Positions 1 to 64,000 of a DNA stretch of 64,000 bases are shown piece by piece. The translations under genes were made by a program, and so were the position numbers. Source of the DNA: Planctomycetota bacterium. GTDB lineage: Bacteria > Planctomycetota > Phycisphaerae > UBA1845 > UTPLA1. The notes under the pieces are model-generated. The model saw only the letters and a program-made list of their open reading frames with translations, did not search any database and had not been told where the DNA came from. The DNA is taken from the NCBI GenBank assembly GCA_015654675.1, contig JAATGM010000002.1, positions 1 to 64,000 of the forward strand, in the 5' to 3' direction. Positions within the stretch are counted from its first letter, which is position 1; each line of letters starts with the position of its first letter.

Positions 1-974
1 TACAGGACGTCCGGGGAGACGTGCCGCCCGGCTTGGGCCGCGCCGATCTCGACACGGTGCATGCTTATCACTGCTGCGACGAGGCCCTGATCGAGCTTGC
101 GCTGGCGACGACCACGCCGTTCGATTCCGGCCCGCCGTCGGTTACCCGTTTCTACTGGCTGTTCAATGTGGATGGCAACCCCGCGACAGGGGTTTTGGTC
201 GCGGGCGTACCGGGCATCGAATCGGGGGTCGAACTCACCATATTCTGGCCTGGAAATGGACAACCGACGTCGCAGGTACAGTACCGCAACTACGTGATGG
301 GAACGGGCCATCCGCTTCCGCCGCCCTCAATCGTGAATGAATTCCGGGTCGACGTCCATCCACCCGATTCTCCCGAACCGCGAGTCGTGGTCATGGCGAA
401 CTATGCTGAGCTTGGCTTCCTTGCTCCGGTGGTCCCGCTGACGGTCGTGGCTCAGGACGTGTCAGGCGGCGGGCAATTCGTCGATCGCGCCGATGGCGAA
501 TTCCAAATCCAATACGAAGAGTCGCAACCGCAGATGACCATTAATCCGACGATGGGACAGGTGGGTCAGCCGATTTCGTTCCACGGCTCGGGCTTTGCGC
601 CGAATCATCAAATGCGAATCTTGCTCGACGCGCAATTGGTCCTGGATGGCATCTTCACGCAGCTCGACGGCTCGATAAACGGTTCGTTCATCATCCCCAA
701 TTCACCGGCCGCAGCGCCGCGGAATGTCGCGTTCGTCACCCTGGTGGAAGTCAACGGCCGGTCGGCGTTTTCGGTGTTGAATTTCGCGCTGACGCCCTGC
801 ATCGCAGGTGACGTGAATCGTGACGGAGTCGTGAGTGGAGCAGACGCATCCCCGCTGGTCACGACGCTGCTATCACCGCAATCCGATCCGGCGATTATCT
901 GTGCGGCAGACGTAAATGGAGACGGGACCATCAACGGGCTGGATATTCAGGACTTTGTGGCGAGACTGCCATAA
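1..974 (+). CDS. Secreted dockerin-tailed protein, 3' part (5' end outside window)
   Basis: The frame is open to the left edge, and the first possible start (GTG at 21) lies in what reads as mid-protein sequence, so this is the C-terminal part of a larger gene. The middle has a beta-sandwich, IPT-like stretch around 540-640 (TMGQVGQPISFHGSGFAP). The last 60 residues carry two Ca2+-loop motifs, GDVNRDGVVSGAD and ADVNGDGTINGLDIQDF, which form a type I dockerin-like doublet ending at the stop. In Planctomycetota such tails are common on exported proteins without any cohesin, so here they are more likely a sorting or stability module than a cellulosome anchor. That role is inference. The enzymatic or binding function of the body is not recognisable. 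It shares the dockerin tail with the next two genes. Confidence 0.75.
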   Translation, partial: QDVRGDVPPGLGRADLDTVHAYHCCDEALIELALATTTPFDSGPPSVTRFYWLFNVDGNPATGVLVAGVPGIESGVELTIFWPGNGQPTSQVQYRNYVMGTGHPLPPPSIVNEFRVDVHPPDSPEPRVVVMANYAELGFLAPVVPLTVVAQDVSGGGQFVDRADGEFQIQYEESQPQMTINPTMGQVGQPISFHGSGFAPNHQMRILLDAQLVLDGIFTQLDGSINGSFIIPNSPAAAPRNVAFVTLVEVNGRSAFSVLNFALTPCIAGDVNRDGVVSGADASPLVTTLLSPQSDPAIICAADVNGDGTINGLDIQDFVARLP

Positions 975-1144
975 TTGGCTACGAACTGCTTGAAGAAACA
1001 AGACGGCTGTAAGTTGGTCGCCGAAACGAAATCGGGCCAATGAGGATCGGCCGACCGAGGCGCGGTATTGCTATCGATGTCGCGACGAATGCGACGTCAC
1101 CCACTCACGGTGGATGCATTCGCTCGGATGCTCAGGTATTTAAG

Positions 1145-1204
1145 ATTGCCCTCAAACTGCTCTCAAAACGCATCACGAGACGGTAAAAAGCCGTGGAGGA
1201 ACAG
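1145..1204 (+). repeat. Dispersed degenerate repeat, copy A
   Basis: The segment aligns without gaps to 2913-2972 in the same orientation, with 47 of 60 bases identical by hand count. It starts with the shared 12 bases ATTGCCCTCAAA and ends in a purine-rich GTGGAGGA block. Weaker similarity reaches about 25 bases further upstream (TTCGC..ATGCT). The two copies flank the gene at 1557-2765. Function unknown. Confidence 0.6.
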
Positions 1205-1484
1205 TACATCGCCGAGACGTGCTAGGTCCTTGTCGCTGCCCGAGTTGTCGCGCTAGATGAGCATTCGGTTGAGTTTACAAAAACGTGCTATAGGGAATCC
1301 CCCCTCTCCGATAGATTTTCGAGGCAACACGCAAGTTCTCGTATCACTTGCACTTGCGACGTTGCCTTGGTTGATACGCGCTCCATTGCCACCACCGGCG
1401 AGCGCGAGCATCGCCCGCTGGCTGTCGTCGTCGTGCAAGCGGTAATACAGGTCGAGCATATCAAATGACCCGAGCTGAATCGAT

Positions 1485-1519
1485 TATACTTCGCTAACGC
1501 GCTTTTCTCGCGCGTAGCG
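1485..1519 (+). promoter_or_regulatory. -10-like hexamer and 5' leader hairpin
   Basis: TATACT at 1485-1490 resembles a sigma-70 -10 element, but no good -35 is seen at the right distance. It is followed at once by a hairpin: CGCTA (1492-1496) and CGCGC (1498-1502) pair with GCGCG (1510-1514) and TAGCG (1515-1519), with one bulged A and a TTTTCTC loop. This would sit at the very 5' end of the transcript of the gene starting at 1557, where hairpins commonly stabilise mRNA. Confidence 0.35.
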
Positions 1520-1556
1520 GGGGGTGGCCCTTCAGAGTAGACGGAGATCGAGAACC

Positions 1557-2765
1557 ATGCGTACTCTTTTGCTATGTATGTCGTCAGCCGCGGCATTCTT
1601 CGGGTTCGGACTGGCGACGAACACCCAGGCCCAGTGGACGGTCGTGAATCTGAATCCCGCCGACTCCGGTCAGTCGTACGCCTACGGCGTCTCCGCCGCG
1701 CAGCAAGTGGGGCAGGCCTTTATCGACTCCACATATCACGCCAGCCTGTGGAGCGGCACCGCCGCATCATGGGTTGATCTGAACCCGGCCGGTTCCACGC
1801 AATCGGAGGCCCATAGCAATCTCGCCGGACAGCAAGGGGGAACGGCCCGAATTAATGGCGCGTTCCATGCCGGTTTGTGGAGCGGCACGGCCGCGTCGTG
1901 GGTGGACGTTCACCCCGCCGGGGCGACCTTGTCGGTCATTTACGGCATTTCGTCGTCGGGACAACAAGTCGGCCGGGCAAGCGTTGGCAGCGTGGAGCGC
2001 GCCAGTCTGTGGAGCGGGACCGCGGCATCGTGGGTTGACCTGAACCCGGCTGGATCCGCCGGCTCGGAGGCCAGAGCAGTATTCGCCGGTCAACAGGTGG
2101 GGGCTGCCGTGGTAGACGGAGTGGGCCAAGCCAGCTTGTGGAGTGGCACCGCGGCCTCCTGGGTGAGCCTGCATCCGCCGGGGGCCATCGCGTCCACGGT
2201 CCAAGCCGTGCACAACGGTCAACAGGGCGGAATGGTCTTCGCGGGCAACCTCGGCCGAGCTGCCGTCTGGACCGGCACTGCCGCGTCGTTCGTGGACCTG
2301 AATCCCCCCGGGTCGACCGAGTCGCAGGTCAACGGCGTCTACGCCGGCCAGCAGGTGGGGTACACCTATGACGGTTTGTACTACCACGCAAGTCTTTGGG
2401 CCGGCACCGCCGCGTCCTGGGAGGATATTTCCCTGGCGCTCACCGGCTCGTGGGGGAGCTCGCGCGCCTATTCCATATGGAGCGACGGCACCACACTCTA
2501 CGTCGCGGGCGACGGCTTCAACCTCACCACGCAGCGTAATGAGGCGCTGCTTTGGACGCGCGCATTGGGTTTGCGCGGCGACTTGAACTGCGACGAGGCC
2601 TTCAACCTGCTCGACGTGGGGCCGTTCGTTTTGGCGCTTGTAGACCAATTTGCGTATCAGCAGGCTTATCCGGGATGCAGTTATCTGAGAGCAGATATGA
2701 ATCAGGACGGGGTTGTCGATGGGCGCGATATTCAGCCCTTTGTCGATCTTTTGATCGGTCTTTGA
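1557..2765 (+). CDS. Secreted HAF-like repeat protein with dockerin tail
   Basis: A 402-residue exported protein. ATG 1557 was chosen over the in-frame upstream start at 1524 because GGAG lies about 11 bases ahead of it and a clean signal peptide follows (hydrophobic core LLLCMSSAAAFFGFGLA, cut after TQAQ). Residues about 20-310 are six copies of a 43-44 residue repeat with the core ASLWSGTAASWVDLNPAGS and a following QQVG element. This resembles the HAF family of extracellular repeats, which probably forms a beta-propeller. The C-terminus (residues about 340-402) is a dockerin-like doublet: GDLNCDEAFNLLDVGPF and ADMNQDGVVDGRDIQPF. No catalytic motif is visible. It probably acts at the cell surface; ligand and role are unknown. 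Degenerate 60-base repeats lie on both sides of the gene. Confidence 0.8.
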   Translation: MRTLLLCMSSAAAFFGFGLATNTQAQWTVVNLNPADSGQSYAYGVSAAQQVGQAFIDSTYHASLWSGTAASWVDLNPAGSTQSEAHSNLAGQQGGTARINGAFHAGLWSGTAASWVDVHPAGATLSVIYGISSSGQQVGRASVGSVERASLWSGTAASWVDLNPAGSAGSEARAVFAGQQVGAAVVDGVGQASLWSGTAASWVSLHPPGAIASTVQAVHNGQQGGMVFAGNLGRAAVWTGTAASFVDLNPPGSTESQVNGVYAGQQVGYTYDGLYYHASLWAGTAASWEDISLALTGSWGSSRAYSIWSDGTTLYVAGDGFNLTTQRNEALLWTRALGLRGDLNCDEAFNLLDVGPFVLALVDQFAYQQAYPGCSYLRADMNQDGVVDGRDIQPFVDLLIGL

Positions 2766-2912
2766 TGCAAGCTGGCGGGGGGGCGCCAGGAATAGTGAGA
2801 GGACATGGACTCAGCCACGATCGACGTGCAGCCGCCCAAGCCTCATGCAAGCAACTAGACAAGAACTGCGAACGACGAAGGGTTGTTCGCGTGAATGCTT
2901 ACATGTACGAAA

Positions 2913-2972
2913 ATTGCCCTCAAATTGCCCTTAAGACGCCTCTCGACACCGTAAGAAACCGTGGTGGAGCAA
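2913..2972 (+). repeat. Dispersed degenerate repeat, copy B
   Basis: Second copy of the element at 1145-1204, same orientation, 1768 bases away, 47 of 60 positions identical by hand. It lies about 60 bases before the terminator hairpin, so repeat plus hairpin could be the body of a short RNA. That is speculation. Confidence 0.6.
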
Positions 2973-3035
2973 CCCCGACCATGTCTCTGTTTGCAGCAGC
3001 GACACCTTTCGAGAACGGTCTGGTTCCCTCTATTG

Positions 3036-3070
3036 AAAATGGCCTTGGCGTTATCGCCAAGGCCATTTTT
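3036..3070. terminator. Bidirectional intrinsic terminator
   Basis: A perfect 15-base stem (3036-3050 with 3055-3069) encloses a TTAT loop. The outer ends are AAAA on the left and TTTTT on the right, so the structure reads as an intrinsic terminator on both strands. That fits its position between two converging genes. Confidence 0.9.
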
Positions 3071-3223
3071 GTTGACGAACCCCGATATGAACCGGCGATT
3101 CGTGAATGCACAGCGGAGGCATCGAGGGATTCACGCTGTTTCGGATAATAATTTGAGGAGCAGGCCGGAAAACCAGTCATGCCGCGATCCTTCACATGGT
3201 CGCCATGTTGGGTTGCATCGTGG

Positions 3224-5452
3224 TCAGGTTCCCAACATCGTTGAAACGAACAAGGGCACATCGCTCAAATCGACCACGCCATCCTGATTCATGTCATAGG
3301 CGCAGTATGCCACCGAGGACGATCCACCCTGAATCAACGTGTTCACGAAACCCTGAATGTCGAGGCCATTAGCGGCGCCGCTGGCATTGCCGTCGCCGCT
3401 GCCGCCATTGTAAATGGTGAGGTCTCCAGGAAGGCTGCTGACCGAACCGCAGCCGTTGGTAACTACTGCGTGATAATGGTTCGCCAGGTCCCGATCATCG
3501 ACTGATGTAAACGTGATGGTCGCGGTGGTCGCTCCGCTGACGACAGTGCCGTAAGTCAACGTGCCGTTGTTGATGAGTGCGTTGTTTCCGTTTCGCCAGA
3601 CATAGGAAAGGTCTCCGCCGGTGGCGATGACCGAGAAGTAGATAGTGACGCCGCTGCACACTGTCCGAGGCGATGGATTGACCGTGACCACGGGGATCGA
3701 GTCGACGATGATGGACGCGGCCGTGCTGGTGGCAGAGGCGCAGGCGTTGTTGTCGACGACAACGTAATAGGAGGCGGCCAGATCAGCGGCATTAATCGAT
3801 GAAAAGGTGATGGTGGCGCTGGTTGAGCCGCTCACGACCGTTCCGTGGGACAGCGTACCATCATTCACGGTGGCGTTATTGCCTTTTTTCCACACATAGG
3901 TGAGGTCGTCTCCGGATGTGACCACGGACAAAGAGGCCGAGCCGCCAGGGCAGGTGACCTGGTTTGTGGGAGGCGTGGTGATCGCGGGGGCCGAATCGAC
4001 GGTCAAAGCGGCGGTATTACTGGTGACCAGATCGCAGTTGTTGCTGACATCGACCTTGTAGTTGTTGGCGACATCCCGGCTGTCGATTGAGGAGAGCATC
4101 AGTGTGGCGGTCGTGGCTCCGCTCACAATGGTGCCGTGGGCCAGCGTGCCGTTATTGACGAGATTGCCGTTTCCCTTTCGCCATTGATAGGTGAGGTTGG
4201 CGCCGGTGGCGCCGACGATGAACGAGGTCGCGCCTCCGCTGCATATCGTCTGAGCGGCGGGCTGTTGGGTGATCGCGGCCAGCGGTGTCGTATTCAGCAG
4301 CACCCAGACGTCGTTGTCGTCCACGATGGTCTCTACCAGGTCGGGTTTGCCGTCGTTGTTCAGATCGCCGATGGACACAGAGGGGATTCCGCTGCCGACG
4401 GCGCCTTCAGATACCGCCGCTTGGAATGTCCCGTCGCCGTTGCCCGGAAGCACGAAGATACCGGCGCCATAGTCTGCGACTGCCAGGTCCGGCGCGCCAT
4501 CGCCGTTGAGATCGCCGATGGCCACGGAGTAGAGTAAGCCGCCCGCGGGGTAGCTGACCGTCGCGGCGAACGTGCCGTTGCCATTGTTTAGCAGCACCGA
4601 GACGTTGCTGCTGTCGTAGTTCGCCACTGCCAAGTCGGGCTTGCCGTCGCCGTTCAGGTCGCCGATGGCCACGGAGTAGGGTTCGGTGCCCGCGGCGTAG
4701 TTGACCGCCGCGGCGAAGGTGCCGTTGCCGTTGCCCAGCAGCACCGAGACGTTGTTGTCGCCGTAGTTCGCCACCGCCAGGTCGCGCTTGCCGTCGCCGT
4801 TGAGGTCGCCGATGGCCACGGAGGCGGGATAGCTGCCCGCGGCGTAGTTGACCGCCGCGGCGAAGGTGCCGTTGCCGTTATTTAGCAGCACCGAGACGTT
4901 GGTGCTGCCGCTGTTCGCCACCGCCAGGTCGGGCTTGCCGTCGCCGTTCACGTCGCCGATGGCCACGGACCAGGGTCGGGTGCTCGCTCCGTAGTTGACG
5001 GCGGCGGCGAAGGTGCCGTTGCCGCTATTCAGCAGGACCGAGACGTTGCTGCTGGAGATGTTCGCCACTGCCAGGTCGGGCTTGCCGTCGCCGTTGAGAT
5101 CGCCGATGGCCAGGGAGATGGGAAGGCTGTCCGCCCCGTAGTTGACCGCCGCGGCGAAGGTGCCGTTGCCGTTGCCCAGCAGCACCGAGACTTTGTTGTT
5201 GCCGTCGTTCGCCATCGCTAGGTCGGGCTTGCCGTCGCCGTTCAGGTCGCCGATGGCCACGGAGACGGGTCCGTTGCCTGCAGCGTAGTTGACCGCCGCG
5301 CCGAATGACGGCGGGCACTGGGCGTGTACGACTGGCGAAGCTGCGAGCCACCCCACAAGCCCGAAAGCCACGGCGATCGCCACACGCGTGTGCGCCAAAA
5401 CGCTAAGAAGTCTGACAATCTCTGCCGGACATGCCTTTTTCGTCCACCACAT
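3224..5452 (-). CDS. Secreted seven-bladed FG-GAP propeller, Ig-like domains, dockerin tail
   Basis: A 742-residue exported protein. ATG at 5452 has AAGGAG eight bases upstream. The signal peptide runs to about residue 44 (cut near VVHAQ). Residues 52 to about 390 hold seven FG-GAP/VCBS-type units, each with a Ca2+ loop GDLNGDGKPDLAVAN; the first five are exactly 49 residues long and nearly identical. Seven units are what an integrin-alpha-like seven-bladed propeller needs. Residues about 400-660 are three Ig-like domains of about 85 residues, each with TYQWRKGN- or TYVWKKGN-type cores and paired cysteines. The end (about 675-742) is a dockerin-like doublet with DMNQDGVVDLSDVPLF. It is probably a surface adhesion or ligand-binding protein; no enzymatic motif is seen. 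Confidence 0.85.
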   Translation of the reverse strand: MWWTKKACPAEIVRLLSVLAHTRVAIAVAFGLVGWLAASPVVHAQCPPSFGAAVNYAAGNGPVSVAIGDLNGDGKPDLAMANDGNNKVSVLLGNGNGTFAAAVNYGADSLPISLAIGDLNGDGKPDLAVANISSSNVSVLLNSGNGTFAAAVNYGASTRPWSVAIGDVNGDGKPDLAVANSGSTNVSVLLNNGNGTFAAAVNYAAGSYPASVAIGDLNGDGKRDLAVANYGDNNVSVLLGNGNGTFAAAVNYAAGTEPYSVAIGDLNGDGKPDLAVANYDSSNVSVLLNNGNGTFAATVSYPAGGLLYSVAIGDLNGDGAPDLAVADYGAGIFVLPGNGDGTFQAAVSEGAVGSGIPSVSIGDLNNDGKPDLVETIVDDNDVWVLLNTTPLAAITQQPAAQTICSGGATSFIVGATGANLTYQWRKGNGNLVNNGTLAHGTIVSGATTATLMLSSIDSRDVANNYKVDVSNNCDLVTSNTAALTVDSAPAITTPPTNQVTCPGGSASLSVVTSGDDLTYVWKKGNNATVNDGTLSHGTVVSGSTSATITFSSINAADLAASYYVVVDNNACASATSTAASIIVDSIPVVTVNPSPRTVCSGVTIYFSVIATGGDLSYVWRNGNNALINNGTLTYGTVVSGATTATITFTSVDDRDLANHYHAVVTNGCGSVSSLPGDLTIYNGGSGDGNASGAANGLDIQGFVNTLIQGGSSSVAYCAYDMNQDGVVDLSDVPLFVSTMLGT
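4565..5299 (-). repeat. Five tandem 147-base coding repeats
   Basis: Five consecutive 147-base units (49 codons each) code the first five propeller blades of the protein at 3224-5452. The units are alike at DNA level (recurring GTCGGGCTTGCCGTCGCCGT on the plus strand), which suggests recent duplication or gene conversion. Two further, more diverged units follow to about 4280. Confidence 0.85.
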
Positions 5453-5568
5453 TTTTCGATCTCCTTAAATTCATTTCTGCAGGCTTCAAGCCCGGGACGA
5501 CAGTTGCTTGACAATCTGCATTAGCGAATTCGGGTTTCGATCTACGCCAGATTCGCATCGAAGAGTGA

Positions 5569-5596
5569 TTGGCATGGCGGGCCGCGCCTGTACAAT
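5569..5596 (+). promoter_or_regulatory. Sigma-70-type promoter for the sigma/kinase pair
   Basis: TTGGCA (5569-5574) and TACAAT (5591-5596) are separated by 16 bases; each matches the housekeeping consensus at five of six positions. The start would fall near 5603, giving a leader of about 40 bases before the ECF sigma gene at 5645. Confidence 0.55.
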
Positions 5597-5644
5597 AGCC
5601 GCCGCAACTCGCGTTAATTCAAGGGGTTCGGTGAGACCACGAGC

Positions 5645-6220
5645 ATGTCGGGCGTCACACAGATTCTTCAGGCTTTGGATCGTGGTGATGCGGCAGCGGC
5701 GAGCGAACTGCTTCCATTGGTTTATGACGAGCTGCGCCGCTTGGCAGCCTCAAAGCTCGCTACGGAACGGCCCGACCACACGCTTCAACCAACCGCGCTT
5801 GTCCATGAAGCCTTCTTACGGCTGGTGGGTTCTCAGATGCACAGCTTCAAGGGTCGCGGGCACTTTTTGGCCGCCGCCGCCGAGGGAATGCGTCGAATTC
5901 TTGTCGAATATGCCAGAAGTCGAAATGCACTCAAGCGTGGCCAGGGTCGAAAGGTGCAGTTTGACTGGGCCCATGTGGCGACGGAGGCGGATCTGCTGCC
6001 GGACGAGAAAAGTGATGAGATTTTGGCGCTCGACGCCGCTCTTTCGCGCTTGGAGAAGGAGGACCCCAGTGCCGCGCGGCTTATTCGGCTTCGGTTCTTC
6101 GCCGATCTCAGCATCGACGAAACCGCGGATGCGTTGGGGATTTCCCCTCGCAGTGTAAATCGCGAATGGGCGTTTGCCCGAACGCGGCTGCTGCAATTGT
6201 TGCAGGATTCGGCGACGTAA
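5645..6220 (+). CDS. ECF-type RNA polymerase sigma factor (TIGR02999-like)
   Basis: A 191-residue sigma factor of the ECF class abundant in Planctomycetota (Sigma70_ECF, TIGR02999-like). Region 2 covers about residues 5-95; [19 protein letters not shown] and [12 protein letters not shown] are typical of this subfamily. Region 4, with a helix-turn-helix around [20 protein letters not shown], covers about 120-185. There is no anti-sigma factor next to it. A Ser/Thr kinase with TPRs starts 28 bases downstream, and in planctomycetes this sigma class is often paired with such kinases, so phosphorylation may replace a classical anti-sigma. That is an inference from family context. ATG 5645 is preceded by a weak purine stretch and a good promoter at 5569-5596. 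Confidence 0.93.
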
Positions 6221-6248
6221 CGCCCCTCTTGCAAGGCGAATCATTCAC

Positions 6249-8942
6249 ATGTCATCCGCACGCGCCAAAGAGTTTTTTCTCGAAGCCCTCGCACACCCGG
6301 CAGAAGAGCGAACTGCATTTGTCGTTCGGGCCTGCGCAGGCGACGCCTCCTTGATGGCGGAGGTCGAGGATTTGCTGAAGATCCACGACGAAGCGGGTCA
6401 ATTCATGAACCACCCAAGTTCTGATCGGGCGACGATCGCCGCACACCGCACGGCATTGGATGGTGACTCCCTGGGCGCTACAGAAATCCAGGGTTCCATG
6501 ATTGGCCGTTACAAACTGCTCGAACAGATCGGCGAAGGCGGCTTTGGCACGGTTTGGATGGCGGAGCAGCGCGAACCAGTCACTCGCCGAGTTGCTCTAA
6601 AGATCATCAAGCTTGGAATGGATACGAAACAGGTGATCGCGCGCTTCGAGGCCGAGCGGCAGGCCCTGGCTATCATGGACCATCCCAATATCGCCAAGGT
6701 TTTCGATGCCGGCGCGACGGAGACGGGCCGGCCCTATTTCGTGATGGAATTGGTCAAAGGTGTTCCGATCACGCAGTATTGCGACGCGCAAAATCTGGCG
6801 CCACATGATCGCCTGGAACTATTCATCTCCGTCTGTCAGGCCGTGCAACATGCCCATCAGAAGGGGATCATCCATCGCGACATCAAGCCCTCCAACGTGC
6901 TTGTTTCTCAGCACGATGACAAACCAATGGTGAAGGTCATCGACTTCGGCATCGCCAAGGCCACGGCGGCGCGACTTACGGAAAAGACCGTGTTTACCGA
7001 GTTCCGCCAAATGATCGGTACCCCGGCCTATATGAGCCCCGAGCAGGCTGGACTCTCCGATCTGGATATCGACACGCGCACCGATGTGTATAGCCTTGGT
7101 GTATTGCTATACGAGCTACTGACCGGCACGACGCCGTTTGACATCAAGACCCTGATGAGCGCGGGCTACGCGGAGATACAGCGGATCATCCGCGAGGTTG
7201 AGCCACCCACGCCCAGCACGCGGCTGTCGACGATGAAGGACGAATTGCCTTCAGTCGCTGCCAATCGCAGGACCGAGCCGGCACGACTGACGAAGCTGGT
7301 ACGGGGAGATCTTGATTGGATCGTCATGAAGTGTCTCGAAAAGGACCGGGGCCGGCGCTATGAGACGGCCAACGGTCTGGCAGCCGACATTCAGCGCTAC
7401 CTTAGCGGGGAAGCAGTGGTCGCCGCGCCACCCAGCGCAACCTACCGAATCAATAAATTCGTGCGACGCAACAAGGGCGCAGTCATCGCTGGCTCGCTCG
7501 TCACGGCGGTCCTCGTTTTGGGAATCGCCGGCACGTCGTACGGGTTGGCGTGGGCCATTCGGGAACGCGACCGCGCGGCGCAGGAGGCTTCGCGGGCCAA
7601 GGCCATGAACAGCTTCATGACGGAAATGATCATGTCGGCGAATCCGGAGGGTGCCGGCGATCGGGGAGTTACGGTCGCCGAAATGCTGTTGAAAGCGTCC
7701 GGGAAGGCGGACAGGACGCTGCGGGATGAGCCCATCGCGGAAGGTGAGGCCAGGACATTCCTCGCGACCACGCTTCGAACCATGGGTCGGATTGACGAGG
7801 CGGCGAAGGAGGCCCGTCGGGCGGTCGAACTCCGCGCGGGCGGCATCGAGCGAAACACGCTTCATCATGCCGAGTCGATACGATCCTTGGGTGAAATCCA
7901 CATGGCCCGGGGCGACTACCAGGCCGCGGTCGCGAGCTATCAACAGGTCCTGTCCATCCTGGGGGCGATGCATCCAGCGCAGTTAAAGGAACTGTGCATC
8001 GCACATTTCGATCTGGCCAAGGCGATGACCAAGCTGGGGCAATTTGCCGAGGCGGAACAAACATTGAACGAGGGCGACGAAATTGCCGGCCGATTGAAGC
8101 TGCTGGACCAGGGGATTCGCGCCGATTACCTGGGGGCCCGCGCAGTGATCGCGTCGACCTGGCATGGTGACCTGGCGAAAGCGGAAGCGATGCAGGTCCA
8201 GGATGTGGCGCTGCGCAGACAACTCCCGTACCCCATCCTTTTGGCCGACACGTTAAACGACCTGGCGATTACAAAAATGAAAAAGGGAGCGTCCGCGGAA
8301 GCGTTGGAGCTGTACCAGGAATGCCTGGACATTCAGCGAAAGTCGTACGGGGACGCTCACCAGGCCGTGGCCATCACTCTCGAGAACATGGCCAACGCAT
8401 TCTATTCCCGAGAGGAATATGACCAGGCCATCAGTCGACTTGATGAAGTCCTGGCGATTCGCACAAAGCTCTTCGGGGCGGACAGCTTTCCGGTCGCCCG
8501 GACACGGTTCAATATGGGAGTGGTCGCCAGCACGATGGACAACAATGCGCGCGGCCTGGAGCTCATCGACGGAGCGCTGGTCGTGTTTCGCAAAAGGCTC
8601 GGCGAGAATCATGTTGAAGTTGGGCAGGCGTTGCGGAATCGTGCCGTTTGCCTCAAGGGTCTGGGAAGACTCGATGAGGCCCTGCGCGACGCGCGGCAAG
8701 CGCTGGCGATCTTCAATGTCGCGGTGACACCGACCGAGCGTGGGCGGCTGTTGACGCTGGTGGACATGACGGAGTTGCTCTGCCTGAAAGGATCGTCCGC
8801 GGAGGCGGAGAGGCTCGTGAAGGAGACCCTCAGCCAACTGGACCCCCAGAAACCCGATCAGGCCAAGTGGATCACAGAACTCAACGAGAAACTGGCCAAG
8901 TGCCGCGAAAGCCGCGCGGTATCTCGACCGGCGAGCGAATGA
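6249..8942 (+). CDS. Membrane Ser/Thr protein kinase with TPR domain
   Basis: An 897-residue Hanks-type kinase. ATG 6249 is used; the longer frame from 6174 would overlap the sigma gene and adds a Cys/Arg-rich stretch unlike a protein start. A short N-terminal helical region is followed by the kinase domain: glycine loop GEGGFGTVW (95-103), catalytic HRDIKPSN (209-216), DFG (232-234) and a MSPEQ activation-segment motif, so all key residues are present. One membrane helix lies at about 410-432. The rest, about 450-890, consists of TPR units (for example [17 protein letters not shown]), which bind protein partners and would lie on the other side of the membrane. It is encoded 28 bases after the ECF sigma factor and probably co-transcribed; the sigma factor is a plausible substrate (inference). 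Confidence 0.95.
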
Positions 8943-9458
8943 TGGCGTTACTGGTCAGCGTCGCCGAACCCGGCAAGGATAGTGACGCAGAATCCGAAAC
9001 GTGACGTGCCAAGATCGGCGCTGCGACGAGCCAGCCGGAGTCATCACGACGTGTGGTCGGCGCCCAATGATGCTTGCCGGTGCGGTCGGTCATTTGCATT
9101 GCGCGAATTACTCGTGGCTGCCCGCAGGCGTATGCCGGTATTGCAATCTCTACGGTTTTACAGCGTCCGACATTCACCGCTTTTTCAAATTTTAGCCAGA
9201 AAGCTGCCCGGATCGACCGAAAACCGAGGCTTCGATCATTGGGTATAGCGCGACGGCGGGCGAAGCCAGCCCCCGCTATAAGGACTTGGAGATAGACCTT
9301 CTGATGTAGAATGAGAAGGTCTTCTTTATTTCCACATCTAGATTTGCGGGTTGCCAGCGATTGCGCGGGTTCTCGGGGCGCGATGGGGGCTGCCTTTGGA
9401 TTGCGATGATCCGGCGGTCTGACCGAGACGCCCGGGCTTTGACGCACCAGCGATGCTT
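8943..9458. other. Intergenic region between convergent genes
   Basis: A 516-base gap after the kinase. No convincing coding sequence. It contains a hairpin (TATAGCG 9244-9250 with CGCTATA 9274-9280) followed by a clear plus-strand terminator at 9294-9331. This implies either a kinase 3' UTR of about 390 bases or a separate small RNA. Confidence 0.5.
9294..9331 (+). terminator. Intrinsic terminator, plus strand
   Basis: AGACCTTCT (9294-9302) pairs perfectly with AGAAGGTCT (9314-9322) around an 11-base loop, followed by the T-rich tail TCTTTATTT. The opposite strand has no T-run, so it serves rightward transcription. Confidence 0.75.
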
Positions 9459-12110
9459 TCAAGGGATTAGGCACGCCACGTATCCGGTGATGTCATCGCC
9501 ATTCAATTGGCCGTCGCCGTTGGTGTCTCCGGCGCAGGAGGAACATGCGCTGGTTGTTCCCAGCAGCAGGTTTACGAATGGCTGAATGTCGGCGGCGTTG
9601 ACTGAGCCGTCGCAGTTTATGTCACAGGAATTGCACGTTGTGTGACATCCGTCTAATGCCGAAATCAGCGATCCGGGCAGGCCGCCGGCCGTGTTGAATG
9701 CGCCTCCAGCAACCAGCATGGCGCTCTGTGGTCCGGGGCCGTCGGGGTCCCAGGTGGTCAGCGCAAAGACAGTACCGTTGGTGTTGGTTCCCAGGCCCAG
9801 CGGCTCCCAGGAATTGCCGTCCCAATGCGCGATGTTGTTCAACGCGGGCGGGTTGATGCTGGTCGTCTTTGTGATGCTGCCCCCGGCGATCACCTGCTGA
9901 CCGAGTGGCCCGGGCCCGTCCGGGTCCCAGCTCGTCAGCGCGTAAACTACGCCGGGCAGTCCCGAAAGCCCCGGCTCGAATGCGGTGGACACCCAGGCAG
10001 AACCCGTCCACGCAGCGACGCGGTTCGCGATCGTCGTACTGGCGGTGCTGAACGCGCCCCCGGCCACCAGTCGCGGTGATGAACCGTGCCACTCGGTCAG
10101 CGCTTGGACGTTCGAATTCACTCCGTTGACCAGTGACGACCAGGCCGCGCCGTTCCACTGCGCGATGTACTGAAAAGGCGGCGCGCCGCCACTTCCAAAT
10201 TGGCCGCCCGCGTAAATGCGCGAATCGGCCGGGTTGCCGGTAGGGCTGAACGACGCGAGTGCAAACACCGTGTCAATGAAGCCATTGTCCATCCGCTGCC
10301 ACGTGCTGCCGTTCCACATCGCGACATAATTCCCCGGCTTTCCGGCGGCCTCGGTGAATGTTCCGCCGACAACGACAATGCCCGGTGCGCCTCCCGGTCC
10401 ATCGGTGTCCCAGATGGTGACGGTCGCGAGATGGCCGCCGATGCCGGTTCCAAATGCTTGCCACTGAGTTCCATTCCAGTGGGCGACTTGATTGACCGTG
10501 ATTCCGCCGGCCGTAGTAAAGTCGCCGACGGCGACGAGCTCATCACCGAGCGGGCCGCCGCCATCGGGATCCCAGGTGGTGAGGCCGTTGACCGTGCCGC
10601 CGCCTAATCCTCCGGTCATGCCCGTCCCGAGTGGTTGCCATTCGGACCCGTCGAAGCGCGCGATGTGGTTCACGACTTTGCCGCTTGCGACGGTAAACGT
10701 GCCGCCCGCGATGACCTGCGCGTTCCCGGGCCCAGCGCCGTCGGAATCCCACGTATTCAGCGCAAATACGGCTCCAGTCGTCGCGCCGGTTCCGAGGCCG
10801 TTGCCGAGTTGGCGCCAGTCGCTACCTTGCCAGCTCGCGACGTTGGCCACCGTCCGCGTTCCGGCGGTGACGATACTGCCCACCGCGAGCGGGCCGGGGA
10901 GCAGCGGCCCGCTGCCATCCGGATCCCATTGCGCAAGCGCATACACCGTGCCCGACGGGATTTCCGTGGCAAATCCCTGCCACACCGATCCGTTCCATCG
11001 CGCAAGTCGATTGATCGTGTTTCCGCCTGCCCAATTGAAGCTTCCTCCGGCGATGACTTCCGGCAGAAGCGGTCCAGGCCCGTCGGGATCCCAGGTGCCG
11101 ACGCAATCGGATGAACTTCCGAGCCCCAGGCCGAGTGGCAGCCATGCGCTGCCATCCCACCTGGCGATGAATTGAACGCCCGTCGCTCCCGAGTGGAGGA
11201 AGTCGCCCGTGGCGACGATCTGCTCGCTCGCCGGTCCAGGACCATCAGAATCCCAGGCCGTCAAACCGACGACGCGACCATCAAAGCCGGGGCCCAGCGG
11301 CTGCCATGCCGTCCCATCCCACCACGCGGCGCGGTTGACCGTGGTTGATCCCGAGGTGATCCAGTCGCCGCCGGCGACCAGCCGCGGCGTGAGCGGACCG
11401 GGTCCGTCCGGGTCGTATACCGCCAGTGCGAGGGTGGTGCCGTTGACGAATCCGTTTCCGAGCGGCTGCCAGGCGGCGCCGTCCCACCACGCAACGCGAT
11501 TGACGGTTGTCCCGCCGGTAGTCGTCGCAAAGTTGCCGCCGGCAACGAGTCGTTCGGGCAGGGGGCCGGGGCCGTCTGGATCCCAGAGCACCAGCGAGTA
11601 AACACCCGGGGCCGTGCTCCCGGTGAATCCGCCGCCCATTGGCTGCCACGCGCTGCCATCCCAGCGAGCGATTCGATTCAGCGTCGTTGACCCGGATGCC
11701 ACAAAATCGCCTCCCGCGATCAATTGTGCGGGCAGCGGGCCGCTTCCATCAGGATCCCACGAGATCAGAGCGCGCACTGCTCCGCCCAAACCCGTTGCGG
11801 GTCCGGATCCAAACGTCTGCCACATCACGCCGTCGAATCTCGCAATATGGTTAGCGAAGAGTCCGCCGGCATTTGTGAAGTCGCCGCCGACGACGGGTTG
11901 CGGGAGCAGTGGCCCGGCGCCATCAGGATCCCAGGTCGTCACCGCGCGGCACTGTCCATCTGTTCCGGCCGGTACGCCGAAGACAGGAAACCATTCGTCG
12001 GGGCAATCGGCTTTAGCACGCTTGGTTTTCAGGGAGAGCGCGGCCACTGCCAGAAACAGAACGGCAGCCAGCCGGTTCAATTCAAATCCAGTGCGAATGT
12101 TGAAGCGCAT
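9459..12110 (-). CDS. Secreted WDPDG-repeat protein with dockerin tail
   Basis: An 883-residue exported protein. ATG at 12110 has AGGAG five bases upstream and a signal peptide to about residue 35 (core AAVLFLAVAALSL). About fourteen repeats of 52-62 residues fill residues 55-810. Each has WDPDGPGPL, then an LVAGGDF strand, then NRIARWDGSAWQPLG. Twelve keep the WDPDG-type loop (Asp-rich, probably Ca2+-binding) and two near residue 600-690 have lost it. The pattern suggests one or two large beta-propellers. The final 65 residues form a dockerin-like doublet with extra cysteines: CDINCDGSVNAADIQPF and GDTNGDGQLNGDDITGY. No catalytic residues are recognised; the likely role is at the cell surface, substrate unknown. 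Confidence 0.8.
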   Translation of the reverse strand: MRFNIRTGFELNRLAAVLFLAVAALSLKTKRAKADCPDEWFPVFGVPAGTDGQCRAVTTWDPDGAGPLLPQPVVGGDFTNAGGLFANHIARFDGVMWQTFGSGPATGLGGAVRALISWDPDGSGPLPAQLIAGGDFVASGSTTLNRIARWDGSAWQPMGGGFTGSTAPGVYSLVLWDPDGPGPLPERLVAGGNFATTTGGTTVNRVAWWDGAAWQPLGNGFVNGTTLALAVYDPDGPGPLTPRLVAGGDWITSGSTTVNRAAWWDGTAWQPLGPGFDGRVVGLTAWDSDGPGPASEQIVATGDFLHSGATGVQFIARWDGSAWLPLGLGLGSSSDCVGTWDPDGPGPLLPEVIAGGSFNWAGGNTINRLARWNGSVWQGFATEIPSGTVYALAQWDPDGSGPLLPGPLAVGSIVTAGTRTVANVASWQGSDWRQLGNGLGTGATTGAVFALNTWDSDGAGPGNAQVIAGGTFTVASGKVVNHIARFDGSEWQPLGTGMTGGLGGGTVNGLTTWDPDGGGPLGDELVAVGDFTTAGGITVNQVAHWNGTQWQAFGTGIGGHLATVTIWDTDGPGGAPGIVVVGGTFTEAAGKPGNYVAMWNGSTWQRMDNGFIDTVFALASFSPTGNPADSRIYAGGQFGSGGAPPFQYIAQWNGAAWSSLVNGVNSNVQALTEWHGSSPRLVAGGAFSTASTTIANRVAAWTGSAWVSTAFEPGLSGLPGVVYALTSWDPDGPGPLGQQVIAGGSITKTTSINPPALNNIAHWDGNSWEPLGLGTNTNGTVFALTTWDPDGPGPQSAMLVAGGAFNTAGGLPGSLISALDGCHTTCNSCDINCDGSVNAADIQPFVNLLLGTTSACSSCAGDTNGDGQLNGDDITGYVACLIP

Positions 12111-12275
12111 GAGAACTCCTCACTTTGGCGCGAGCAGCTGACGAGGGGATGGGAACTCGACGTTCGACCTCGTCCTGTATGTAGGCGAAAAACTAGACTT
12201 GAAACCTTGGAATTCGGATTTAGGTCGAGGGTGTTCGATCTGTGCGTCGGGAGGCGTGCACTATTGAATTGCGGT

Positions 12276-13232
12276 TTAGAATCTGATTCCGAGTTCCAGC
12301 ATGAGGGACTTGCGGTCTCCGAAGCCACCCTCGACGGTGAATACGGCGTGCCGGCCGATCTCGATGCGGCCGCCGACGATTGTGTTCCATGGATTGACGG
12401 CTTCGACGTTGACCCGGAAGTCGATCAAGCCCGCGGCGGTGCCTGCCATGGTCTCCTGTACATGCTGATACATGCAGCCACCCCATACCGCTACGTGCAC
12501 CTCGCCCAGCGGCGTTTTTTCGGCGATTCTCTCGCGCACGCCCAATCTCGGGCTGAATACCATTACATCTACCCCAGGCAGGGTTGAAACCACATTCTTG
12601 AAATCGAGATAGGTCCTGGTGAAGTTCAGGTCGGCCAGGCCGAAGACGATCGTTGATCGGTTTTCGAATGGCTTGAACCCCGCGGCCAAGGTTCCGCCGA
12701 AGCCGACCGTCGGTCCATCGTATTGCAGCTTGAGATCGAAGTTGGGTCCGTGGGAGCGCAGGACCGGAAGGGCGCCGGGCCGCAATTCGACGTCGCCCTT
12801 TCCGCTGACGTTGCCTGCTATCCCATACAGGTTTAGAAACGGAAGAACCCAGACGTCGGGGCGCACGGTCCAGGCGGTTTCGTTTATTTTGACATTGCTG
12901 ACTCGAACGAGGGAGTTGATATTCAGCATCGCGCCGTCGCGGCCGATCGATAGATTTGGAACGTTGAAGTTGGCCGTTTCCGAGAATAGGGTTCCCGAGA
13001 CGCCGAGTGGCGGCGGTAATTCGTATCCGTACTTGCGGGCTTCCTTCTCGCCCCAGAGGGGCATGCGAGACCAGTGCGCCACGTCTTCTCCGGAAATCAG
13101 GGCGGGTTGCGACGTCGATTGTTCAGCTACCGGCTGGGTGGTGGCAGCGCCTGATACGAGTCCGGGCAGTGTGAAACTGAGCAACACAAACGTGACGACG
13201 GATCGGATGATGCGTGCGTCTCCTTGGCTCAT
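12276..13232 (-). CDS. Predicted outer-membrane beta-barrel protein
   Basis: A 318-residue exported protein with a signal peptide (core VVTFVLLSFTLPGLVSG, cut near residue 30). The rest is rich in alternating polar and hydrophobic strands and ends in MLELGIRF. A C-terminal phenylalanine strand of this kind is the usual Bam recognition signal of outer-membrane barrels. Its ATG overlaps the stop of the preceding glutaminyl-cyclase gene (ATGA at 13229-13232), so it is translationally coupled and is the last gene of a four-gene operon with an MMPL exporter. No named family was recognised; a role as the outer-membrane partner of that exporter is an inference from position. Confidence 0.7.
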   Translation of the reverse strand: MSQGDARIIRSVVTFVLLSFTLPGLVSGAATTQPVAEQSTSQPALISGEDVAHWSRMPLWGEKEARKYGYELPPPLGVSGTLFSETANFNVPNLSIGRDGAMLNINSLVRVSNVKINETAWTVRPDVWVLPFLNLYGIAGNVSGKGDVELRPGALPVLRSHGPNFDLKLQYDGPTVGFGGTLAAGFKPFENRSTIVFGLADLNFTRTYLDFKNVVSTLPGVDVMVFSPRLGVRERIAEKTPLGEVHVAVWGGCMYQHVQETMAGTAAGLIDFRVNVEAVNPWNTIVGGRIEIGRHAVFTVEGGFGDRKSLMLELGIRF

Positions 13233-14068
13233 GGGTTCCGCGTAGAACCTTTGTCGGATCCCTGATCAGTATGCTCCGGGGGAAGCCGGATTTCGAATAG
13301 CTTGGGCCAACGCTTGCCAGTAACGAAGATGCGATCACCGGTGGCGTCGTAGGCAATTCCATTGGGGGAGCCCACGAGCAAGCGATCGAGCGACGCGACC
13401 AGACCGGAAATGTCGATCCATGACAGGACCTGGCCGGAGGTGGGGGAGATGCGGGCGATGCGGTACTGCCGCCAGATGTTGGCCCAGATCTCGCCACGGA
13501 TGAACTCCAGCTCATTGAGTTCGGTAACAGGAGCACCGCCGTCGGTGACCTTGATGCGACCAATTTCGGCAAAGGTGTTGGCATCGCGAAAATAGAGCGT
13601 GTCGGAGCCGTCGCTCACGATGAAGCGCGCGCCGTCATGCGTCAATCCCCAGCCGGCCGTGGGATATGAGACAGTCGATCGCAGTGAAAACGAGCGCCGG
13701 TCGTAGATAAATCCAGTCTTGGACGTCCACGTGAGCTGAATGAGGTATTCTCCCCAGATCGTGATGCCCTCGCCGAAGTATTTCGACGGCAGATCATATT
13801 TCTGCAGGACTTTTCCGGTTAGCAGATCCACGCGACGAATCGAGGAGCAACCGTTCAGGCCGGTGCCTTCGAACAGGTCCCCTTCGCAAAACACGAGCCC
13901 CTGCGTGAAGGCGTCGCGGTCGTGTGGATAGACGTTTGTGATTTCGCAGCGGCAAGTCTTCGCGCCGGAGTTTCGCGCGGCCGAACAGCCGACGACCAGG
14001 CATGCGGCGCTGAGGGCGACGAATCCCACCTGATGCAGCGAATTACTAACGCCGCCAGAGAAGTGCAC
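13229..14068 (-). CDS. Lipoprotein glutaminyl cyclase (glutamine cyclotransferase family)
   Basis: A 279-residue protein of the plant/bacterial-type glutaminyl-peptide cyclotransferase family (PF05096), a five-bladed beta-propeller that converts N-terminal glutamine to pyroglutamate. Family signatures seen include DRDAFTQGLVF, FEGTGLNG, FGEGITIWGEYLIQLTW, GWGLTHDG, ISDG-type VSDGSDTLYF, ELEFIRGEIWANIW and NGIAYD. A lipobox (LVVGC) near residue 28 predicts membrane anchoring outside the cytoplasm. The start is a GTG inside the 3' end of the upstream gene (23-base overlap), and the stop overlaps the next ATG by four bases. Free glutamine or glutaminyl conjugates made by the neighbouring transferase are possible substrates, but only by inference. 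Confidence 0.88.
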   Translation of the reverse strand: MHFSGGVSNSLHQVGFVALSAACLVVGCSAARNSGAKTCRCEITNVYPHDRDAFTQGLVFCEGDLFEGTGLNGCSSIRRVDLLTGKVLQKYDLPSKYFGEGITIWGEYLIQLTWTSKTGFIYDRRSFSLRSTVSYPTAGWGLTHDGARFIVSDGSDTLYFRDANTFAEIGRIKVTDGGAPVTELNELEFIRGEIWANIWRQYRIARISPTSGQVLSWIDISGLVASLDRLLVGSPNGIAYDATGDRIFVTGKRWPKLFEIRLPPEHTDQGSDKGSTRNP

Positions 14069-15176
14069 AGACGTCTCGCAGTAGACCGGGAGTCAGGATT
14101 CCCGGCCAAAGCAGGGCGTAAATATCGACCACGCGGCTAGGCGCGAACTTGCCGCGGAACTGCTGTAACCCCGAGAAGCGGAAAAGATGATCAAAACGCC
14201 CGATCACTTTTCCCAGGATGCCGCCGATCTGCGGGCGTTGTTCGGAACGAGGCCGATTGGGGTCGTAGAAGGGGACAATTCCTCCGGTGACGAACTCGAG
14301 ACCCTCGCTTTGAAAAATGGTCATGGCGGTCACGATGTTGAGTTCATGGCTGCCGCGCAGGGCATCGGGCCGACGGACGAGATCCTGCAAGTATTGCCCG
14401 CGCTGACTGACGCGCGAGCAGACCAGCAGACTTTCGATGCGTTGATCGCCTTCGACGACGAAGTAGCGGCGCTGTTCGGCGCGCTCGAGTGGGGCGGTCC
14501 GCAGGAATGACCTGTTGCGGCGTTGGGGCCGGGCCTGCATCCATGCCTCGGTCACGTCTTCGATGCCCCGGCGGATGTCCGCGTCGCGCAGCGGGTAGAC
14601 TTCGCGGGCGGAGCCACCATGCTTGCGCGCGTGGTTGCAGGCCTGGCGGATTTCCTCGCCGGCTTTGCCGCGGGTGTGCCAAGTCTGCAGATCGTAGAAC
14701 GGCTCGGCGCCGAGCCAGACGGACCGGAATCCGTCCTGAGGCAGCGACTCAACGACTGAGCGGCCCATTCCAAGTAAGACCGCGTGTTTGCCGCAGGCGG
14801 CCGCATAAGACTGAAAGCCACGGATTACTTCAGTCGCATCCTCTGGAGGCCCGACGGGGTCGCGCCAGGCAATCAAGGTCGACGATCCGACGTGCATCGG
14901 GAGGAAGGCGCGTCGCTGGCGACCCCATAGGAGCTGCCATGGATCATCAGAAAGCGCGTGTACCTGCCCGGAGAGTGTGGAGAATCGATCGAGCAGCTCT
15001 GCGGCGGCGGGGCGGCTGTCGCGCGACGCGGTGATATCGAAGTCGTCGGCACGGCCGCGGCGCAGTGAGCGCGACAGGCGACGGAGCGAAAGCGAGCCCC
15101 ACTCGGCCAGCCGGCTGCGCAGTGGAGGTCGCCAGCTCAGACGGGCCAGGCCGAGGCCTTCTATGGTTGTTGACAC
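14046..15176 (-). CDS. DUF2156 / MprF C-terminal-like aminoacyl transferase
   Basis: About 376 residues of the phosphatidylglycerol lysyltransferase C-terminal family (PF09924/DUF2156), a double-GNAT fold. In MprF this fold moves an amino acid from aminoacyl-tRNA to a membrane lipid. Seen signatures include FQSYAAACGKHAVLLGMG, FRSVWLGAEPFYDL, a basic helix before WMQARP, EGLEFVTGGIVPFYD and the closing LQQFRGKFAPS. The MprF flippase membrane part is absent, so the protein is soluble or peripheral. GTG 15176 with GAGG upstream is preferred; a TTG at 15200 is the alternative. The ATG at 15207 that overlaps the MMPL stop is in another frame. It lies between an MMPL exporter and a glutaminyl cyclase in one operon. 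The amino acid and the lipid are not predictable. Confidence 0.85.
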   Translation of the reverse strand: MSTTIEGLGLARLSWRPPLRSRLAEWGSLSLRRLSRSLRRGRADDFDITASRDSRPAAAELLDRFSTLSGQVHALSDDPWQLLWGRQRRAFLPMHVGSSTLIAWRDPVGPPEDATEVIRGFQSYAAACGKHAVLLGMGRSVVESLPQDGFRSVWLGAEPFYDLQTWHTRGKAGEEIRQACNHARKHGGSAREVYPLRDADIRRGIEDVTEAWMQARPQRRNRSFLRTAPLERAEQRRYFVVEGDQRIESLLVCSRVSQRGQYLQDLVRRPDALRGSHELNIVTAMTIFQSEGLEFVTGGIVPFYDPNRPRSEQRPQIGGILGKVIGRFDHLFRFSGLQQFRGKFAPSRVVDIYALLWPGILTPGLLRDVCALLWRR

Positions 15177-15203
15177 GCAATCCTCGCAGACGAGAAACAA
15201 GAT

Positions 15204-17516
15204 TCATGACCGCCCAGTGTGATTATGGCCGATGTCAGCGGTCGGGCAAGGGCGCTCGAGCGGTGCGGGCCACTCGACTGTCGGATGGAGGAATCGGGCT
15301 GCTTTCGAAATTGTCCGCCGGGTGAGAACAATGAAGGCGGGAAGCAGCAGCGGACGAATTACGAATGTATCGATGAGCATTCCAAGCCCGAGGGCGAAAC
15401 CCAATTGCTGGAGCATCTTGATCTCGCCGACGACCATGCTGGCCAGCGTCGCGGCCATGATAATTCCGCAGGATGAAATCACACTTCCGGTGTGCACCAG
15501 CGCGCGGCTCGTTGCGGCAGCTACATCCAGACTCTGCGACTCCTGCGCCAGGCGGACGGCGAAGAACAAGTTGTAGTCCTGTCCGACGGCCACCATCACG
15601 ATGAACAGAAAAACTTCGACCTCCCAGTCCAGTCCGGTGCCTCCCAGCAATTGAAAGACCCACGCGGTTACACCCAGCGTGGCCAGATAGCCGACGACGG
15701 TCGCGACGACCATGAACACGGAGAGCGGTACATCGCGAAGCAGGGCCGCGACGATCACCAGCATGACAGTGAGCGACATGATGCTCACGCGGCGAAAATC
15801 GCTTTGCGTTACATCGCGCAGGTCGGCTGTTTCGGCCGTTGCGCCCGTGAGGTGGATTTGAGCGGGAAAAGCGGCGTCGGCGAGCGTTTGTTCGATCGTT
15901 TTTCGAAGGCGTGCGAGGGCAGTCAGGGCCGCGGGGCTTTGCGGTGCGCTGTCGAGCGTCGCTGAAAACCAGATGGCCCGGCTGTCTGGGGATGCGAATT
16001 CAGCGGCGATCTGTTTTCCGCCCAGCGCACCGGCTGCGATATTGGCGAGGCCGCTTTCGCGGAGGCCGAGCGGGGCTGACAGGCCGCGGACGTCACATAT
16101 TCCGGGCAGCCCGCGCAGGTTCGCGACGATCTTTGTCGAGATTGAAATCCAATCCCACATCGAGTGCGGGCTGGGGGTTGCGATCAGGACGCGCGTTTGC
16201 GAGATTTCGCCGGCACTCCAGTGTCGGCGGACGAGGTCCATTCCGCGGCTGGCGCTGTAGCGGGTTGGCAGACTGGAATGGGCATCGTAACTCCAGGAGA
16301 GTGTCACCCCGCGCAGCACCGGTCCGGCCAGAAGCGCCAGCGTGAGCAGCAATATGAGCCCTGGCCGGCGCGTGACATGGTTCGCGAGCCACGTCCAGAG
16401 TTTTTCTTCGCGCGGCACGTCGGTGCTCTGGTGGGCGCGGCTTTCGGGGCGGGGCCAAAAGAGCGCCGGGCCGACGATGGCAACCATCGCGGGCACCAAG
16501 GTGATGGACGCGAACCCGGCCGTGAGAAGCGCGAGCACGATGGCCGGGCCCACATCGCGGAATACTCCAAAGCGCGCGAGGCAGAGGGCAGCGAGACCGG
16601 CTGCGGTCGTTACGGCTGATGCGGCGATTGCTCCGCAACTTGTATCGAGTGCGAAGATGAAAGCTTGCTTGGACGATTGGACTTTGCGTAGAAACTCCCT
16701 GTACCGGCCGATGAAGAGAAGCGAGTAGTCCACTCCCGCGCCAAAAAGAAGCAACAGCATGAAGAGCCGCTCGGCGGTGCCGGTGCTAAAGCCGAAGGAC
16801 TGGCCCACGATCGTGAGCCGGGTAGTGATCGCTGTCAGGATGCCGACCGCTGCCAGCGGGACGGCGGCCGCCAGTGGGGCGCGATAGACCATGAGCAGTA
16901 CGAGGATGATGGCGATCACGGTGACGGTCAGCGTTCGATCGTGGCTGCGCTCGTGCGCGACGAGATAGTCGCGGCAGAAGCCAGCTGAGCCGGTGATTGC
17001 GGTTTGAAGGCCAGCGGCGAATGGATGATCGTCGATGATGGCGTGAACGCGATCGACCATGCGGGCCGCATCGGCAGAGGTGTCCTTGAATGGCAGGAAG
17101 AGGCAGACCATGGCGGCCTGTCGGTCCTTGCTCATCAGCGGGTTCTTGCTCTTCATCACCGCGAGGGACTTGGGTGTGTGGATCTTGATGTCGCGCCGGG
17201 AATCGAGGCTTTCCCCTGGCATGGGCTTCATCAGCTGCTGGCCGACTTGTTCGGCATCGGCGAGGTCGCGGGGCGTCAGGGCAGCATCCGGCCGTTCGAA
17301 AATGATCACTATCTCGCTCATGCCGCTTTTGTCGCGAAAACGTTCGGCGTACTCGTTCAGCGCCTGGTAGAAGGGGGAGTCGGCGGGGAGTAGATCGCGG
17401 GTCAGGCCCGCGGTGGGGTCGGCCGGCGGGACGAGCAGCAGCAACGCGGCCATGGCGACAAGCCACAGGGCGGCGATCTGCCAGCGAAAGCGAAAAACCA
17501 GCTCGCCAATTCTCAT
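15204..17516 (-). CDS. MMPL/RND-superfamily exporter
   Basis: A 770-residue membrane transporter with the two-fold MMPL layout. TM1 is near residues 12-32, followed by a periplasmic domain of about 150 residues (PADSPFYQALNEYAERF, typical of MMPL and HpnN-type exporters) and TM2-6 around 190-350. TM7 is near 385-405, with a second periplasmic domain and TM8-12 to about 740. The conserved acidic TM4 region reads GAGVDYSLLFIGRYRE and its second-half counterpart VAVGQDYNLFFAVRL; both aspartates expected for proton relay are present. Family members export lipids or hopanoids. It is the first gene of a four-gene operon with a lipid-aminoacylation-like enzyme 3' to it. Start ATG 17516 lacks a strong ribosome site. 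Confidence 0.92.
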   Translation of the reverse strand: MRIGELVFRFRWQIAALWLVAMAALLLLVPPADPTAGLTRDLLPADSPFYQALNEYAERFRDKSGMSEIVIIFERPDAALTPRDLADAEQVGQQLMKPMPGESLDSRRDIKIHTPKSLAVMKSKNPLMSKDRQAAMVCLFLPFKDTSADAARMVDRVHAIIDDHPFAAGLQTAITGSAGFCRDYLVAHERSHDRTLTVTVIAIILVLLMVYRAPLAAAVPLAAVGILTAITTRLTIVGQSFGFSTGTAERLFMLLLLFGAGVDYSLLFIGRYREFLRKVQSSKQAFIFALDTSCGAIAASAVTTAAGLAALCLARFGVFRDVGPAIVLALLTAGFASITLVPAMVAIVGPALFWPRPESRAHQSTDVPREEKLWTWLANHVTRRPGLILLLTLALLAGPVLRGVTLSWSYDAHSSLPTRYSASRGMDLVRRHWSAGEISQTRVLIATPSPHSMWDWISISTKIVANLRGLPGICDVRGLSAPLGLRESGLANIAAGALGGKQIAAEFASPDSRAIWFSATLDSAPQSPAALTALARLRKTIEQTLADAAFPAQIHLTGATAETADLRDVTQSDFRRVSIMSLTVMLVIVAALLRDVPLSVFMVVATVVGYLATLGVTAWVFQLLGGTGLDWEVEVFLFIVMVAVGQDYNLFFAVRLAQESQSLDVAAATSRALVHTGSVISSCGIIMAATLASMVVGEIKMLQQLGFALGLGMLIDTFVIRPLLLPAFIVLTRRTISKAARFLHPTVEWPAPLERPCPTADIGHNHTGRS

Positions 17517-17832
17517 TCAATACCGGTCGCAATCACTGATCGCGATTTCGGTTGACCGGGCATTGAAGGTTGCCGCATTAGTTCACACCTCTCAGCAAGG
17601 ATCTCTCGAATGGCGAGCACATCGCCGCGCTTCGCGGCCGGCGGCGCTAGGCGGGATGCAGGATAGCTTCGCCATCGCCCAGCTAGAAGGAGCGTGAAAT
17701 CGGCATTGTGTTCTGGCTGCTGTCGCGTGCGTGCTCAGGCGGTCGGGCGTGAATCTGGCCTCAGAATGAAAAAGGGACGCGGCTTGTGCCGCATCCCTGT
17801 GTGGAATCGCTTTGGGTTTGTTGCGCTGACGC
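17517..17832. other. Intergenic region upstream of the MMPL operon
   Basis: A 316-base space between two minus-strand units. It carries the terminator of the PEP-CTERM gene (17769-17797) and must hold the promoter of the MMPL operon, but no hexamer pair convincing enough to name was found. Confidence 0.5.
17769..17797 (-). terminator. Intrinsic terminator of the PEP-CTERM gene
   Basis: On the minus strand GGGATGCGGC and GCCGCGTCCC form a 10-pair stem with one G-U pair and an ACAA loop, followed by TTTTT. It begins 36 bases after the stop codon of the gene at 17833-18594. Confidence 0.9.
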
Positions 17833-18594
17833 CTAGCGGCGTCGTCGGAGGCCGAGCACGCTGAGGCCGGCGAAGAGCAGCATTGAGGTTGGCTCGGGGA
17901 CGGCCTGAATCTGCATGTCATTCAGGTAGCCGAGGCCGCCGCTCGCGCCCTGGAAGGAGATGTAGAGAATATTCGACGCCTGCGGCGCGATGTTTGAAAG
18001 TGTCGCGACCTGGTCACGGTTGTGAAGCCAGGGGAAATTGGCATCGCGGACGTTGAGAAAAGCCGAGGCGACCGGGATCGTGTAGGTGTTGTCGGTGTAC
18101 ACGGTATAGATCGTCGTGACGTCGCCCTCGAACTTGTGCGAGCCGAAGAAGGTCAGGTTGTAGGTTTTGCTCGGGTCGAGGCCCTGGATCTCGAATCGCG
18201 AGTTGACGTAGTAGTCGAACGGGCCGGCCAATGAGCCGCCGAGGTTACCCAAGGCGACGGTGTCGACATCGGTTGCGGCGACTTCGGCCGCGGTCGGCGG
18301 AATGGAAGTCGGGCCGGCGGGGCCGTTATAGCTATCCGTGCCGGTTGCGGCGCTGAAACCGAAATCGATGGTCGTCGGGGAGCCGTTGATGTCCTGCACG
18401 TCCGGGTAGAAAGCACCGGACCAGACGCTGTTCCAATAGTGTCCGTTGTTGTCAGGACCGGTGATACTGACGCCGCGGAAGCTTTCGTCGCTTCCAAGGT
18501 CGAACAAGACCGTTTGGGCGTTGGCTGCAGCGGCAAACGCCAGCGCGAAGATCGCGACGAACTTCCACGATTTACTCATCTGCCCCGATGTCAT
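17833..18594 (-). CDS. PEP-CTERM sorting-domain protein
   Basis: A 253-residue exported protein. ATG 18594 is chosen because AAGGAG lies six bases ahead; an upstream start at 18639 has no such site. A signal peptide (KFVAIFALAFAAAANAQ) is followed by a beta-rich body. The C-terminus is a textbook PEP-CTERM tripartite signal: VPEPTSMLLFAGLSVLGL and then RRRR at the very end. Such proteins are cut and transferred by an exosortase, which is not in this window. The body (FDLGSDESFRGVSI near the start, SYNGPAG later) is not assigned to a named family. Monocistronic, with its own strong terminator. Its upstream region has no sigma-54 site like that of the PEP-CTERM gene at 33441. Confidence 0.88.
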   Translation of the reverse strand: MTSGQMSKSWKFVAIFALAFAAAANAQTVLFDLGSDESFRGVSITGPDNNGHYWNSVWSGAFYPDVQDINGSPTTIDFGFSAATGTDSYNGPAGPTSIPPTAAEVAATDVDTVALGNLGGSLAGPFDYYVNSRFEIQGLDPSKTYNLTFFGSHKFEGDVTTIYTVYTDNTYTIPVASAFLNVRDANFPWLHNRDQVATLSNIAPQASNILYISFQGASGGLGYLNDMQIQAVPEPTSMLLFAGLSVLGLRRRR

Positions 18595-19233
18595 CTTCTG
18601 CTCCTTCGGCGGTAGCGACCGGCCGACACGGCTGGCCAATATCCGCTGTTAGTTCCCCGCCGACGCCACTCAAGCGATGGGCCGACGATTGATCGTTAAT
18701 TTCAGGTTTTTCGCGGCATTGCCGCGCCCGCTTTTAGGACCACGGTAACGGGTTGCGGTATCGAAGTCAATGGTTTGCGCGTGGTGTTATAAAGTTTTCA
18801 GAAACAGTTACATTCAATTTCCTGGAGTTCGCACGCTGTGTGCATTGTGATTGCGGATGTACTTGAAAGCGCTTGTGATCTGCCAGAATGTCGTTGCAGC
18901 TCGAAAGCGAAATCTGGCCAGCAATGGATGAATCGCTTCGCGGTGTAACTGCTGAGCGTGATCGGGTCCGGTCTATTCGTTCACCCATCGAGAACTATTG
19001 AGTTCAGGCCTTCCAGCATTGCGTCAAATGCGGTGTCGGCGTGGCTGGCGGCATGCCTCAGCCCCGAGGAATTTGTGGGCGACTCCGGGGCGATTAGGTG
19101 TCCGAGTGGCTCGGTTGCCTGCGGCGTCTATCGCGCGCTCGGAAGAGAATAGATGCGGGGTGGATTCGGGGGCCGCCGGATTGCTGGCTGAGCTCGAGGA
19201 GATTGGTCCGACCGAGAATTTCGCGTTTATCCC

Positions 19234-19262
19234 TTGACAGAAAGCCGACAATTTTGTAACGT
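19234..19262 (+). promoter_or_regulatory. Sigma-70-type promoter of the LacI-family gene
   Basis: A perfect TTGACA (19234-19239) is followed after 17 bases by TAACGT (19257-19262), a weak -10. It lies 45 bases before the start codon at 19307. A weak -10 overlapped by symmetric sequence fits a regulated promoter. Confidence 0.5.
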
Positions 19263-19288
19263 CCCTGAATCAGTTACTTAACGTTCAG
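19256..19288 (+). promoter_or_regulatory. Candidate LacI-family operators
   Basis: Two symmetric elements overlap or follow the promoter. GTAAC (19256-19260) is inverted to GTTAC (19273-19277). CTTAACGTTCAG (19277-19288) is symmetric at 10 of 12 positions around a central CG, the usual centre of LacI/GalR operators. The placement suggests autoregulation. Confidence 0.45.
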
Positions 19289-19306
19289 CCAGGTGCGGGA
19301 AGCCCC

Positions 19307-20419
19307 ATGGCCTCAGTAAGAAAGATCGCATCAGACGCAGGCGTATCTATCGCAACGGTCTCGCGTGTCCTTAACGACGAAGAGTCGGTTCGAAAGGAGA
19401 CGCGGCTGCTGGTCCTGTCCGTCGCGGAGCAGAACGGCTACGTTCAGCAAGTCGGCCGGCGATCGATCGACCAAATCGCACTTCTATATACTCAAGAGAT
19501 GACCCTGACACATCCGTTCGACGCTTCGGTCTTGGACGGCATCGTGCGCGGCGTCAGCGACCTGCGGTTTGATTTGGTTATCCTCGGCCCGCGGCATGAC
19601 AAGCGGCCGACCGAGAGCTATCCGCGGTATTTTCACCGGAAGGGCATCCGCGGCGTCATCATCCGAACGATGCATCCGACGCGTAAGATCTGCGAGGACA
19701 TCGCCGAGAGCGGTTTCCCGCATGTCGTGATCAGCGAACGATTTGACCTTCCCAAAGTCTGTTGCATTGACTGCGACTCGTGTGAGGACAGTGTCCGGGC
19801 GGTCGAATACCTGATTGATCTCGGGCACCGGCGAATCGCGTTTGCAACGCATAATGTTCCCGATCGCGATCACGGCGATCGTTACGAGGGATATTGCCGC
19901 GCACTGAACAATCACGGCATCCCGGTTGAGGACAAATTGATCTTTCGGCATCCTTTTACGCTTTCGGGCGGAGCCACAGCGCTGACGATGGCGATGAGTA
20001 TTCCCGATCCGCCCACCGCAATCTTCCTGGCGAACCCGATGCTGGCGATTGGGGCGATGAAGCAGGCCCGCGAGCTCGGGGTGCGCATCCCAGACGATCT
20101 CTCGCTGATCGGGTTTGACGACACCAATTTGCGATTTAGCGTTTTTCCAACCATGACCGCAGTCTGCCAGGATTCACACAAGCTCGGCCTCGAAGCCGCG
20201 AAGTGGCTCAGCAAAGAGATCCGTGAGCCCTCCGGCGAGTTGCTGCGAAAGCAGATTCCGACATTCTTTGAAGTAAACCAGACAACCGCAGCGCCGCGAA
20301 CCCGTCGCATTAAGCAGATTCTAGGGAGCCCCTCGGCCGCGATCGAACAGCTATCGAAAGGCGACCCCTTATCTGCGAATGTCGTGCGTCCGGCGAACGG
20401 CGAGAAGCAGCGCCAGTAG
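19307..20419 (+). CDS. LacI/GalR-family transcriptional regulator
   Basis: A 370-residue regulator. The N-terminal helix-turn-helix (residues 2-48) reads VRKIASDAGVSIATVSRVLN, the standard LacI form, with hinge helix sequence after it. Residues about 60-335 form the periplasmic-binding-protein-like sensor: LGHRRIAFATHN, DRYEGYCRALNNHGI, PTAIFLANPMLAIGAMKQ, IPDDLSLIGFDD. The effector is probably a sugar. It heads a plus-strand run whose later members include two glycosidases, so it likely controls glycan use. The stop codon overlaps the ribosome site of the next gene (AGGAG at 20418-20422). Upstream operators suggest autoregulation. Confidence 0.95.
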   Translation: MASVRKIASDAGVSIATVSRVLNDEESVRKETRLLVLSVAEQNGYVQQVGRRSIDQIALLYTQEMTLTHPFDASVLDGIVRGVSDLRFDLVILGPRHDKRPTESYPRYFHRKGIRGVIIRTMHPTRKICEDIAESGFPHVVISERFDLPKVCCIDCDSCEDSVRAVEYLIDLGHRRIAFATHNVPDRDHGDRYEGYCRALNNHGIPVEDKLIFRHPFTLSGGATALTMAMSIPDPPTAIFLANPMLAIGAMKQARELGVRIPDDLSLIGFDDTNLRFSVFPTMTAVCQDSHKLGLEAAKWLSKEIREPSGELLRKQIPTFFEVNQTTAAPRTRRIKQILGSPSAAIEQLSKGDPLSANVVRPANGEKQRQ

Positions 20420-20429
20420 GAGCATCCGC

Positions 20430-21497
20430 ATGTGTTCACGCCAGCGCTCCGCAGCTACATCGTCAACCAAATCCGCCCTTTTTCGTCCCGCCTTCACGCT
20501 CATCGAACTCCTGGTCGTCATTTCCATCACCGCACTACTGATCTCGATTCTGCTTCCGGCCCTGACGGCCGCCCGACAGCGCGGCTATCTGGTCAAGTGT
20601 CTTGCGCATGAGCGTGGGCTGGGCACCGCAGTGCTTGAGTTTTCCCAGACGCACGACGACCGCTTTCAACTTGTCTCAAGTGCGGCGGGCAACGGTGACG
20701 CCGATCCTGATCGAAATGTTTTCGAGTATGACGAATCGGGCGAGTTGCTGAGTTGGATTGCCGCGCTGGCCAAGACGAGCGGGAACAGCATTTACCACAA
20801 TAGTGAGTGGGGCGTGCGGGCCGACAATTTCACCCAGGCGCTGGATCGAAAGAACCAGATGAACGAGTCGTTCAAGGCGGCCCTGTGTCCGGCGGACCGT
20901 GTCGGCGTGGCGACGCCGTTCTATCCGAACGGAAGCCAGCTCACTGGATCCGGCTCAGGCGGCCTGTATTGGGGACTCCTCAGCTATGGAGTCAATGAAG
21001 ACGTCGCCGGGGCACAGGATGGCTCTTCGCCCCTGCCTCCAGTCGGACGCTTCGACTCGAACAACTCCCTGGCGTGGCGAATCGGGCAGCGCACCCCTCT
21101 CGCGGGTCAGCGGCTCAAGGGCATGTTCAATCGCATCTATGAGACCGCTAGCGTATTGTTGCTTTCCGATGCCGGGGCAGACGGACCGGAAGAGGCGCTT
21201 GCGGCGGGTGCGGCTGGCAACTCGGATCCGAGCAGCGTTGCCACGCTGATCGTCAGTGCGCTGGCGTCGGGACCATATCTTGAACACGCGCAGGATAAAT
21301 GGCCGCAGCGCGTTCCGACGCAACGGCATTCCGGCGGTTCCATCAACGTGATTTTCACCGATCTCCATGGTGAGACGGTGAAGCCGACGGGCTGGAGGAA
21401 CTCATCAGCTGACCAGCAGGCCAAGACGCCGACTGGGTACAACACGACTGTGCGGGTCTCGCCATATGCGGTGACCGGGCCGGTTGCACCGCTATAA
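20430..21497 (+). CDS. Type II pseudopilin-like (prepilin-type N-terminal) protein
   Basis: A 355-residue protein. ATG 20430 has AGGAG seven bases upstream; a longer frame from 20379 would overlap the LacI gene more. The prepilin motif FTLIELLVVISITALLIS follows a short charged leader of about 22 residues, so cleavage by a prepilin peptidase is expected. Conserved YLVKCLAHERGLGTA follows, where planctomycete pseudopilins usually have CxxNLRQLG. Near the C-terminus RHSGGSINVIFTDLHGE matches the H-X9-DG type end motif of planctomycete pseudopilins. Such genes are very numerous in this phylum and often sit beside glycan-degradation genes. The role in secretion or surface fibres is inferred. Coupled to the LacI-family gene. 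Confidence 0.88.
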   Translation: MCSRQRSAATSSTKSALFRPAFTLIELLVVISITALLISILLPALTAARQRGYLVKCLAHERGLGTAVLEFSQTHDDRFQLVSSAAGNGDADPDRNVFEYDESGELLSWIAALAKTSGNSIYHNSEWGVRADNFTQALDRKNQMNESFKAALCPADRVGVATPFYPNGSQLTGSGSGGLYWGLLSYGVNEDVAGAQDGSSPLPPVGRFDSNNSLAWRIGQRTPLAGQRLKGMFNRIYETASVLLLSDAGADGPEEALAAGAAGNSDPSSVATLIVSALASGPYLEHAQDKWPQRVPTQRHSGGSINVIFTDLHGETVKPTGWRNSSADQQAKTPTGYNTTVRVSPYAVTGPVAPL

Positions 21498-21728
21498 CAG
21501 CTGGTTTTGTGCGTTCGCCCGCGGGCGACGCAGCCGCGGGGCGAGTGGTGTCCTGCGTGTAACAAGATTTTGGGGACGACGACTGGGCGAGACGAGTTTG
21601 GCATCCCACTGGCGGGAAACAGTGCGAGGCGGATCGTGCATGCGACGAGCGTCGGACGTTTCGGCCGCTAATCAACGGATGGCCGCGGTCGCTCGTGCCT
21701 TCGAAGGATTGAGAAAGGAGCAACGGGA
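21498..21728. other. Intergenic region with GC-rich palindrome
   Basis: A 231-base gap. A 14-base perfect palindrome TCGCCCGCGGGCGA sits at 21515-21528; there is no T-run after it, so terminator function is doubtful. AAGGAG before ATG 21729 is the ribosome site of the next gene. Confidence 0.4.
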
Positions 21729-24700
21729 ATGAGACACCTGCCGATCATAGCGCTGGCGGTGTGCGGAATGATGGCCACAGTACAGGCCGCCCCGCCCGGT
21801 CCGCTGGACGGACAGAGCATCCCGACCGACTACGCGGGCGCGAAGCGGATCGGCGTGCAGACCAACTCCACGGGCGTCGGCGACGTGACGAGTCTTCAGT
21901 CAGTCCCGGTGTTCACGCAAGGGAGCGAACTCAACGGCATTTATCTGGCGAAGGACACGACGTTCTTGTACGTCGGCCTGACGGGCAACCTGCTGGCGCT
22001 CGGCAGCCCATTCGTCATCCTCATCGACAATCCGTTCGAGAGCGGCCAGAACGAGCTTCGCACCGAAGGCGTCGGAGGCCCGGCGTTTATGTTGCAACTG
22101 GCCGGCCGGCAGGTAGTAGTGAACGACAACGGAACGCCCGGCAATCCCGCTGACGACACGTACACGGTCGTCCCGAACTCGGGCACGATGCTTCCGACTT
22201 GTGGCGATCCGGGTTTTACCGGCTGGGACTATGCACTCGCAGTAGACGTTTCGGACAACAACACGATGTACGCGCATGAGTACATCCTGTTCGGGTTTCC
22301 GATCGGCACGGCCAACCCGGCAGAACTGTGTCATTTCGGAGACAGCCGCGGGCGGGTTTCGTGCGACCCGACGCCTGACAATCCGAACGACCCGCAGATT
22401 CCGATTTATGCCATTCGAAATCTCGTGGCTTCGTCACCCGTCGGGGATGGCAACGAAGTATTTGAGGGCGGTCAGCCGGCGTTCGGGTATCAGCGCGGCG
22501 GATTCAACAATTCGAACGTCAGCGGCGTGACGGATACCGGCACGGCCAACGCAGGTGCCGCAACAAAGGGTCTTGAAATCGCAATTCCGCTCGCCAACAT
22601 CGGCGGCAGCCCGCTTTTTGGCAACGAGACGATTCACATCCTGGTTCTGACGATGGATGGCGACGAGTATCAGCAGTCGTCGGTGACGCATGGATACGGA
22701 ACGTTTGTCAATCAGGCGTTGCCTTCGCTGACCGGTCCGAGTTGCAATCCGCCGGCGAGTCTGGGCATGCGGCCTAACCTGAGCACTGTTGCGACATGCC
22801 TCACGGTGAACCTCGCGACGCTGAGCTTTATCGACACCGGTGCCGTGCTGGACGGCAACATCGTCGCGAACGATTACGACTCGCACGCCCCGAAAGCGAC
22901 GCAGCACTGCCCGACATCCGGCGGCGATCAGGTTCAGCTCCCGAACCAGCAGGTTCCGGGCCAGAACGGCTCAGAGCTGGATGCGATGTATGTCTCGAAC
23001 GACAATCAGAACATCTATCTGGGGATGACGGGAAATCTGCAGGCGGGCGGCAACTCGATCAATCTGTTCGTCGATACGAACGGCAGAGCAGGCGGCGGCG
23101 ACGCGCTCCTGTCAGAATTCAGCACGTTTGCGTTCACGGGAACGTACAACCAGTGGACGACCGCGACGATCACGCCCGGGCCGACGAGTGTGCGAATCCA
23201 GTCGACTGACTACGGCGGTGGATTCTTCGACCTGAATCCCAACATCAGCGCGCCGGGCGCAACGGAATTGCGGGTCAATGTGACAGTCAATGCGGCGAAC
23301 CAGGCTAACCGGTTCCGAATCATCCTGGCGGATGAAGATACGACCGAGCGCGCTTACCAGTTTGACGTGCCGCCCGGCCCCGGGACCTACTCATTGAGCG
23401 TGCCTATCAGCAACTACGTTAGCGAAGGCAATCCGGGAACGATTCCGGGGCTCGATCTCTCGCGGATCAGCTTTTTCCACGTAACGGGTGGATTCAATAA
23501 CGGTAATCCGGGCGTGACATTTGACATGACGTTCGACCGCCTTGCGCTGGCCGACAGCGATGAAGGCGACCACGTACTCAATTTCGATCCCGGACCGTCG
23601 GGCTTCAATACGACGCTCATCACAAACTTCAATAACTTCCACTTGACGGGCACGTATGTATCGTGGAACACGGCCACGCTTACGTCGGGACCGACCAGCT
23701 TCCGAGTTCAAGCCACGGGCGGGTTCGGCGGCGGGTTCTACGACATCAATCCCAATCTCGACCTAACGGGGTCGACCTCGCTCGAACTGGCGGTGACGCT
23801 AAATCCCGGCTCGTCGTCGGGCGGCGTGTTATTGGTACTGGCTGACGACGATGGCACTGAGAAGCGCTGGTCATGGTTCGGCTTATCGCCGGGGACCTAC
23901 CTGCTGACAGCGCCGCTTTCGGCGGGCACGATCGTTACGCCCGGCGGCATTGCCGGATTCAACCCCGCGACTGTGTCGTTCTTTCACTTACAAGGCGACT
24001 TCAGCCCGAATACGGACATTACTTTCGACAACCTGGCGGCGCGCGGTGCGCTGCCCGGCGTTGCGCCGGTCCTGACGATGAACGGTGACGAGTTGGCGAA
24101 CGGTCCGCTGGATGTGCTTCACAACGGCTTGCTGATTCCGAATCTGGCGATCGGCTACGAGTTCGCGTACGGGATCAATCTCAAGTACAGCCCGGCGCGG
24201 GCATACATCAACTACTTCGACCTGCGGAACGACCTGTTCGCGTTTCGCGGGGCCGTTGGTTTGGACAGCGGTAATTCCGTGCTGTTTGACGAACCCGGCG
24301 GGCTTGTTCAGCAGAACCCGAACGGTCTCAAGATGGCGTTCAACAATTCGAACATTTTGGGCGTCACGGGCTGTGCGAGCCAAGGATTGCCCTGTTTCAG
24401 CGACAGTGCCGCAGCCGTCTCCGCACTCGCCCTGCAGGCCACGACCGGGGTTGAGATGTCGATCCCGCTGGCCGATCTGGGCCTGACGTCGGCCGACCTG
24501 CCACGCATCATTCACCTTTGGGCCGAGTCGGGGGAACAACTGGGCTTCGCCTCAAACCAAAGTCTGCCTTCCATGCGTAACAGCTCGTATGAAGGAAATC
24601 AGGTTGTGAATCCGGGTGATGCACCGGTCAAGTTCACGAGTCCGGAATCCGGACCGAACGCCGGCGCCGTTCTATCCAGCTTCAGCTCGTTTGTTCCGTC

Positions 24701-25355
24701 CGGGACGTACGCGGCGTGGACCACGGCGACGTTTACTTCGGGCGCGACTACCTTCCGCGTTCAATCGACGGACTTTGGCGGCTGTTACTTCACGCTGAGT
24801 CCGAGCGCTAACGCCACGGGTGCGACGACGCTGGTTGTCGATGTCACGCTTAATCCGGCCAATCAGACGGACCGGCTGAACGTGATTCTCTTTGATGGGG
24901 ACGGAACTGTTCGCGAGTTTGTGTTCCTGGGCCTGACCAATGGCGTGAAGCACCTGACGGTGGACATGCGGAATTATACGAATCAGAACAGTCCGGGAAG
25001 CGTTCCGGGTCTCGACCTGTCAAATCTGGTGCAGTTCAACATCGCCGGGGCATTCCATAACAACCCCCCGCGCACGCTCGACATGACTTTTGACAATCTG
25101 CAACTGGTCGGCGGCGTGCGAAACTTCGAGGCCCGTGCGGCGCGCGTGTGTCTCAGCACCGTGCCCGGCGACGGAGACTGCGACGGCGACAATGACCTGA
25201 TCGACGTGGCCCTGTTCCAGCAGTGCTTCGGCAGCACGGCCTCGCCGGTCTTTCCAATGGAATGCGAGCAGCTTGACCTGGTGAAGAACCACGTCATCAA
25301 CAGCCAGGATTTTGCTAGTCTCGAGCCGTTGATCACCGGGCCGGTGGGTCCATGA
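21729..25355 (+). CDS. Large secreted modular protein with dockerin-like end
   Basis: A 1208-residue exported protein with signal peptide (LPIIALAVCGMMATVQAA) and AAGGAG eight bases before ATG 21729. Three modules of about 150 residues begin near 460, 630 and 982. Each has a GTYxxWTTAT strand pair, TSVRIQSTDYGGGF, a LRVNVTVNAANQ-type strand and a closing VTFDMTFDRLAL strand. These resemble galactose-binding-like beta-sandwich modules used for carbohydrate binding. Between them lie related blocks with FNNSNVSGVT or FNNSNILGVTG, near residues 260 and 875, which look like a second duplicated domain. The C-terminus holds DGDCDGDNDLIDVALFQQCF, a degenerate dockerin-like Ca2+ loop. The stop overlaps a possible start of the next frame. 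It is probably a surface glycan-binding protein of the locus. Confidence 0.75.
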   Translation: MRHLPIIALAVCGMMATVQAAPPGPLDGQSIPTDYAGAKRIGVQTNSTGVGDVTSLQSVPVFTQGSELNGIYLAKDTTFLYVGLTGNLLALGSPFVILIDNPFESGQNELRTEGVGGPAFMLQLAGRQVVVNDNGTPGNPADDTYTVVPNSGTMLPTCGDPGFTGWDYALAVDVSDNNTMYAHEYILFGFPIGTANPAELCHFGDSRGRVSCDPTPDNPNDPQIPIYAIRNLVASSPVGDGNEVFEGGQPAFGYQRGGFNNSNVSGVTDTGTANAGAATKGLEIAIPLANIGGSPLFGNETIHILVLTMDGDEYQQSSVTHGYGTFVNQALPSLTGPSCNPPASLGMRPNLSTVATCLTVNLATLSFIDTGAVLDGNIVANDYDSHAPKATQHCPTSGGDQVQLPNQQVPGQNGSELDAMYVSNDNQNIYLGMTGNLQAGGNSINLFVDTNGRAGGGDALLSEFSTFAFTGTYNQWTTATITPGPTSVRIQSTDYGGGFFDLNPNISAPGATELRVNVTVNAANQANRFRIILADEDTTERAYQFDVPPGPGTYSLSVPISNYVSEGNPGTIPGLDLSRISFFHVTGGFNNGNPGVTFDMTFDRLALADSDEGDHVLNFDPGPSGFNTTLITNFNNFHLTGTYVSWNTATLTSGPTSFRVQATGGFGGGFYDINPNLDLTGSTSLELAVTLNPGSSSGGVLLVLADDDGTEKRWSWFGLSPGTYLLTAPLSAGTIVTPGGIAGFNPATVSFFHLQGDFSPNTDITFDNLAARGALPGVAPVLTMNGDELANGPLDVLHNGLLIPNLAIGYEFAYGINLKYSPARAYINYFDLRNDLFAFRGAVGLDSGNSVLFDEPGGLVQQNPNGLKMAFNNSNILGVTGCASQGLPCFSDSAAAVSALALQATTGVEMSIPLADLGLTSADLPRIIHLWAESGEQLGFASNQSLPSMRNSSYEGNQVVNPGDAPVKFTSPESGPNAGAVLSSFSSFVPSGTYAAWTTATFTSGATTFRVQSTDFGGCYFTLSPSANATGATTLVVDVTLNPANQTDRLNVILFDGDGTVREFVFLGLTNGVKHLTVDMRNYTNQNSPGSVPGLDLSNLVQFNIAGAFHNNPPRTLDMTFDNLQLVGGVRNFEARAARVCLSTVPGDGDCDGDNDLIDVALFQQCFGSTASPVFPMECEQLDLVKNHVINSQDFASLEPLITGPVGP

Positions 25356-25429
25356 GAGCGATTAATTCACCATTTCGACAGGACCAGAATGGCTGCGCGA
25401 AGTCGCGGCCTGACGTCAGGAGAAAGAAG

Positions 25430-26272
25430 ATGCGTTCAAGTCTTCCAGCCCTTGTGGCATGTGCACTGGGAGCGTCGGTGGCGACCGGGCAGACGGTCAC
25501 GCTGAGCTTGACCTCCCCGCAGGCCGGACAAAACGTCGCGCCCGGGACAACGATCAACTGGACAATCAGCGTCAGCGTGCCGGTGAGCGGGAGCGCGGGT
25601 CTGGCATTGGTTGCGACCGACCTTGTGCCGGACGCGGCCAATCCCGTGAAGTTCGACATCCCACCGGGGAACGCGGCGTCGATCGATGCGACCATGTCGC
25701 AGTTCAGTCGGCCGGCGGGCATCTCGAACCCCGGCGAAGGCAGCGCGACGACGGGCTACATCGGCGTGCAGCGCGGGACTGCGGGCCAGAAGTATCTCAA
25801 GCAGATCGGCGGGGCGCAGAATACGTTCGGCGTTCCGGGAACGGCGATCGGGCTCGACTTCAACGTCGCGTCGGGCGTGGGGCAAAGCGGGGCACGAACC
25901 GTCCTGTCGGGATCGTTTGTCGCTCCGGCGACGGCGGGTGCTTATACGTTCCGGCTGGCGAACGCGATGGCAAACGTGCTTAATTCGGTCGGTACGCCGC
26001 CAAGCTACTCACCGGTGCACGCTGCCACGGTCGATGCGACCACGAGCGGATCGTTTTTGTTTACGGTTGTTCCCGGCAGTCTGGGCGACATGAATTGCGA
26101 CAACACCTTCAACACCGCGGACGTGACGGCGTTTGTGTTGGCGCTCGTGAATCCGACGCTGTACACCTCGACCTATCCCGGCTGCAATCCGCTGCGGGGC
26201 GATTTCTTCGACGATGACATTCTCAACGGCAAGGATATCAAGGGATTCGTTGCTGCCCTGCTCGGGAGCTAG
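25430..26272 (+). CDS. Secreted beta-sandwich protein with dockerin tail
   Basis: A 280-residue exported protein. ATG 25430 has AGGAG seven bases upstream and is followed by a signal peptide (ALVACALGASVATGQ); an ATG at 25352 in the same frame overlaps the previous stop but has no ribosome site or signal sequence. Residues about 20-215 are a beta-rich domain of unknown type, beginning with an Ig-like strand pattern (GQNVAPGTTINWTISVSV). Residues 220-280 are a dockerin-like doublet: GDMNCDNTFNTADVTAF, then a second, altered loop GDFFDDDILNGKDIKGF. Short spacing on both sides suggests one transcript with its neighbours. Confidence 0.75.
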   Translation: MRSSLPALVACALGASVATGQTVTLSLTSPQAGQNVAPGTTINWTISVSVPVSGSAGLALVATDLVPDAANPVKFDIPPGNAASIDATMSQFSRPAGISNPGEGSATTGYIGVQRGTAGQKYLKQIGGAQNTFGVPGTAIGLDFNVASGVGQSGARTVLSGSFVAPATAGAYTFRLANAMANVLNSVGTPPSYSPVHAATVDATTSGSFLFTVVPGSLGDMNCDNTFNTADVTAFVLALVNPTLYTSTYPGCNPLRGDFFDDDILNGKDIKGFVAALLGS

Positions 26273-26354
26273 AGCCGCAGATGCGGTCGGGGCTGAGAGC
26301 GCGAGCGTAGATTCGCGTCGCGACACGCTCGGTCGCAAGGGAGCTGGGCATCGA

Positions 26355-28814
26355 ATGACAAGAGTGCATGCAGTCTGCGGAGCTGTCGCGGCGGCGGTGC
26401 TGTTGGCGGGGGCTGGCGCGGCGTCGGGGCAGATCGGTTTCGCGGAAAATCAGGCGGATCGGATCCGGCTCTGGAACGCGAGCTATTTCGAACTGGCCTT
26501 TCGCAAGGCGGATGGCCGGCTTCTATACATCCTGGACAAGACGACGAACCAGCAGGTTTCACCGGGAAACGTCCACGGTCCGTGGGTCGCGCACTTTACC
26601 GACGGGACCTGGCTCGACGGCGAGAATTTTTCGCCGAGCAACGCATCGCGGCGGTTCACCTATACGTGGGATGCCACTAACGCGGTTCTGACGCTCGATT
26701 ATCTAGCGACCGGTACTTATGCGTCGCACGTGGTTCTGACGATCAGACCCAGCAACGGCCCCGAGGTCGACACGACGCTATCGATGAGCAGTCAGTCAGT
26801 CCGCGAGATAGACCTGCTCGCCTACCCAGTTCAGCTTTCGTTCCTTCGCAGCCAGACTACCGCGGTCTATATGCCCTACATCGAGGGCGTGCGACTGCTG
26901 CCGGCCTTCCTTCCCAACAATGATTTCTCGTCACGCTATCCGGGCCAGATGTTCGCCGACTTCGCGTCGACCGAGCTGACAACCGGTCGATTCTCGGTGT
27001 ATGCCATCCACGACCCCAATGCCCCTTTGATTCCGGCAGCTTGGACGATTCTGCGCGATACGTTCGCAGGCGGCACAAACAAATACCACCACGATTACAC
27101 GCTCCAGCTGACGAACGGCCAGCAGTGGACGTCGCCGACGATCGTGCTCAATGTCGGGTCGTCGCTCAGCTCGGCCATGGCCTCGTACTGGACGCGCAGC
27201 GGGCATGACACCATCCCGACGCTGGCAGAAAAGCTCGGGCCGGCATTGTTCAGCAAGCTCGCGAACGCCGTGCTGCTGAAGCGAGACTTCCTGCAGGGTA
27301 GTTGGACATTCGCTTCCTTTCAGAGCTTCCTGTCATCCCTGCCCGCAAATAATCTCGTGCATCTCGTGGCCTTCTGGCCGAACGGGTTCGATCAGAACTA
27401 CCCGGACTACCTGCCGCCGAACGCGGCGCTGGGAAATCTTGCCGCTCTGCAGAATCTTGTGACGGCGGCTCGATCGTCCGGTCACATCGTGATGCCGTAC
27501 ACGAACCCGACGTGGTGGGACGATCAGTCGCCGACGCTCAGTTCGCTCGGAACGGGCATCGCCGCACGCGATCGCAGCGGGGCACTGATCTATGAGACCT
27601 ATGGGAGCAACGGCGGCTACGTTGTCAGCCCGTACTCACCAGCGGTGATCGCGCGACAGGACCAAACGCGCGACGAATTCACGCAGACTGTGCCGTGCGA
27701 TCTGCTCTTTGAGGATCAGCTCGGGGCGCGCGGCTCGCCGACGTATGGAGCACATCCGAATTGCCCGGATCCGATTTTGTATACCCAGGGATTGGTCGAC
27801 GTGGCCGAGCGAAGTGCGTCGCGGCTGCCGATCATGTCGGAAGGGGGGTATGACCGGCTGAGTCGGTATGAATCCGGGTTCTGCCTGTCCCAGACAGTCG
27901 GCTGGCAGGCATGGGCGAGCAACACCTACACGGCCTATCCCATGGCGCCGCTTTGGGCGCACCGCAACCTCTACTTCAACGCCCACAATCTGGCCGGCAC
28001 GGTCATGTCGAACGACCTGCCGAAATTGACCTACTACATCGCGATGGGTTATTCGCTCTCGCATGACCTTTCGGCGCTCGACCTGGATTGGCTGAAGCTG
28101 CTGGATTGCTTTCAAAAGCATCTGATTTCAAGTCTGGTTGGTGTCGGGATGTCGTCGTTTGAGAATCTGCCGCCCAGCGGGCAGACGCGAACGACCTTTG
28201 AGGATGGGACGGTCATCACCGCGAATCTGACGGGCGGCACCATGACGCAGGGCAACCACGTTATTGCATCGAACGGCTTCATCGCGGAGCAGTCGGGCAA
28301 GGTACGCGGCGGTGCGTTGCGGACACTGCACGGACAAGTCCTGTCGGGAACCACGCCGCATTACCTGGTGATCGAGTACGCCGATTATCGAATGACGATC
28401 TATCAGCCGCGCGGCGACAATGGGGCACTGACATTTCCGCGACCAGCCGCATGGATAGACGATGCCCGCATTCATGCGATTGCGGTCACGGTGAACGGTA
28501 GCACGTTTTCGCAAGTCGTGAATGTTTCGCCAACGACGGTTTCGGTCAACTATGCCAGCAGCATCAGCGGGCAGAGCACGCGCGTTTTTGCGATTTTCTA
28601 CTGCCGGTCGGCCGACTTGGATTGCGACGGGTATATTGATTCCGATGACTATTTGGCGTTTCAGGACTGCATGTCCGGTCCCGAGATGGCGATAACGCCC
28701 ACTCCTCCGCGGACTGTCGAGGAATGCCTTGGCGCGTTCGATTCCGACGGGGATCTGGATGTAGATATGGACGATCTGGTTGCATTTCAACAGTCAATAG
28801 ACGGCCCGCCGTAA
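26355..28814 (+). CDS. Secreted glycosidase-like protein (DUF6259-like) with dockerin-like end
   Basis: An 819-residue exported protein. ATG 26355 with AAGGGAG upstream and a signal peptide (AVAAAVLLAGAGAASGQ) was chosen over a much longer frame overlapping the previous gene. The N-terminal 330 residues are beta-rich. The central part (about 340-610) has (beta/alpha)-barrel character, with HLVAFWPNGFDQNYPDYLPP, GHIVMPYTNPTWWDDQSP and LLFEDQLGARG. This resembles DUF6259-type putative glycoside hydrolases; FEDQ and SEGGYD are candidate catalytic acids. A C-terminal beta domain precedes two Ca2+ loops, DLDCDGYIDSDDYLAFQ and DSDGDLDVDMDDLVAFQ. It lies directly before the GH97 gene, which supports a role in extracellular glycan breakdown. 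Family assignment is tentative. Confidence 0.6.
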   Translation: MTRVHAVCGAVAAAVLLAGAGAASGQIGFAENQADRIRLWNASYFELAFRKADGRLLYILDKTTNQQVSPGNVHGPWVAHFTDGTWLDGENFSPSNASRRFTYTWDATNAVLTLDYLATGTYASHVVLTIRPSNGPEVDTTLSMSSQSVREIDLLAYPVQLSFLRSQTTAVYMPYIEGVRLLPAFLPNNDFSSRYPGQMFADFASTELTTGRFSVYAIHDPNAPLIPAAWTILRDTFAGGTNKYHHDYTLQLTNGQQWTSPTIVLNVGSSLSSAMASYWTRSGHDTIPTLAEKLGPALFSKLANAVLLKRDFLQGSWTFASFQSFLSSLPANNLVHLVAFWPNGFDQNYPDYLPPNAALGNLAALQNLVTAARSSGHIVMPYTNPTWWDDQSPTLSSLGTGIAARDRSGALIYETYGSNGGYVVSPYSPAVIARQDQTRDEFTQTVPCDLLFEDQLGARGSPTYGAHPNCPDPILYTQGLVDVAERSASRLPIMSEGGYDRLSRYESGFCLSQTVGWQAWASNTYTAYPMAPLWAHRNLYFNAHNLAGTVMSNDLPKLTYYIAMGYSLSHDLSALDLDWLKLLDCFQKHLISSLVGVGMSSFENLPPSGQTRTTFEDGTVITANLTGGTMTQGNHVIASNGFIAEQSGKVRGGALRTLHGQVLSGTTPHYLVIEYADYRMTIYQPRGDNGALTFPRPAAWIDDARIHAIAVTVNGSTFSQVVNVSPTTVSVNYASSISGQSTRVFAIFYCRSADLDCDGYIDSDDYLAFQDCMSGPEMAITPTPPRTVEECLGAFDSDGDLDVDMDDLVAFQQSIDGPP

Positions 28815-28876
28815 GACCTCCGAATCGTGCGCGAGTTTGGCACGACGGACGCATTTCGCGAACAGGAATAACTTCT

Positions 28877-30913
28877 ATGGTTCGCTTTTCGGTTTTTGCT
28901 TTCGCGCTAGTTTTTGCCACCGGCGCCTCTGCGGCTGAGCCCGCGATGGGCGACATGCAGATTGTGTCGCCCGGCGGCGTGCTGACACTCAATTTTTCAA
29001 TCCGAGACGGTGTGCCGACATATCGCGTGGACCGCCAGGGCCAGGCCGTCGTTCGAGCTTCGCGGCTGGGTTTGCAGTTGAAGGCCGGTCCGGCGCTCGA
29101 CAGCGGCCTGAAGCTGCTGTCGCAAGCGACCAATCAGGTTGACCGAACTTGGAAACAACCGTGGGGCGAACAGACCGAGATCCGCGACCGACACAACGAA
29201 TTGAGCGTCAAGCTGGGCGGGGCGGCCGGGGATGGACGCCGACTAGATATTGTCTTTCGCGTTTTCGATGACGGCGTCGGATTTCGATACCGCATTCCGG
29301 AGCAGCCGGGCTTGGGCGCGATTGAGATCAGCGACGAGGTCACCGAGTTCGCTATGACTGGCGATCATAAAACCTGGTGGCTTCCAGCGTACCAGCAGGC
29401 GTATTCGGAGTATCACTACACTGAAAGCCCGCTGACGCGCACCGATAAGATTCTGACGCCAGTGACGCTCAAGACCGAACAGGGCCTGTATTTGAGCATT
29501 CATGAGGCGGCGCTGATCGATTACGCCAGCATGGTGCTGCACCGACGCGAGGGGACGACATTCAAGGCGGATCTGGTGCCGTGGTCGGACGGCATCAAGG
29601 TGCGCGGCAAGGCGCCGATGGAATCACCGTGGCGAACGATCCAAATCGCCGATTCCCCGGGCGGACTTGTCGAGTCGTATTTGATTCTGAATCTGAACGA
29701 GCCGTGCCGGCTCAAGGATCTGTCGTGGATCAAGCCGGGGAAGTACGTCGGCGTCTGGTGGGAGATGCACCTGGGCAAGTCGACCTGGAGTACGGGACCG
29801 ACGCACGGAGCGACGACGGCCAACGTGAAGCGTTATCTCGATTTCGCCGCCAAGAATGGATTTGACGGGGTGCTGGTCGAGGGCTGGAACCAGGGGTGGG
29901 ACGGTGACTGGACGGCGAATGGGGAGATCTTCAGCTTCACCAAGCCGACACCAGACTTCGACATCGAAGCGCTCGCCAAGTATGGACGCGAGCGGGGTGT
30001 GCGGCTGATCGGGCATCACGAGACGGCGGGCGCGATCGACAACTACGAGCGCCAACTTGAGGACGCGTTCACGCTCTATGAGCGATTGGGCGTTCGCGCA
30101 GTTAAGACCGGTTATGTCGTACAAGGCCAGAGCATCCTGCGGATCGACAAAGACGGCAAAAAACACCAGGAGTGGCACGACGGGCAGTACATGGTGAGGC
30201 ACTACTGGAAGGTGATCGAGACGGCCGCGAAACATCATGTAATGCTCGATGTTCACGAGCCGATGAAAGACACAGGCGAGCGACGCACCTACCCGAATAT
30301 GATGACGCGCGAGGGGGCCTGCGGGACGGAGTATGACGCGTGGGGCGGCAAGGACCACAACCCGCCGGACCATACGACGATTCTGCCGTTTACACGTCTA
30401 TTGGCCGGGCCGATGGATTACACGCCGGGCATTTTCAGTCTCACGGGGTTCCTCAATGGCAACCGCGTTTATTCGACGGTTGCGAAGCAACTGGCTTTAT
30501 ACGTGATTGTTTTCAGTCCGCTTCATATGGCCGCTGACCTGCCTGAGAATTACGCGGCTCGGCCGGAGCCGTTTCAGTTCATCAAGGATGTTCCCACGGA
30601 CTGGACGACGACGAAGGTGCTGAACGCGCAAATCGGAGACTTCGTCACGATCGCGCGCAAGGACCGCAAGTCGGACGACTGGTACATCGGCAGCATCACC
30701 GACGAGACACCGCGGAAGCTGAGCGTGCAGTTGAACTTTCTCGACCCGGGACGATCGTACGTTGCCGAAATCTACCGAGACGGCAAGGACGCATCGTGGG
30801 AGAAGAATCCCAATCCGGTCGAGATTGACCGGCAGCCGGTGGACTCGAAGAGCACGCTGGAGTTGTCATTGGCGTCGGGTGGGGGCACGGCCATTCGGAT
30901 TCGGGCGAAGTAA
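28877..30913 (+). CDS. GH97 family alpha-glycosidase
   Basis: A 678-residue exported glycoside hydrolase family 97 enzyme with N-terminal beta-supersandwich, (beta/alpha)8 barrel and C-terminal beta domain. ATG 28877 starts a clean signal peptide (RFSVFAFALVFATGASA). The carboxylates known from the inverting SusB-type enzymes are all visible: Glu382 in GHHET, Glu461 in DVHEP, Glu479 in TREGA and Glu485 in GTEYDAWGG. Spacings 461-485 (24) and 479-485 (6) match that subgroup, so hydrolysis of alpha-glucosides with inversion and Ca2+ dependence is likely. PFTRLLAGPMDYTPGIF is the usual barrel signature. Unlike its upstream neighbours it has no dockerin-like end. It is the last gene of the LacI-led run. 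Confidence 0.95.
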   Translation: MVRFSVFAFALVFATGASAAEPAMGDMQIVSPGGVLTLNFSIRDGVPTYRVDRQGQAVVRASRLGLQLKAGPALDSGLKLLSQATNQVDRTWKQPWGEQTEIRDRHNELSVKLGGAAGDGRRLDIVFRVFDDGVGFRYRIPEQPGLGAIEISDEVTEFAMTGDHKTWWLPAYQQAYSEYHYTESPLTRTDKILTPVTLKTEQGLYLSIHEAALIDYASMVLHRREGTTFKADLVPWSDGIKVRGKAPMESPWRTIQIADSPGGLVESYLILNLNEPCRLKDLSWIKPGKYVGVWWEMHLGKSTWSTGPTHGATTANVKRYLDFAAKNGFDGVLVEGWNQGWDGDWTANGEIFSFTKPTPDFDIEALAKYGRERGVRLIGHHETAGAIDNYERQLEDAFTLYERLGVRAVKTGYVVQGQSILRIDKDGKKHQEWHDGQYMVRHYWKVIETAAKHHVMLDVHEPMKDTGERRTYPNMMTREGACGTEYDAWGGKDHNPPDHTTILPFTRLLAGPMDYTPGIFSLTGFLNGNRVYSTVAKQLALYVIVFSPLHMAADLPENYAARPEPFQFIKDVPTDWTTTKVLNAQIGDFVTIARKDRKSDDWYIGSITDETPRKLSVQLNFLDPGRSYVAEIYRDGKDASWEKNPNPVEIDRQPVDSKSTLELSLASGGGTAIRIRAK

Positions 30914-31354
30914 GGTCCGGCGATCGACAAGCTCGTTGCGACCGCGGGCTCTCTTAGGGTGCCCCTTTTTTCAAAATCGCATTACAGGTAGCGGGGGTTC
31001 ATTTCCAGCAATTCCGCGCTATTTTCTCCATTTGGCCGGGGTGGCTACTTATCCTTGATCGGGAAGATTGTTCGACAACGAGGTCATCGTTGCGGCTCAT
31101 GGGCCCTCGTTGAATCGCGCTTCTCAACTGACAAGATCAACTCTGTGAATGGTTGAGCGGCCAGGAAATTCCTTGAACCGGTGGGTCCGGGCTTTGTATG
31201 CTGGCACGCCGTCGCTTCCGTTTGGTCTGGAAGCCGGGGAATTGGGGAGTTTTGCGATCGCCAGCTGTATCGGAGAACGCAAAACCGCCCGCCCGAGGCG
31301 CCCTGGGCAGTTGCCTGGGATGCAAGCTCCGTTTGATAGCCGCCAGGAGGACTT
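30914..31354. other. Intergenic region with weak terminator and sigma-54-like box
   Basis: A 441-base space. A weak hairpin plus T-run (30946-30971) follows the GH97 gene. At 31198-31209 lies ATGCTGGCACGC, the same 12 bases as the -24 part of the sigma-54 site at 34461-34472, but the matching -12 element is shifted by one base. AGGAGG precedes ATG 31355. No small gene was supported. Confidence 0.45.
30946..30971 (+). terminator. Possible weak terminator after the GH97 gene
   Basis: GGGC (30946-30949) can pair with GCCC (30961-30964), followed by CTTTTTTC. The stem is only four pairs with an 11-base loop, so this is a tentative call resting mainly on the T-run and position 33 bases after the stop. 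Confidence 0.35.
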
Positions 31355-33346
31355 ATGACGCTCGCCGCTGGGTCGAAATCACGTGACGCTCGTGGACCGA
31401 CGTGGATCGTGCTAAATGTCGCGATTCTTTTCGTGATTGCGCATGCCGCGTCGGCGCTTGCAAACGCTCCGGACACCCTGCGACTTACTGCGCCGACGCG
31501 CATGCTGAACACCAAGACGCTTACGATTAAAGCCGAGCTGATTGATACGTCCGGACAGATCGATTGGCGCGTGTGGAATCACATCGGAAGTGTCTCTGCG
31601 ACGCGGGTCTCCAACAAGCAAGCCGTTCCGCTGACGGTGACGGTGTTCGAGCGCCATAACGCCGGGGCGGGAGCGGGCGGTCCGCCGAATGCAGATTCGA
31701 TCCGATTTTACAACGGTGTCGGCTGCGTTTCGTTCACGCTCAATAACGGCGCGACGGTGGCCGGCGGCGACATCCTGGTGACGGTGACTGTCGGCGGGGT
31801 GACTGCTTCGAGACTGGTCACGATCCTGGACGCCGCCACACCGGGGCTCATTCAGGACCTGTCGGGCACACTCTCGGGAGGCAATCTCATTTGGGAGCCG
31901 GCCGACGGCGTGATCCATTTGACGGGAAATGTGACCGTTCCGGCCGGTCAGACGCTGACAATTTTGCCCGGCACTTTGATCATGGTCGATCCGGGTCCCA
32001 ACGGCACCGGTACGACGATCAATTCGGTCAATAGCACAATTCAGGCCCTCGGCGTCAGTACCGCCCCGATCTACTTCTTTCCCACCACCGGCGCGGCCGC
32101 AATGGTGCTTCCGCAAACGGGCAGCGAAGGCAGCGGCAATGGGCACAACAACCCGTCCGCCTGGGGCGGATTCGAACTGGCGGGCGTCGGATCGATGGCA
32201 TGGTCCTACGTCTTCATGACCGGCGCCGGCAACGGCGTCGTCTCGGGCCACCCGCGGCCGACGGTCATCCGCCTGGCCGATTCCCATTCATTTTCCGCAA
32301 CCGATTCCGTCCTGGCCGATTCGCCGGGCAAAATCCTCTATGGCAATGGAAGTGGTATCTACTTGTTTCAGCGCTGTCTGTTCGCGCGAAACGGCATCGG
32401 TGGCGAGTTCATCGGCGTCGGATACACACTGACGATGGAAGACACGTGGATGACGCGCATCGGCCGCGCTCCGATCAATGCCGCAAACCGTTTGGATGGC
32501 GACATCCTGCATATCGACCAGCTCTCAAATACTCACCTGCGCAGGTGCATTCTCACTGACGGCGGCGACGATGTGATCGACCACAGCAGCGGAGCGACGC
32601 CGAACATCGCAGACAGCATCATTTATGACGCAAACGACAAGGTCCTCAGCATCAGCGGCGGCACCGGATCGATCACCATGACAAACTGCCTCGTGTTCAA
32701 CGTGCCGGGTGGACTCTATTGCACCGGGGCTCCCGCCTACCTGACGAATGTCACCATTGGAACCGGTACAAATTTGTTCAGCGCCGGCTGCGGTTCCGTG
32801 ATACAGCAGTGCATCCTGTGGCCCGGCACCGTCAATTCCTGCTGCGGCCTCGTCAACTATACGAGCGTCGGCAATACGGGCGATGTTGCGTGCGGCACCG
32901 GAAATCTGGCGGTCAACCCACTATTCATTGATCCGAACTTCACTCCCCCGGCGGACGTTTCAGTTAATTTCGGCCTTCAATCCAACTCTCCGGACCGCAC
33001 CGCCGGCCCTGGCGGGACTCAGATCGGCTGGCTCGGGTTTCCGGTGCCCGCTCTTTGTCAGGTCGCCGCGGACTGTGATGACGGAGATCCGTGTACGACC
33101 AACGAGTGTGACGGGATCAACTGTATTCACAAACCCATGCTCTGCCCACCAGGCGCGCTCGGAGACATGAATTGCGACGGTCTGGTCAATACCGCCGACA
33201 TCCCGGCTTTTGCACTCGCATTAGTCGACGCGACGGCCTACGCAGCCGCCTATCAGGGCTGCAACATCCGCCGCGGCGACACAAACGGCGACATGGTTGT
33301 CGACGGCCGCGATATACAGATGTTCATCGAACTGGTCATTCCATAG
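31355..33346 (+). CDS. Secreted beta-helix-like protein with dockerin tail
   Basis: A 663-residue exported protein. AGGAGG seven bases before ATG 31355 and an N-terminal hydrophobic segment (IVLNVAILFVIAHAASALA) fix the start. After an N-terminal beta domain, residues about 185-560 read as a right-handed parallel beta-helix: repeated short strands with alternating IxLxxxxxF and N turns, such as LTGNVTVPAGQTLTILPGTL, IYLFQRCLFARNGIGGEF and SITMTNCLVFNVPGGLYC. A cysteine-rich insert near 567-592 (CDDGDPCTTNECDGINCIHK) is a motif seen in many planctomycete and myxobacterial surface proteins. The C-terminus is a dockerin-like doublet (GDMNCDGLVNTADIPAF, GDTNGDMVVDGRDIQMF). Beta-helices often bind or cut polysaccharide; no catalytic residues were identified. 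Confidence 0.75.
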   Translation: MTLAAGSKSRDARGPTWIVLNVAILFVIAHAASALANAPDTLRLTAPTRMLNTKTLTIKAELIDTSGQIDWRVWNHIGSVSATRVSNKQAVPLTVTVFERHNAGAGAGGPPNADSIRFYNGVGCVSFTLNNGATVAGGDILVTVTVGGVTASRLVTILDAATPGLIQDLSGTLSGGNLIWEPADGVIHLTGNVTVPAGQTLTILPGTLIMVDPGPNGTGTTINSVNSTIQALGVSTAPIYFFPTTGAAAMVLPQTGSEGSGNGHNNPSAWGGFELAGVGSMAWSYVFMTGAGNGVVSGHPRPTVIRLADSHSFSATDSVLADSPGKILYGNGSGIYLFQRCLFARNGIGGEFIGVGYTLTMEDTWMTRIGRAPINAANRLDGDILHIDQLSNTHLRRCILTDGGDDVIDHSSGATPNIADSIIYDANDKVLSISGGTGSITMTNCLVFNVPGGLYCTGAPAYLTNVTIGTGTNLFSAGCGSVIQQCILWPGTVNSCCGLVNYTSVGNTGDVACGTGNLAVNPLFIDPNFTPPADVSVNFGLQSNSPDRTAGPGGTQIGWLGFPVPALCQVAADCDDGDPCTTNECDGINCIHKPMLCPPGALGDMNCDGLVNTADIPAFALALVDATAYAAAYQGCNIRRGDTNGDMVVDGRDIQMFIELVIP

Positions 33347-33440
33347 CTGCCCGGCCCGAACTGCCCGGCTGGAACTTCACGCCAATTCAACGATTTGATT
33401 CGTCGACTCGCCTTCAGTGCGTGCGAGCGCGTTGACTGCG

Positions 33441-34304
33441 TCAGCAACCGGTAAGCGCGACTGCCGATCGCCGCCGATACCGGATCATCAGGGCCGCGAG
33501 ACCCAACAACGAAGCCGTCATCGGCTCGGGCGCCGCCGCGAAATTATCCAGCAGATTTGAGCCGCCTTCGTCGAAGGCGCGGACGCCAACCCACACAGAG
33601 CCATCGCCAGTCACCAGATTCGTTCCAGTCAGCGAAATCAGAATCGGATTCAGGGCGAGCGCGGTCGACTGGAACGCCGATCCGGTGGTTCCCCAGTCTT
33701 CAAGGGTCATGCTTATCAAAAGGTCGGTGGGCGAGTTCATCTTGAAGGTTCCGGACACGCGATACCAGTCGCCGGGGACCAGGGATGCCGCGAGGCCGGT
33801 ATTGAAGCGCGTCCGGCTCCCACCGCTTCCCTTGGTTTCGGTCTGGAGGAAGACATTGGTCGCCGTCGATGCGGAGCTTGGATCGATTCGAATCGACGCG
33901 TACGAGTTGCTCGCCGATCCGGCGTCCATGCGCCCGTTCAAGTCGCTCAAGATTCCCAGCATGATGAACGGCGTCTGAGTAATCGACGCGTTCTGCCGCT
34001 TCACGAATTGCGAAACGGTGATGCTATGTCCGGATTGGGAAAAATCGTAACTGAGCTGGTTGTAAACGGCCGTGGTGTGGTTGGCGTCGACGGTGTTCAG
34101 CATATTCACTGCGCCCGAATCAGCGAGTCCACCCGTGGCGACCTGCGTATAACGACTGACGCCCGCGAGATCGTTGTTTGAGAACTTTCCGGTCAGGTCA
34201 TTCGGTGTGTTGAAATCCACGGCGACGAACTGCGCGCGGGCCGGCGACAACGCGGAGCCGAGGGTGGCCGCGACGAAAAACGCCTTGATCGACAAATGCT
34301 TCAT
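33441..34304 (-). CDS. PEP-CTERM sorting-domain protein under a sigma-54 promoter
   Basis: A 287-residue exported protein. ATG 34304 has AGGAAG upstream and starts a signal peptide (HLSIKAFFVAATLGSALSPARAQ). The body is beta-rich, with SQSGHSITVSQFVKRQN and FNTGLAASLVPGDWYRVSG, and looks like a concanavalin-type sandwich, but no family is claimed. The C-terminus has APEPMTASLLGLAALMI then RYRRR, a PEP-CTERM signal; eight more residues follow the arginine cluster, which is slightly longer than usual. An exosortase acting elsewhere in the genome should process it. Its leader contains a near-perfect sigma-54 promoter, and a histidine kinase/NtrC-type pair is transcribed divergently, which suggests that this pair controls it. 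Confidence 0.85.
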   Translation of the reverse strand: MKHLSIKAFFVAATLGSALSPARAQFVAVDFNTPNDLTGKFSNNDLAGVSRYTQVATGGLADSGAVNMLNTVDANHTTAVYNQLSYDFSQSGHSITVSQFVKRQNASITQTPFIMLGILSDLNGRMDAGSASNSYASIRIDPSSASTATNVFLQTETKGSGGSRTRFNTGLAASLVPGDWYRVSGTFKMNSPTDLLISMTLEDWGTTGSAFQSTALALNPILISLTGTNLVTGDGSVWVGVRAFDEGGSNLLDNFAAAPEPMTASLLGLAALMIRYRRRSAVALTGC

Positions 34305-34418
34305 AATTCTTCCTCTCCTCGCTGGTGGTATCAAGGATCGCGATCGGACTAATCGTAGCAGGAGCTATGACCGAATCGTCGGGAGGCAGACCGCGCCCAA
34401 TGCCCTTGCCGACGGATG

Positions 34419-34437
34419 CTTCGCATTCCATGCGAAG
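34419..34437 (-). promoter_or_regulatory. 5' leader hairpin just after the sigma-54 start site
   Basis: CTTCGCAT and ATGCGAAG form a perfect 8-base inverted repeat around a 3-base loop. On the minus strand it would lie at about +5 to +24 of the transcript from the sigma-54 promoter. It may protect the 5' end or act as an operator. Confidence 0.5.
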
Positions 34438-34452
34438 TGTAGTGTAGGTCGG

Positions 34453-34469
34453 AGCAATCCGCGTGCCAG
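34453..34469 (-). promoter_or_regulatory. Sigma-54 (-24/-12) promoter
   Basis: Read on the minus strand, CTGGCACG, four bases (CGGA), then TTGCT. This fits the sigma-54 consensus YTGGCACG-N4-TTGCW with no mismatch, with GG and GC exactly ten bases apart. Transcription would start near 34442, giving a leader of about 138 bases before the PEP-CTERM gene at 34304. Confidence 0.8.
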
Positions 34470-34538
34470 CATGTGACCCCCGCGACGGCATGTCCTGCGG
34501 CATCCTGCGCACCAATTCGCATGGATGTGAACAAGGCA

Positions 34539-34578
34539 AGTGCAGCCATGCACTCGATTTGTGCAGCTGCTCAGCTGC
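34539..34578. promoter_or_regulatory. Paired palindromes, candidate activator-binding sites
   Basis: AGTGCA-GCCA-TGCACT (34539-34554) and GCAGCTG-CT-CAGCTGC (34563-34578) are perfect inverted repeats. Both contain GTGCAGC (34540 and 34561), spaced exactly 21 bases, two helical turns. They lie about 85-125 bases upstream of the sigma-54 promoter, the normal place for NtrC-family enhancer sites, and also upstream of the kinase gene. Confidence 0.55.
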
Positions 34579-34674
34579 CTGTGGTTCAGTTCCGTTAGAC
34601 ATTGAGCCGAGTTTCGCGAAGATGACGGTGGATACGGCGATTGGCCATGGAAACTGGCTTAGACGGGGAATTGA

Positions 34675-36150
34675 ATGCGAATTTCGATCACGATGTGGAC
34701 CATTCTTGCGCTGAACGGATTCGTCGCCGTCGAAGCCTTGGTGCTGGGCTGGATCGCTCAGGACGCGGCCGGTCGCGTTGTCGAAGAGCGGCTGGCGAAA
34801 GACATGGTGGCCAGCGTTTCAACGTTTTTGTCGACTCGGGCCGTCCCCGTCAACAGCGCGATGTTGGACTATCTGCACGAAATGCTGCATTCGGATTGGG
34901 TTGCCGTTGCTGATGGCGGCTCACACATCCTTGGAACCAGCTTGACCAATTCTCTTGCGGCCGATTTTGCGAAACAGCTCGGCCAAATCGAACCCGCTGG
35001 GACGATTAGTCTGGGCGGCCGGTCATTTCATGTTGACTCGCACGAATTGGCGTCAAACAACCTGCCACTGACGACCCCGCAGTCTCAATCCAATTCACTG
35101 CGGTTGTATGTGTTGATTCCGCTCGAGAATTTACGCGACGCGCGGCGGCAGGCGTCCAATCGCGTCATGCGCGCCTTGGGACCGACGGCCATCGTGGCCA
35201 CACTCCTGGCGGCGCTGCTGGCCTTCGCCACGACACGGCCGATTCGAAGACTGACACGCGCAATCAATGAGCTGGCCATCAGCGACGGAAGCAATGTGGA
35301 CAATGACTTGTTTCGCGGACCGGAGACCACACAAGCCAGCGATGAACCACTTGAAATCCTAAATCGGCAGGAATTTGTCTCCCGAGGTCCGACCGAGACT
35401 CGGCAGCTCGCGTCCGCCTTCTTCAAATTGATTGACCGGCTGGCGTCCGCTCGCGAGCAGCTCACACAAAGCGAGCGACTGGCCACGCTTGGCAAGGTCT
35501 GTTTGAGCGTGGCCCACGAATTGCGAAATCCGCTCAGCGGCATCAAGATGAATATTCGCGTCCTGCAGGATCGCGCCGATGGCGCGAACAACCCGGGAAT
35601 CGACGCGATTGCACACGAAATAGACCGCATGGGGCTCTATCTGGACGAATTGATGACGCTTGCGCCGGGGAGCGCTTCGGGGACGAGGCCGCGGCTAATC
35701 CCTGTGAAGCTCTCCGCGCTTTGCGAGAGCGTCCTGACGATTCTGGCTGGCCGGTTTCAGCACGCCAAGGTAGAGCTGAAGACGAACTATTCGGCCGCGG
35801 AGCCCCACGCCTCTGCTGATCCCAACCAGGTTCGACAGGTCATGATGAATCTGATCGTAAACGCAGTCGAGGCCATGCCGACCGGCGGAACGCTGACCAT
35901 CTCGGTTGAGCCGGGCCCGTCAGCGGTCAAATTCATGGTCGCTGACACCGGTCCCGGCGTTCATGCCGATGGAGCCGACGTGTTTGCTGCATTCACGAGC
36001 GGAAAGCTCAATGGCATCGGGCTCGGACTCTACCTATCCAAGCAAGTTGTCATCCGCCACAACGGACGAATTGGATACGACAATGGTCCCGCCGGCGCGG
36101 TATTCTGGTTTGAGCTGCCAGTCGCGGGGGCGAGTGCAGCGGGAGTTTAG
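34675..36150 (+). CDS. Sensor histidine kinase
   Basis: A 491-residue membrane kinase. TM1 is at about residues 5-25, then a periplasmic sensor region of about 130 residues, and TM2 near 165-186 (GPTAIVATLLAALLAFATT). A short HAMP-like linker (TRPIRRLTRAINELA) and coiled-coil follow. The HisKA box VAHELRNPLSGIKMN places the phospho-acceptor at His281. The ATPase domain shows N box NLIVNAVEAMPTGG, G1 VADTGPGV and G2 GIGLGLYLSKQVV. ATG 34675 is preceded by GGGGAA. The NtrC-type regulator starts eight bases after its stop, so the two form a pair. The layout resembles NtrB/AtoS-type kinases that serve sigma-54 activators. A divergent PEP-CTERM gene has a sigma-54 promoter in the shared intergenic region. 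Confidence 0.93.
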   Translation: MRISITMWTILALNGFVAVEALVLGWIAQDAAGRVVEERLAKDMVASVSTFLSTRAVPVNSAMLDYLHEMLHSDWVAVADGGSHILGTSLTNSLAADFAKQLGQIEPAGTISLGGRSFHVDSHELASNNLPLTTPQSQSNSLRLYVLIPLENLRDARRQASNRVMRALGPTAIVATLLAALLAFATTRPIRRLTRAINELAISDGSNVDNDLFRGPETTQASDEPLEILNRQEFVSRGPTETRQLASAFFKLIDRLASAREQLTQSERLATLGKVCLSVAHELRNPLSGIKMNIRVLQDRADGANNPGIDAIAHEIDRMGLYLDELMTLAPGSASGTRPRLIPVKLSALCESVLTILAGRFQHAKVELKTNYSAAEPHASADPNQVRQVMMNLIVNAVEAMPTGGTLTISVEPGPSAVKFMVADTGPGVHADGADVFAAFTSGKLNGIGLGLYLSKQVVIRHNGRIGYDNGPAGAVFWFELPVAGASAAGV

Positions 36151-36158
36151 CTACGGCG

Positions 36159-37565
36159 ATGCAGCCATCCGCATCCATTTTGGTGATCGACGACGAGCAT
36201 TCCATTTGCCTGGCGTTCAGACTCTTCTTTGAGAGTCGCGGCTGGCGGGTGCTGGTCGCCTCGTCAGCGGGCGAGGGGCTGATTTTGTGCCAGCGAGTAC
36301 ACCCAACGGTCGTGTTCCTCGACGTCCGGCTTCCCGATCGGAGCGGCCTTGAGCTTCTGGGAGAGCTGGCAACTTGCGATACAAAAGTTATCGTGATCAC
36401 CGCCTACGGCGATCTGGATACGGTCGTTCGCGCCATCCAGGAAAAGGCTTTCGATTACCTCATCAAGCCACTGGATCTGGACAAAGCGCTGGCGCTCGCG
36501 ATGCGGGTACGCGATGGACAAGTCGCGCCTCAAGCCGCGGAGCCCGCCAATCGCGACGACAGCGAATACGCCCTCGTCGGTGATTCATCGGCGATGCAGT
36601 TCGTTTATAAACTGATCGCCCGCGTGGCCGCGACAGATTCTCCGGTCCTGATCGAAGGCGAGACCGGAACCGGCAAGGAACTCGTTGCCCGAGCCATCCA
36701 CCGATTTGGTGCGCGGCGCGACTGCCCGTTTGTAGCCCTAAACTGCGGCGCGATCTCGGAGCATTTGATCGAGAGCGAATTGTTCGGACACGTGCGCGGC
36801 GCGTTCACGAGCGCGGGCGCCGATCGTACGGGTCGTTTTGAAGCTGCCCAGCGTGGGTACCTGCTGCTGGATGAGATTGCGGACCTACCCCTTGCAACGC
36901 AGGTGAAGCTGCTTCGGGTGTTGGACACCGGCACGATCGAACGGGTCGGCTCGACAGAATCGATCTCGCTGGATGTCCGCGTTCTTGCCGCAACCAACAA
37001 AAACCTCGAGGAAGAAGTCGCGCGAGGTCGTTTCCGTCGAGACCTGTTTTTCCGCTTGGCGGTTCTACGGATTTCGCTTCCGCCGCTCAGAGACCGAACC
37101 GGGGATATTCCATCGCTAGCCGCACATTTTCTGAAGTCGCTGGCTCCAGCGCGTTTCTCGCCGGAACTGACCACTGACGCGATCCAGACACTGCTTGCCT
37201 ACGATTGGCCCGGTAACGTCCGAGAGCTGAAAAACGCCATCGAACACGCCGTCGCCATATCCCCAGGTCGAAGTATCGTCGCTGATGACCTCCCGCGCTC
37301 GGTTCGCGGCGGAGCAATCGATAATCGGGGCCAAGATAACAAATTGCGACAGATGGCCATCGAATTCATCAGCGGTCTGGACGACGGTCCTCTGGGAAGA
37401 AGTCAACGCGCGCTCGAAGCGGTGGAGAGTGCTCTCATCCAGTTCGCAATGGAGCGGCATCGCGGAAACCAATCAGAAGCCGCGAATTACCTCGGACTCC
37501 ATCGCAACACGCTCCGCAACAAGTTGCGTGAATTTGACGTCGGCGATCACTCCGACGAGCAGTAA
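36159..37565 (+). CDS. NtrC-family sigma-54-dependent response regulator
   Basis: A 468-residue activator. The receiver domain (1-120) has the acidic pair DD11-12, phospho-acceptor Asp55, Thr81 and Lys103. The AAA+ domain (about 138-370) has Walker A GETGTGKE (167-174), the sigma-54 contact loop as GAFTSAG (214-220) and Walker B GYLLLDEI. The usual loop sequence is GAFTGA; here the second Gly is Ser. A C-terminal Fis-type helix-turn-helix (NQSEAANYLGLHRNTLRNKL) follows at about 440-460. It is coupled to the histidine kinase upstream. In PEP-CTERM/exosortase systems a kinase-regulator pair (PrsK/PrsR) works with sigma-54; this pair is a candidate equivalent, by position and promoter evidence, not by proven orthology. 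Confidence 0.95.
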   Translation: MQPSASILVIDDEHSICLAFRLFFESRGWRVLVASSAGEGLILCQRVHPTVVFLDVRLPDRSGLELLGELATCDTKVIVITAYGDLDTVVRAIQEKAFDYLIKPLDLDKALALAMRVRDGQVAPQAAEPANRDDSEYALVGDSSAMQFVYKLIARVAATDSPVLIEGETGTGKELVARAIHRFGARRDCPFVALNCGAISEHLIESELFGHVRGAFTSAGADRTGRFEAAQRGYLLLDEIADLPLATQVKLLRVLDTGTIERVGSTESISLDVRVLAATNKNLEEEVARGRFRRDLFFRLAVLRISLPPLRDRTGDIPSLAAHFLKSLAPARFSPELTTDAIQTLLAYDWPGNVRELKNAIEHAVAISPGRSIVADDLPRSVRGGAIDNRGQDNKLRQMAIEFISGLDDGPLGRSQRALEAVESALIQFAMERHRGNQSEAANYLGLHRNTLRNKLREFDVGDHSDEQ

Positions 37566-38016
37566 GGGCATACCCAGCGAACGTTGGTCGGCTCCGGCGA
37601 CGGTGCATTCCCTCAAAACGTCTATTGGCGCCGGTTCGTTTCGTGACGAGAGCCGCGCAATGAATCGGAATTCATACCGACGCGCGTGGCCGCACGGGTG
37701 AAACTCAATTCACCCGCAATTCAGCCGAAGCATCGATCGCCAATCCGACAATCAAAATGGCGGTCGAGAATTTGCTGCCGAGGAGAACCGAGATGGTGAG
37801 CATGGTCCGATTCGGAGACATTTGGCCATATGACTATCTGGTTGAACGACAGGTTGTGCTTGAGTTCGAATTGCCCGTGATGGCGCGGTTCGGGCAACCA
37901 CAAAGCGTTCGACTTGCGTTTGGAGAGCCGTCCAGTTGCCTGGGCGGGCTGGGGCAAATCTCCGCGTACGGATCCGAAACAACGCCAACTCCATCGTGAC
38001 CTTAGGGAGTCATGCC
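37566..38016. other. Intergenic region, one doubtful small ORF
   Basis: A 451-base gap after the activator gene. No terminator was found. A 68-codon frame with a good ribosome site (37793-37999) is listed separately. TAGGGAG before 38017 belongs to the small lipoprotein gene. Confidence 0.45.
37793..37999 (+). CDS. Possible small protein, unknown
   Basis: A 68-residue frame starting at ATG 37793 with GAGGAG seven bases ahead, which is the only reason to consider it. The product (MVSMVRFGDIWPYDYLVE at its start) has no signal peptide, membrane helix or recognised domain, and its last third is Ser/Gly/Thr-rich. It ends 17 bases before the lipoprotein gene. It may be chance or a decayed gene. 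Confidence 0.25.
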   Translation: MVSMVRFGDIWPYDYLVERQVVLEFELPVMARFGQPQSVRLAFGEPSSCLGGLGQISAYGSETTPTPS

Positions 38017-38208
38017 ATGAGACGCTTTTCGTTCATTCTGCTGTTTTCTTTCGCGTTCGCGCTGCTCGGCGGGTGCGAAATGAAGTGCGAAACCGAGAAA
38101 ACGCCGGCCCATAAGATCGCTGATGCGGTCGACGATGCCGTCGATGCCGCAAAGGATGCGGCGACCAAGGATCATGAAGTGAAGATCAAGATCAAGAAGT
38201 CCGACTAG
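38017..38208 (+). CDS. Small lipoprotein
   Basis: A 63-residue lipoprotein. ATG 38017 has TAGGGAG upstream. The signal peptide RRFSFILLFSFAFALLGGC ends in a lipobox with Cys20. The mature part is charged: an amphipathic helix rich in Ala, Asp and Lys (ADAVDDAVDAAKDAATKDHE) ending in alternating Lys. This looks like the short Lpp- or entericidin-like envelope peptides of other bacteria, without clear homology. Its 3' end overlaps the 3' end of the convergent response regulator by 17 bases. Confidence 0.7.
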   Translation: MRRFSFILLFSFAFALLGGCEMKCETEKTPAHKIADAVDDAVDAAKDAATKDHEVKIKIKKSD

Positions 38209-38947
38209 CGCCGGGCGGGCAGACGCCGAGCCGCTGACGCTTGACCTGTTCGAGAAGCGTGACCAGCGCTTCCAGCTGGACGGGCTTGTTCAGTACCGCC
38301 ATGACATTGGGCAGGTGCACGGCGTTGTCGTCGCCCGCGGAGTTAATCGCGCAGACAATTCCCAGGTCGGATCGAATTTGCCGAGCCGCAGAAACAAGTC
38401 CTTCGCGCTGCGGAATCGCGACAGCGTCCCAGTCGAGTATCAGCATGTCGTAGTTTATCTGCTCAATCTTTGCGAGAATCTCGCCGGTGTCGGGAACAAA
38501 CGTCGCTAGAAATCCCAACTCGACTAAGCGCTCCTGGATGCTTTTCTCGTGGTCTCCCACATTTCCGGCGTACAGCACTGCTGTGGATGTCACGCGAGTG
38601 ATGAGCGTAAGCACCGCTTCAATGTCCAGCGGCTTCTGCAAAAATGCGAGCACGCCTTGCTTCAGTGCGGAGCTTTCAAGCTCGGGATTGGAATAGGCGC
38701 TCATCAGAATAATCTGTGATCGTTGGCAGTGCTGCCGGATCTGTCGAAACGCTTCAAGGCCGTCGATTCCCGGCATTCGAACGTCCATCAGAATGACGCG
38801 AAAAATAGTCGTGCGGCAGAGTTCGACAGCTTCCTCTCCGGTCGACGCGATGCGGACCTGATACCCCTCCTTGGAGAGTATTTCCGACAACGTCAGACGC
38901 ATATTTTGGTCGTCATCGACAATGAGAACATCGATAGTTTCGTGCAT
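38192..38947 (-). CDS. Response regulator with two receiver-like domains, no output domain
   Basis: A 251-residue protein. The first receiver (1-118) is complete: DD11-12, phospho-acceptor Asp55 (LMDVRMPG), Ser83 in place of Thr, Lys105. The second (about 124-240) keeps the fold pattern, an Asp in LILDWD (172 or 174) and Lys221 in LNKPV, but the N-terminal acidic pair is replaced by YAGNVGD, so it is probably not phosphorylated in the normal way. No DNA-binding or enzyme domain follows. It starts one base after the histidine kinase at 38949-40580 and is surely its partner. It may act as a phosphate shuttle or protein-binding output. Confidence 0.88.
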   Translation of the reverse strand: MHETIDVLIVDDDQNMRLTLSEILSKEGYQVRIASTGEEAVELCRTTIFRVILMDVRMPGIDGLEAFRQIRQHCQRSQIILMSAYSNPELESSALKQGVLAFLQKPLDIEAVLTLITRVTSTAVLYAGNVGDHEKSIQERLVELGFLATFVPDTGEILAKIEQINYDMLILDWDAVAIPQREGLVSAARQIRSDLGIVCAINSAGDDNAVHLPNVMAVLNKPVQLEALVTLLEQVKRQRLGVCPPGASRTS

Positions 38948-38948
38948 C

Positions 38949-40580
38949 TCAGTTTCCCGAGCTGACTGGCGTCACGGTGACGGGTCGGGGTAGTCGGATC
39001 CGAAACGTCGCGCCGGGGCCGGCTTTCTCGGCCACACTGATCTCACCGCCGTGCCGATTGACGATTTGACGGCAGAGCAATAATCCCAGGCCCGTGCCGG
39101 TTTTCTTACTGGTCACCAGCGGCTCAAACAATCGCGGTCGAATCTCGTCCGAGATGCCGGCGCCGGTGTCGCGAACTTCCAGATAGTCGCCGTCCGCACC
39201 CCGCCATGCCACGATGGTCACTTCGCCGCGGCCTTTCATCGATTCTACGGCATTCTGCAGCAGATTCTGAAGGACCTGACGAAACTGTCCAGGGTCGACC
39301 CAGGCGATGAACGGCGTCGGCTTCATGTCAATTTGCCAGTTGACGCGACCCGACGAGTCCAGCCGTCGCGTGAGCTCGCGGATCAGTCCGCCGAGCTCGG
39401 TTTCGGCGCATTTCGGGTCGCGGCCGCGGGTCATTTCCATGAGGTTGGTGATGATCGCGTCGGCGGTCTTCACCTCGTCTTCGATCATGGTAAGCAGGTC
39501 GAGGTGCTCGCTGGATTTTGCAAGCCGCCTGCGAAGCAGGTAGGCCGCATTTCGAATGACGCCCAGTGGATTTCGAAGGTCGTGTGCGATACTTGCCGAA
39601 AGCTGCCCGATGGCGGCCAGCCTTGCCTGCTGCACCAGCTGGTCGCGTGCCTTTCCCAATTCGCTCTCGACGCGTTTTGTCTCATCGACCTGAAATTGCA
39701 TGAGCGTGGCGCGCAGCTCGCGGGCGCGTTCCTCGATCTGCTTGCGGTCGGTGACGTCCATCGTCACCCCGCTCAGCCGGCGGGTGTTCCTGGCCGCGTC
39801 CAGCGTGGTCTGGCCGCGCTCCGCCACCCAGCGGATGGCCCCGTCCGGCCGACGGATGCGATACTCAATTTCGTATTCGCGCGCCTCGCGGATGGCCAGC
39901 GCCGCGCAGTCGCGGACACGCCCGGCGTCCTCCTCGTGAACGCCGGAGAAGACGACGTCGTCGGGGTTTGCGCCCGCGGTGGGCTTGGCGCCCAGAATGT
40001 CCTCAAGGGACTCTGACCATGTGACGTTGCCCGAATCGAGATCGCGCGACCAGCTGCCGAGTTGGGCAGATCGCTCGGCCAGCAGCAGCCATGCCTCGTT
40101 TTCGCGCAGGTCCTTTCGGGCTTCGTCCCACTGCTCGGTCGCGCGACGGAGTTGGGCCATGCCGCGCTCGGCGGCATCATCGCTTCGCGACTTGTCGACA
40201 GTGGCACGGTGCAGCACCAAGGAGGTGAGAATGCACAAGAGGCAGCAAAGGATGTAGAGCGCCAACTGCAAAAGCTGACGAGGGTCGGAAAGTAATCTCG
40301 ATGTGGTCTGTACGAACAATAACTCCGCTGACACCACTCCGAGTGCGGTCGCTAACACGGCGGGTCCAACACCGAACAACCAGGCGCTGAGGATCACCGC
40401 GAGCAGGAATGGGAGAAATAATGCGTCAGTCTGAAGAGTCGAGTGGACGGCCAGGCGGAGGATTGTCGCTACGGCGATGGCGCCGGCGGCGGCCGAATAG
40501 CGCAGCGCCGGATGCAGCTGCCCGCTGGGCAGAAAAATCAGCGCGCGCTCCGTTCGTCCAAATCGAAACAAGCCAGCCAC
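38949..40580 (-). CDS. Membrane histidine kinase with DUF4118 and PAS domains
   Basis: A 543-residue kinase. The N-terminus has four membrane helices in a KdpD-like DUF4118 arrangement (residues about 28-125). A coiled-coil, then a PAS/PAC domain (about 165-285; ENEAWLLLAERSAQLGSW and GVTMDVTDRKQIEE), follow. The dimerisation box SASIAHDLRNPLGV has His333. The ATPase domain shows NLLQNAVESMKGRG, VRDTGAGI and GTGLGLLLCRQIV. The annotated start is GTG 40580, close behind GGGGAAG; a TTG nine bases later has better spacing and could be the true start. The signal is unknown; PAS often senses redox or ligands. It forms an operon with the double-receiver regulator and is divergent from the OmpR-type regulator. 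Confidence 0.92.
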   Translation of the reverse strand: MAGLFRFGRTERALIFLPSGQLHPALRYSAAAGAIAVATILRLAVHSTLQTDALFLPFLLAVILSAWLFGVGPAVLATALGVVSAELLFVQTTSRLLSDPRQLLQLALYILCCLLCILTSLVLHRATVDKSRSDDAAERGMAQLRRATEQWDEARKDLRENEAWLLLAERSAQLGSWSRDLDSGNVTWSESLEDILGAKPTAGANPDDVVFSGVHEEDAGRVRDCAALAIREAREYEIEYRIRRPDGAIRWVAERGQTTLDAARNTRRLSGVTMDVTDRKQIEERARELRATLMQFQVDETKRVESELGKARDQLVQQARLAAIGQLSASIAHDLRNPLGVIRNAAYLLRRRLAKSSEHLDLLTMIEDEVKTADAIITNLMEMTRGRDPKCAETELGGLIRELTRRLDSSGRVNWQIDMKPTPFIAWVDPGQFRQVLQNLLQNAVESMKGRGEVTIVAWRGADGDYLEVRDTGAGISDEIRPRLFEPLVTSKKTGTGLGLLLCRQIVNRHGGEISVAEKAGPGATFRIRLPRPVTVTPVSSGN

Positions 40581-40772
40581 CTTCCCCCGATAGCATAGGC
40601 AGAGTCAATCAGTTAGTGGGAGCGAATCCGCCTGCGTCCGAAAACGCCTGCGGACGCTTCGGCATCGCGGGGACACCCCTTGTGCGAATTCGCACGAGGC
40701 GTCAGAATCCTATGACCGAAATGAAATGCAAAACTTGGTAGCCGCGCGGGCAAATCGAAACGGACGAGCGTA

Positions 40773-41456
40773 ATGCAGGTCCTGATCGTTGAAGACAATC
40801 TCAAGATGACCGAACTGCTCCGCCGCGGACTGGCCGAGCACGGCTACAGCGCAGATATCGCGACCACGGCTTCGGAGGGGGAGGACGCGGCCTATGCGAA
40901 TACATACGACGCGATCGTCCTGGATCGAATGCTCCCGGACAAAGACGGTCTGGATCTATGCCGCGAGCTGCGGCGGCGCGGCATCAAAGTTCCAATTCTC
41001 ATGCTGAGCGGGCTCGCATCGGTCGAAGATCGTGTGGCGGGGCTGAATGCCGGCGCGGACGATTATCTCGCGAAGCCGTTCGCTTTTGACGAGCTAATTG
41101 CCCGAATCCGGGCCCTTTTGCGGCGAGGCGAAGCCGGCGAGACGTCCAAGCTCACGTACGCCGACGTCGAGCTCGATCTACTCAAGCGGGCCGTTTCGCG
41201 GGCCGGGCAGCCGGTCCGGCTTCGCAATAAGGAATATGAACTGCTCGAGTTTTTCATGCGCCGGCCGGATTGCGTTTTGGCGCGCACGACGATCGCGGAA
41301 CACGTCTGGGACTCCAATCACGATTTCAGCAGCAATGTGATTGACGTGAATGTGGGCGCGCTGCGCCGCAAACTCGACCGCGGATTTGAGAAGCCCCTGA
41401 TTCATACGGTCATCGGCGTGGGCTACATGTTCAGCTCGGAAGGCCCGGCGCAATAG
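40773..41456 (+). CDS. OmpR/PhoB-family response regulator
   Basis: A 227-residue regulator. The receiver domain has ED7-8, phospho-acceptor Asp51, Ser79 and Lys101; the C-terminal winged helix (about 128-222) has the typical [19 protein letters not shown] and [15 protein letters not shown]. No kinase follows in the same direction; the closest kinase is the divergent one at 38949-40580, which already has a partner, so this one may be served by either that kinase or a distant one. It precedes the DUF1328/PRC-barrel genes of an envelope-stress-like island. Confidence 0.95.
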
Positions 41457-41468
41457 ACCGCTCCGATT

Positions 41469-41483
41469 CCGCCGTGAAGGCGG
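41469..41483 (+). terminator. Possible weak terminator
   Basis: CCGCC and GGCGG form a short five-pair stem with a GTGAA loop 12 bases after the stop of the OmpR-type gene. The following sequence CTTCATCTCCTTTTC is only loosely T-rich, so this is tentative. Confidence 0.3.
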
Positions 41484-41574
41484 CTTCATCTCCTTTTCAC
41501 TCCTTCCTCAACAACCGGTGAAAGACTCGCAATGTGTGGCGGATAATTCAAGGCCCCCAATTGCGAGGTGTTTT

Positions 41575-41760
41575 ATGCTTTCCTGGGCACTGACATTTCT
41601 GATCGTTGCTCTGATTGCTGCGTTGCTTGGATTCGGCGGCATCGCCGGGTCCGCGGCGGCGATTGCGCAGTTCCTGTTCTATCTGTTTGTCATTCTCTTC
41701 GTCGTATCGGCCGTTGTGTCGCTGGTACGTGGGAGAAGCCCGCCGCTTCCGCCGGCTTGA
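41575..41760 (+). CDS. DUF1328-family small membrane protein
   Basis: A 61-residue protein starting at ATG 41575 with GAGGTG close upstream. Two membrane helices ([20 protein letters not shown] and [18 protein letters not shown]) are joined by a short AGSAAAIAQ loop, exactly the layout of the DUF1328 (YtjA-like) family. These are widespread inner-membrane peptides often found beside stress genes. The exact role is unknown. Confidence 0.85.
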
Positions 41761-41867
41761 GCCGCGCAACCCGTCCGACCAATTCCATTTCCAAGTGAAG
41801 TAACTGAGGCGTGCATTGCGCGGTGTGGAGCCGATCGCAGTTCTCGCCTCTTTGAAGGGAGAACATC

Positions 41868-42746
41868 ATGAATTCACGTTCAAAACTCTTGACGATCGCA
41901 TCGGCGGTCGGAGCACTGGCCGCTCCGCTCATGGCACAAACGAACACGCCGCCAACCGGGAACATGCATTCGGGCGGCACGATGCAGTCTGACCGGAGCC
42001 GCGATTTTGCCATGGCGACCCGGTTCATGAAGGCCAAGGACCTCATGGGAATGAAGGTCACGAACAACGCCGACGAGAACCTTGGCAAAATCGAGGACAT
42101 CGTGGTGGACGCCGGATCGGGACGAATTCTCTACGGCGTTTTGTCGTTCGGCGGCTTCCTGGGCGTCGGTGACAAGCTCTTCGCGATTCCGTGGGAATCT
42201 CTGCAATTGACCGGCGATTCGAAGGCCTATGTGCTGAACATCGACAAGGACCGCCTGAAGAACGCGGAGGGCTTCGATAAGAAGCACTGGCCGAACTTCG
42301 CCGACGAGCAGTGGGCGACCAAGACGTACCAGTACTACGGCCGCTCGCCGTATTGGTCGGCCAACAATGCCCAGCATACCAATGACTACCGCGATCGCTG
42401 GAACCAGCACGTTTCAGTGTGGCAGAAGGTCAGCGATTTGTGCGGCAAAGATGTTCGCAACGCGCAGGATGAACGCATCGGCGACATCAGCAATCTTGCG
42501 ATCGATCCCGATAGCGGCCGCATCCTCTATGGGATTCTCTCGTATCGCGGGAAGCTCTTCGCCATTCCGTGGAGCGCGTTCAGCTTCAGCGGGGATGCCA
42601 AGTACGCCGTGCTGAACGTGAGCAAGGACAAGTTGTCCGAGTCACAGGGCTTCTCGAACGACAAGTGGCCGAATCTTGTAGATCCGAATGTCGCGGGCAC
42701 GACGCACGATTATTACGGCCAGCCCCGGTATTGGGATCGCGGCTAG
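41868..42746 (+). CDS. Exported protein with two PRC-barrel domains
   Basis: A 292-residue protein with signal peptide (KLLTIASAVGALAAPLMAQ) and ribosome site GAAGGGAG. Two copies of a PRC-barrel domain, residues about 55-140 and 190-275, share the pattern GKIEDIVVDAGSGRILYGVL and then KLFAIPWESLQ (second copy GDISNLAIDPDSGRILYGIL, KLFAIPWSAFS). Each is followed by KDRLKNAEGF or KDKLSESQGF and a YYG(R/Q)P(R)YW motif. PRC barrels outside photosynthetic centres and RimM often occur in stress-linked envelope proteins. The linker (about 20-50) is low complexity. It lies in an island with DUF1328, DUF883 and a sigma factor. Confidence 0.9.
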   Translation: MNSRSKLLTIASAVGALAAPLMAQTNTPPTGNMHSGGTMQSDRSRDFAMATRFMKAKDLMGMKVTNNADENLGKIEDIVVDAGSGRILYGVLSFGGFLGVGDKLFAIPWESLQLTGDSKAYVLNIDKDRLKNAEGFDKKHWPNFADEQWATKTYQYYGRSPYWSANNAQHTNDYRDRWNQHVSVWQKVSDLCGKDVRNAQDERIGDISNLAIDPDSGRILYGILSYRGKLFAIPWSAFSFSGDAKYAVLNVSKDKLSESQGFSNDKWPNLVDPNVAGTTHDYYGQPRYWDRG

Positions 42747-42819
42747 GCGATTCTCACGTGAAGCAATTCAGCGCCCGGCGGCTTGCTCAGCAAGTGCCAG
42801 GCACGAAAAGGAGTTTGTC

Positions 42820-43227
42820 ATGAATCATGAACGAGCATCGAACCAACCGAACGATCAGCGAAATCGAACGGGCGTGGGCTCGACCAGTCAGCCATCGTCG
42901 AGTGACACAACGCCGATGAAGCCCGATCGAGGTCAATATGCCGAGGGATCTCCCGATTCTTCGCGGCAGTTTGGCGAAGCGGGACAGTCCACTCGGACCA
43001 ATCAAGGCCAGAGTGGTTCGTCCAGCGGGACCGCGACGCAGTCGCCGCCCAGTAGCGGATCGAAACGATCCATGCCGGCCACCGGCGAATCGGCGAACGC
43101 TGGCTCCTGCGGCACCGATTCCTGCACGCCCGAGACGGGCGTGAACCAGACCTCACGCCAGCCGGAGGCGGGTAAGAGGAACCCCGTCTCTGGAGGGCAG
43201 AGGGACAACGAGAGCGGGTCTGAATAA
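42820..43227 (+). CDS. Disordered hydrophilic protein, unknown
   Basis: A 135-residue protein; ATG 42820 with AAGGAG four to five bases ahead. The composition is almost wholly Ser, Gly, Asn, Gln, Thr and Pro, without hydrophobic segments, so it should be intrinsically disordered. One region holds two cysteines (GSCGTDSCTPETG). It resembles hydrophilin-like stress proteins in composition only. It is followed by two strong terminators in tandem, which ends the PRC-barrel transcript. Confidence 0.55.
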   Translation: MNHERASNQPNDQRNRTGVGSTSQPSSSDTTPMKPDRGQYAEGSPDSSRQFGEAGQSTRTNQGQSGSSSGTATQSPPSSGSKRSMPATGESANAGSCGTDSCTPETGVNQTSRQPEAGKRNPVSGGQRDNESGSE

Positions 43228-43243
43228 GGCCAGTTCTTGTTGC

Positions 43244-43285
43244 GCGCCCCGGCGTGGTCCGACGCGCCGGGGCGCATTTTGTTTT
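43244..43285 (+). terminator. Intrinsic terminator 1
   Basis: An 11-base perfect stem (GCGCCCCGGCG, 43244-43254, with 43265-43275) with a 10-base loop is followed by ATTTTGTTTT. It starts 17 bases after the stop at 43227. Confidence 0.92.
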
Positions 43286-43293
43286 CGATAACA

Positions 43294-43335
43294 CGCCGCC
43301 GGTCGTTCAATTTGAACGACCGGCGGCGGCTTTTT
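43294..43335 (+). terminator. Intrinsic terminator 2
   Basis: A 15-base perfect stem (43294-43308 with 43314-43328), AATTT loop, then GCTTTTT. It lies only nine bases after the first terminator, giving very tight insulation of the sigma-factor gene from upstream transcription. Confidence 0.92.
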
Positions 43336-43447
43336 GGGCTTCAAATTCGAATTATTTACCCGTCGCGTGGGGACGGGCTGCCGGGTTTGTGCCTCGCAAG
43401 CTTCGCATTCATAAATACTTACAGAATCTAGTTTTCCGAACTTGGTG

Positions 43448-43463
43448 ATGAACGTCCGTTCAT
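43448..43463 (+). promoter_or_regulatory. Palindromic operator candidate upstream of sigma factor
   Basis: ATGAACG-TC-CGTTCAT is a perfect 7+2+7 palindrome about 98 bases before the start codon at 43561, in a region insulated by two terminators. Probably a repressor or activator site for the sigma-factor gene. No cognate regulator can be named. Confidence 0.5.
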
Positions 43464-43560
43464 GCGCATTTCAGCGTCGTTTCCGGCCTATGAGTCACAA
43501 TCTCTCATGAGTCAGCGGCGAGCGGAGTCTCGCAGCGCATATTGAAAGGAAGGCAAAGCC

Positions 43561-44469
43561 ATGGTTGCCCTTCGAAATCGAGTATCCGAACCGGCCAGTG
43601 AAGATGCACGACCCCGGTTGCATATTTCCGGAAGGCGTCGCGTCGTCACCGCTCCGTCGAAGTCAACGCGTACGGCGGGCTGGCCTGTTCCGCCGCGATA
43701 CGTGATGAATGATGAGCTCTCCGATCCTTCAGAAGAGCAGACCCTGTTCGCCAACTGGACGAATCCGCCCTGGCCGTCCGGGCGCATCACGCCGGATGAG
43801 GAATCTCTTTGCTTTAAGCAACTCAATTTCGCGGCGTACAAACTGAGCCGACTCTACACGGAAGTCGTCAGCAGTTGGTCGCCGACTGCTCATAAGCGCT
43901 ACGCGATCTGGCTTGAGCGCCATACGGCCCTGCGGAGCCATCTGATCGACGCGAATCTTGGCCTGGTCTATGACCTGATGCGCCGCAATCGCTTCAGCAT
44001 TCTGGATCGGGATGAGATCCTGAGCGAAGGCATGCTGGCATTCCTGCGGGCGGTGGACACGTTCGATCCGTGGCGCGGCTTCCGCTTCAGCACCTATGCG
44101 TGCAATGCGATGCTTCGCGCTTTTTCCCGCGCCGCCGGAAAACAAGCGCATCGCCGCTCCGTGTTTTCGTCGAGCACGATCCCGGCTAACGAACTGCATG
44201 ACGCGTCGGAAGCCATCCAAAATGACGAGGGTCTGCTTTACGTCGAGCGACTGCGGGGCATCCTCGAGTCCAACTCGGCTGAACTTTCGCACGTTGAGCG
44301 CGAAGTTCTGGCGAAGCGATTCCCGCGTCCCACGGACGGTGAGCGTCTGACGTTGGACGGCATTGGCCGGCATCTCGACGTCAGCAAAGAACGTGTTCGC
44401 CAGATTGAGCGTGTGGCGCTGCGGAAGCTGCGTCGGGCGCTTGAAAAGGACCCCGTACTCAAATCCTAG
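43561..44469 (+). CDS. Sigma-70 family sigma factor (group 2/3-like)
   Basis: A 302-residue sigma factor. After about 110 residues without clear similarity come regions 1.2-2 (about 115-195: LIDANLGLVYDLMRRNRF, DRDEILSEGMLAFLRAVDTF and RGFRFSTYACNAMLRAF, the -10 recognition helix). Region 4 (about 230-295) contains LDGIGRHLDVSKERVRQIERVALRKLR. It is shorter than a primary sigma and much larger than an ECF factor; region 3 is reduced. The context of DUF883, YqjE-like and PRC-barrel genes suggests stress control, which is inference. ATG 43561 has GAAAGGAAGG upstream. Confidence 0.92.
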   Translation: MVALRNRVSEPASEDARPRLHISGRRRVVTAPSKSTRTAGWPVPPRYVMNDELSDPSEEQTLFANWTNPPWPSGRITPDEESLCFKQLNFAAYKLSRLYTEVVSSWSPTAHKRYAIWLERHTALRSHLIDANLGLVYDLMRRNRFSILDRDEILSEGMLAFLRAVDTFDPWRGFRFSTYACNAMLRAFSRAAGKQAHRRSVFSSSTIPANELHDASEAIQNDEGLLYVERLRGILESNSAELSHVEREVLAKRFPRPTDGERLTLDGIGRHLDVSKERVRQIERVALRKLRRALEKDPVLKS

Positions 44470-44481
44470 TGATAATTGATT

Positions 44482-44518
44482 CCCACGCGACGGATCGCCT
44501 TGGCGATTGCAGCGTGGG
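44482..44518 (+). promoter_or_regulatory. Structured leader between sigma factor and DUF883 gene
   Basis: CCCACGC (44482-44488) pairs with GCGTGGG (44512-44518), and inside ATCGCC (44494) pairs with GGCGAT (44507), giving a long two-part hairpin. There is no T-run after it, so it is not a terminator; it may be an mRNA processing or stabilising element in the gap before 44552. Confidence 0.45.
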
Positions 44519-44551
44519 GCGAGATGAGACCACTTGATAAGGACGCCTAAC

Positions 44552-44779
44552 ATGACGAAGAATCGAACTTTGAATGCCAATCGTAATAGCGTGAAAGAAC
44601 TTCGGAACCACGCCGAAGCCGTGGGCCGAGACGTGCAGGAACTGGCATCAGCCGCGGGCGATATGGCGCGCCATCAGCTCGATCCGTTGGCCGAATATGT
44701 GCAGGCCAAACCGGTCAAGAGTCTGCTGATCGCGGCCGGTGTCGGCGCGATGCTGGGCCTGATTTTGGGTCGACGCTAG
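44552..44779 (+). CDS. DUF883 (ElaB/YqjD-like) protein
   Basis: A 75-residue protein from ATG 44552 (AAGGAC upstream). A coiled-coil helix (ELRNHAEAVGRDVQELASAAGDM) is followed by PLAEYVQAKPVKSLLIAAGVGAMLGLILGRR. The final hydrophobic helix and GRR end are the signature of the DUF883 family of C-tail-anchored, ribosome-associated stress proteins (ElaB, YqjD). As in enterobacteria, a YqjE-like gene follows, here ten bases downstream. Confidence 0.9.
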   Translation: MTKNRTLNANRNSVKELRNHAEAVGRDVQELASAAGDMARHQLDPLAEYVQAKPVKSLLIAAGVGAMLGLILGRR

Positions 44780-44789
44780 GAGCTCGTTG

Positions 44790-45257
44790 ATGCCTTCGGG
44801 CAAGCGACCTCACTCGGAACCGGCCGGTGGGCGGATTTCGCCGGAAGCGACGAATCCGCCTGCCGACCAACCTTCCGCCGAATCAAACGGCGACCCCTTG
44901 CATGCGCTGATCTCCAGTTTAGGAGCGCTGCGTGAGGAGGTCCGGCTGCTTTACGAAGTTCGGATGGATCAAATGCGAGTCGCGGTCCGCGATTTCGTGT
45001 CCGGCGCCGTCACGAAGTTCGTTGGGTGGCTTTCCGCGCTGATGCTTGGGTTCCTGGCGGCGAGTTTTGTGATGTACGGGACGGCGCTGGGCCTGGCGAA
45101 GCTGTTCGGAGACCGTCTGTGGGCCGGCTTCCTGCTGGCGGGTTTGCTGCTGTTTGGTTCAATCGGCGCGGTCGTCATAACTCTTGCAATACGCGACCGG
45201 CGTCGTATTCGTGAACGGCTGAAAGACAAGTATGACACAAATGTCCCATCAAACTGA
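44790..45257 (+). CDS. YqjE-like / phage-holin-superfamily membrane protein
   Basis: A 155-residue protein. ATG 44790 has AGGAG seven bases before; a TTG one codon earlier is ignored. A hydrophilic N-terminus (about 1-45) and an amphipathic helix (ALISSLGALREEVRLLYEVR) lead to two membrane helices (LSALMLGFLAASFVMYGTAL and LWAGFLLAGLLLFGSIGAVV). The end is basic (RDRRRIRERLKDKYD). This matches the YqjE / putative holin superfamily (PF07332), usually encoded with DUF883 proteins. Overlaps the next gene by 26 bases. Confidence 0.85.
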   Translation: MPSGKRPHSEPAGGRISPEATNPPADQPSAESNGDPLHALISSLGALREEVRLLYEVRMDQMRVAVRDFVSGAVTKFVGWLSALMLGFLAASFVMYGTALGLAKLFGDRLWAGFLLAGLLLFGSIGAVVITLAIRDRRRIRERLKDKYDTNVPSN

Positions 45258-45636
45258 AGCCGTGTTGAGCTGCGCGCAGGATGATGGATCCGACGCGGGA
45301 TTTCTTCGCGAGCGGGCCTGTGTGGTCCGGTCTGATCTTCACCGGGCGTGGTGCGACGTCGTCACCTCGCTTCGCCGCGCGGCAAATCCGAGCACTTTGA
45401 TCCACTATCACCCCGTCGGCGTGACCGTGGCGGTCGGAGTTGCGACGGCCATAGGAGTGCGAGAAATCAGCAAGCCGCGAGAGGCGGAGCGAAAGCCCGG
45501 ATTGCTGCGGAAGACGCTCCGAGTGGCGCGCGGAATGATCGTGCGCTCAGTGATTTCGCAAGGAGCGCTCTGGTTCCTTGGGACGCAACAATACGAAGAA
45601 ACCGAACCGGCGACTGAAACGGGAGACATGGAATGA
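45232..45636 (+). CDS. Small envelope protein of the DUF883-YqjE operon, unknown
   Basis: A 134-residue protein starting inside the 3' end of the YqjE-like gene (ATG 45232; ATG 45241 is an alternative). A helical N-terminal region (about 25-55) is followed by the weakly hydrophobic stretch GVTVAVGVATAIGVREI and a basic region (RKTLRVARGMIVRSVIS). By position and character it takes the place of YqjK in enterobacterial sets, but no sequence motif proves that. Its stop overlaps the next ATG (ATGA at 45633). Confidence 0.6.
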   Translation: MTQMSHQTEAVLSCAQDDGSDAGFLRERACVVRSDLHRAWCDVVTSLRRAANPSTLIHYHPVGVTVAVGVATAIGVREISKPREAERKPGLLRKTLRVARGMIVRSVISQGALWFLGTQQYEETEPATETGDME

Positions 45637-47579
45637 GTGATCCCGTTTCGAAGCCGCAGATACCATCCGGCGACGCCGTTCGTGCGAGCGCTCCCGCGTT
45701 GCACGCCCAGGCCGCAACGCGGCTGACGCGATCGCTGCTGGGCGTATGCCTGGTCCTGGCCGTGCTCTATTTCGCCCGCGATCTGCTCATTCCAATCGCG
45801 CTGGCGATTTTCCTTTCATTCTTGCTGGCGCCGCTCGTCCGCGCCATCCAGAGTCGCGGATTGCCGCGCATTCCCTCGGTTATGGTCGTCGCGACCATCA
45901 CAGTGGCGGGGCTGACACTGGGCGGCTGGTTCGTCGGTTCGCAGGCGATTGGCTTGGTTCAGGAGTTGCCTGCTTATCGGGAAAACATAGTAGCGAAGGC
46001 CCGCGCGCTGCGTGAGTCGGTCGGCGGCAAGTTTCGCCCAGTCATGCAGACGATTGACGCCGTCACCAGTGAGGCAAACGCGCCGCATTCCCCGACCGAG
46101 GGCGCGGCGTCCGGTGCGCATACCGCCGCAGACAAGCCCGCGGTGCAGAATGCATCACACACGGGCTCCGACACGCCGGCCTCGCAATTTCAGATCCTGC
46201 GGGCGGCGATCTTCCCGCTGCTTCATCCGTTTGAAGTGGTCGGGCTGGCGTCTGTATTCTTGATTTTCTTCCTGGTCTATCGCGAGGATCTCAGGGATCG
46301 CATCATCTGGGTTTGCGGGCGGGCTCACCTCAGTCTCACGACAACCGCGCTGACCGACGCTGGAACGCGCGTCAGCCGCTATTTCGGCGGACTTGTCCTG
46401 GCGAACGGCTTGCACGGCCTGGTTGTGACCATCGGGCTGACCCTGCTTGGAATTCCGAACGCCCTGGTGTTTGGTGTCATCGCCGCACTGTTGCGATTTA
46501 TTCCATTCCTCGGGCCGGCTATCGCAGCCATTCTCCCCTGCACGCTCGCCCTGTCGCTTTTCGATGGGTGGGCTCGTCCGATTCTCGTGATCCTGCTGTT
46601 CATTCTGGTCGACGTCATGAGCGCAAATCTGCTCGAACCGTGGCTGTATGGCGCCCGGACTGGCGCGTCGCCGACGGCAATTATCCTTTCAACGGTTGTC
46701 TGGACCTGGCTGTGGGGTGGTATTGGGCTGGTTCTGGCAACGCCGATCACGGTCTGCCTTGTGGTGCTGGGAAAATATGTTCCGCAGTTTCAGGTGCTTT
46801 ACGTCCTGCTGGGCGACGAACCCGTGCTCGAACCGCATGCGCGACTCTATCAGCGATTGCTGGCGATGGATCGCGCCGAGTCGCACCAGATTGTGCGTGA
46901 TGCGGCGAAGAACGACCCGCCAGAGAAGGTGTTCTCGGAGCTGGTCGTACCGGCCCTGAGTTTGCTCGCCGTCGAGGGCGCTCACGGCCCGCACGATGCT
47001 TCACGGCAGGCATTTGCCGATCAGATGATCGACGACTTTCTGCCGCCAGCAACCGTGGCGGCGAAGGGCGAACAAAGCTCGAGCGAGTCAGGGGTTCTGG
47101 CGCCCGCTGTTGTTCCGCTCAGTCCAGCGGTCGTGCTGATTCCGGCGCATGGTCCGCACGATGAGCTCGCGGCCCGGATTCTGGCGCGACTGCGGGAAGC
47201 CCGCGGCGGACCGAGTCGCGTGGTATCACCGCATCTGCTCATCGCCGAACTATTGGAGATGATTCGCTCAGATCGTCCGACCGCGATTTGCATTGTAAGC
47301 GTTCAGGCCGAGAACATCGGCAGAATTGAACTGCTTTGCCGGCGCATCGCCGAGAGCGAACATACCTGCCCGTTGCTAGTGGGCGTTTGGGATGCTTCGA
47401 TTGACGCAGACCGCCTGCGGCGTCGCCTCAGTCGGGTGCCCCGCGTACAACTCAGTACCACCGCTACGGAAACGCTGCAGGCAATCGAGGCCGTACATCC
47501 CAGTCAGTTGGCCGGGCCGGCCATCAGCACGCCTGCCGCGATCGCTCCGCCGGTGTTCGTCGCGCCGGCGCTCGCCTGA
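45633..47579 (+). CDS. AI-2E-family (PerM-like) membrane exporter with extra C-terminal domain
   Basis: A 648-residue protein. Residues about 25-390 are an AI-2E transporter domain (PF01594): two helices near 35-95, a soluble insert near 110-185, then TM3-8. Family signatures include FGGLVLANGLHGLVVTIGL, LIFFLVYREDLRDR and AALLRFIPFLGPAIAAILP. The family includes autoinducer-2 exporters and Na+/H+ antiporters, so the substrate is open. Unusually, about 260 residues follow. They start with a helical LARLYQRLLAMD-like and PEKVFSELVVPALSLLA segment and continue with an alpha/beta domain (PAVVLIPAHGPHDELAAR, ICIVSVQAENIGRIELLCRR). The order looks like a B12-binding module (four-helix cap plus Rossmann), but the DxHxxG motif is not intact (HGPHDE). 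It closes the DUF883 operon. Confidence 0.85.
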   Translation: MSDPVSKPQIPSGDAVRASAPALHAQAATRLTRSLLGVCLVLAVLYFARDLLIPIALAIFLSFLLAPLVRAIQSRGLPRIPSVMVVATITVAGLTLGGWFVGSQAIGLVQELPAYRENIVAKARALRESVGGKFRPVMQTIDAVTSEANAPHSPTEGAASGAHTAADKPAVQNASHTGSDTPASQFQILRAAIFPLLHPFEVVGLASVFLIFFLVYREDLRDRIIWVCGRAHLSLTTTALTDAGTRVSRYFGGLVLANGLHGLVVTIGLTLLGIPNALVFGVIAALLRFIPFLGPAIAAILPCTLALSLFDGWARPILVILLFILVDVMSANLLEPWLYGARTGASPTAIILSTVVWTWLWGGIGLVLATPITVCLVVLGKYVPQFQVLYVLLGDEPVLEPHARLYQRLLAMDRAESHQIVRDAAKNDPPEKVFSELVVPALSLLAVEGAHGPHDASRQAFADQMIDDFLPPATVAAKGEQSSSESGVLAPAVVPLSPAVVLIPAHGPHDELAARILARLREARGGPSRVVSPHLLIAELLEMIRSDRPTAICIVSVQAENIGRIELLCRRIAESEHTCPLLVGVWDASIDADRLRRRLSRVPRVQLSTTATETLQAIEAVHPSQLAGPAISTPAAIAPPVFVAPALA

Positions 47580-47604
47580 CTCGCCGGGCAATCACTCAAT
47601 TTCG

Positions 47605-49899
47605 TCATCCCGCCGAGGGCGGACTACGCGCCGCCGTTTCAGCGACCACTCGGAGTAATTCGTCAGGGTCCATGGGCTTTGACAGATGCGCGGCGTACCC
47701 GGCGAGCTCGGCCTGGTGGCTGTCCTCGGGCCGTGCGAAGCCGGTCAACGCGATGGCGGCGAGATTCCTGGCGACGCCGCCATCCAACCCGCGCACGCGC
47801 GACAGAAACTCGTAACCATCCACGCCGGGCATGCTGATATCGCTGATGAGCAAGTCGGGGACCTCGGTCCGGATCTGTTCGAGCCCGTCAACGGCAGACG
47901 CTGCGGTTCTGACCTGGCATCCGCTTTCCTTGAGAATTCGCGCGAGCAGCTCACGTCCGTCGTCGTCGTCATCAACAACCACGACACGTAATCCGTGCAG
48001 CGCAGGGAGGTTGGCCATTGCGTCGGACGGCGATTTCGAGCGCAACTGGCCGGCGGCCATCTCGTAGAGCGGGACGGTCACCGTGAACGTAGCACCCTGG
48101 CCCTCTCCACCGCTTGCAGCAGTCACAGTGCCGCCGTGGGCCTCCACCAGTTGCTTCACGATGGCCAATCCCAACCCAAGCCCGCCGTGTTTTCGACGCA
48201 ATGATGAGTCTTCCTGCCGGAAGCGATCAAACACGCTTGGCAGAAAGCTCCGCGAAATGCCCTGACCTGTGTCGGATACGACCAGTTCGGCGCTGGCCCC
48301 GTTGCGACGCAGCTCGACGGTAACCAGTCCGCCTGCCGGCGTGAACTTGAATGCGTTCGACAGGAGATTCCAAACGATCTGCTGCATGCGAACCTGGTCG
48401 GCCATGACAAACAGCTCGGCCGGTTCGATGCGTTTTTCGAGGCGAACCGGACGAGCCAGCGCGTTCGGCATCGCCGAATCGACCACTGCAAGAATGATCG
48501 ATCCGAGTTCGATCGGCTTGAGCTCGACTCGCAGCTTGCCGGAGACGATCGCGCTCATTTCCAGCAAGTCTGCAATAAGCTGCGCCTGAAGCCGCGCATT
48601 GCGGTCGATCGTGTCTATCGCCCGGATCTGTTCGTCGGGCGAGGCGGCCCCGCGTTTCAACAGTTGCGTCCAGCCCACGATGGCGTTGAGCGGGGTTCGC
48701 AGCTCGTGCGATAGATTCGCCAGAAACTCATCTTTCGCTCGGCCAGATTGTTCAACCTCAAACCTGGACCGCTGCTCGTTTTCGAGCAGTGCCTGCCGTT
48801 CTTCTTCGAAGCGCTTTCGTTCGCTGATGTCGCGAAATACGAGTACTGCACCCACGACTTCGTCCAGCGCATTTCGGATCGGCGCGCCGCTATCGTCGAT
48901 CGGACGCTCACTGCCGTCCTTCGCGATCAGGACCGTGTGATTGGCGAGTCCGACGACCTTGCCCTCGCGCAACACCCGGTCGACTGGATTCGCGACCGTG
49001 TGGCGGGTTGCCTCGTTGACAATGCGAAACGATTCTTGGATCGGGCGGGTTTCGGCCTCAGGAAACGTCCAGCCGGTCAACGTCTCCGCGACGCGATTCA
49101 TGAACGTCACGCGTCCAAGCGCGTCCGTTGCGATTACGCCGTCGCCGATGCTTGAGAGTGTCGTACGATATTGTTCGCGACTCTCCAGGAGGTGAATCTG
49201 GGCGACTTTGCGCGCGGCAATTTCCCGCTCTAGACGGTCGCGCTGGCGGCGCAGATGCGCATTCGCAACGAGGACGCCGCCGATCATTGCCGTTCCGAGC
49301 AGCAAGACTGCCCCCAGCACGGCTCCGGTCAACCACCGGAGTTCCATCATCAGACGCCGACGCTGTTCCAATTGGCGGGTTTCGGCTGCACGCAGGTCGG
49401 TTGTGATCTTGCGGGCTTCATCCATGAGCGCTTTGCCTTCCCCGCTGCGGACCCGTTGTAACGCTTCGTTACCTTTGCCCGCCTGGCTCAGCTGAATGGT
49501 CGCGTTCAACTCCCGAATCTTTTCGCTCGAAAGCTGCGCCAGTTTCGCAACCGAGCTGCGTTGCGGAGCGTCGTCAGAAACCAACCTATCGAGTTGCTCG
49601 AACTGGGCATGAATCTTTTCGACAGCCGCCCGATAGGGATCGAGATACGCCGCGTCGCGGGTCAGCAGGTAGCCGCGCTGTCCCGTTTCGGCGTCGCGCA
49701 GACTCCCAAGCACGCCATCAACCGAGCGAAGTACTCGGTACGTGTGTTCGACGTGATTTACCGATTTTACAAGTTGATAATAAATGCCGAACGCGGCTCC
49801 GCCGATCGCCAGCAGGATGCCCAGCGCAATCGCGAGCCCCGCGGTCGATCCGCTGCCAAATGCCCACCATCTGCCGCTCGAGCGCGCCTCAGTATCCAC
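47605..49899 (-). CDS. CHASE3-PAS hybrid sensor histidine kinase
   Basis: A 764-residue hybrid kinase. TM1 (about 18-42) and TM2 (about 190-212) flank a CHASE3 sensor domain with VLGSLRDAETGQRGYLLT. PAS/PAC covers about 235-360 (YRTTLSSIGDGVIATDALG, FRDISERKRFEEE). The phospho-acceptor box is NLSHELRTPLNAIVGW; the ATPase domain shows NLLSNAFKFTPAGG, VSDTGQGI and GGLGLGLAIVKQLV. A C-terminal receiver (about 645-760) has LISDISMPGVDGYEF with its Asp. Start is GTG 49899. No separate partner is next to it; the internal receiver implies phosphorelay or feedback. It converges with the AI-2E gene with only 25 bases between stops and no terminator. Confidence 0.93.
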   Translation of the reverse strand: MDTEARSSGRWWAFGSGSTAGLAIALGILLAIGGAAFGIYYQLVKSVNHVEHTYRVLRSVDGVLGSLRDAETGQRGYLLTRDAAYLDPYRAAVEKIHAQFEQLDRLVSDDAPQRSSVAKLAQLSSEKIRELNATIQLSQAGKGNEALQRVRSGEGKALMDEARKITTDLRAAETRQLEQRRRLMMELRWLTGAVLGAVLLLGTAMIGGVLVANAHLRRQRDRLEREIAARKVAQIHLLESREQYRTTLSSIGDGVIATDALGRVTFMNRVAETLTGWTFPEAETRPIQESFRIVNEATRHTVANPVDRVLREGKVVGLANHTVLIAKDGSERPIDDSGAPIRNALDEVVGAVLVFRDISERKRFEEERQALLENEQRSRFEVEQSGRAKDEFLANLSHELRTPLNAIVGWTQLLKRGAASPDEQIRAIDTIDRNARLQAQLIADLLEMSAIVSGKLRVELKPIELGSIILAVVDSAMPNALARPVRLEKRIEPAELFVMADQVRMQQIVWNLLSNAFKFTPAGGLVTVELRRNGASAELVVSDTGQGISRSFLPSVFDRFRQEDSSLRRKHGGLGLGLAIVKQLVEAHGGTVTAASGGEGQGATFTVTVPLYEMAAGQLRSKSPSDAMANLPALHGLRVVVVDDDDDGRELLARILKESGCQVRTAASAVDGLEQIRTEVPDLLISDISMPGVDGYEFLSRVRGLDGGVARNLAAIALTGFARPEDSHQAELAGYAAHLSKPMDPDELLRVVAETAARSPPSAG

Positions 49900-50114
49900 G
49901 TCCGCTGACGCCTGTTCGTTAACGCGGACAGCGGGCCCAGTTCAACTGGCCGCCGACCACGGAGGACCTTGGTTGGAGTCTTGACGCGAATCGCGTCAAC
50001 CACATCATCGAGGGAAGAATAATCGCTAGCCAGCACCGGTGCGACTTTGAATTCAGCCGATGGCTCTCGTTGCTCGACTTGAGAGGAGCTCCGAGTCACG
50101 AGTCGCTAGAAATG

Positions 50115-50151
50115 AAAAACGGCGCGGCATCGGATGGATGGCGCGCCGTTT
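50115..50151 (-). terminator. Intrinsic terminator for the lipoprotein pair
   Basis: On the minus strand AAACGGCGCG and CGCGCCGTTT form a perfect 10-base stem with a 15-base loop, followed by more T (AAAAA on the plus strand at 50115-50119). It lies 28 bases after the stop at 50180. Confidence 0.8.
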
Positions 50152-50179
50152 GGATTTGTGCCGACTGGAACGGTCGACT

Positions 50180-50572
50180 TCAGCTCTTTTCCTGAACCGT
50201 AATACGGAATTGCTCGGTCACGGCCATTCCATCCGGGCCTTTGGCGACCACGTTGGCGGAATGCTTCTCAACGAGGTCCGCGTCCGGTGCGGCCGTCAAG
50301 ACAAATGTCCGCTCGTTGCCCTCAAGCTTTCCACCGTCGTCGACGATGTGCACGCCTTTGGGCAAGTTCTCGAACGCAATCGTCACAGGCCCTTCAAAAT
50401 TTGATCGGGTGACGACAATTGCGACCTTCTCCGTGCTGCCACGTTTGACCGACTGGTCTGCTGGCTTGACCAGCGTGATCTTTTTGGCGCCAGGTCCCTC
50501 CACGGTGCTTTTCTCGCAGCCGAAGAGAAACAACGCCGGGATGACGATCAGGCAACTCATCTTTTTCAACAT
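50180..50572 (-). CDS. Small lipoprotein with Ig-like fold, paralogue 1
   Basis: A 130-residue lipoprotein: signal LIVIPALFLFGC with Cys19, ATG 50572 after AGGAG. The mature part is one beta-sandwich with KPADQSVKRGSTEKVAIVV, FEGPVTIAFENLPKGVHIVD and a closing VVAKGPDGMAVTEQFRITV, resembling bacterial Ig-like/NEW3-type domains. It is clearly paralogous to the protein encoded 17 bases upstream. Function unknown; probably a periplasmic face lipoprotein. Confidence 0.75.
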   Translation of the reverse strand: MLKKMSCLIVIPALFLFGCEKSTVEGPGAKKITLVKPADQSVKRGSTEKVAIVVTRSNFEGPVTIAFENLPKGVHIVDDGGKLEGNERTFVLTAAPDADLVEKHSANVVAKGPDGMAVTEQFRITVQEKS

Positions 50573-50588
50573 ATCAAGCTCCTTGTGC

Positions 50589-51050
50589 TCAGGTTCGATC
50601 GCGTACAGTTAATGAAATCGACTCAGTCGCGCGGATGCCGTCGGGGCCCTCGGCGGAAATACGGACGTCCTGGTTTTTCACGAGGTCGGCGCGATCACGT
50701 GCCCGAAACACGATCTTGATCGAGTCGGAGCGCGTGCTTCGCGGTGCGTCAACCGCCTCGACTCCGGATGGCAGGTTCTCGACTGTAACTTTCACATCGC
50801 CGCTGAAATTCTCACGGCGCATCCGCACGGTGAGACTCTCCGCGTCGCCACGACGCAGACTGAGATTCGACGGCTTGTAAAGCACAAGCACCTCGCCGTT
50901 CTTGCCACGAACGGTGGTTCCGTCGGTCGGCAATGAGTGGTTTGACGAGCTCCAGCTACGGTCCGACGAGCTCCAACTGGAGTTGTCGGAGCAGCCGGCC
51001 GTCAGCAGCGCGATCATTGCAGCGCCTCCTAATAGAGTTAAGCGGGTCAT
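50589..51050 (-). CDS. Small lipoprotein with Ig-like fold, paralogue 2
   Basis: A 153-residue lipoprotein. ATG 51050 has AAGGAG five bases ahead; a longer frame to 51161 has none. The lipobox is LLTAGC, followed by a Ser/Asp/Trp repeat linker (SSWSSSDRSWSSSNHS) and one beta-sandwich domain aligned with the neighbouring gene: YKPSNLSLRRGDAESLTV, FSGDVKVTVENLPSGVEAVD and AEGPDGIRATESISLTVRD. The pair arose by tandem duplication and is co-transcribed; the terminator lies after the second gene. Confidence 0.75.
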   Translation of the reverse strand: MTRLTLLGGAAMIALLTAGCSDNSSWSSSDRSWSSSNHSLPTDGTTVRGKNGEVLVLYKPSNLSLRRGDAESLTVRMRRENFSGDVKVTVENLPSGVEAVDAPRSTRSDSIKIVFRARDRADLVKNQDVRISAEGPDGIRATESISLTVRDRT

Positions 51051-51249
51051 ACATTCTCCTTCCATTCGGACAGGAAAATCGCTTCGCCGATGTGTTAGCG
51101 AATCGAACGCCGGAAATGGTCCGAAATCTCCAGCGGATGGGATCCCAGCACCGCGATCCATGGGAGTGGAATCGAGGGAGTATTCGAGGCGAGAAGTGAA
51201 TCGTTCATGAATCCGACATGAACTCTATTTCAGATGCCACGAATCCGGT

Positions 51250-52245
51250 TCAGTTGACTCGGACGAAGATTGACTTTGAATACTGCGGGTCGCCGGTGAA
51301 GTCGGGGGGGAGGGTGGGCGTGTCGAGTTGCGTCAGGCGTCGGGATGGGGCGGCCGTCTGGAGCGCGGATTCGAGGTCTTCGCGACGGATTTGGCGGTCG
51401 TTGGTTGCGAGGAAGAGGATTCCGCCGGAGTCGAGGAGATTGATCGACTCGCGAACGAGTCTGGGGAGCTGAGTGCGAAGTTCGAAGACCGACGGTGGGC
51501 GGCGGGTTCGCGAAAAGGTGGGGGGGTCGAGGATCAGCATGTCGTAACGGAGCTTTTGGCGCCGGGCGCGATTGAAGAACTCGAAGATGTCGGAGGCGTA
51601 GAAGCGGTGCGAATCGATGGGGAGTTGATTGGCTTCGAAGTTTCGCTTGCCCCATTCCAGATATCGCCTCGATAGATCGACGCTGGCGACGCTCGTTGCG
51701 CCGCCTTTGGCGGCTGCGATCGAGAAACCGCACGCATAGGCGAATGTGTTGAGGACGCGGCGACCGCGGGAGAACTCGGCGACGCGGCGGCGGTTGTTGC
51801 GATGCTCCAGGAAGAGACCGACTGAATAACCATCGAACGGGCGGATGAGAAAGTTGAGGTCGTACTCACGAACTGGGAATTCCTCGGCGGCTGGTTCGCC
51901 GATCCAGGAGGCGGAGTTTTGGTGCGATTCGCGGAGTTCGGGGGTGGCATGGGCGCGGTCCCGTACGAACTGCTTCAGGTAGACGGCGCGGGCGTGCAGT
52001 CCATTGCGCCACTCGAGAAGGTGGGGTCGGAGCAGTTCGGGTGAAGGAACCGGATGGCCTTCATGAATCTGAACGATGAGCACCGGTCCCCATTTTTCGA
52101 TGACGAGTCCTTCGATTCCATCGGCGCGGCCGTGAAAGAGGCGGATGGCTTCGATGGATTTGTCGCGGAGGATCGGAGCGCGGCGGGCCAGTGCGGCGTC
52201 GAGCTTTGACTGTAGTGAATGCGGGCTTGGCACTGGCTGCACTAT
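51250..52245 (-). CDS. Class I SAM-dependent rRNA-type methyltransferase
   Basis: About 331 residues of the RlmI/RlmK-like methyltransferase family (PF10672). Motif I reads VLNTFAYACGFSIAAAKGGA, motif II VASVDLSRRYLEWGKRN, and the catalytic-type DPPTF motif is LILDPPTFSRTRR. Upstream FDGYSVGLFLEHRNNRR is typical for this family (GQKTGFFLDQR-like). The frame remains open up to 52536, but that part overlaps the RND gene in antiparallel codon use and is Arg/Pro/His-rich, so a GTG near 52245 is taken (52236 is another candidate). It follows the RND permease by about 11 bases, probably on the same transcript, although no functional link is obvious. Confidence 0.82.
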   Translation of the reverse strand: MVQPVPSPHSLQSKLDAALARRAPILRDKSIEAIRLFHGRADGIEGLVIEKWGPVLIVQIHEGHPVPSPELLRPHLLEWRNGLHARAVYLKQFVRDRAHATPELRESHQNSASWIGEPAAEEFPVREYDLNFLIRPFDGYSVGLFLEHRNNRRRVAEFSRGRRVLNTFAYACGFSIAAAKGGATSVASVDLSRRYLEWGKRNFEANQLPIDSHRFYASDIFEFFNRARRQKLRYDMLILDPPTFSRTRRPPSVFELRTQLPRLVRESINLLDSGGILFLATNDRQIRREDLESALQTAAPSRRLTQLDTPTLPPDFTGDPQYSKSIFVRVN

Positions 52246-52256
52246 AACCGGGCGAA

Positions 52257-55200
52257 TCAGTTCTGATTGAGGGCTGGAAGCGAAATCGACTCGATCGGGT
52301 GTCGCGCTTCGATTCTCGCAAAGCGGATGGCGATAGAAGGAAGGACGAGAAGGTTCAGCAGGGTTGAGGTCGCGAGGCCGCCGAGGATGACGATGGCCAT
52401 GGGTCCTTCTATCTCGCGGCCGACCTCGCCAGCGCCGAGGGCGATCGGCAGCAACCCTAGTCCGGTGACGGTTGCGGTCATGAGGATGGGGAGGAGCCGC
52501 TCTGATGCGCCACGGAGGACCGTCTCGCTGCTCCATGGATGGCCTTCGATGAGCACGAGGTGCTCAAAGTGGGAGATCATCATCACGGAATTTCGCATGG
52601 TGATGCCGAAGAGCGTCACGAAACCGACGATGGACCCGATCGAGAGCGAATGGCCGGTAAGGGCGACGGCCGCGACGCCACCGACGAACGCGAAGGGCAG
52701 GTTGGCGAGAACGAGGAGCAGGTTTCGGAGACTGCCGAAGACAGACGAGAGCAGGAGCAGCACGGCTGCGCCGGCGAGGGCGGAATGTAGGAGTAATTCG
52801 CTGGTGGCTTCCTGACGGGCTTCGGCTGTACCGCCGAAGTCGACGTAGGTGCCGGCGGGCATTTCGATTCGAGCGACGCGCTGCTGGGCTTCATGGACGA
52901 AGCCGGCGAGGTCGCGACCGTGGACATTTCCGACGACGGACTGGCGCCGGCGGCCGGCGTCGTGCGAGATCGAGTAGCGGCCCGTCGTGGCGTGGAGGTC
53001 GGCCAGATCGCCGAGTCGAGCGGTTGCGCCGCTGCTGTTTCGGATGAGGAGGTCGCCAATGGCTTCGGGGTCCTGGCGGAGTTTCGGATCGAGGATGACG
53101 CTGACGTCGAAGGAGCGTGTGCCTTCATTGACCTGGCCCACGCGCGTGCCCTGATAGGCAGTCTGCATGGCGTTGAGGACTTCAAGCGTCTGGAAGCCGA
53201 GCTGTTTGAGGCGTTCGCGGTCGAGGCGAATGGTCATGAACGGCGCGCCGGGTGGAGCGGCGACACGAATGTCGGCCGCGCCGCGGATAGAGGAGACCGC
53301 CGTCGCGATTTCGCGCGACTTCTCGTCGAGGATGTCGAGGTCGTCACCGTAGACGCTGATGACGACGGGGGAAGTCTCGCCAGTCATCGTTTCGCTGATG
53401 CGATCGCCGAGGAAGGTCATCGTCTCAGATGTCACGCCGGGGTACTTGTCGAGCAGTTCTCCAATCTGTTTTTGTATCTGGGCTTGCTCGGCACCGGGTG
53501 TGTTCGGCATAAGCTCGACGTGGATTTCGGCGCGGTGCGGGCCCCAGGGGTCTTCGCCAAGTTCTGCGCGGCCGGCCTGGAGCTCTACTGTTGCAATGGC
53601 CGGTGCATCGTGGACGCGGACGTTTTCGAGGAGGTCTTTTGAAATACGGTTTCCGACGCGCATCATTTCGGTGAGCGACGAGCCAGGAGGCATATTGAGC
53701 TGGACCACGAAGTGGCCTTCGCGGAACTCAGGGAGGAACTCGGCTCCAAAGCCGGCGGCGAGCCCAATGGCGAGCAGGACGAGGGCGGCGCATGCGGCCA
53801 TGGTCTGGGTCGGGAAGCGGATCAGCCGCGCAAGAATTGAGACATAGCGGGACTTCAGCACTCTGAGAAAGGCCGGTTCGGCTGTGTGGGCCACCGCGCC
53901 GGGCAACATGATGGCGGCCATGGCGGGCGTAACAGTGAGTGCGACCAGGAGCGAGGCGAGGATCGCAAGGATGTAGGCCACGCCGAGCGGTGCGAACATG
54001 CGACCCTGGATGCCGCTCATCGTCAGGACCGGGACGAACAGCAGTACCACGACGAAGGTTGCGTAGACGACGGCGCTTCGAACTTCGAGGGAGGCGCGGA
54101 GGACTATTTCTGTCGCGGGAAGTGGATTGGGTAGCAGGCGGTTCTCTTTCAGCCGGCGGAAAATGTTCTCGACGTCGATGATTGCGTCGTCGACGACTTC
54201 TCCGATGGCGATTGCCAGGCCACCGAGGGTGATCGTATTCAGGGACATGCCGAACCGCTGCATGACGATGATGGCGGTGAGAAGGGATAGCGGGATCGCG
54301 GTGATGGAAATGAGGGCCGTGCGGAAATTGAAGAGAAAGATGAAGAGGACAACGGCGACCAGAATGCCGCCAATGAACAGAGCGTGGGTGACACGATGGA
54401 TGGCCGTTTCAACGAAGGTGGCCGGTCGGTGCAGGCCTGGATAAAGGGTGATGCCCTCGGCTTCAAAGAGCGGCTTCATGGACTCAAGGGCGGCTTCGAG
54501 CGATTGTGTGACTTCAAGCGTGTTTGATCCGTATTGCCCGAGGACTTTGACGAGGACGCCCGGCTCGCCCTGAATGCTTGCGTCACCGAACATCGGCGCG
54601 GCGCCAAGGACGACCTCGGCGACGTCGCGAATGCGAAGGGGCGAGCCGCCCTGATGACTGATGATGGCGTCGCCAAGTTGGTTGGGGTCGGTGGTCTGGC
54701 CCTCGGCCTGGATGATGACACGTTGATTTGGGGTTTCGACGAACCCCGCGCCGCGCACGCCGCTTGCGGTTCGGGCTGCCACGGCTACGTCTTCGACACT
54801 CAGACCGAAAGCGGCAAGGCGATCGGGATCGATGCGGATTTGCAGTTCCTGCGATTCACCTCCCATCACTCCGACGGATGCGACTCCGGGGACTGCCTGA
54901 AGGCGCGGGCGGACTGTCCAGTCGGCAAAGGCGCGGAGTTCGAGGGGGGATTTTTTCTTTGAGACGAGACCGATCTTGAGGACGTCCATCGTGGCTGATG
55001 TGAGTGGCGTCAGCTTTGGGGGTTTAACGCCATCGGGCAGACCGATGGTTGAGAGCTGCTCGGAGATCATCTGTCGGGCGGTGAGGGGGTTTGTGTCGTC
55101 CTTGAAGACGACGGTGACGATTGAGAGGCCCTGGATCGATTGTGATCGGACCGATTCGATTCCGGCTACACCGTTGACGGCGCCTTCGACTTGCTGGGTG

Positions 55201-55394
55201 ACGAGCTGTTCAACCTGTTCGGGAGAGAGACCCGGGGCTTCGGTTTGAATGGTGACCTGGGGCTGGACGAAATCCGGAAAAACATCGAGCTTGGCGCGCG
55301 AGGCGACGTAGGCCCCGTAAGCTGTAATGATCACGGCGAGGGCGAGAACGAGTCGCCGCGCCTGAATTGATGCGCCGATCAGACCTCTCAGCAT
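52257..55394 (-). CDS. Heavy-metal-efflux-type RND permease 2
   Basis: A 1045-residue inner-membrane pump of the CzcA/CusA class with 12 membrane helices and two large periplasmic loops. N-terminal signatures are DVFPDFVQPQVTIQTEAPG and LSPEQVEQLVTQQVEGAVNG. The TM4 motif reads [18 protein letters not shown]; the acidic residues needed for proton relay are present, but the motif differs from the classical CzcA form (DFG..VDGAVV.VEN), so the metal, if it is a metal, is uncertain. The C-terminal half ends with GLLPIALGAGEVGREIEGPM and TLLNLLVLPSIAIRF. It is paired with the adaptor at 55447-56697 and shares operon and probably the outer-membrane channel with permease 1. Confidence 0.93.
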   Translation of the reverse strand: MLRGLIGASIQARRLVLALAVIITAYGAYVASRAKLDVFPDFVQPQVTIQTEAPGLSPEQVEQLVTQQVEGAVNGVAGIESVRSQSIQGLSIVTVVFKDDTNPLTARQMISEQLSTIGLPDGVKPPKLTPLTSATMDVLKIGLVSKKKSPLELRAFADWTVRPRLQAVPGVASVGVMGGESQELQIRIDPDRLAAFGLSVEDVAVAARTASGVRGAGFVETPNQRVIIQAEGQTTDPNQLGDAIISHQGGSPLRIRDVAEVVLGAAPMFGDASIQGEPGVLVKVLGQYGSNTLEVTQSLEAALESMKPLFEAEGITLYPGLHRPATFVETAIHRVTHALFIGGILVAVVLFIFLFNFRTALISITAIPLSLLTAIIVMQRFGMSLNTITLGGLAIAIGEVVDDAIIDVENIFRRLKENRLLPNPLPATEIVLRASLEVRSAVVYATFVVVLLFVPVLTMSGIQGRMFAPLGVAYILAILASLLVALTVTPAMAAIMLPGAVAHTAEPAFLRVLKSRYVSILARLIRFPTQTMAACAALVLLAIGLAAGFGAEFLPEFREGHFVVQLNMPPGSSLTEMMRVGNRISKDLLENVRVHDAPAIATVELQAGRAELGEDPWGPHRAEIHVELMPNTPGAEQAQIQKQIGELLDKYPGVTSETMTFLGDRISETMTGETSPVVISVYGDDLDILDEKSREIATAVSSIRGAADIRVAAPPGAPFMTIRLDRERLKQLGFQTLEVLNAMQTAYQGTRVGQVNEGTRSFDVSVILDPKLRQDPEAIGDLLIRNSSGATARLGDLADLHATTGRYSISHDAGRRRQSVVGNVHGRDLAGFVHEAQQRVARIEMPAGTYVDFGGTAEARQEATSELLLHSALAGAAVLLLLSSVFGSLRNLLLVLANLPFAFVGGVAAVALTGHSLSIGSIVGFVTLFGITMRNSVMMISHFEHLVLIEGHPWSSETVLRGASERLLPILMTATVTGLGLLPIALGAGEVGREIEGPMAIVILGGLATSTLLNLLVLPSIAIRFARIEARHPIESISLPALNQN

Positions 55395-55446
55395 GAGGTC
55401 TGGTCCGGATGGTGCATCGATAATGGAATGATACCAGGCACTGCCA

Positions 55447-56697
55447 CTACTCCTCCGCTTCGGCGGCCTCGAAATGCGGCTTCATTTCCTGACCCAGGAG
55501 AGACTCGGCGCCGACGATGACGACGCTATCACCCGGCTTGGCGCCGTGAAGCGAGAACCAGCCATCGGTGACGGGCTGATCGAGCGAAACTCCGGTTCGC
55601 ACAAACTTGTTTTTGGCTGTTTCGATAAAAACCCAGGATGTCCCGGCGTGGCGGACGATTGCGCTACGCGGCAGCACGACTCCCGTTCGCGGAGTTCCCG
55701 GCAGGTCGATGAAGGCGCGAACGGACATTCCGGGGCGTAGCCAGGATGGTGGTGCGTTGATGGAGACGACGAGCCCGACACCCTGCATTCTGGAATCGAT
55801 GACCGGGACTACGGCCAACATGGTGGCATCAATGGGGTGGTCCGGCATAACCGCGGCAGTGAGCCGGGCTGTGTGGGGCGGATCGGATCCGAGCTGGCCG
55901 GGCGGGGCGGTCAGGCGGGCTAGCAGTCGATCGAAACGGGAGAGGCGAACGATCGGCTGGCCGGCTTCCACGGATTCATCGGGCTGGGCAAAGACGTCGA
56001 CGACTTCACCTCCGCGGGCAATGACGAGGTCGAGGGGACCGGCGGGACCGGATGTGGCTGTAAGGGCCGAGTGAATCAGCTGCATTGTCTCTTCGGCAGC
56101 CTTGAGGCGAGCTTGTTCGGCCTTGAGGTGGGAGAGGGCTTCTTCAATTACGCGATCAGAGACGATGTGGCCCTGTTCGTTGAGGTCGCGCTTGCTGTCG
56201 TAGGAGTGTTGCGCGGCGTCGAGGGCGGCGCGGGCCTGGTCGGCGTCGGAAGCGGCTGCGGCCAATCGCGAGGCGAGATCGGCGCGCTCCATGGCGGTGA
56301 CGCGCGGTTCAATGTCGCCGATGGCTGCGCCGTCGGCGAGCGTGGAACCCAGCGACGGCCAGGGCTTGCCTGGTGCAGTTCGGAGGGTCCCGGCGACCGG
56401 GGCGCGAAGGGTGAATGTCGAGGCCGGGTCGTTCTCGACCAGCCCGTAGGCGATGGCCTGTCGCGGAACGGATGCGGGCGCGAGGGGCTGCACTTTTAGA
56501 TCGATTCGCTGGGCGGATTCGTCGTCGATCGTGACGCCTGACTCGTGCTCGTTTTCCAGCGATGTGGTCGGTTCGGTGGACTGCGCGGCGCGCGGGGCAT
56601 CGTGCGCGCCATCTCGCGAAAAGAAGGCGCGTCCGGCGAGTCCGCCGGCGACAAAGATGCTGATTGCGATGATGGACCAGAAAACTGTTTTCATCAT
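55447..56697 (-). CDS. RND efflux periplasmic adaptor 2
   Basis: A 416-residue membrane-fusion protein. The start is taken at the double ATG 56694-56697, since a longer frame would run into permease 1. An N-terminal membrane anchor (VFWSIIAISIFVAGGLAGRAFF) is followed by lipoyl-like halves (APVAGTLRTAPG and VIARGGEVVDVFAQPDESV), an alpha-hairpin between them (about 165-245) and beta-barrel plus membrane-proximal domains (MSVRAFIDLPGTPRTGVVLP). No Cys lipobox and no Met- or His-rich metal-binding tail are seen. It bridges the permease and the TolC-like channel. Confidence 0.9.
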   Translation of the reverse strand: MMKTVFWSIIAISIFVAGGLAGRAFFSRDGAHDAPRAAQSTEPTTSLENEHESGVTIDDESAQRIDLKVQPLAPASVPRQAIAYGLVENDPASTFTLRAPVAGTLRTAPGKPWPSLGSTLADGAAIGDIEPRVTAMERADLASRLAAAASDADQARAALDAAQHSYDSKRDLNEQGHIVSDRVIEEALSHLKAEQARLKAAEETMQLIHSALTATSGPAGPLDLVIARGGEVVDVFAQPDESVEAGQPIVRLSRFDRLLARLTAPPGQLGSDPPHTARLTAAVMPDHPIDATMLAVVPVIDSRMQGVGLVVSINAPPSWLRPGMSVRAFIDLPGTPRTGVVLPRSAIVRHAGTSWVFIETAKNKFVRTGVSLDQPVTDGWFSLHGAKPGDSVVIVGAESLLGQEMKPHFEAAEAEE

Positions 56698-56740
56698 GGC
56701 TGCCTTAGTCGGCGTTCGCGCGACATCCGCGCGGCGCGCG

Positions 56741-59700
56741 TTACGCGAGAACGGCTCCGACGTTGGTCGGACGCTCCGGGGCATTCCGAAATACCGCCCA
56801 ATAGAGGGCGGGGAGCAGGAACAGATTGAGTATGGTCGATGTCAGAAGGCCTCCCAGGATCACAATGGCCATGGGGTGTTCGATTTCATGACCCGGGCGA
56901 TTGCCCGCGAGCACGAGCGGGAGCAGGCCGAGGCCGGCGCACAGCGCAGTCATGAGAATGGGCGAGAGACGTTCCTCCGCGCCGCGGAGGATGAGTTTCA
57001 AGCCGAAGGGCATGCCTTCTGATTCGAGGTGCCGATAGTGGCTCACGAGCATGATGCCGTTTCTGGCAGCGATGCCGAGGACGGTGACGAATCCGACGAG
57101 CGACCCGAGGGACAGCACCCCGCCGCCGAGTAGCGCGCCGGCCACTCCGCCGATGAGGGCAAACGGCAGCGTGAGGAAGACGAGCGCGGCGAGTCGGGAC
57201 GACTGAAAGTCCATGTGGAGTAGCAGGAAGATACCGACCAGAGCGAATGCGGAGAGCAGGAGCAACTTGTTTCGCGATTCGACACGCGCGGCGTACTCGC
57301 CCAGGAACTCCGGATGGTAGCCGCGATCGAAGGGGAGGGCGCGAACGCGGTCTTCGATGTCGCGAGCGACGCTGCCCAGGTCGCGGTCGCGAACATTGCA
57401 GGTGACGTCTATGCGACGCGAGGCACCTTCACGTTTGATTTCGTTCGGAGTGGAGACGATTGTGACATCCGCCACATCCTTGAGCGGAACGTGGCCGCCA
57501 CCGGGTGTGTCGATAAGCATGTCTCGGATCGCGGCGAGATCGGCGCGGACCGCCTGTTCGCCCCAGACGGTGACATCGAAAGCCATCTGTCTGTCGTAGA
57601 CTTCGCCGACTTTGAGGCCTTTCACGAGGGCAGTGGCGGTGCGACGAATTGCGCCGGAGGTCAGTCCGAACTGCGCGGCAGCTTCGGGGCGGAGGGCGAC
57701 ATGGATTTGCGGGACGAGGACCTGCGGTTCGACTTTGAGGTCAGCGACACCGGGGACATCCTTGATTGCGGCGGCGACTTCCTGGGACTTGGCGCGGAGC
57801 ACTTCGAGGTCCGGGCCGAAGAGACGGACGACGATCGTGGCGCTGGCGCCGGTCAGGACCTCCTTGATACGCTCCTTCAGGTAGGTCAGGACATCGCGAT
57901 AGAGGCCCGGATATCCGTCGACGACTTCCTGGATGCGTGCGACGGTTTTGTCGTATTCGACGTTTGGATCGATACTGATCCAGAGCTCGGTGAAATTGGG
58001 GCCGACGACTTCATCGGCGACTTCCGCGCGCCCGATGTGTGATCCGAAATTGCGAACGCCCGGAACGGAACGCAGCTCTTTGCTGGCTTGAATTGTGATG
58101 CGGCGCATGGCGTCCAGTGACGTGCCTGGTTTTTCGACCCAATGCATTAAGAAATCGGTTTCCTTGAATGAGGGCAGAAATTCCTCGGCGAGGAGCGGAA
58201 TCGCCGCGGCAGCGACCGCGAGCATGACGACCAGCGCGGCGACGGCGCGGCGTGGGCGCATGACGATGATGGGCAACAGCTGGCGATACCAGTTCTTCAA
58301 GACGCGAACGAGCGGTGCATCGCGGCGATGAAGGGGGCCGCGCGGCAGCAACATGAGCGACATGGCAGGCGTGACGGTGAGGGCGACGGCCAGCGAAGCC
58401 AGGATAGCCAGAATGTATGAAATGGCGAGTGGCCGGAAGAACGTGCCGGCCAGGCCCGGAAGGAAAAAGACCGGCAGAAACACAAGGATGACGATCAGAC
58501 TGGCATAGACAACGGCGCTTCGAACCTCGAGCGATGCATTCAGGACGACCTGGAACGTCGGGAGCGGCGTGGCCAACTCGCGATTGAGGCGGAGACGGCG
58601 TGCGATATTTTCGACATCGATGATGGCGTCGTCGACCACTTCACCGACGGCGATGACCAGTCCGGCGAGAACCATGACATTCAGCGTTCCGCCTTTGAGG
58701 TACAGGACGACGGCAGCGCCGAGGACGGAGAGCGGAATGGCCGTCAGACTGATGACGGCGGTTCGCCAATCGTAAAGGAAGACGATCAGCACGGCTGCGA
58801 CGAGTGCGCAGCCAATGAGCATGGCCCGCGACAGGTTGTCAATGGAACGCTCGATGAAGGTCGCGGGGCGGAAGATCGTGGAGTCGATGTTTACGCCCTT
58901 GAGGCCGGGTTTGAGGGCTTCTATCGCGGCGTCGATTTGCCGCGTGACGGAGAGCGTGTTTCCCCAAGGTTGCTTTTCAACGATGAGCAGAAGTCCGGGG
59001 CCATCATTGATGACGGCGTCGCCAATAGGCGGGGGATGGCCTTCGACGATCCTGGCGACATCACCCAGTCGGATCGGCACGCGATTGCGAAAGGACACTA
59101 TTGATCGGGCCAGGTCGGAGGGGTCGACAATCCACGAAGCGTGGCGCACCGCCAGGCGCTGGTTGGGCATGTCGACGAAGCCGCCGGCGCTGACGACGGT
59201 TGCATCGCCGGCGGCCTTCATGACTTCATCCAGCGTGATGCCGTGCGCGCGGAGTACGGCGGGATCGACCAGGATCTGGAGTTGTCGGTCGCGCTGTCCC
59301 CATATGGCGACGTTCGCCACGCCCGGAATTGCCATGAGCTTCGGGCGGATGGTCCACTTGGCGAGCGTCGTGAGGTCCATCTGCGAGAGCGTCGGCGAGG
59401 ATACCCCGATCTTGAGGATGCGGCTGAGTGAAGAGAGCGGAGACAACATGATTGGCGGCCGGGCGAGCGCGGGGAGTCGAGCGGCCTCGATGGCGAGGCG
59501 TTCCTGAACGATCTGGCGGGCCTTGAGCAGATCGGTGCCTTCATTAAACAGCATGACGATTGACGAGAGGCCTTGCACCGACTTGGATCGAATGGTCCGA
59601 AGCCAGGCCGTTCCGTTGAGCGCGTTCTCCAGCGGCACGGTGATCAGATTTTCCACCTCGTCGGTCGATAGTCCGGGGGCCTCGGTTTGTATTTCGACCA

Positions 59701-59836
59701 GCGGGGGGGCGAATTCAGGGAACACGTCGAGTGGTGTGACGCGCGCGGTCTCGACGCCGACGACCAGAAGCCCGACCGCCAGGGCGACCACCGGTACTCG
59801 AAAGCGCAAAGATGTCGTGACAAGCCAAGTCAGCAT
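56741..59836 (-). CDS. Heavy-metal-efflux-type RND permease 1
   Basis: A 1031-residue pump of the same class as the one at 52257-55394 and its paralogue. It opens with [23 protein letters not shown]-like sequence and [22 protein letters not shown]4 carries [18 protein letters not shown], the same variant motif as permease 2. The second half contains [18 protein letters not shown]-like and [20 protein letters not shown] signatures. ATG 59836 starts 30 bases after the adaptor stop. The two permeases may form separate pumps or a mixed trimer, as MdtB/MdtC do; the sequence alone cannot tell. Confidence 0.93.
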
Positions 59837-59865
59837 GGATGTAACCTGTCGGTCGAGCGTCCGTT

Positions 59866-61170
59866 TTACTTTCCGGCGCCGAATTCAACTCCAAACAGTT
59901 CCGCGGCGCCGTCGGTGACGATGGTCATTCCGGGTTCAAGGCCGCGGGCAATGATGGCGTCCTGCCCTTCAACGCCGCGTACCTCCACGCGGCGCCGGGT
60001 GAATTTCTGTGATTGGGTCTGTTGATAGACCCATGTTCCGCCGTGCATGTCGTGGAGGAGCGCAGACCAGGGAACCACCAATCCGGATTGCGGTTCGCGC
60101 AATGGAATCCACACGCCGACGCGCTGTTGCGGCCGGAAATTTGACTCAGGGTTGGCGAGTCGAAAGAAGACATCGACACTGGCAGAGAGAGGGTCGGCGG
60201 ATGGGGCGCCGGAAACACGCTCGACCAACTCCAGTCCGGGCGTCATTCGGCCGTTCAGCCCGCCGACGCGAACCTGTCCGTCCAAGTCCAGTTCATCCAA
60301 CGCCCCGACGTAGATCGGTACGCGAATCCATAGTGGGTTGACGGCGACCAATCTTGCGACGAGTGCGCTTGCCGCGATGACTTCGCCGGGTGCGACGGTC
60401 AGGTCGGCGAGGATGCCATCGAAGGGCGCGACGAGGTCGAGGCCATGTTGTGGATCGGCGTGCATTCCCTGAGCGGCGTTACTCCATGCCGTCGTCTTTG
60501 CTTCGGCGGCTTCGAGCCGGGATTTCGCCAGATCATGTTCGGCTTTGGCCTCATCCAAAAGCTTTTCGCTGGTTACGTTGTCTTTGCGCAGGCGCTCCAC
60601 GCGATCGAGCCGGGCGCGGGCGGCTTCCAATTGCACTTGTGCCGCTGATACTTCGCCCTCCGCCTGGGCGCGGGCCGCATCGAAATCCGCTGTCGCGCGG
60701 GCGAGCGAAATTCGCTCCGATGGCATCAGGACTTCGCGCCCGGCCATTACGACGGGCTGCAGGCGTAGAATCGGTTGGCCCTTTTTCATCATTGATCCGG
60801 GCACGGGTGTGGCCTTGCCGTCGATGGCGGTGATCGTTCCCGAAAACGGCGCGGCGAGTTGTATGGCATTTCCAGGAGGGACCATTGTTTCACCGCCAAA
60901 GAGTCGTCGGCGGGAAATCTTTTCCACGCGCGCTGGCACGGTCTTGATTGCGAGGCGCGCTATTGCCTCGGGTGTCAGCGAAATGGTCGTCAGTGCTGCT
61001 TCAGTGACACGGTTTTCCACTGTCGCCGGGGCAAGCCCTTTGACTTTTTCTGGCCGGTTTTCGGGCTCGCCTTGTGAGCGGGCGGGCTCGACTGATACGA
61101 GCGCCAGCGAGGCGAGTACCCGTAAGGCCGTCGAAACGGGAGACCTTATGTGTTTGTGTTTTTGTTTCAT
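59866..61170 (-). CDS. RND efflux periplasmic adaptor 1
   Basis: A 434-residue membrane-fusion protein with a signal peptide ([18 protein letters not shown]). The order of parts is typical: N-terminal strand region, lipoyl half ([20 protein letters not shown]), long alpha-hairpin coiled-coil (about 155-235, with [19 protein letters not shown]), second lipoyl half ([20 protein letters not shown]), beta-barrel and membrane-proximal domain ([20 protein letters not shown]). It lacks the extra N-terminal His-rich domain of some CzcB proteins. Its ATG follows the stop of the 40-residue gene by 20 bases. Confidence 0.92.
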
Positions 61171-61190
61171 TTCAGATCCAGCCGGCTCGG

Positions 61191-61313
61191 TCAGAACAGG
61201 AACGCGGCGAGTCCCTGCCTGAAGAAACTCAGGAAGAAATTCAGAAAGATTCCCATCAGATCGAGAAGCGATTGCGTTATGGCACTAATCAGGTCCGGTG
61301 ACGTAGTTCCCAT
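61191..61313 (-). CDS. 40-residue membrane peptide in the RND operon
   Basis: ATG 61313 is preceded by the sequence AAGGAGGTAAGAACGAAC, one of the strongest ribosome sites in the window, which starts directly at the TolC-gene stop codon (TGA overlapping the site). The frame is 40 codons and stops at 61191. The product begins MGTTSPDLISAITQSLLDLM and continues as a very hydrophobic Phe/Leu-rich helix (GIFLNFFLSFFRQGLAAFLF), so it is a single-pass or amphipathic membrane peptide. By size and position it may be an accessory to the pump, as AcrZ is to AcrB; there is no sequence similarity I can claim. It lies between the TolC-like gene and adaptor 1 with gaps of 17 and 20 bases. Confidence 0.65.
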   Translation of the reverse strand: MGTTSPDLISAITQSLLDLMGIFLNFFLSFFRQGLAAFLF

Positions 61314-61330
61314 GTTCGTTCTTACCTCCT

Positions 61331-62848
61331 TCAGTTCAATTGCGCGTCCTGAGTCGTGGGCTGGGTGGCGGTGACGGTCGGCATTCGACCGCCGACGGCG
61401 CGTTCGAGCGTGGCATAGGCGACAGCGTATTCGCGTAAGACGCTAACATACGCGCGACGGCGAATCACCAGGAACTGCTGGGCGTCAAGCACGACGAGCT
61501 GGTCCTGCGTGCCGGCGGCATAGGCCTGCTCGGCGGCCTGCAAGTTGGAGCGGGCGAGGGGTAGAATTTCCTTTTCGTAGAAGGCGACCTGTTCGGCGGC
61601 GATTCGCGCGATCGCGGCGGCCTCCTGAATCTGGTCGGCAACGAGGTCGAACAACGATTCGAGCTCTTTGCGTCGCTGCTCGATCAGGAACGCGGCTCGC
61701 GCAATGCGGGCCTGGTTCTGGTCAAAGACGGGGAGAGTCACCTGAATCGACGGCCCGGAGAGAAAGTCAACAATCTGGCGTTCGAGCATGGCGCGTTGAC
61801 CACGCGAATCGATAGTTGGAGCGGTGAGGGCGCCCGCGGCGACAGACGAGCGGGCGGTGTCCGCCAGGACAGTCCGTCCGGGGACGCCGCGCGTGTCGGG
61901 ACGTTCGTAGCCGGCGCCGAGTTGCACGCTCGGAAAAATGTTGAGGTATTGGCGGGTTAGTTCGCTTTTAGCGGCATCGATCTGACGCACTTTCGCTTGC
62001 GCATCCATGCGCTCGACCAGCCCGGTGGCGAGTAAGGCCGCGTCGTCGGCGATTGGCGTGGCGGAACTGGGAAGCTCGTCGGCAAGCTGCCACGGCTGAG
62101 TCCACCGGCTAATGCCGAGGACCTGGGCCAGGGCGGCGGATGCGACCTGGCGATCGCGTTTCGCGTTGAGCACGTCGAGTTGAGCTTCGGTCCAGGTGGC
62201 TCGCACGAGATTCGCGTCGAGGGAACTGGTTTCGCCGTTACGGACGCGTTTCTCGCTGATGGCGAGGGAGCGATCGATGATGGCGACATTTTCGATGGCG
62301 TATTCCTCGGCTTTGGCGAAGGCGAGCACGCGGTAGTAGTTGACACGAACCTGTCCGGCGATTTCGACACCGCGCTGCACGACGCTGAATATGACGCGGT
62401 CGAGTTCCGCGGCGGCGACCTGCTTTCGCACGGGGATCTGCCAAAGGTCGACCAGTTCCTGCGTGAAACCGCCGTTCAGTTTCGATCGCCCGCCGCCTTC
62501 GGGGAAAATCACCGAGAAAGAGACAATGGGATTGGAGAGAAGTCCTGATTGCACGACGTCGGCGCGCGAAGCGCCAATCTGTGCGAAAAGGGACTGGAAC
62601 TCGGGATTATTAAGCAACGCGATCTGGACGGCTTCGTCGGCCGTCAGCCCACCATCGAGGAGTTGGCTGACTCGATCATGGACGAGGGCGTCGGTCGCGG
62701 GGTCGTAAACATCGGAAGTGCCGGTCTGCCGAATTGTGAGCGCGTCGGTGCGATCGTAATCGGGCTGGGGGCGCACAGCGCAGGCCGAAAGCAGGCAGGC
62801 GAGCGCAGGCGCGACAACTTGGACCATCCATTTGCGCAGAGATCGCAC
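61331..62848 (-). CDS. TolC/CusC-type outer-membrane efflux lipoprotein
   Basis: A 505-residue outer-membrane factor. The start is GTG 62848; the signal ends in lipobox LLSAC (Cys22), as in CusC/NodT-type channels. Two OEP repeats (about 60-265 and 275-490) are seen: long helices with LNNPEFQSLFAQIGASRADV, GLLSNPIVSFSVIFPEGG, and in the second half the FLSGPSIQVTLPVFDQNQAR and YEKEILPLARSNLQAAEQAY regions. It should form the trimeric exit duct for one or both RND pumps of this operon. The stop codon leads directly into the ribosome site of the 40-residue gene. Confidence 0.93.
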   Translation of the reverse strand: MRSLRKWMVQVVAPALACLLSACAVRPQPDYDRTDALTIRQTGTSDVYDPATDALVHDRVSQLLDGGLTADEAVQIALLNNPEFQSLFAQIGASRADVVQSGLLSNPIVSFSVIFPEGGGRSKLNGGFTQELVDLWQIPVRKQVAAAELDRVIFSVVQRGVEIAGQVRVNYYRVLAFAKAEEYAIENVAIIDRSLAISEKRVRNGETSSLDANLVRATWTEAQLDVLNAKRDRQVASAALAQVLGISRWTQPWQLADELPSSATPIADDAALLATGLVERMDAQAKVRQIDAAKSELTRQYLNIFPSVQLGAGYERPDTRGVPGRTVLADTARSSVAAGALTAPTIDSRGQRAMLERQIVDFLSGPSIQVTLPVFDQNQARIARAAFLIEQRRKELESLFDLVADQIQEAAAIARIAAEQVAFYEKEILPLARSNLQAAEQAYAAGTQDQLVVLDAQQFLVIRRRAYVSVLREYAVAYATLERAVGGRMPTVTATQPTTQDAQLN

Positions 62849-62918
62849 GATTGATCACGACCCTCCGCGCGGCGCGTGATGAGCCGTCCCGGAAGTTCGG
62901 GAGCAATCACGGGGCTGA

Positions 62919-63854
62919 TCATTTCCAGTCGAGCGACCATTGAAACTTCGCACCCAGATTGGGAGTTTCCTGCTGGCCGTCGAGCCCCACGTCGACGGCG
63001 AATTTGACGTGTTGATGGACAGTCCCCCGCCAGTAGATCTGCCGGACGACACCGAACTCGAGAACGTTGATGTTGTGATGTCCATATTCATTACTGCTGC
63101 GATTGGTATAGTTGACGAGACCGAGCGTTTTGTCATCGAATAAATAGTCCACGCCCGGACCGATGCCCCATTGGAAGTTTCGGCGGTCGATATCCTCGCT
63201 GGTCGGATTTCCATTGGCGGTTTCGATGAATGCCTGAAGGTTGACGCGGAGTTTGTCCGTCAGGGACTTGGTCAGAACTCCGTTCAGAGCCGCGTCGACG
63301 CCGCTGGAGCCGTCTCCGGTCGGCAGCCGCAGGTCAACATAAGCCGCGATGGCCGGAATGGCCTCCTTTTCGCGGACGAGCGTATCGAAGGCGATCAGCT
63401 CGAGACTTCCAGCGCCGTAGCCGCCACCATAGCCGAGGTTGGGTTCGAGCACTTCGAGCTCAATGAAGAAGTCGTTTGTGAAGCCGTATTTGAGGGTTTG
63501 TACCAGATCGACCTCATCGCGCTCGTGTGATCTGGTAAACCAGAATGTTTCCGACTCAATCTCCCACTCGCCCTGAATGACCTGCGAGTTTGCCTCGCGA
63601 ACATTGAAAAAATCACTGACTTCCCGATATTCCTCCTGACCTTCTGCGTCGAGGCGTTTGCGCGGCGCGACGGCGGATGGATCGTCTGACGACGGGGTCG
63701 TCTGCTGGGGTTGCTCTGTGAGACTCATCGGGTCGGCCGGCGATTCCTGATTTCCGCGGCGCGGCTGGCGGGCGGACTGGGCCGCGACCGTGCGCAGCGA
63801 GCAGAGAAGACAGAAGGTTACGAGGGCCTGGCGACTCCAGCGATGCGTATTCAT
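62919..63854 (-). CDS. Predicted outer-membrane beta-barrel protein
   Basis: A 311-residue protein. ATG 63854 with GGAG six bases upstream and a signal peptide (ALVTFCLLCSLRTVAAQ) is preferred over an in-frame start at 63923. After a disordered linker (about 25-75) come regular amphipathic strands with LKYGFTNDFFIELEVLEPN, YVDLRLPTGDGSSGVDAALN, RVNLQAFIETANGNP and GPGVDYLFDDKTLGLVNYT. The PTGDG turn and overall form recall the MetA/phenol-degradation-type transporter-like barrels (PF13557), a loose fit. It lies upstream of the TolC gene in the same direction and may help uptake or sensing of the pump substrate. Confidence 0.7.
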   Translation of the reverse strand: MNTHRWSRQALVTFCLLCSLRTVAAQSARQPRRGNQESPADPMSLTEQPQQTTPSSDDPSAVAPRKRLDAEGQEEYREVSDFFNVREANSQVIQGEWEIESETFWFTRSHERDEVDLVQTLKYGFTNDFFIELEVLEPNLGYGGGYGAGSLELIAFDTLVREKEAIPAIAAYVDLRLPTGDGSSGVDAALNGVLTKSLTDKLRVNLQAFIETANGNPTSEDIDRRNFQWGIGPGVDYLFDDKTLGLVNYTNRSSNEYGHHNINVLEFGVVRQIYWRGTVHQHVKFAVDVGLDGQQETPNLGAKFQWSLDWK

Positions 63855-63935
63855 CCTTGACTCCGCGTCGTTTGATCGGGATTTCTGCGTCCTGACCCGG
63901 GCCACATCCGGCACGCTCGGCATTTGGGGCGTGAA

Positions 63936-64000
63936 TTAGTCCTTTTCGGCGTCGTCGGTCGATTGCTCGTGTTCGTGCTGCCGTCCATCGGGGCCGAGCA
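63936..64000 (-). CDS. C-terminal fragment of a protein with His/Asp/Glu-rich tail (5' end outside window)
   Basis: Only the last 20 codons are in the window; they end with LGPDGRQHEHEQSTDDAEKD and TAA at 63936. The His/Glu/Asp-rich tail would be able to bind divalent metal, which fits the efflux operon that follows 12-80 bases later. The frame is supported only by position and by being open to the window edge. Confidence 0.5.
   Translation of the reverse strand, partial: LGPDGRQHEHEQSTDDAEKD

Follow-up and report, generated by a model that had tools for sequence, protein, structure and literature searches.

The 40-codon open reading frame that lies between a channel gene and an adaptor gene in the window (the whole 64,000-nucleotide stretch of DNA that was analysed, from a genome of 4.93 Mb in 62 contigs) is a member of a family not described before, whose very small proteins are for the most part lipid-anchored and whose genes stand next to those of metal-type efflux pumps in one order of the Planctomycetota. 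The gene, its conservation, its link to the operon, the existence of two forms of the protein, and the exchange of these forms at one locus are established by the sequence alone. The reading preferred here, to which a probability of a little under one half (roughly 0.47) is assigned, is that the frame is translated into a small membrane protein which, as a signal-less member of the family, would act at the inner membrane as an accessory subunit of heavy-metal-type RND pumps.

The window operon and its small gene

The operon runs on the minus strand from 62848 to 52257 in the order OEP, 40-codon gene, adaptor A, RND permease A, adaptor B, RND permease B, and comprises the following features.

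61331-62848, minus strand: OEP, a TolC-like outer membrane channel with its own lipobox LSAC (Pfam OEP, 1.1e-32)
61324-61331, minus strand: Shine-Dalgarno sequence AAGGAGGT, overlapping the last base of the OEP stop codon, with a 10-nt spacer to the ATG (read from the sequence)
61191-61313, minus strand: small gene of 40 aa, signal-less member of the family, product MGTTSPDLISAITQSLLDLMGIFLNFFLSFFRQGLAAFLF (reading of the frame, and homologues)
61197-61298, minus strand: predicted helix, residues 6-39 (AlphaFold2 from the single sequence, mean pLDDT 89.5)
61194-61256, minus strand: codons of the conserved C-terminal 21 residues MGIFLNFFLSFFRQGLAAFLF (C-terminal profile and composition)
59866-61170, minus strand: periplasmic adaptor A (TIGR01730, 129.9 bits, above the cut-off of 94.9)
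56741-59836, minus strand: RND permease A, CusA/CzcA-like (ACR_tran, 5.8e-226; TIGR00914, 623.6 bits, below the cut-off of 701.45; closer to CusA than to AcrB)
55447-56784, minus strand: second adaptor, adaptor B (HlyD_3, 1.1e-9; TIGR01730, 82.4 bits, below the cut-off of 94.9)
52257-55394, minus strand: second RND permease, permease B, CusA/CzcA-like (ACR_tran, 6.5e-244; TIGR00914, 701.2 bits against the cut-off of 701.45; closer to CusA than to AcrB)

The sequence-only reading had placed the frame exactly between the TolC-like gene and the adaptor gene, with a ribosome site overlapping the stop codon of the former, and re-reading of the sequence bears this out: the OEP stop codon TGA occupies 61331-61333 and shares one base with the Shine-Dalgarno sequence, and adaptor A begins (at 61170) 20 nt past the stop of the small gene. 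The assignment of the operon to the metal type also holds, both permeases of the window being closer to CusA than to AcrB; measured against the cut-off of the CusA/CzcA model, TIGR00914, permease A falls clearly below and permease B just below. The product had been described as a hydrophobic helix, which agrees with the single helix predicted by AlphaFold2.

Two adaptor-permease modules stand in tandem behind one OEP in the window (52257-61170), and a similar double module, with the small gene between the modules, is found at another locus, L088 (loci are denoted by L labels and genomes by G labels, the window genome being G000). In its longest reading adaptor B shares 44 bases (56741-56784) with the end of permease A, and the true start of adaptor B may be further in. 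Upstream of the OEP on the same strand, at 62919-63923, there is a gene that matches Phenol_MetA_deg weakly (23.7 bits; cut-off 22) and possibly encodes an outer-membrane beta-barrel.

Extent and conservation of the family

A tblastn search with the 40 residues, which the sequence-only reading had proposed, yields six true homologues in 60 relatives (L003-L006, L009 and L010), each adjoining OEP or RND genes and each ending in RQGLAAFLF, RQALAAFLL, RSALAAFLL or a similar sequence at the stop codon. The other matches were dropped because they fall in long or unrelated frames. Those in long frames, most of them of 900-1009 aa (L007, L008, L012, L015-L017, L019, L021 and L022), have no OEP or RND match nearby and are attributed to chance, as are those at L018 and in some shorter unrelated frames; the sequence common to the long-frame group within L007-L022 is one that we take to be aconitase.

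The first profile, built from seven rows, had matches at E 0.1 in 35 of the 114 genomes returned by the search for the window's order. The second profile, which represents the last 21 residues of 28 rows and was used with a threshold of E 0.01, finds 58 places in 41 of these 114 genomes (the window included) and gives no match in the other 73. Applied to the phylum sample, this C-terminal profile matches the window's genome alone out of 392, and thus none of the 391 others; kinship is listed for 20 of the 391, and all 20 belong to the same class. A pattern scan of the genome contigs produced 70 matching stretches, 2 of which were confirmed. The profile match ends at the stop codon or at most 7 codons before it in every one of the 58 places, and Phe at position -11, Arg at -9 and Ala at -4 are present in all 58, an invariance that partly reflects the choice of members by a profile built on such residues. 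The approximate C-terminal consensus of the members is LxxFVxDFxRQALAAFLF-stop. One diverged member, L186 (MDTSTFFTDLIGLFFSGFLSFGLDFILQFLAAFLV), which lies 130 bases past the OEP stop and has Leu in place of the otherwise invariant Arg, is unlisted by the profile at E 0.01.

The sequence-only reading had staked the existence of the gene on conservation of its frame in relatives, with a bias towards synonymous change, and had named missing conservation or broken frames as what would refute it; this check was made, and the gene withstood it, the frame being conserved. Over the last 21 codons, the synonymous and non-synonymous differences give pS = 53.5/140.7 = 0.38 and pN = 37.5/426.3 = 0.09 in nine disjoint pairs, which were hand-picked from the close pairs with the identical pair L081/L082 left out; the resulting ratio pN/pS of 0.23 is somewhat flattered, since the codons were found with a protein profile.

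The family has no counterpart in the collections searched. Scans of nine members against Pfam gave no match over cut-off, those under cut-off being to WASH-7_mid (0.18) and ComX (0.083), both unrelated families; NCBIfam gave no match to the window peptide; the family profile matched no solved chain in the PDB at E 1; and no paper title or abstract describing such a family was found in the open literature searched, a scope that excludes subscription papers and preprints. The gene is short enough to escape ordinary annotation.

Association with metal-type RND pumps

The surroundings of all 58 places (57 loci and the window) were fetched. In 54 of them the gene immediately upstream, on the same strand, encodes an OEP, and a same-strand RND gene is present within the fetched stretch in 53. 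The long RND permease frames at these loci number 57, of which 55 are closer to CusA, 2 (L086 and L133) are ambiguous, and none is closer to AcrB. The pump genes occur in several orders, including OEP-peptide-adaptor-RND, RND-OEP-peptide, and OEP-peptide-RND. The earlier placement of the gene in an RND operon is therefore correct as to the CusA/CzcA type of the operon, but the neighbour of the small gene is nearly always the OEP and not the permease.

Of the four places that lack an adjacent OEP, three adjoin an RND gene. At L086 the peptide is followed by the RND gene and then by a 280-codon frame that the contig end truncates; at L088 the order is RND-peptide-MFP, the peptide separating one module's RND gene from the next module's adaptor in a gene row that is headed by an OEP; and at L097 the peptide comes just after the RND gene. 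The fourth, L100, is near a contig start, and no pump gene was found there. RND genes are on the other strand only at L093 and L106, and none is seen at L079, a 4-kb contig, or at L100 and L105, both near contig ends. L086 has, in addition, two further genes 427-2527 bases upstream of the peptide stop, one divergent and response-regulator-like, the other of 475 codons, which are possibly a metal-sensing pair.

The association was also counted in reverse, starting from the 39 OEP genes of seven genomes, which were paired by hand from two domain matches per gene. The peptide is present at 14 of the 24 OEPs with a same-strand RND gene (13 by profile, and L186) and at none of the 15 without one, in a hand count that places L168, where the RND gene is on the other strand only, among the 15, and in which contig ends could conceal an RND gene at a few of these. 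When the same OEPs are divided by tblastn similarity to that of the window, the peptide is found at 14 of the 21 similar ones and at none of the 18 others. Since 10 of the 24 OEP-RND loci have no such peptide and 73 of the 114 genomes give no match, the pumps do not require it. That the small gene belongs to metal-type RND pumps is nevertheless well supported.

Two forms of the protein

The members fall into two forms, which were assigned by motif reading and not by a signal-peptide program (L121 and L135 by eye; the stretch at L105 is weak). The “lipoprotein” form, which has a hydrophobic stretch and a lipobox Cys ahead of its mature part, accounts for 46 of the 58, and the “signal-less” form, which starts with Met and leaves no room for a signal, for the remaining 12, the window's among them. 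The membrane peptide of the sequence-only reading is thus a real and conserved gene, but the form in which it was first seen is that of a minority, most members being lipoprotein-like.

An amphipathic helix forms the C-terminal end of both forms. In the 28 members tested, the last 18 residues are amphipathic as a helix and not as a strand, the helical moment peaking at 85-110 degrees in all 28, and polar positions recur along one side. Asp -12 and Arg -9 sit within the hydrophobic stretch, which is unusual for a plain membrane-spanning helix. The content of His, Met and Cys beyond residue 1 averages 0.75 in the signal-less form and 0.37 in the lipoprotein form. The C-terminal Phe was considered as an outer-membrane beta-signal and ruled out, because the periodicity is helical and the moments are low at 160-180 degrees. 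A frameshift fusion of the OEP and the peptide cannot be general, since the peptide frame at L114 has 38 codons and stops short of the OEP.

The signal-less form is the more hydrophobic, its best 19-residue mean hydropathy being 1.59-1.96 versus 0.62-1.78 in the lipoprotein form (Mann-Whitney p 5e-7). According to the positive-inside rule, an acidic N-terminus free of Lys and Arg favours the periplasmic side. From residue 2 to the last 13 residues, Lys or Arg occurs in none of the 12 signal-less members and Asp or Glu in all 12, so a periplasmic N-terminus is favoured, which is the side on which the N-terminus of the lipoprotein lies. Residue +2 of the lipoprotein forms offers no single retention signal.

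On the OEP tree the signal-less label changes 5 times, at least 3 of these changes being forced by starred branches, and the sister pairs L101/L108 and L104/L107 contain one form each. When signal-less L052 is compared with lipoprotein L101, the upstream RND stretch is 94.6% identical and most of the OEP 87%, and the alignment breaks down near the 3' end of the OEP, where L101 carries the lipoprotein gene. This break is read as a sign that one form replaced the other in the same slot, and such a replacement suggests that the two forms are probably equivalent in function. The family is tentatively proposed, with somewhat less than even confidence, to supply metal-type RND pumps with a fourth subunit peculiar to this lineage. 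Its membrane helix would be brought into place by either of two exchangeable means, as part of a lipoprotein or through direct insertion with no signal, and the locus would have seen repeated switches of form and replacements of the gene. The contig of L052 (WIAH01000025.1) is titled as a Nitrospira sp. CR1.3 MAG; a transfer to Nitrospira was considered and rejected, since over 3.8 kb its RND stretch shares 94.6% identity with G013, a genome of the window's order, and judging by this identity the contig is probably misbinned.

Proposed role and competing explanations

The translation, location, topology, binding partner and effect of the protein are features that we infer, and the following mechanism is proposed for them. 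The common form would have its lipidated Cys as N-terminus after cleavage of the signal peptide, while the window form, with its short, acidic tail free of Lys and Arg and its longer, more hydrophobic helix, would enter the membrane directly, its N-terminus on the periplasmic side. Both would present the same C-terminal amphipathic helix (Phe -11, Arg -9, Ala -4) with a free hydrophobic C-terminus, and both would be held at the inner membrane, the one by lipid and the other by direct insertion. The helix could then pack against the permease or the adaptor and thereby stabilize or tune the pump. The inner membrane is suggested for both forms because known routes take the signal-less form to this membrane only and the two forms seem able to replace each other, and the loci where the peptide stands beside an RND gene with no adjacent OEP (L086, L088 and L097) support a pump subunit. 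Several observations count against the accessory-subunit reading: the charged residues Asp -12 and Arg -9 in the hydrophobic stretch, the lack of a single retention signal at +2, the two loci with RND genes on the other strand only, and the three at which no RND gene is seen. The constancy of the adjacent OEP across several gene orders counts against the inner membrane in particular, and points to the OEP.

This last observation is the reason why a substantial minority of the probability is kept by the main alternative, in which the small lipoprotein goes to the outer membrane, where its helix would, in a binding like that of YbjP to E. coli TolC, pack on the OEP trimer and aid its assembly, placement or opening. 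The OEP is directly upstream of the small gene even where the RND gene precedes the OEP and the small gene trails it, 14 of the 21 window-like OEPs and none of the 18 others in the seven genomes carry the peptide, and a lipoprotein partner of TolC is known (PMC13082787). Against such a role stand the 12 members which have no signal peptide and hence no known path to the outer membrane, and the three places that adjoin an RND gene but no OEP. The version in which the small lipoprotein supplies lipid to an unlipidated OEP was rejected: 2 of the 54 partner OEPs are cut at the N-terminus, and all 52 others carry a lipobox-like Cys of their own (51 found by script, and L103 by eye), so that by motif the partner OEPs appear to be lipoproteins themselves. 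The partial correlations of peptide distances over 47 loci are 0.18 with the OEP and 0.12 with RND, and the presence of the peptide requires 4 changes on the OEP tree versus 6 on the RND tree, the two trees having different row sets and being quick constructions (the former an IQ-TREE quick search with two long rows, the latter a FastTree with long-branch warnings). The trees and distance correlations lean slightly to the OEP and decide nothing.

The remaining explanations are less probable. The amphipathicity of the helix, with its polar positions on one side, would also suit an improbable membrane-surface peptide without a fixed partner, lying flat in the membrane and acting on lipid or assembling with itself, with shared induction as its only tie to the operon; a conserved core fixed at the C-terminus and the restriction to one pump type suggest instead a protein partner, even if the profile selection exaggerates the conservation. 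The slot of the gene is that of cusF, between cusC and cusB in E. coli K-12, yet a periplasmic metal carrier like the CusF of cusCFBA is very unlikely in view of the scarcity of His, Met and Cys, the lack of a Pfam match over cut-off, and a product that is a hydrophobic helix and not a soluble domain. A short frame with a strong ribosome site immediately ahead of the adaptor might be a regulatory leader or a coupling frame whose product is irrelevant, and this is equally hard to credit given the constraint at the protein level, the signal-like stretch and lipobox of most members, and loci (L094, L098, L101, L104 and L108 among others) where RND is upstream and no RND or adaptor match comes after the small gene. 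Length alone would permit a chance open frame, and the window holds many unrelated frames of similar size, but conservation, the fixed C-terminus and synteny in 58 places refute it for practical purposes.

Comparison with known systems

Metal-type RND pumps are regarded as tripartite, some having CusF in addition, and a conserved fourth gene at 14 of 24 OEP-RND loci in seven genomes would be a new pump part. AcrZ, WatS1-5 and YbjP are the nearest systems in kind, CusF being comparable in position alone; the family is a member of none of those for which membership was tested. CusF shares with the present gene its small size and its place between the channel and the adaptor of a metal-type RND operon (cusCFBA), but its annotation is that of a periplasmic binding protein about 110 codons long, whereas the product here is a hydrophobic helix in which His, Met and Cys are almost absent, and no CusF-type periplasmic metal-binding domain was found over the Pfam cut-off in nine members.

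YbjP, as described in the available sections of its report, is a lipoprotein partner of TolC, the channel of tripartite pumps, and is limited to some Enterobacterales (PMC13082787). The restriction to a lineage recalls the YbjP so described. A lipoprotein motif is read in 46 of the 58 members and is absent from the window's own. The differences are that YbjP has a DUF3828 domain while the present family consists of a bare linker and a helix, and that, by the same sections, YbjP binds a TolC without a lipid of its own while the partner OEPs here carry lipoboxes (PMC13082787). DUF3828 was not matched in the Pfam scans of nine members.

The polypeptides WatS1-WatS5 of Methylomonas sp. DH-1 are likewise unannotated, about 50 residues long and tied to an RND pump, WatS1-4 having one predicted transmembrane domain each in the text available (PMC10355033). 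They concern acetate tolerance in a methanotroph, and that text reports no lipoprotein form, the comparison being one of descriptions only (PMC10355033).

AcrZ of Escherichia coli is a very small membrane protein of an RND pump which alters what the pump exports (PMC7267776). The window product, with its predicted helix of residues 6-39, would resemble it as a very small single-helix membrane protein tied to an RND pump. AcrZ acts on AcrB, a drug-type permease, whereas the present operons are metal-type, 55 of 57 long permeases being closer to CusA; the present gene, moreover, lies inside the pump operon, and most of its relatives are lipoprotein-like. Similarity to AcrZ was found neither in Pfam, for nine members, nor among PDB chains at E 1, for the family profile. 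By analogy, an AcrZ-like tuning of the permease is possible, and the presence of two forms at one locus provides a natural experiment on whether lipid anchoring and direct insertion can substitute for one another in delivering the same helix.
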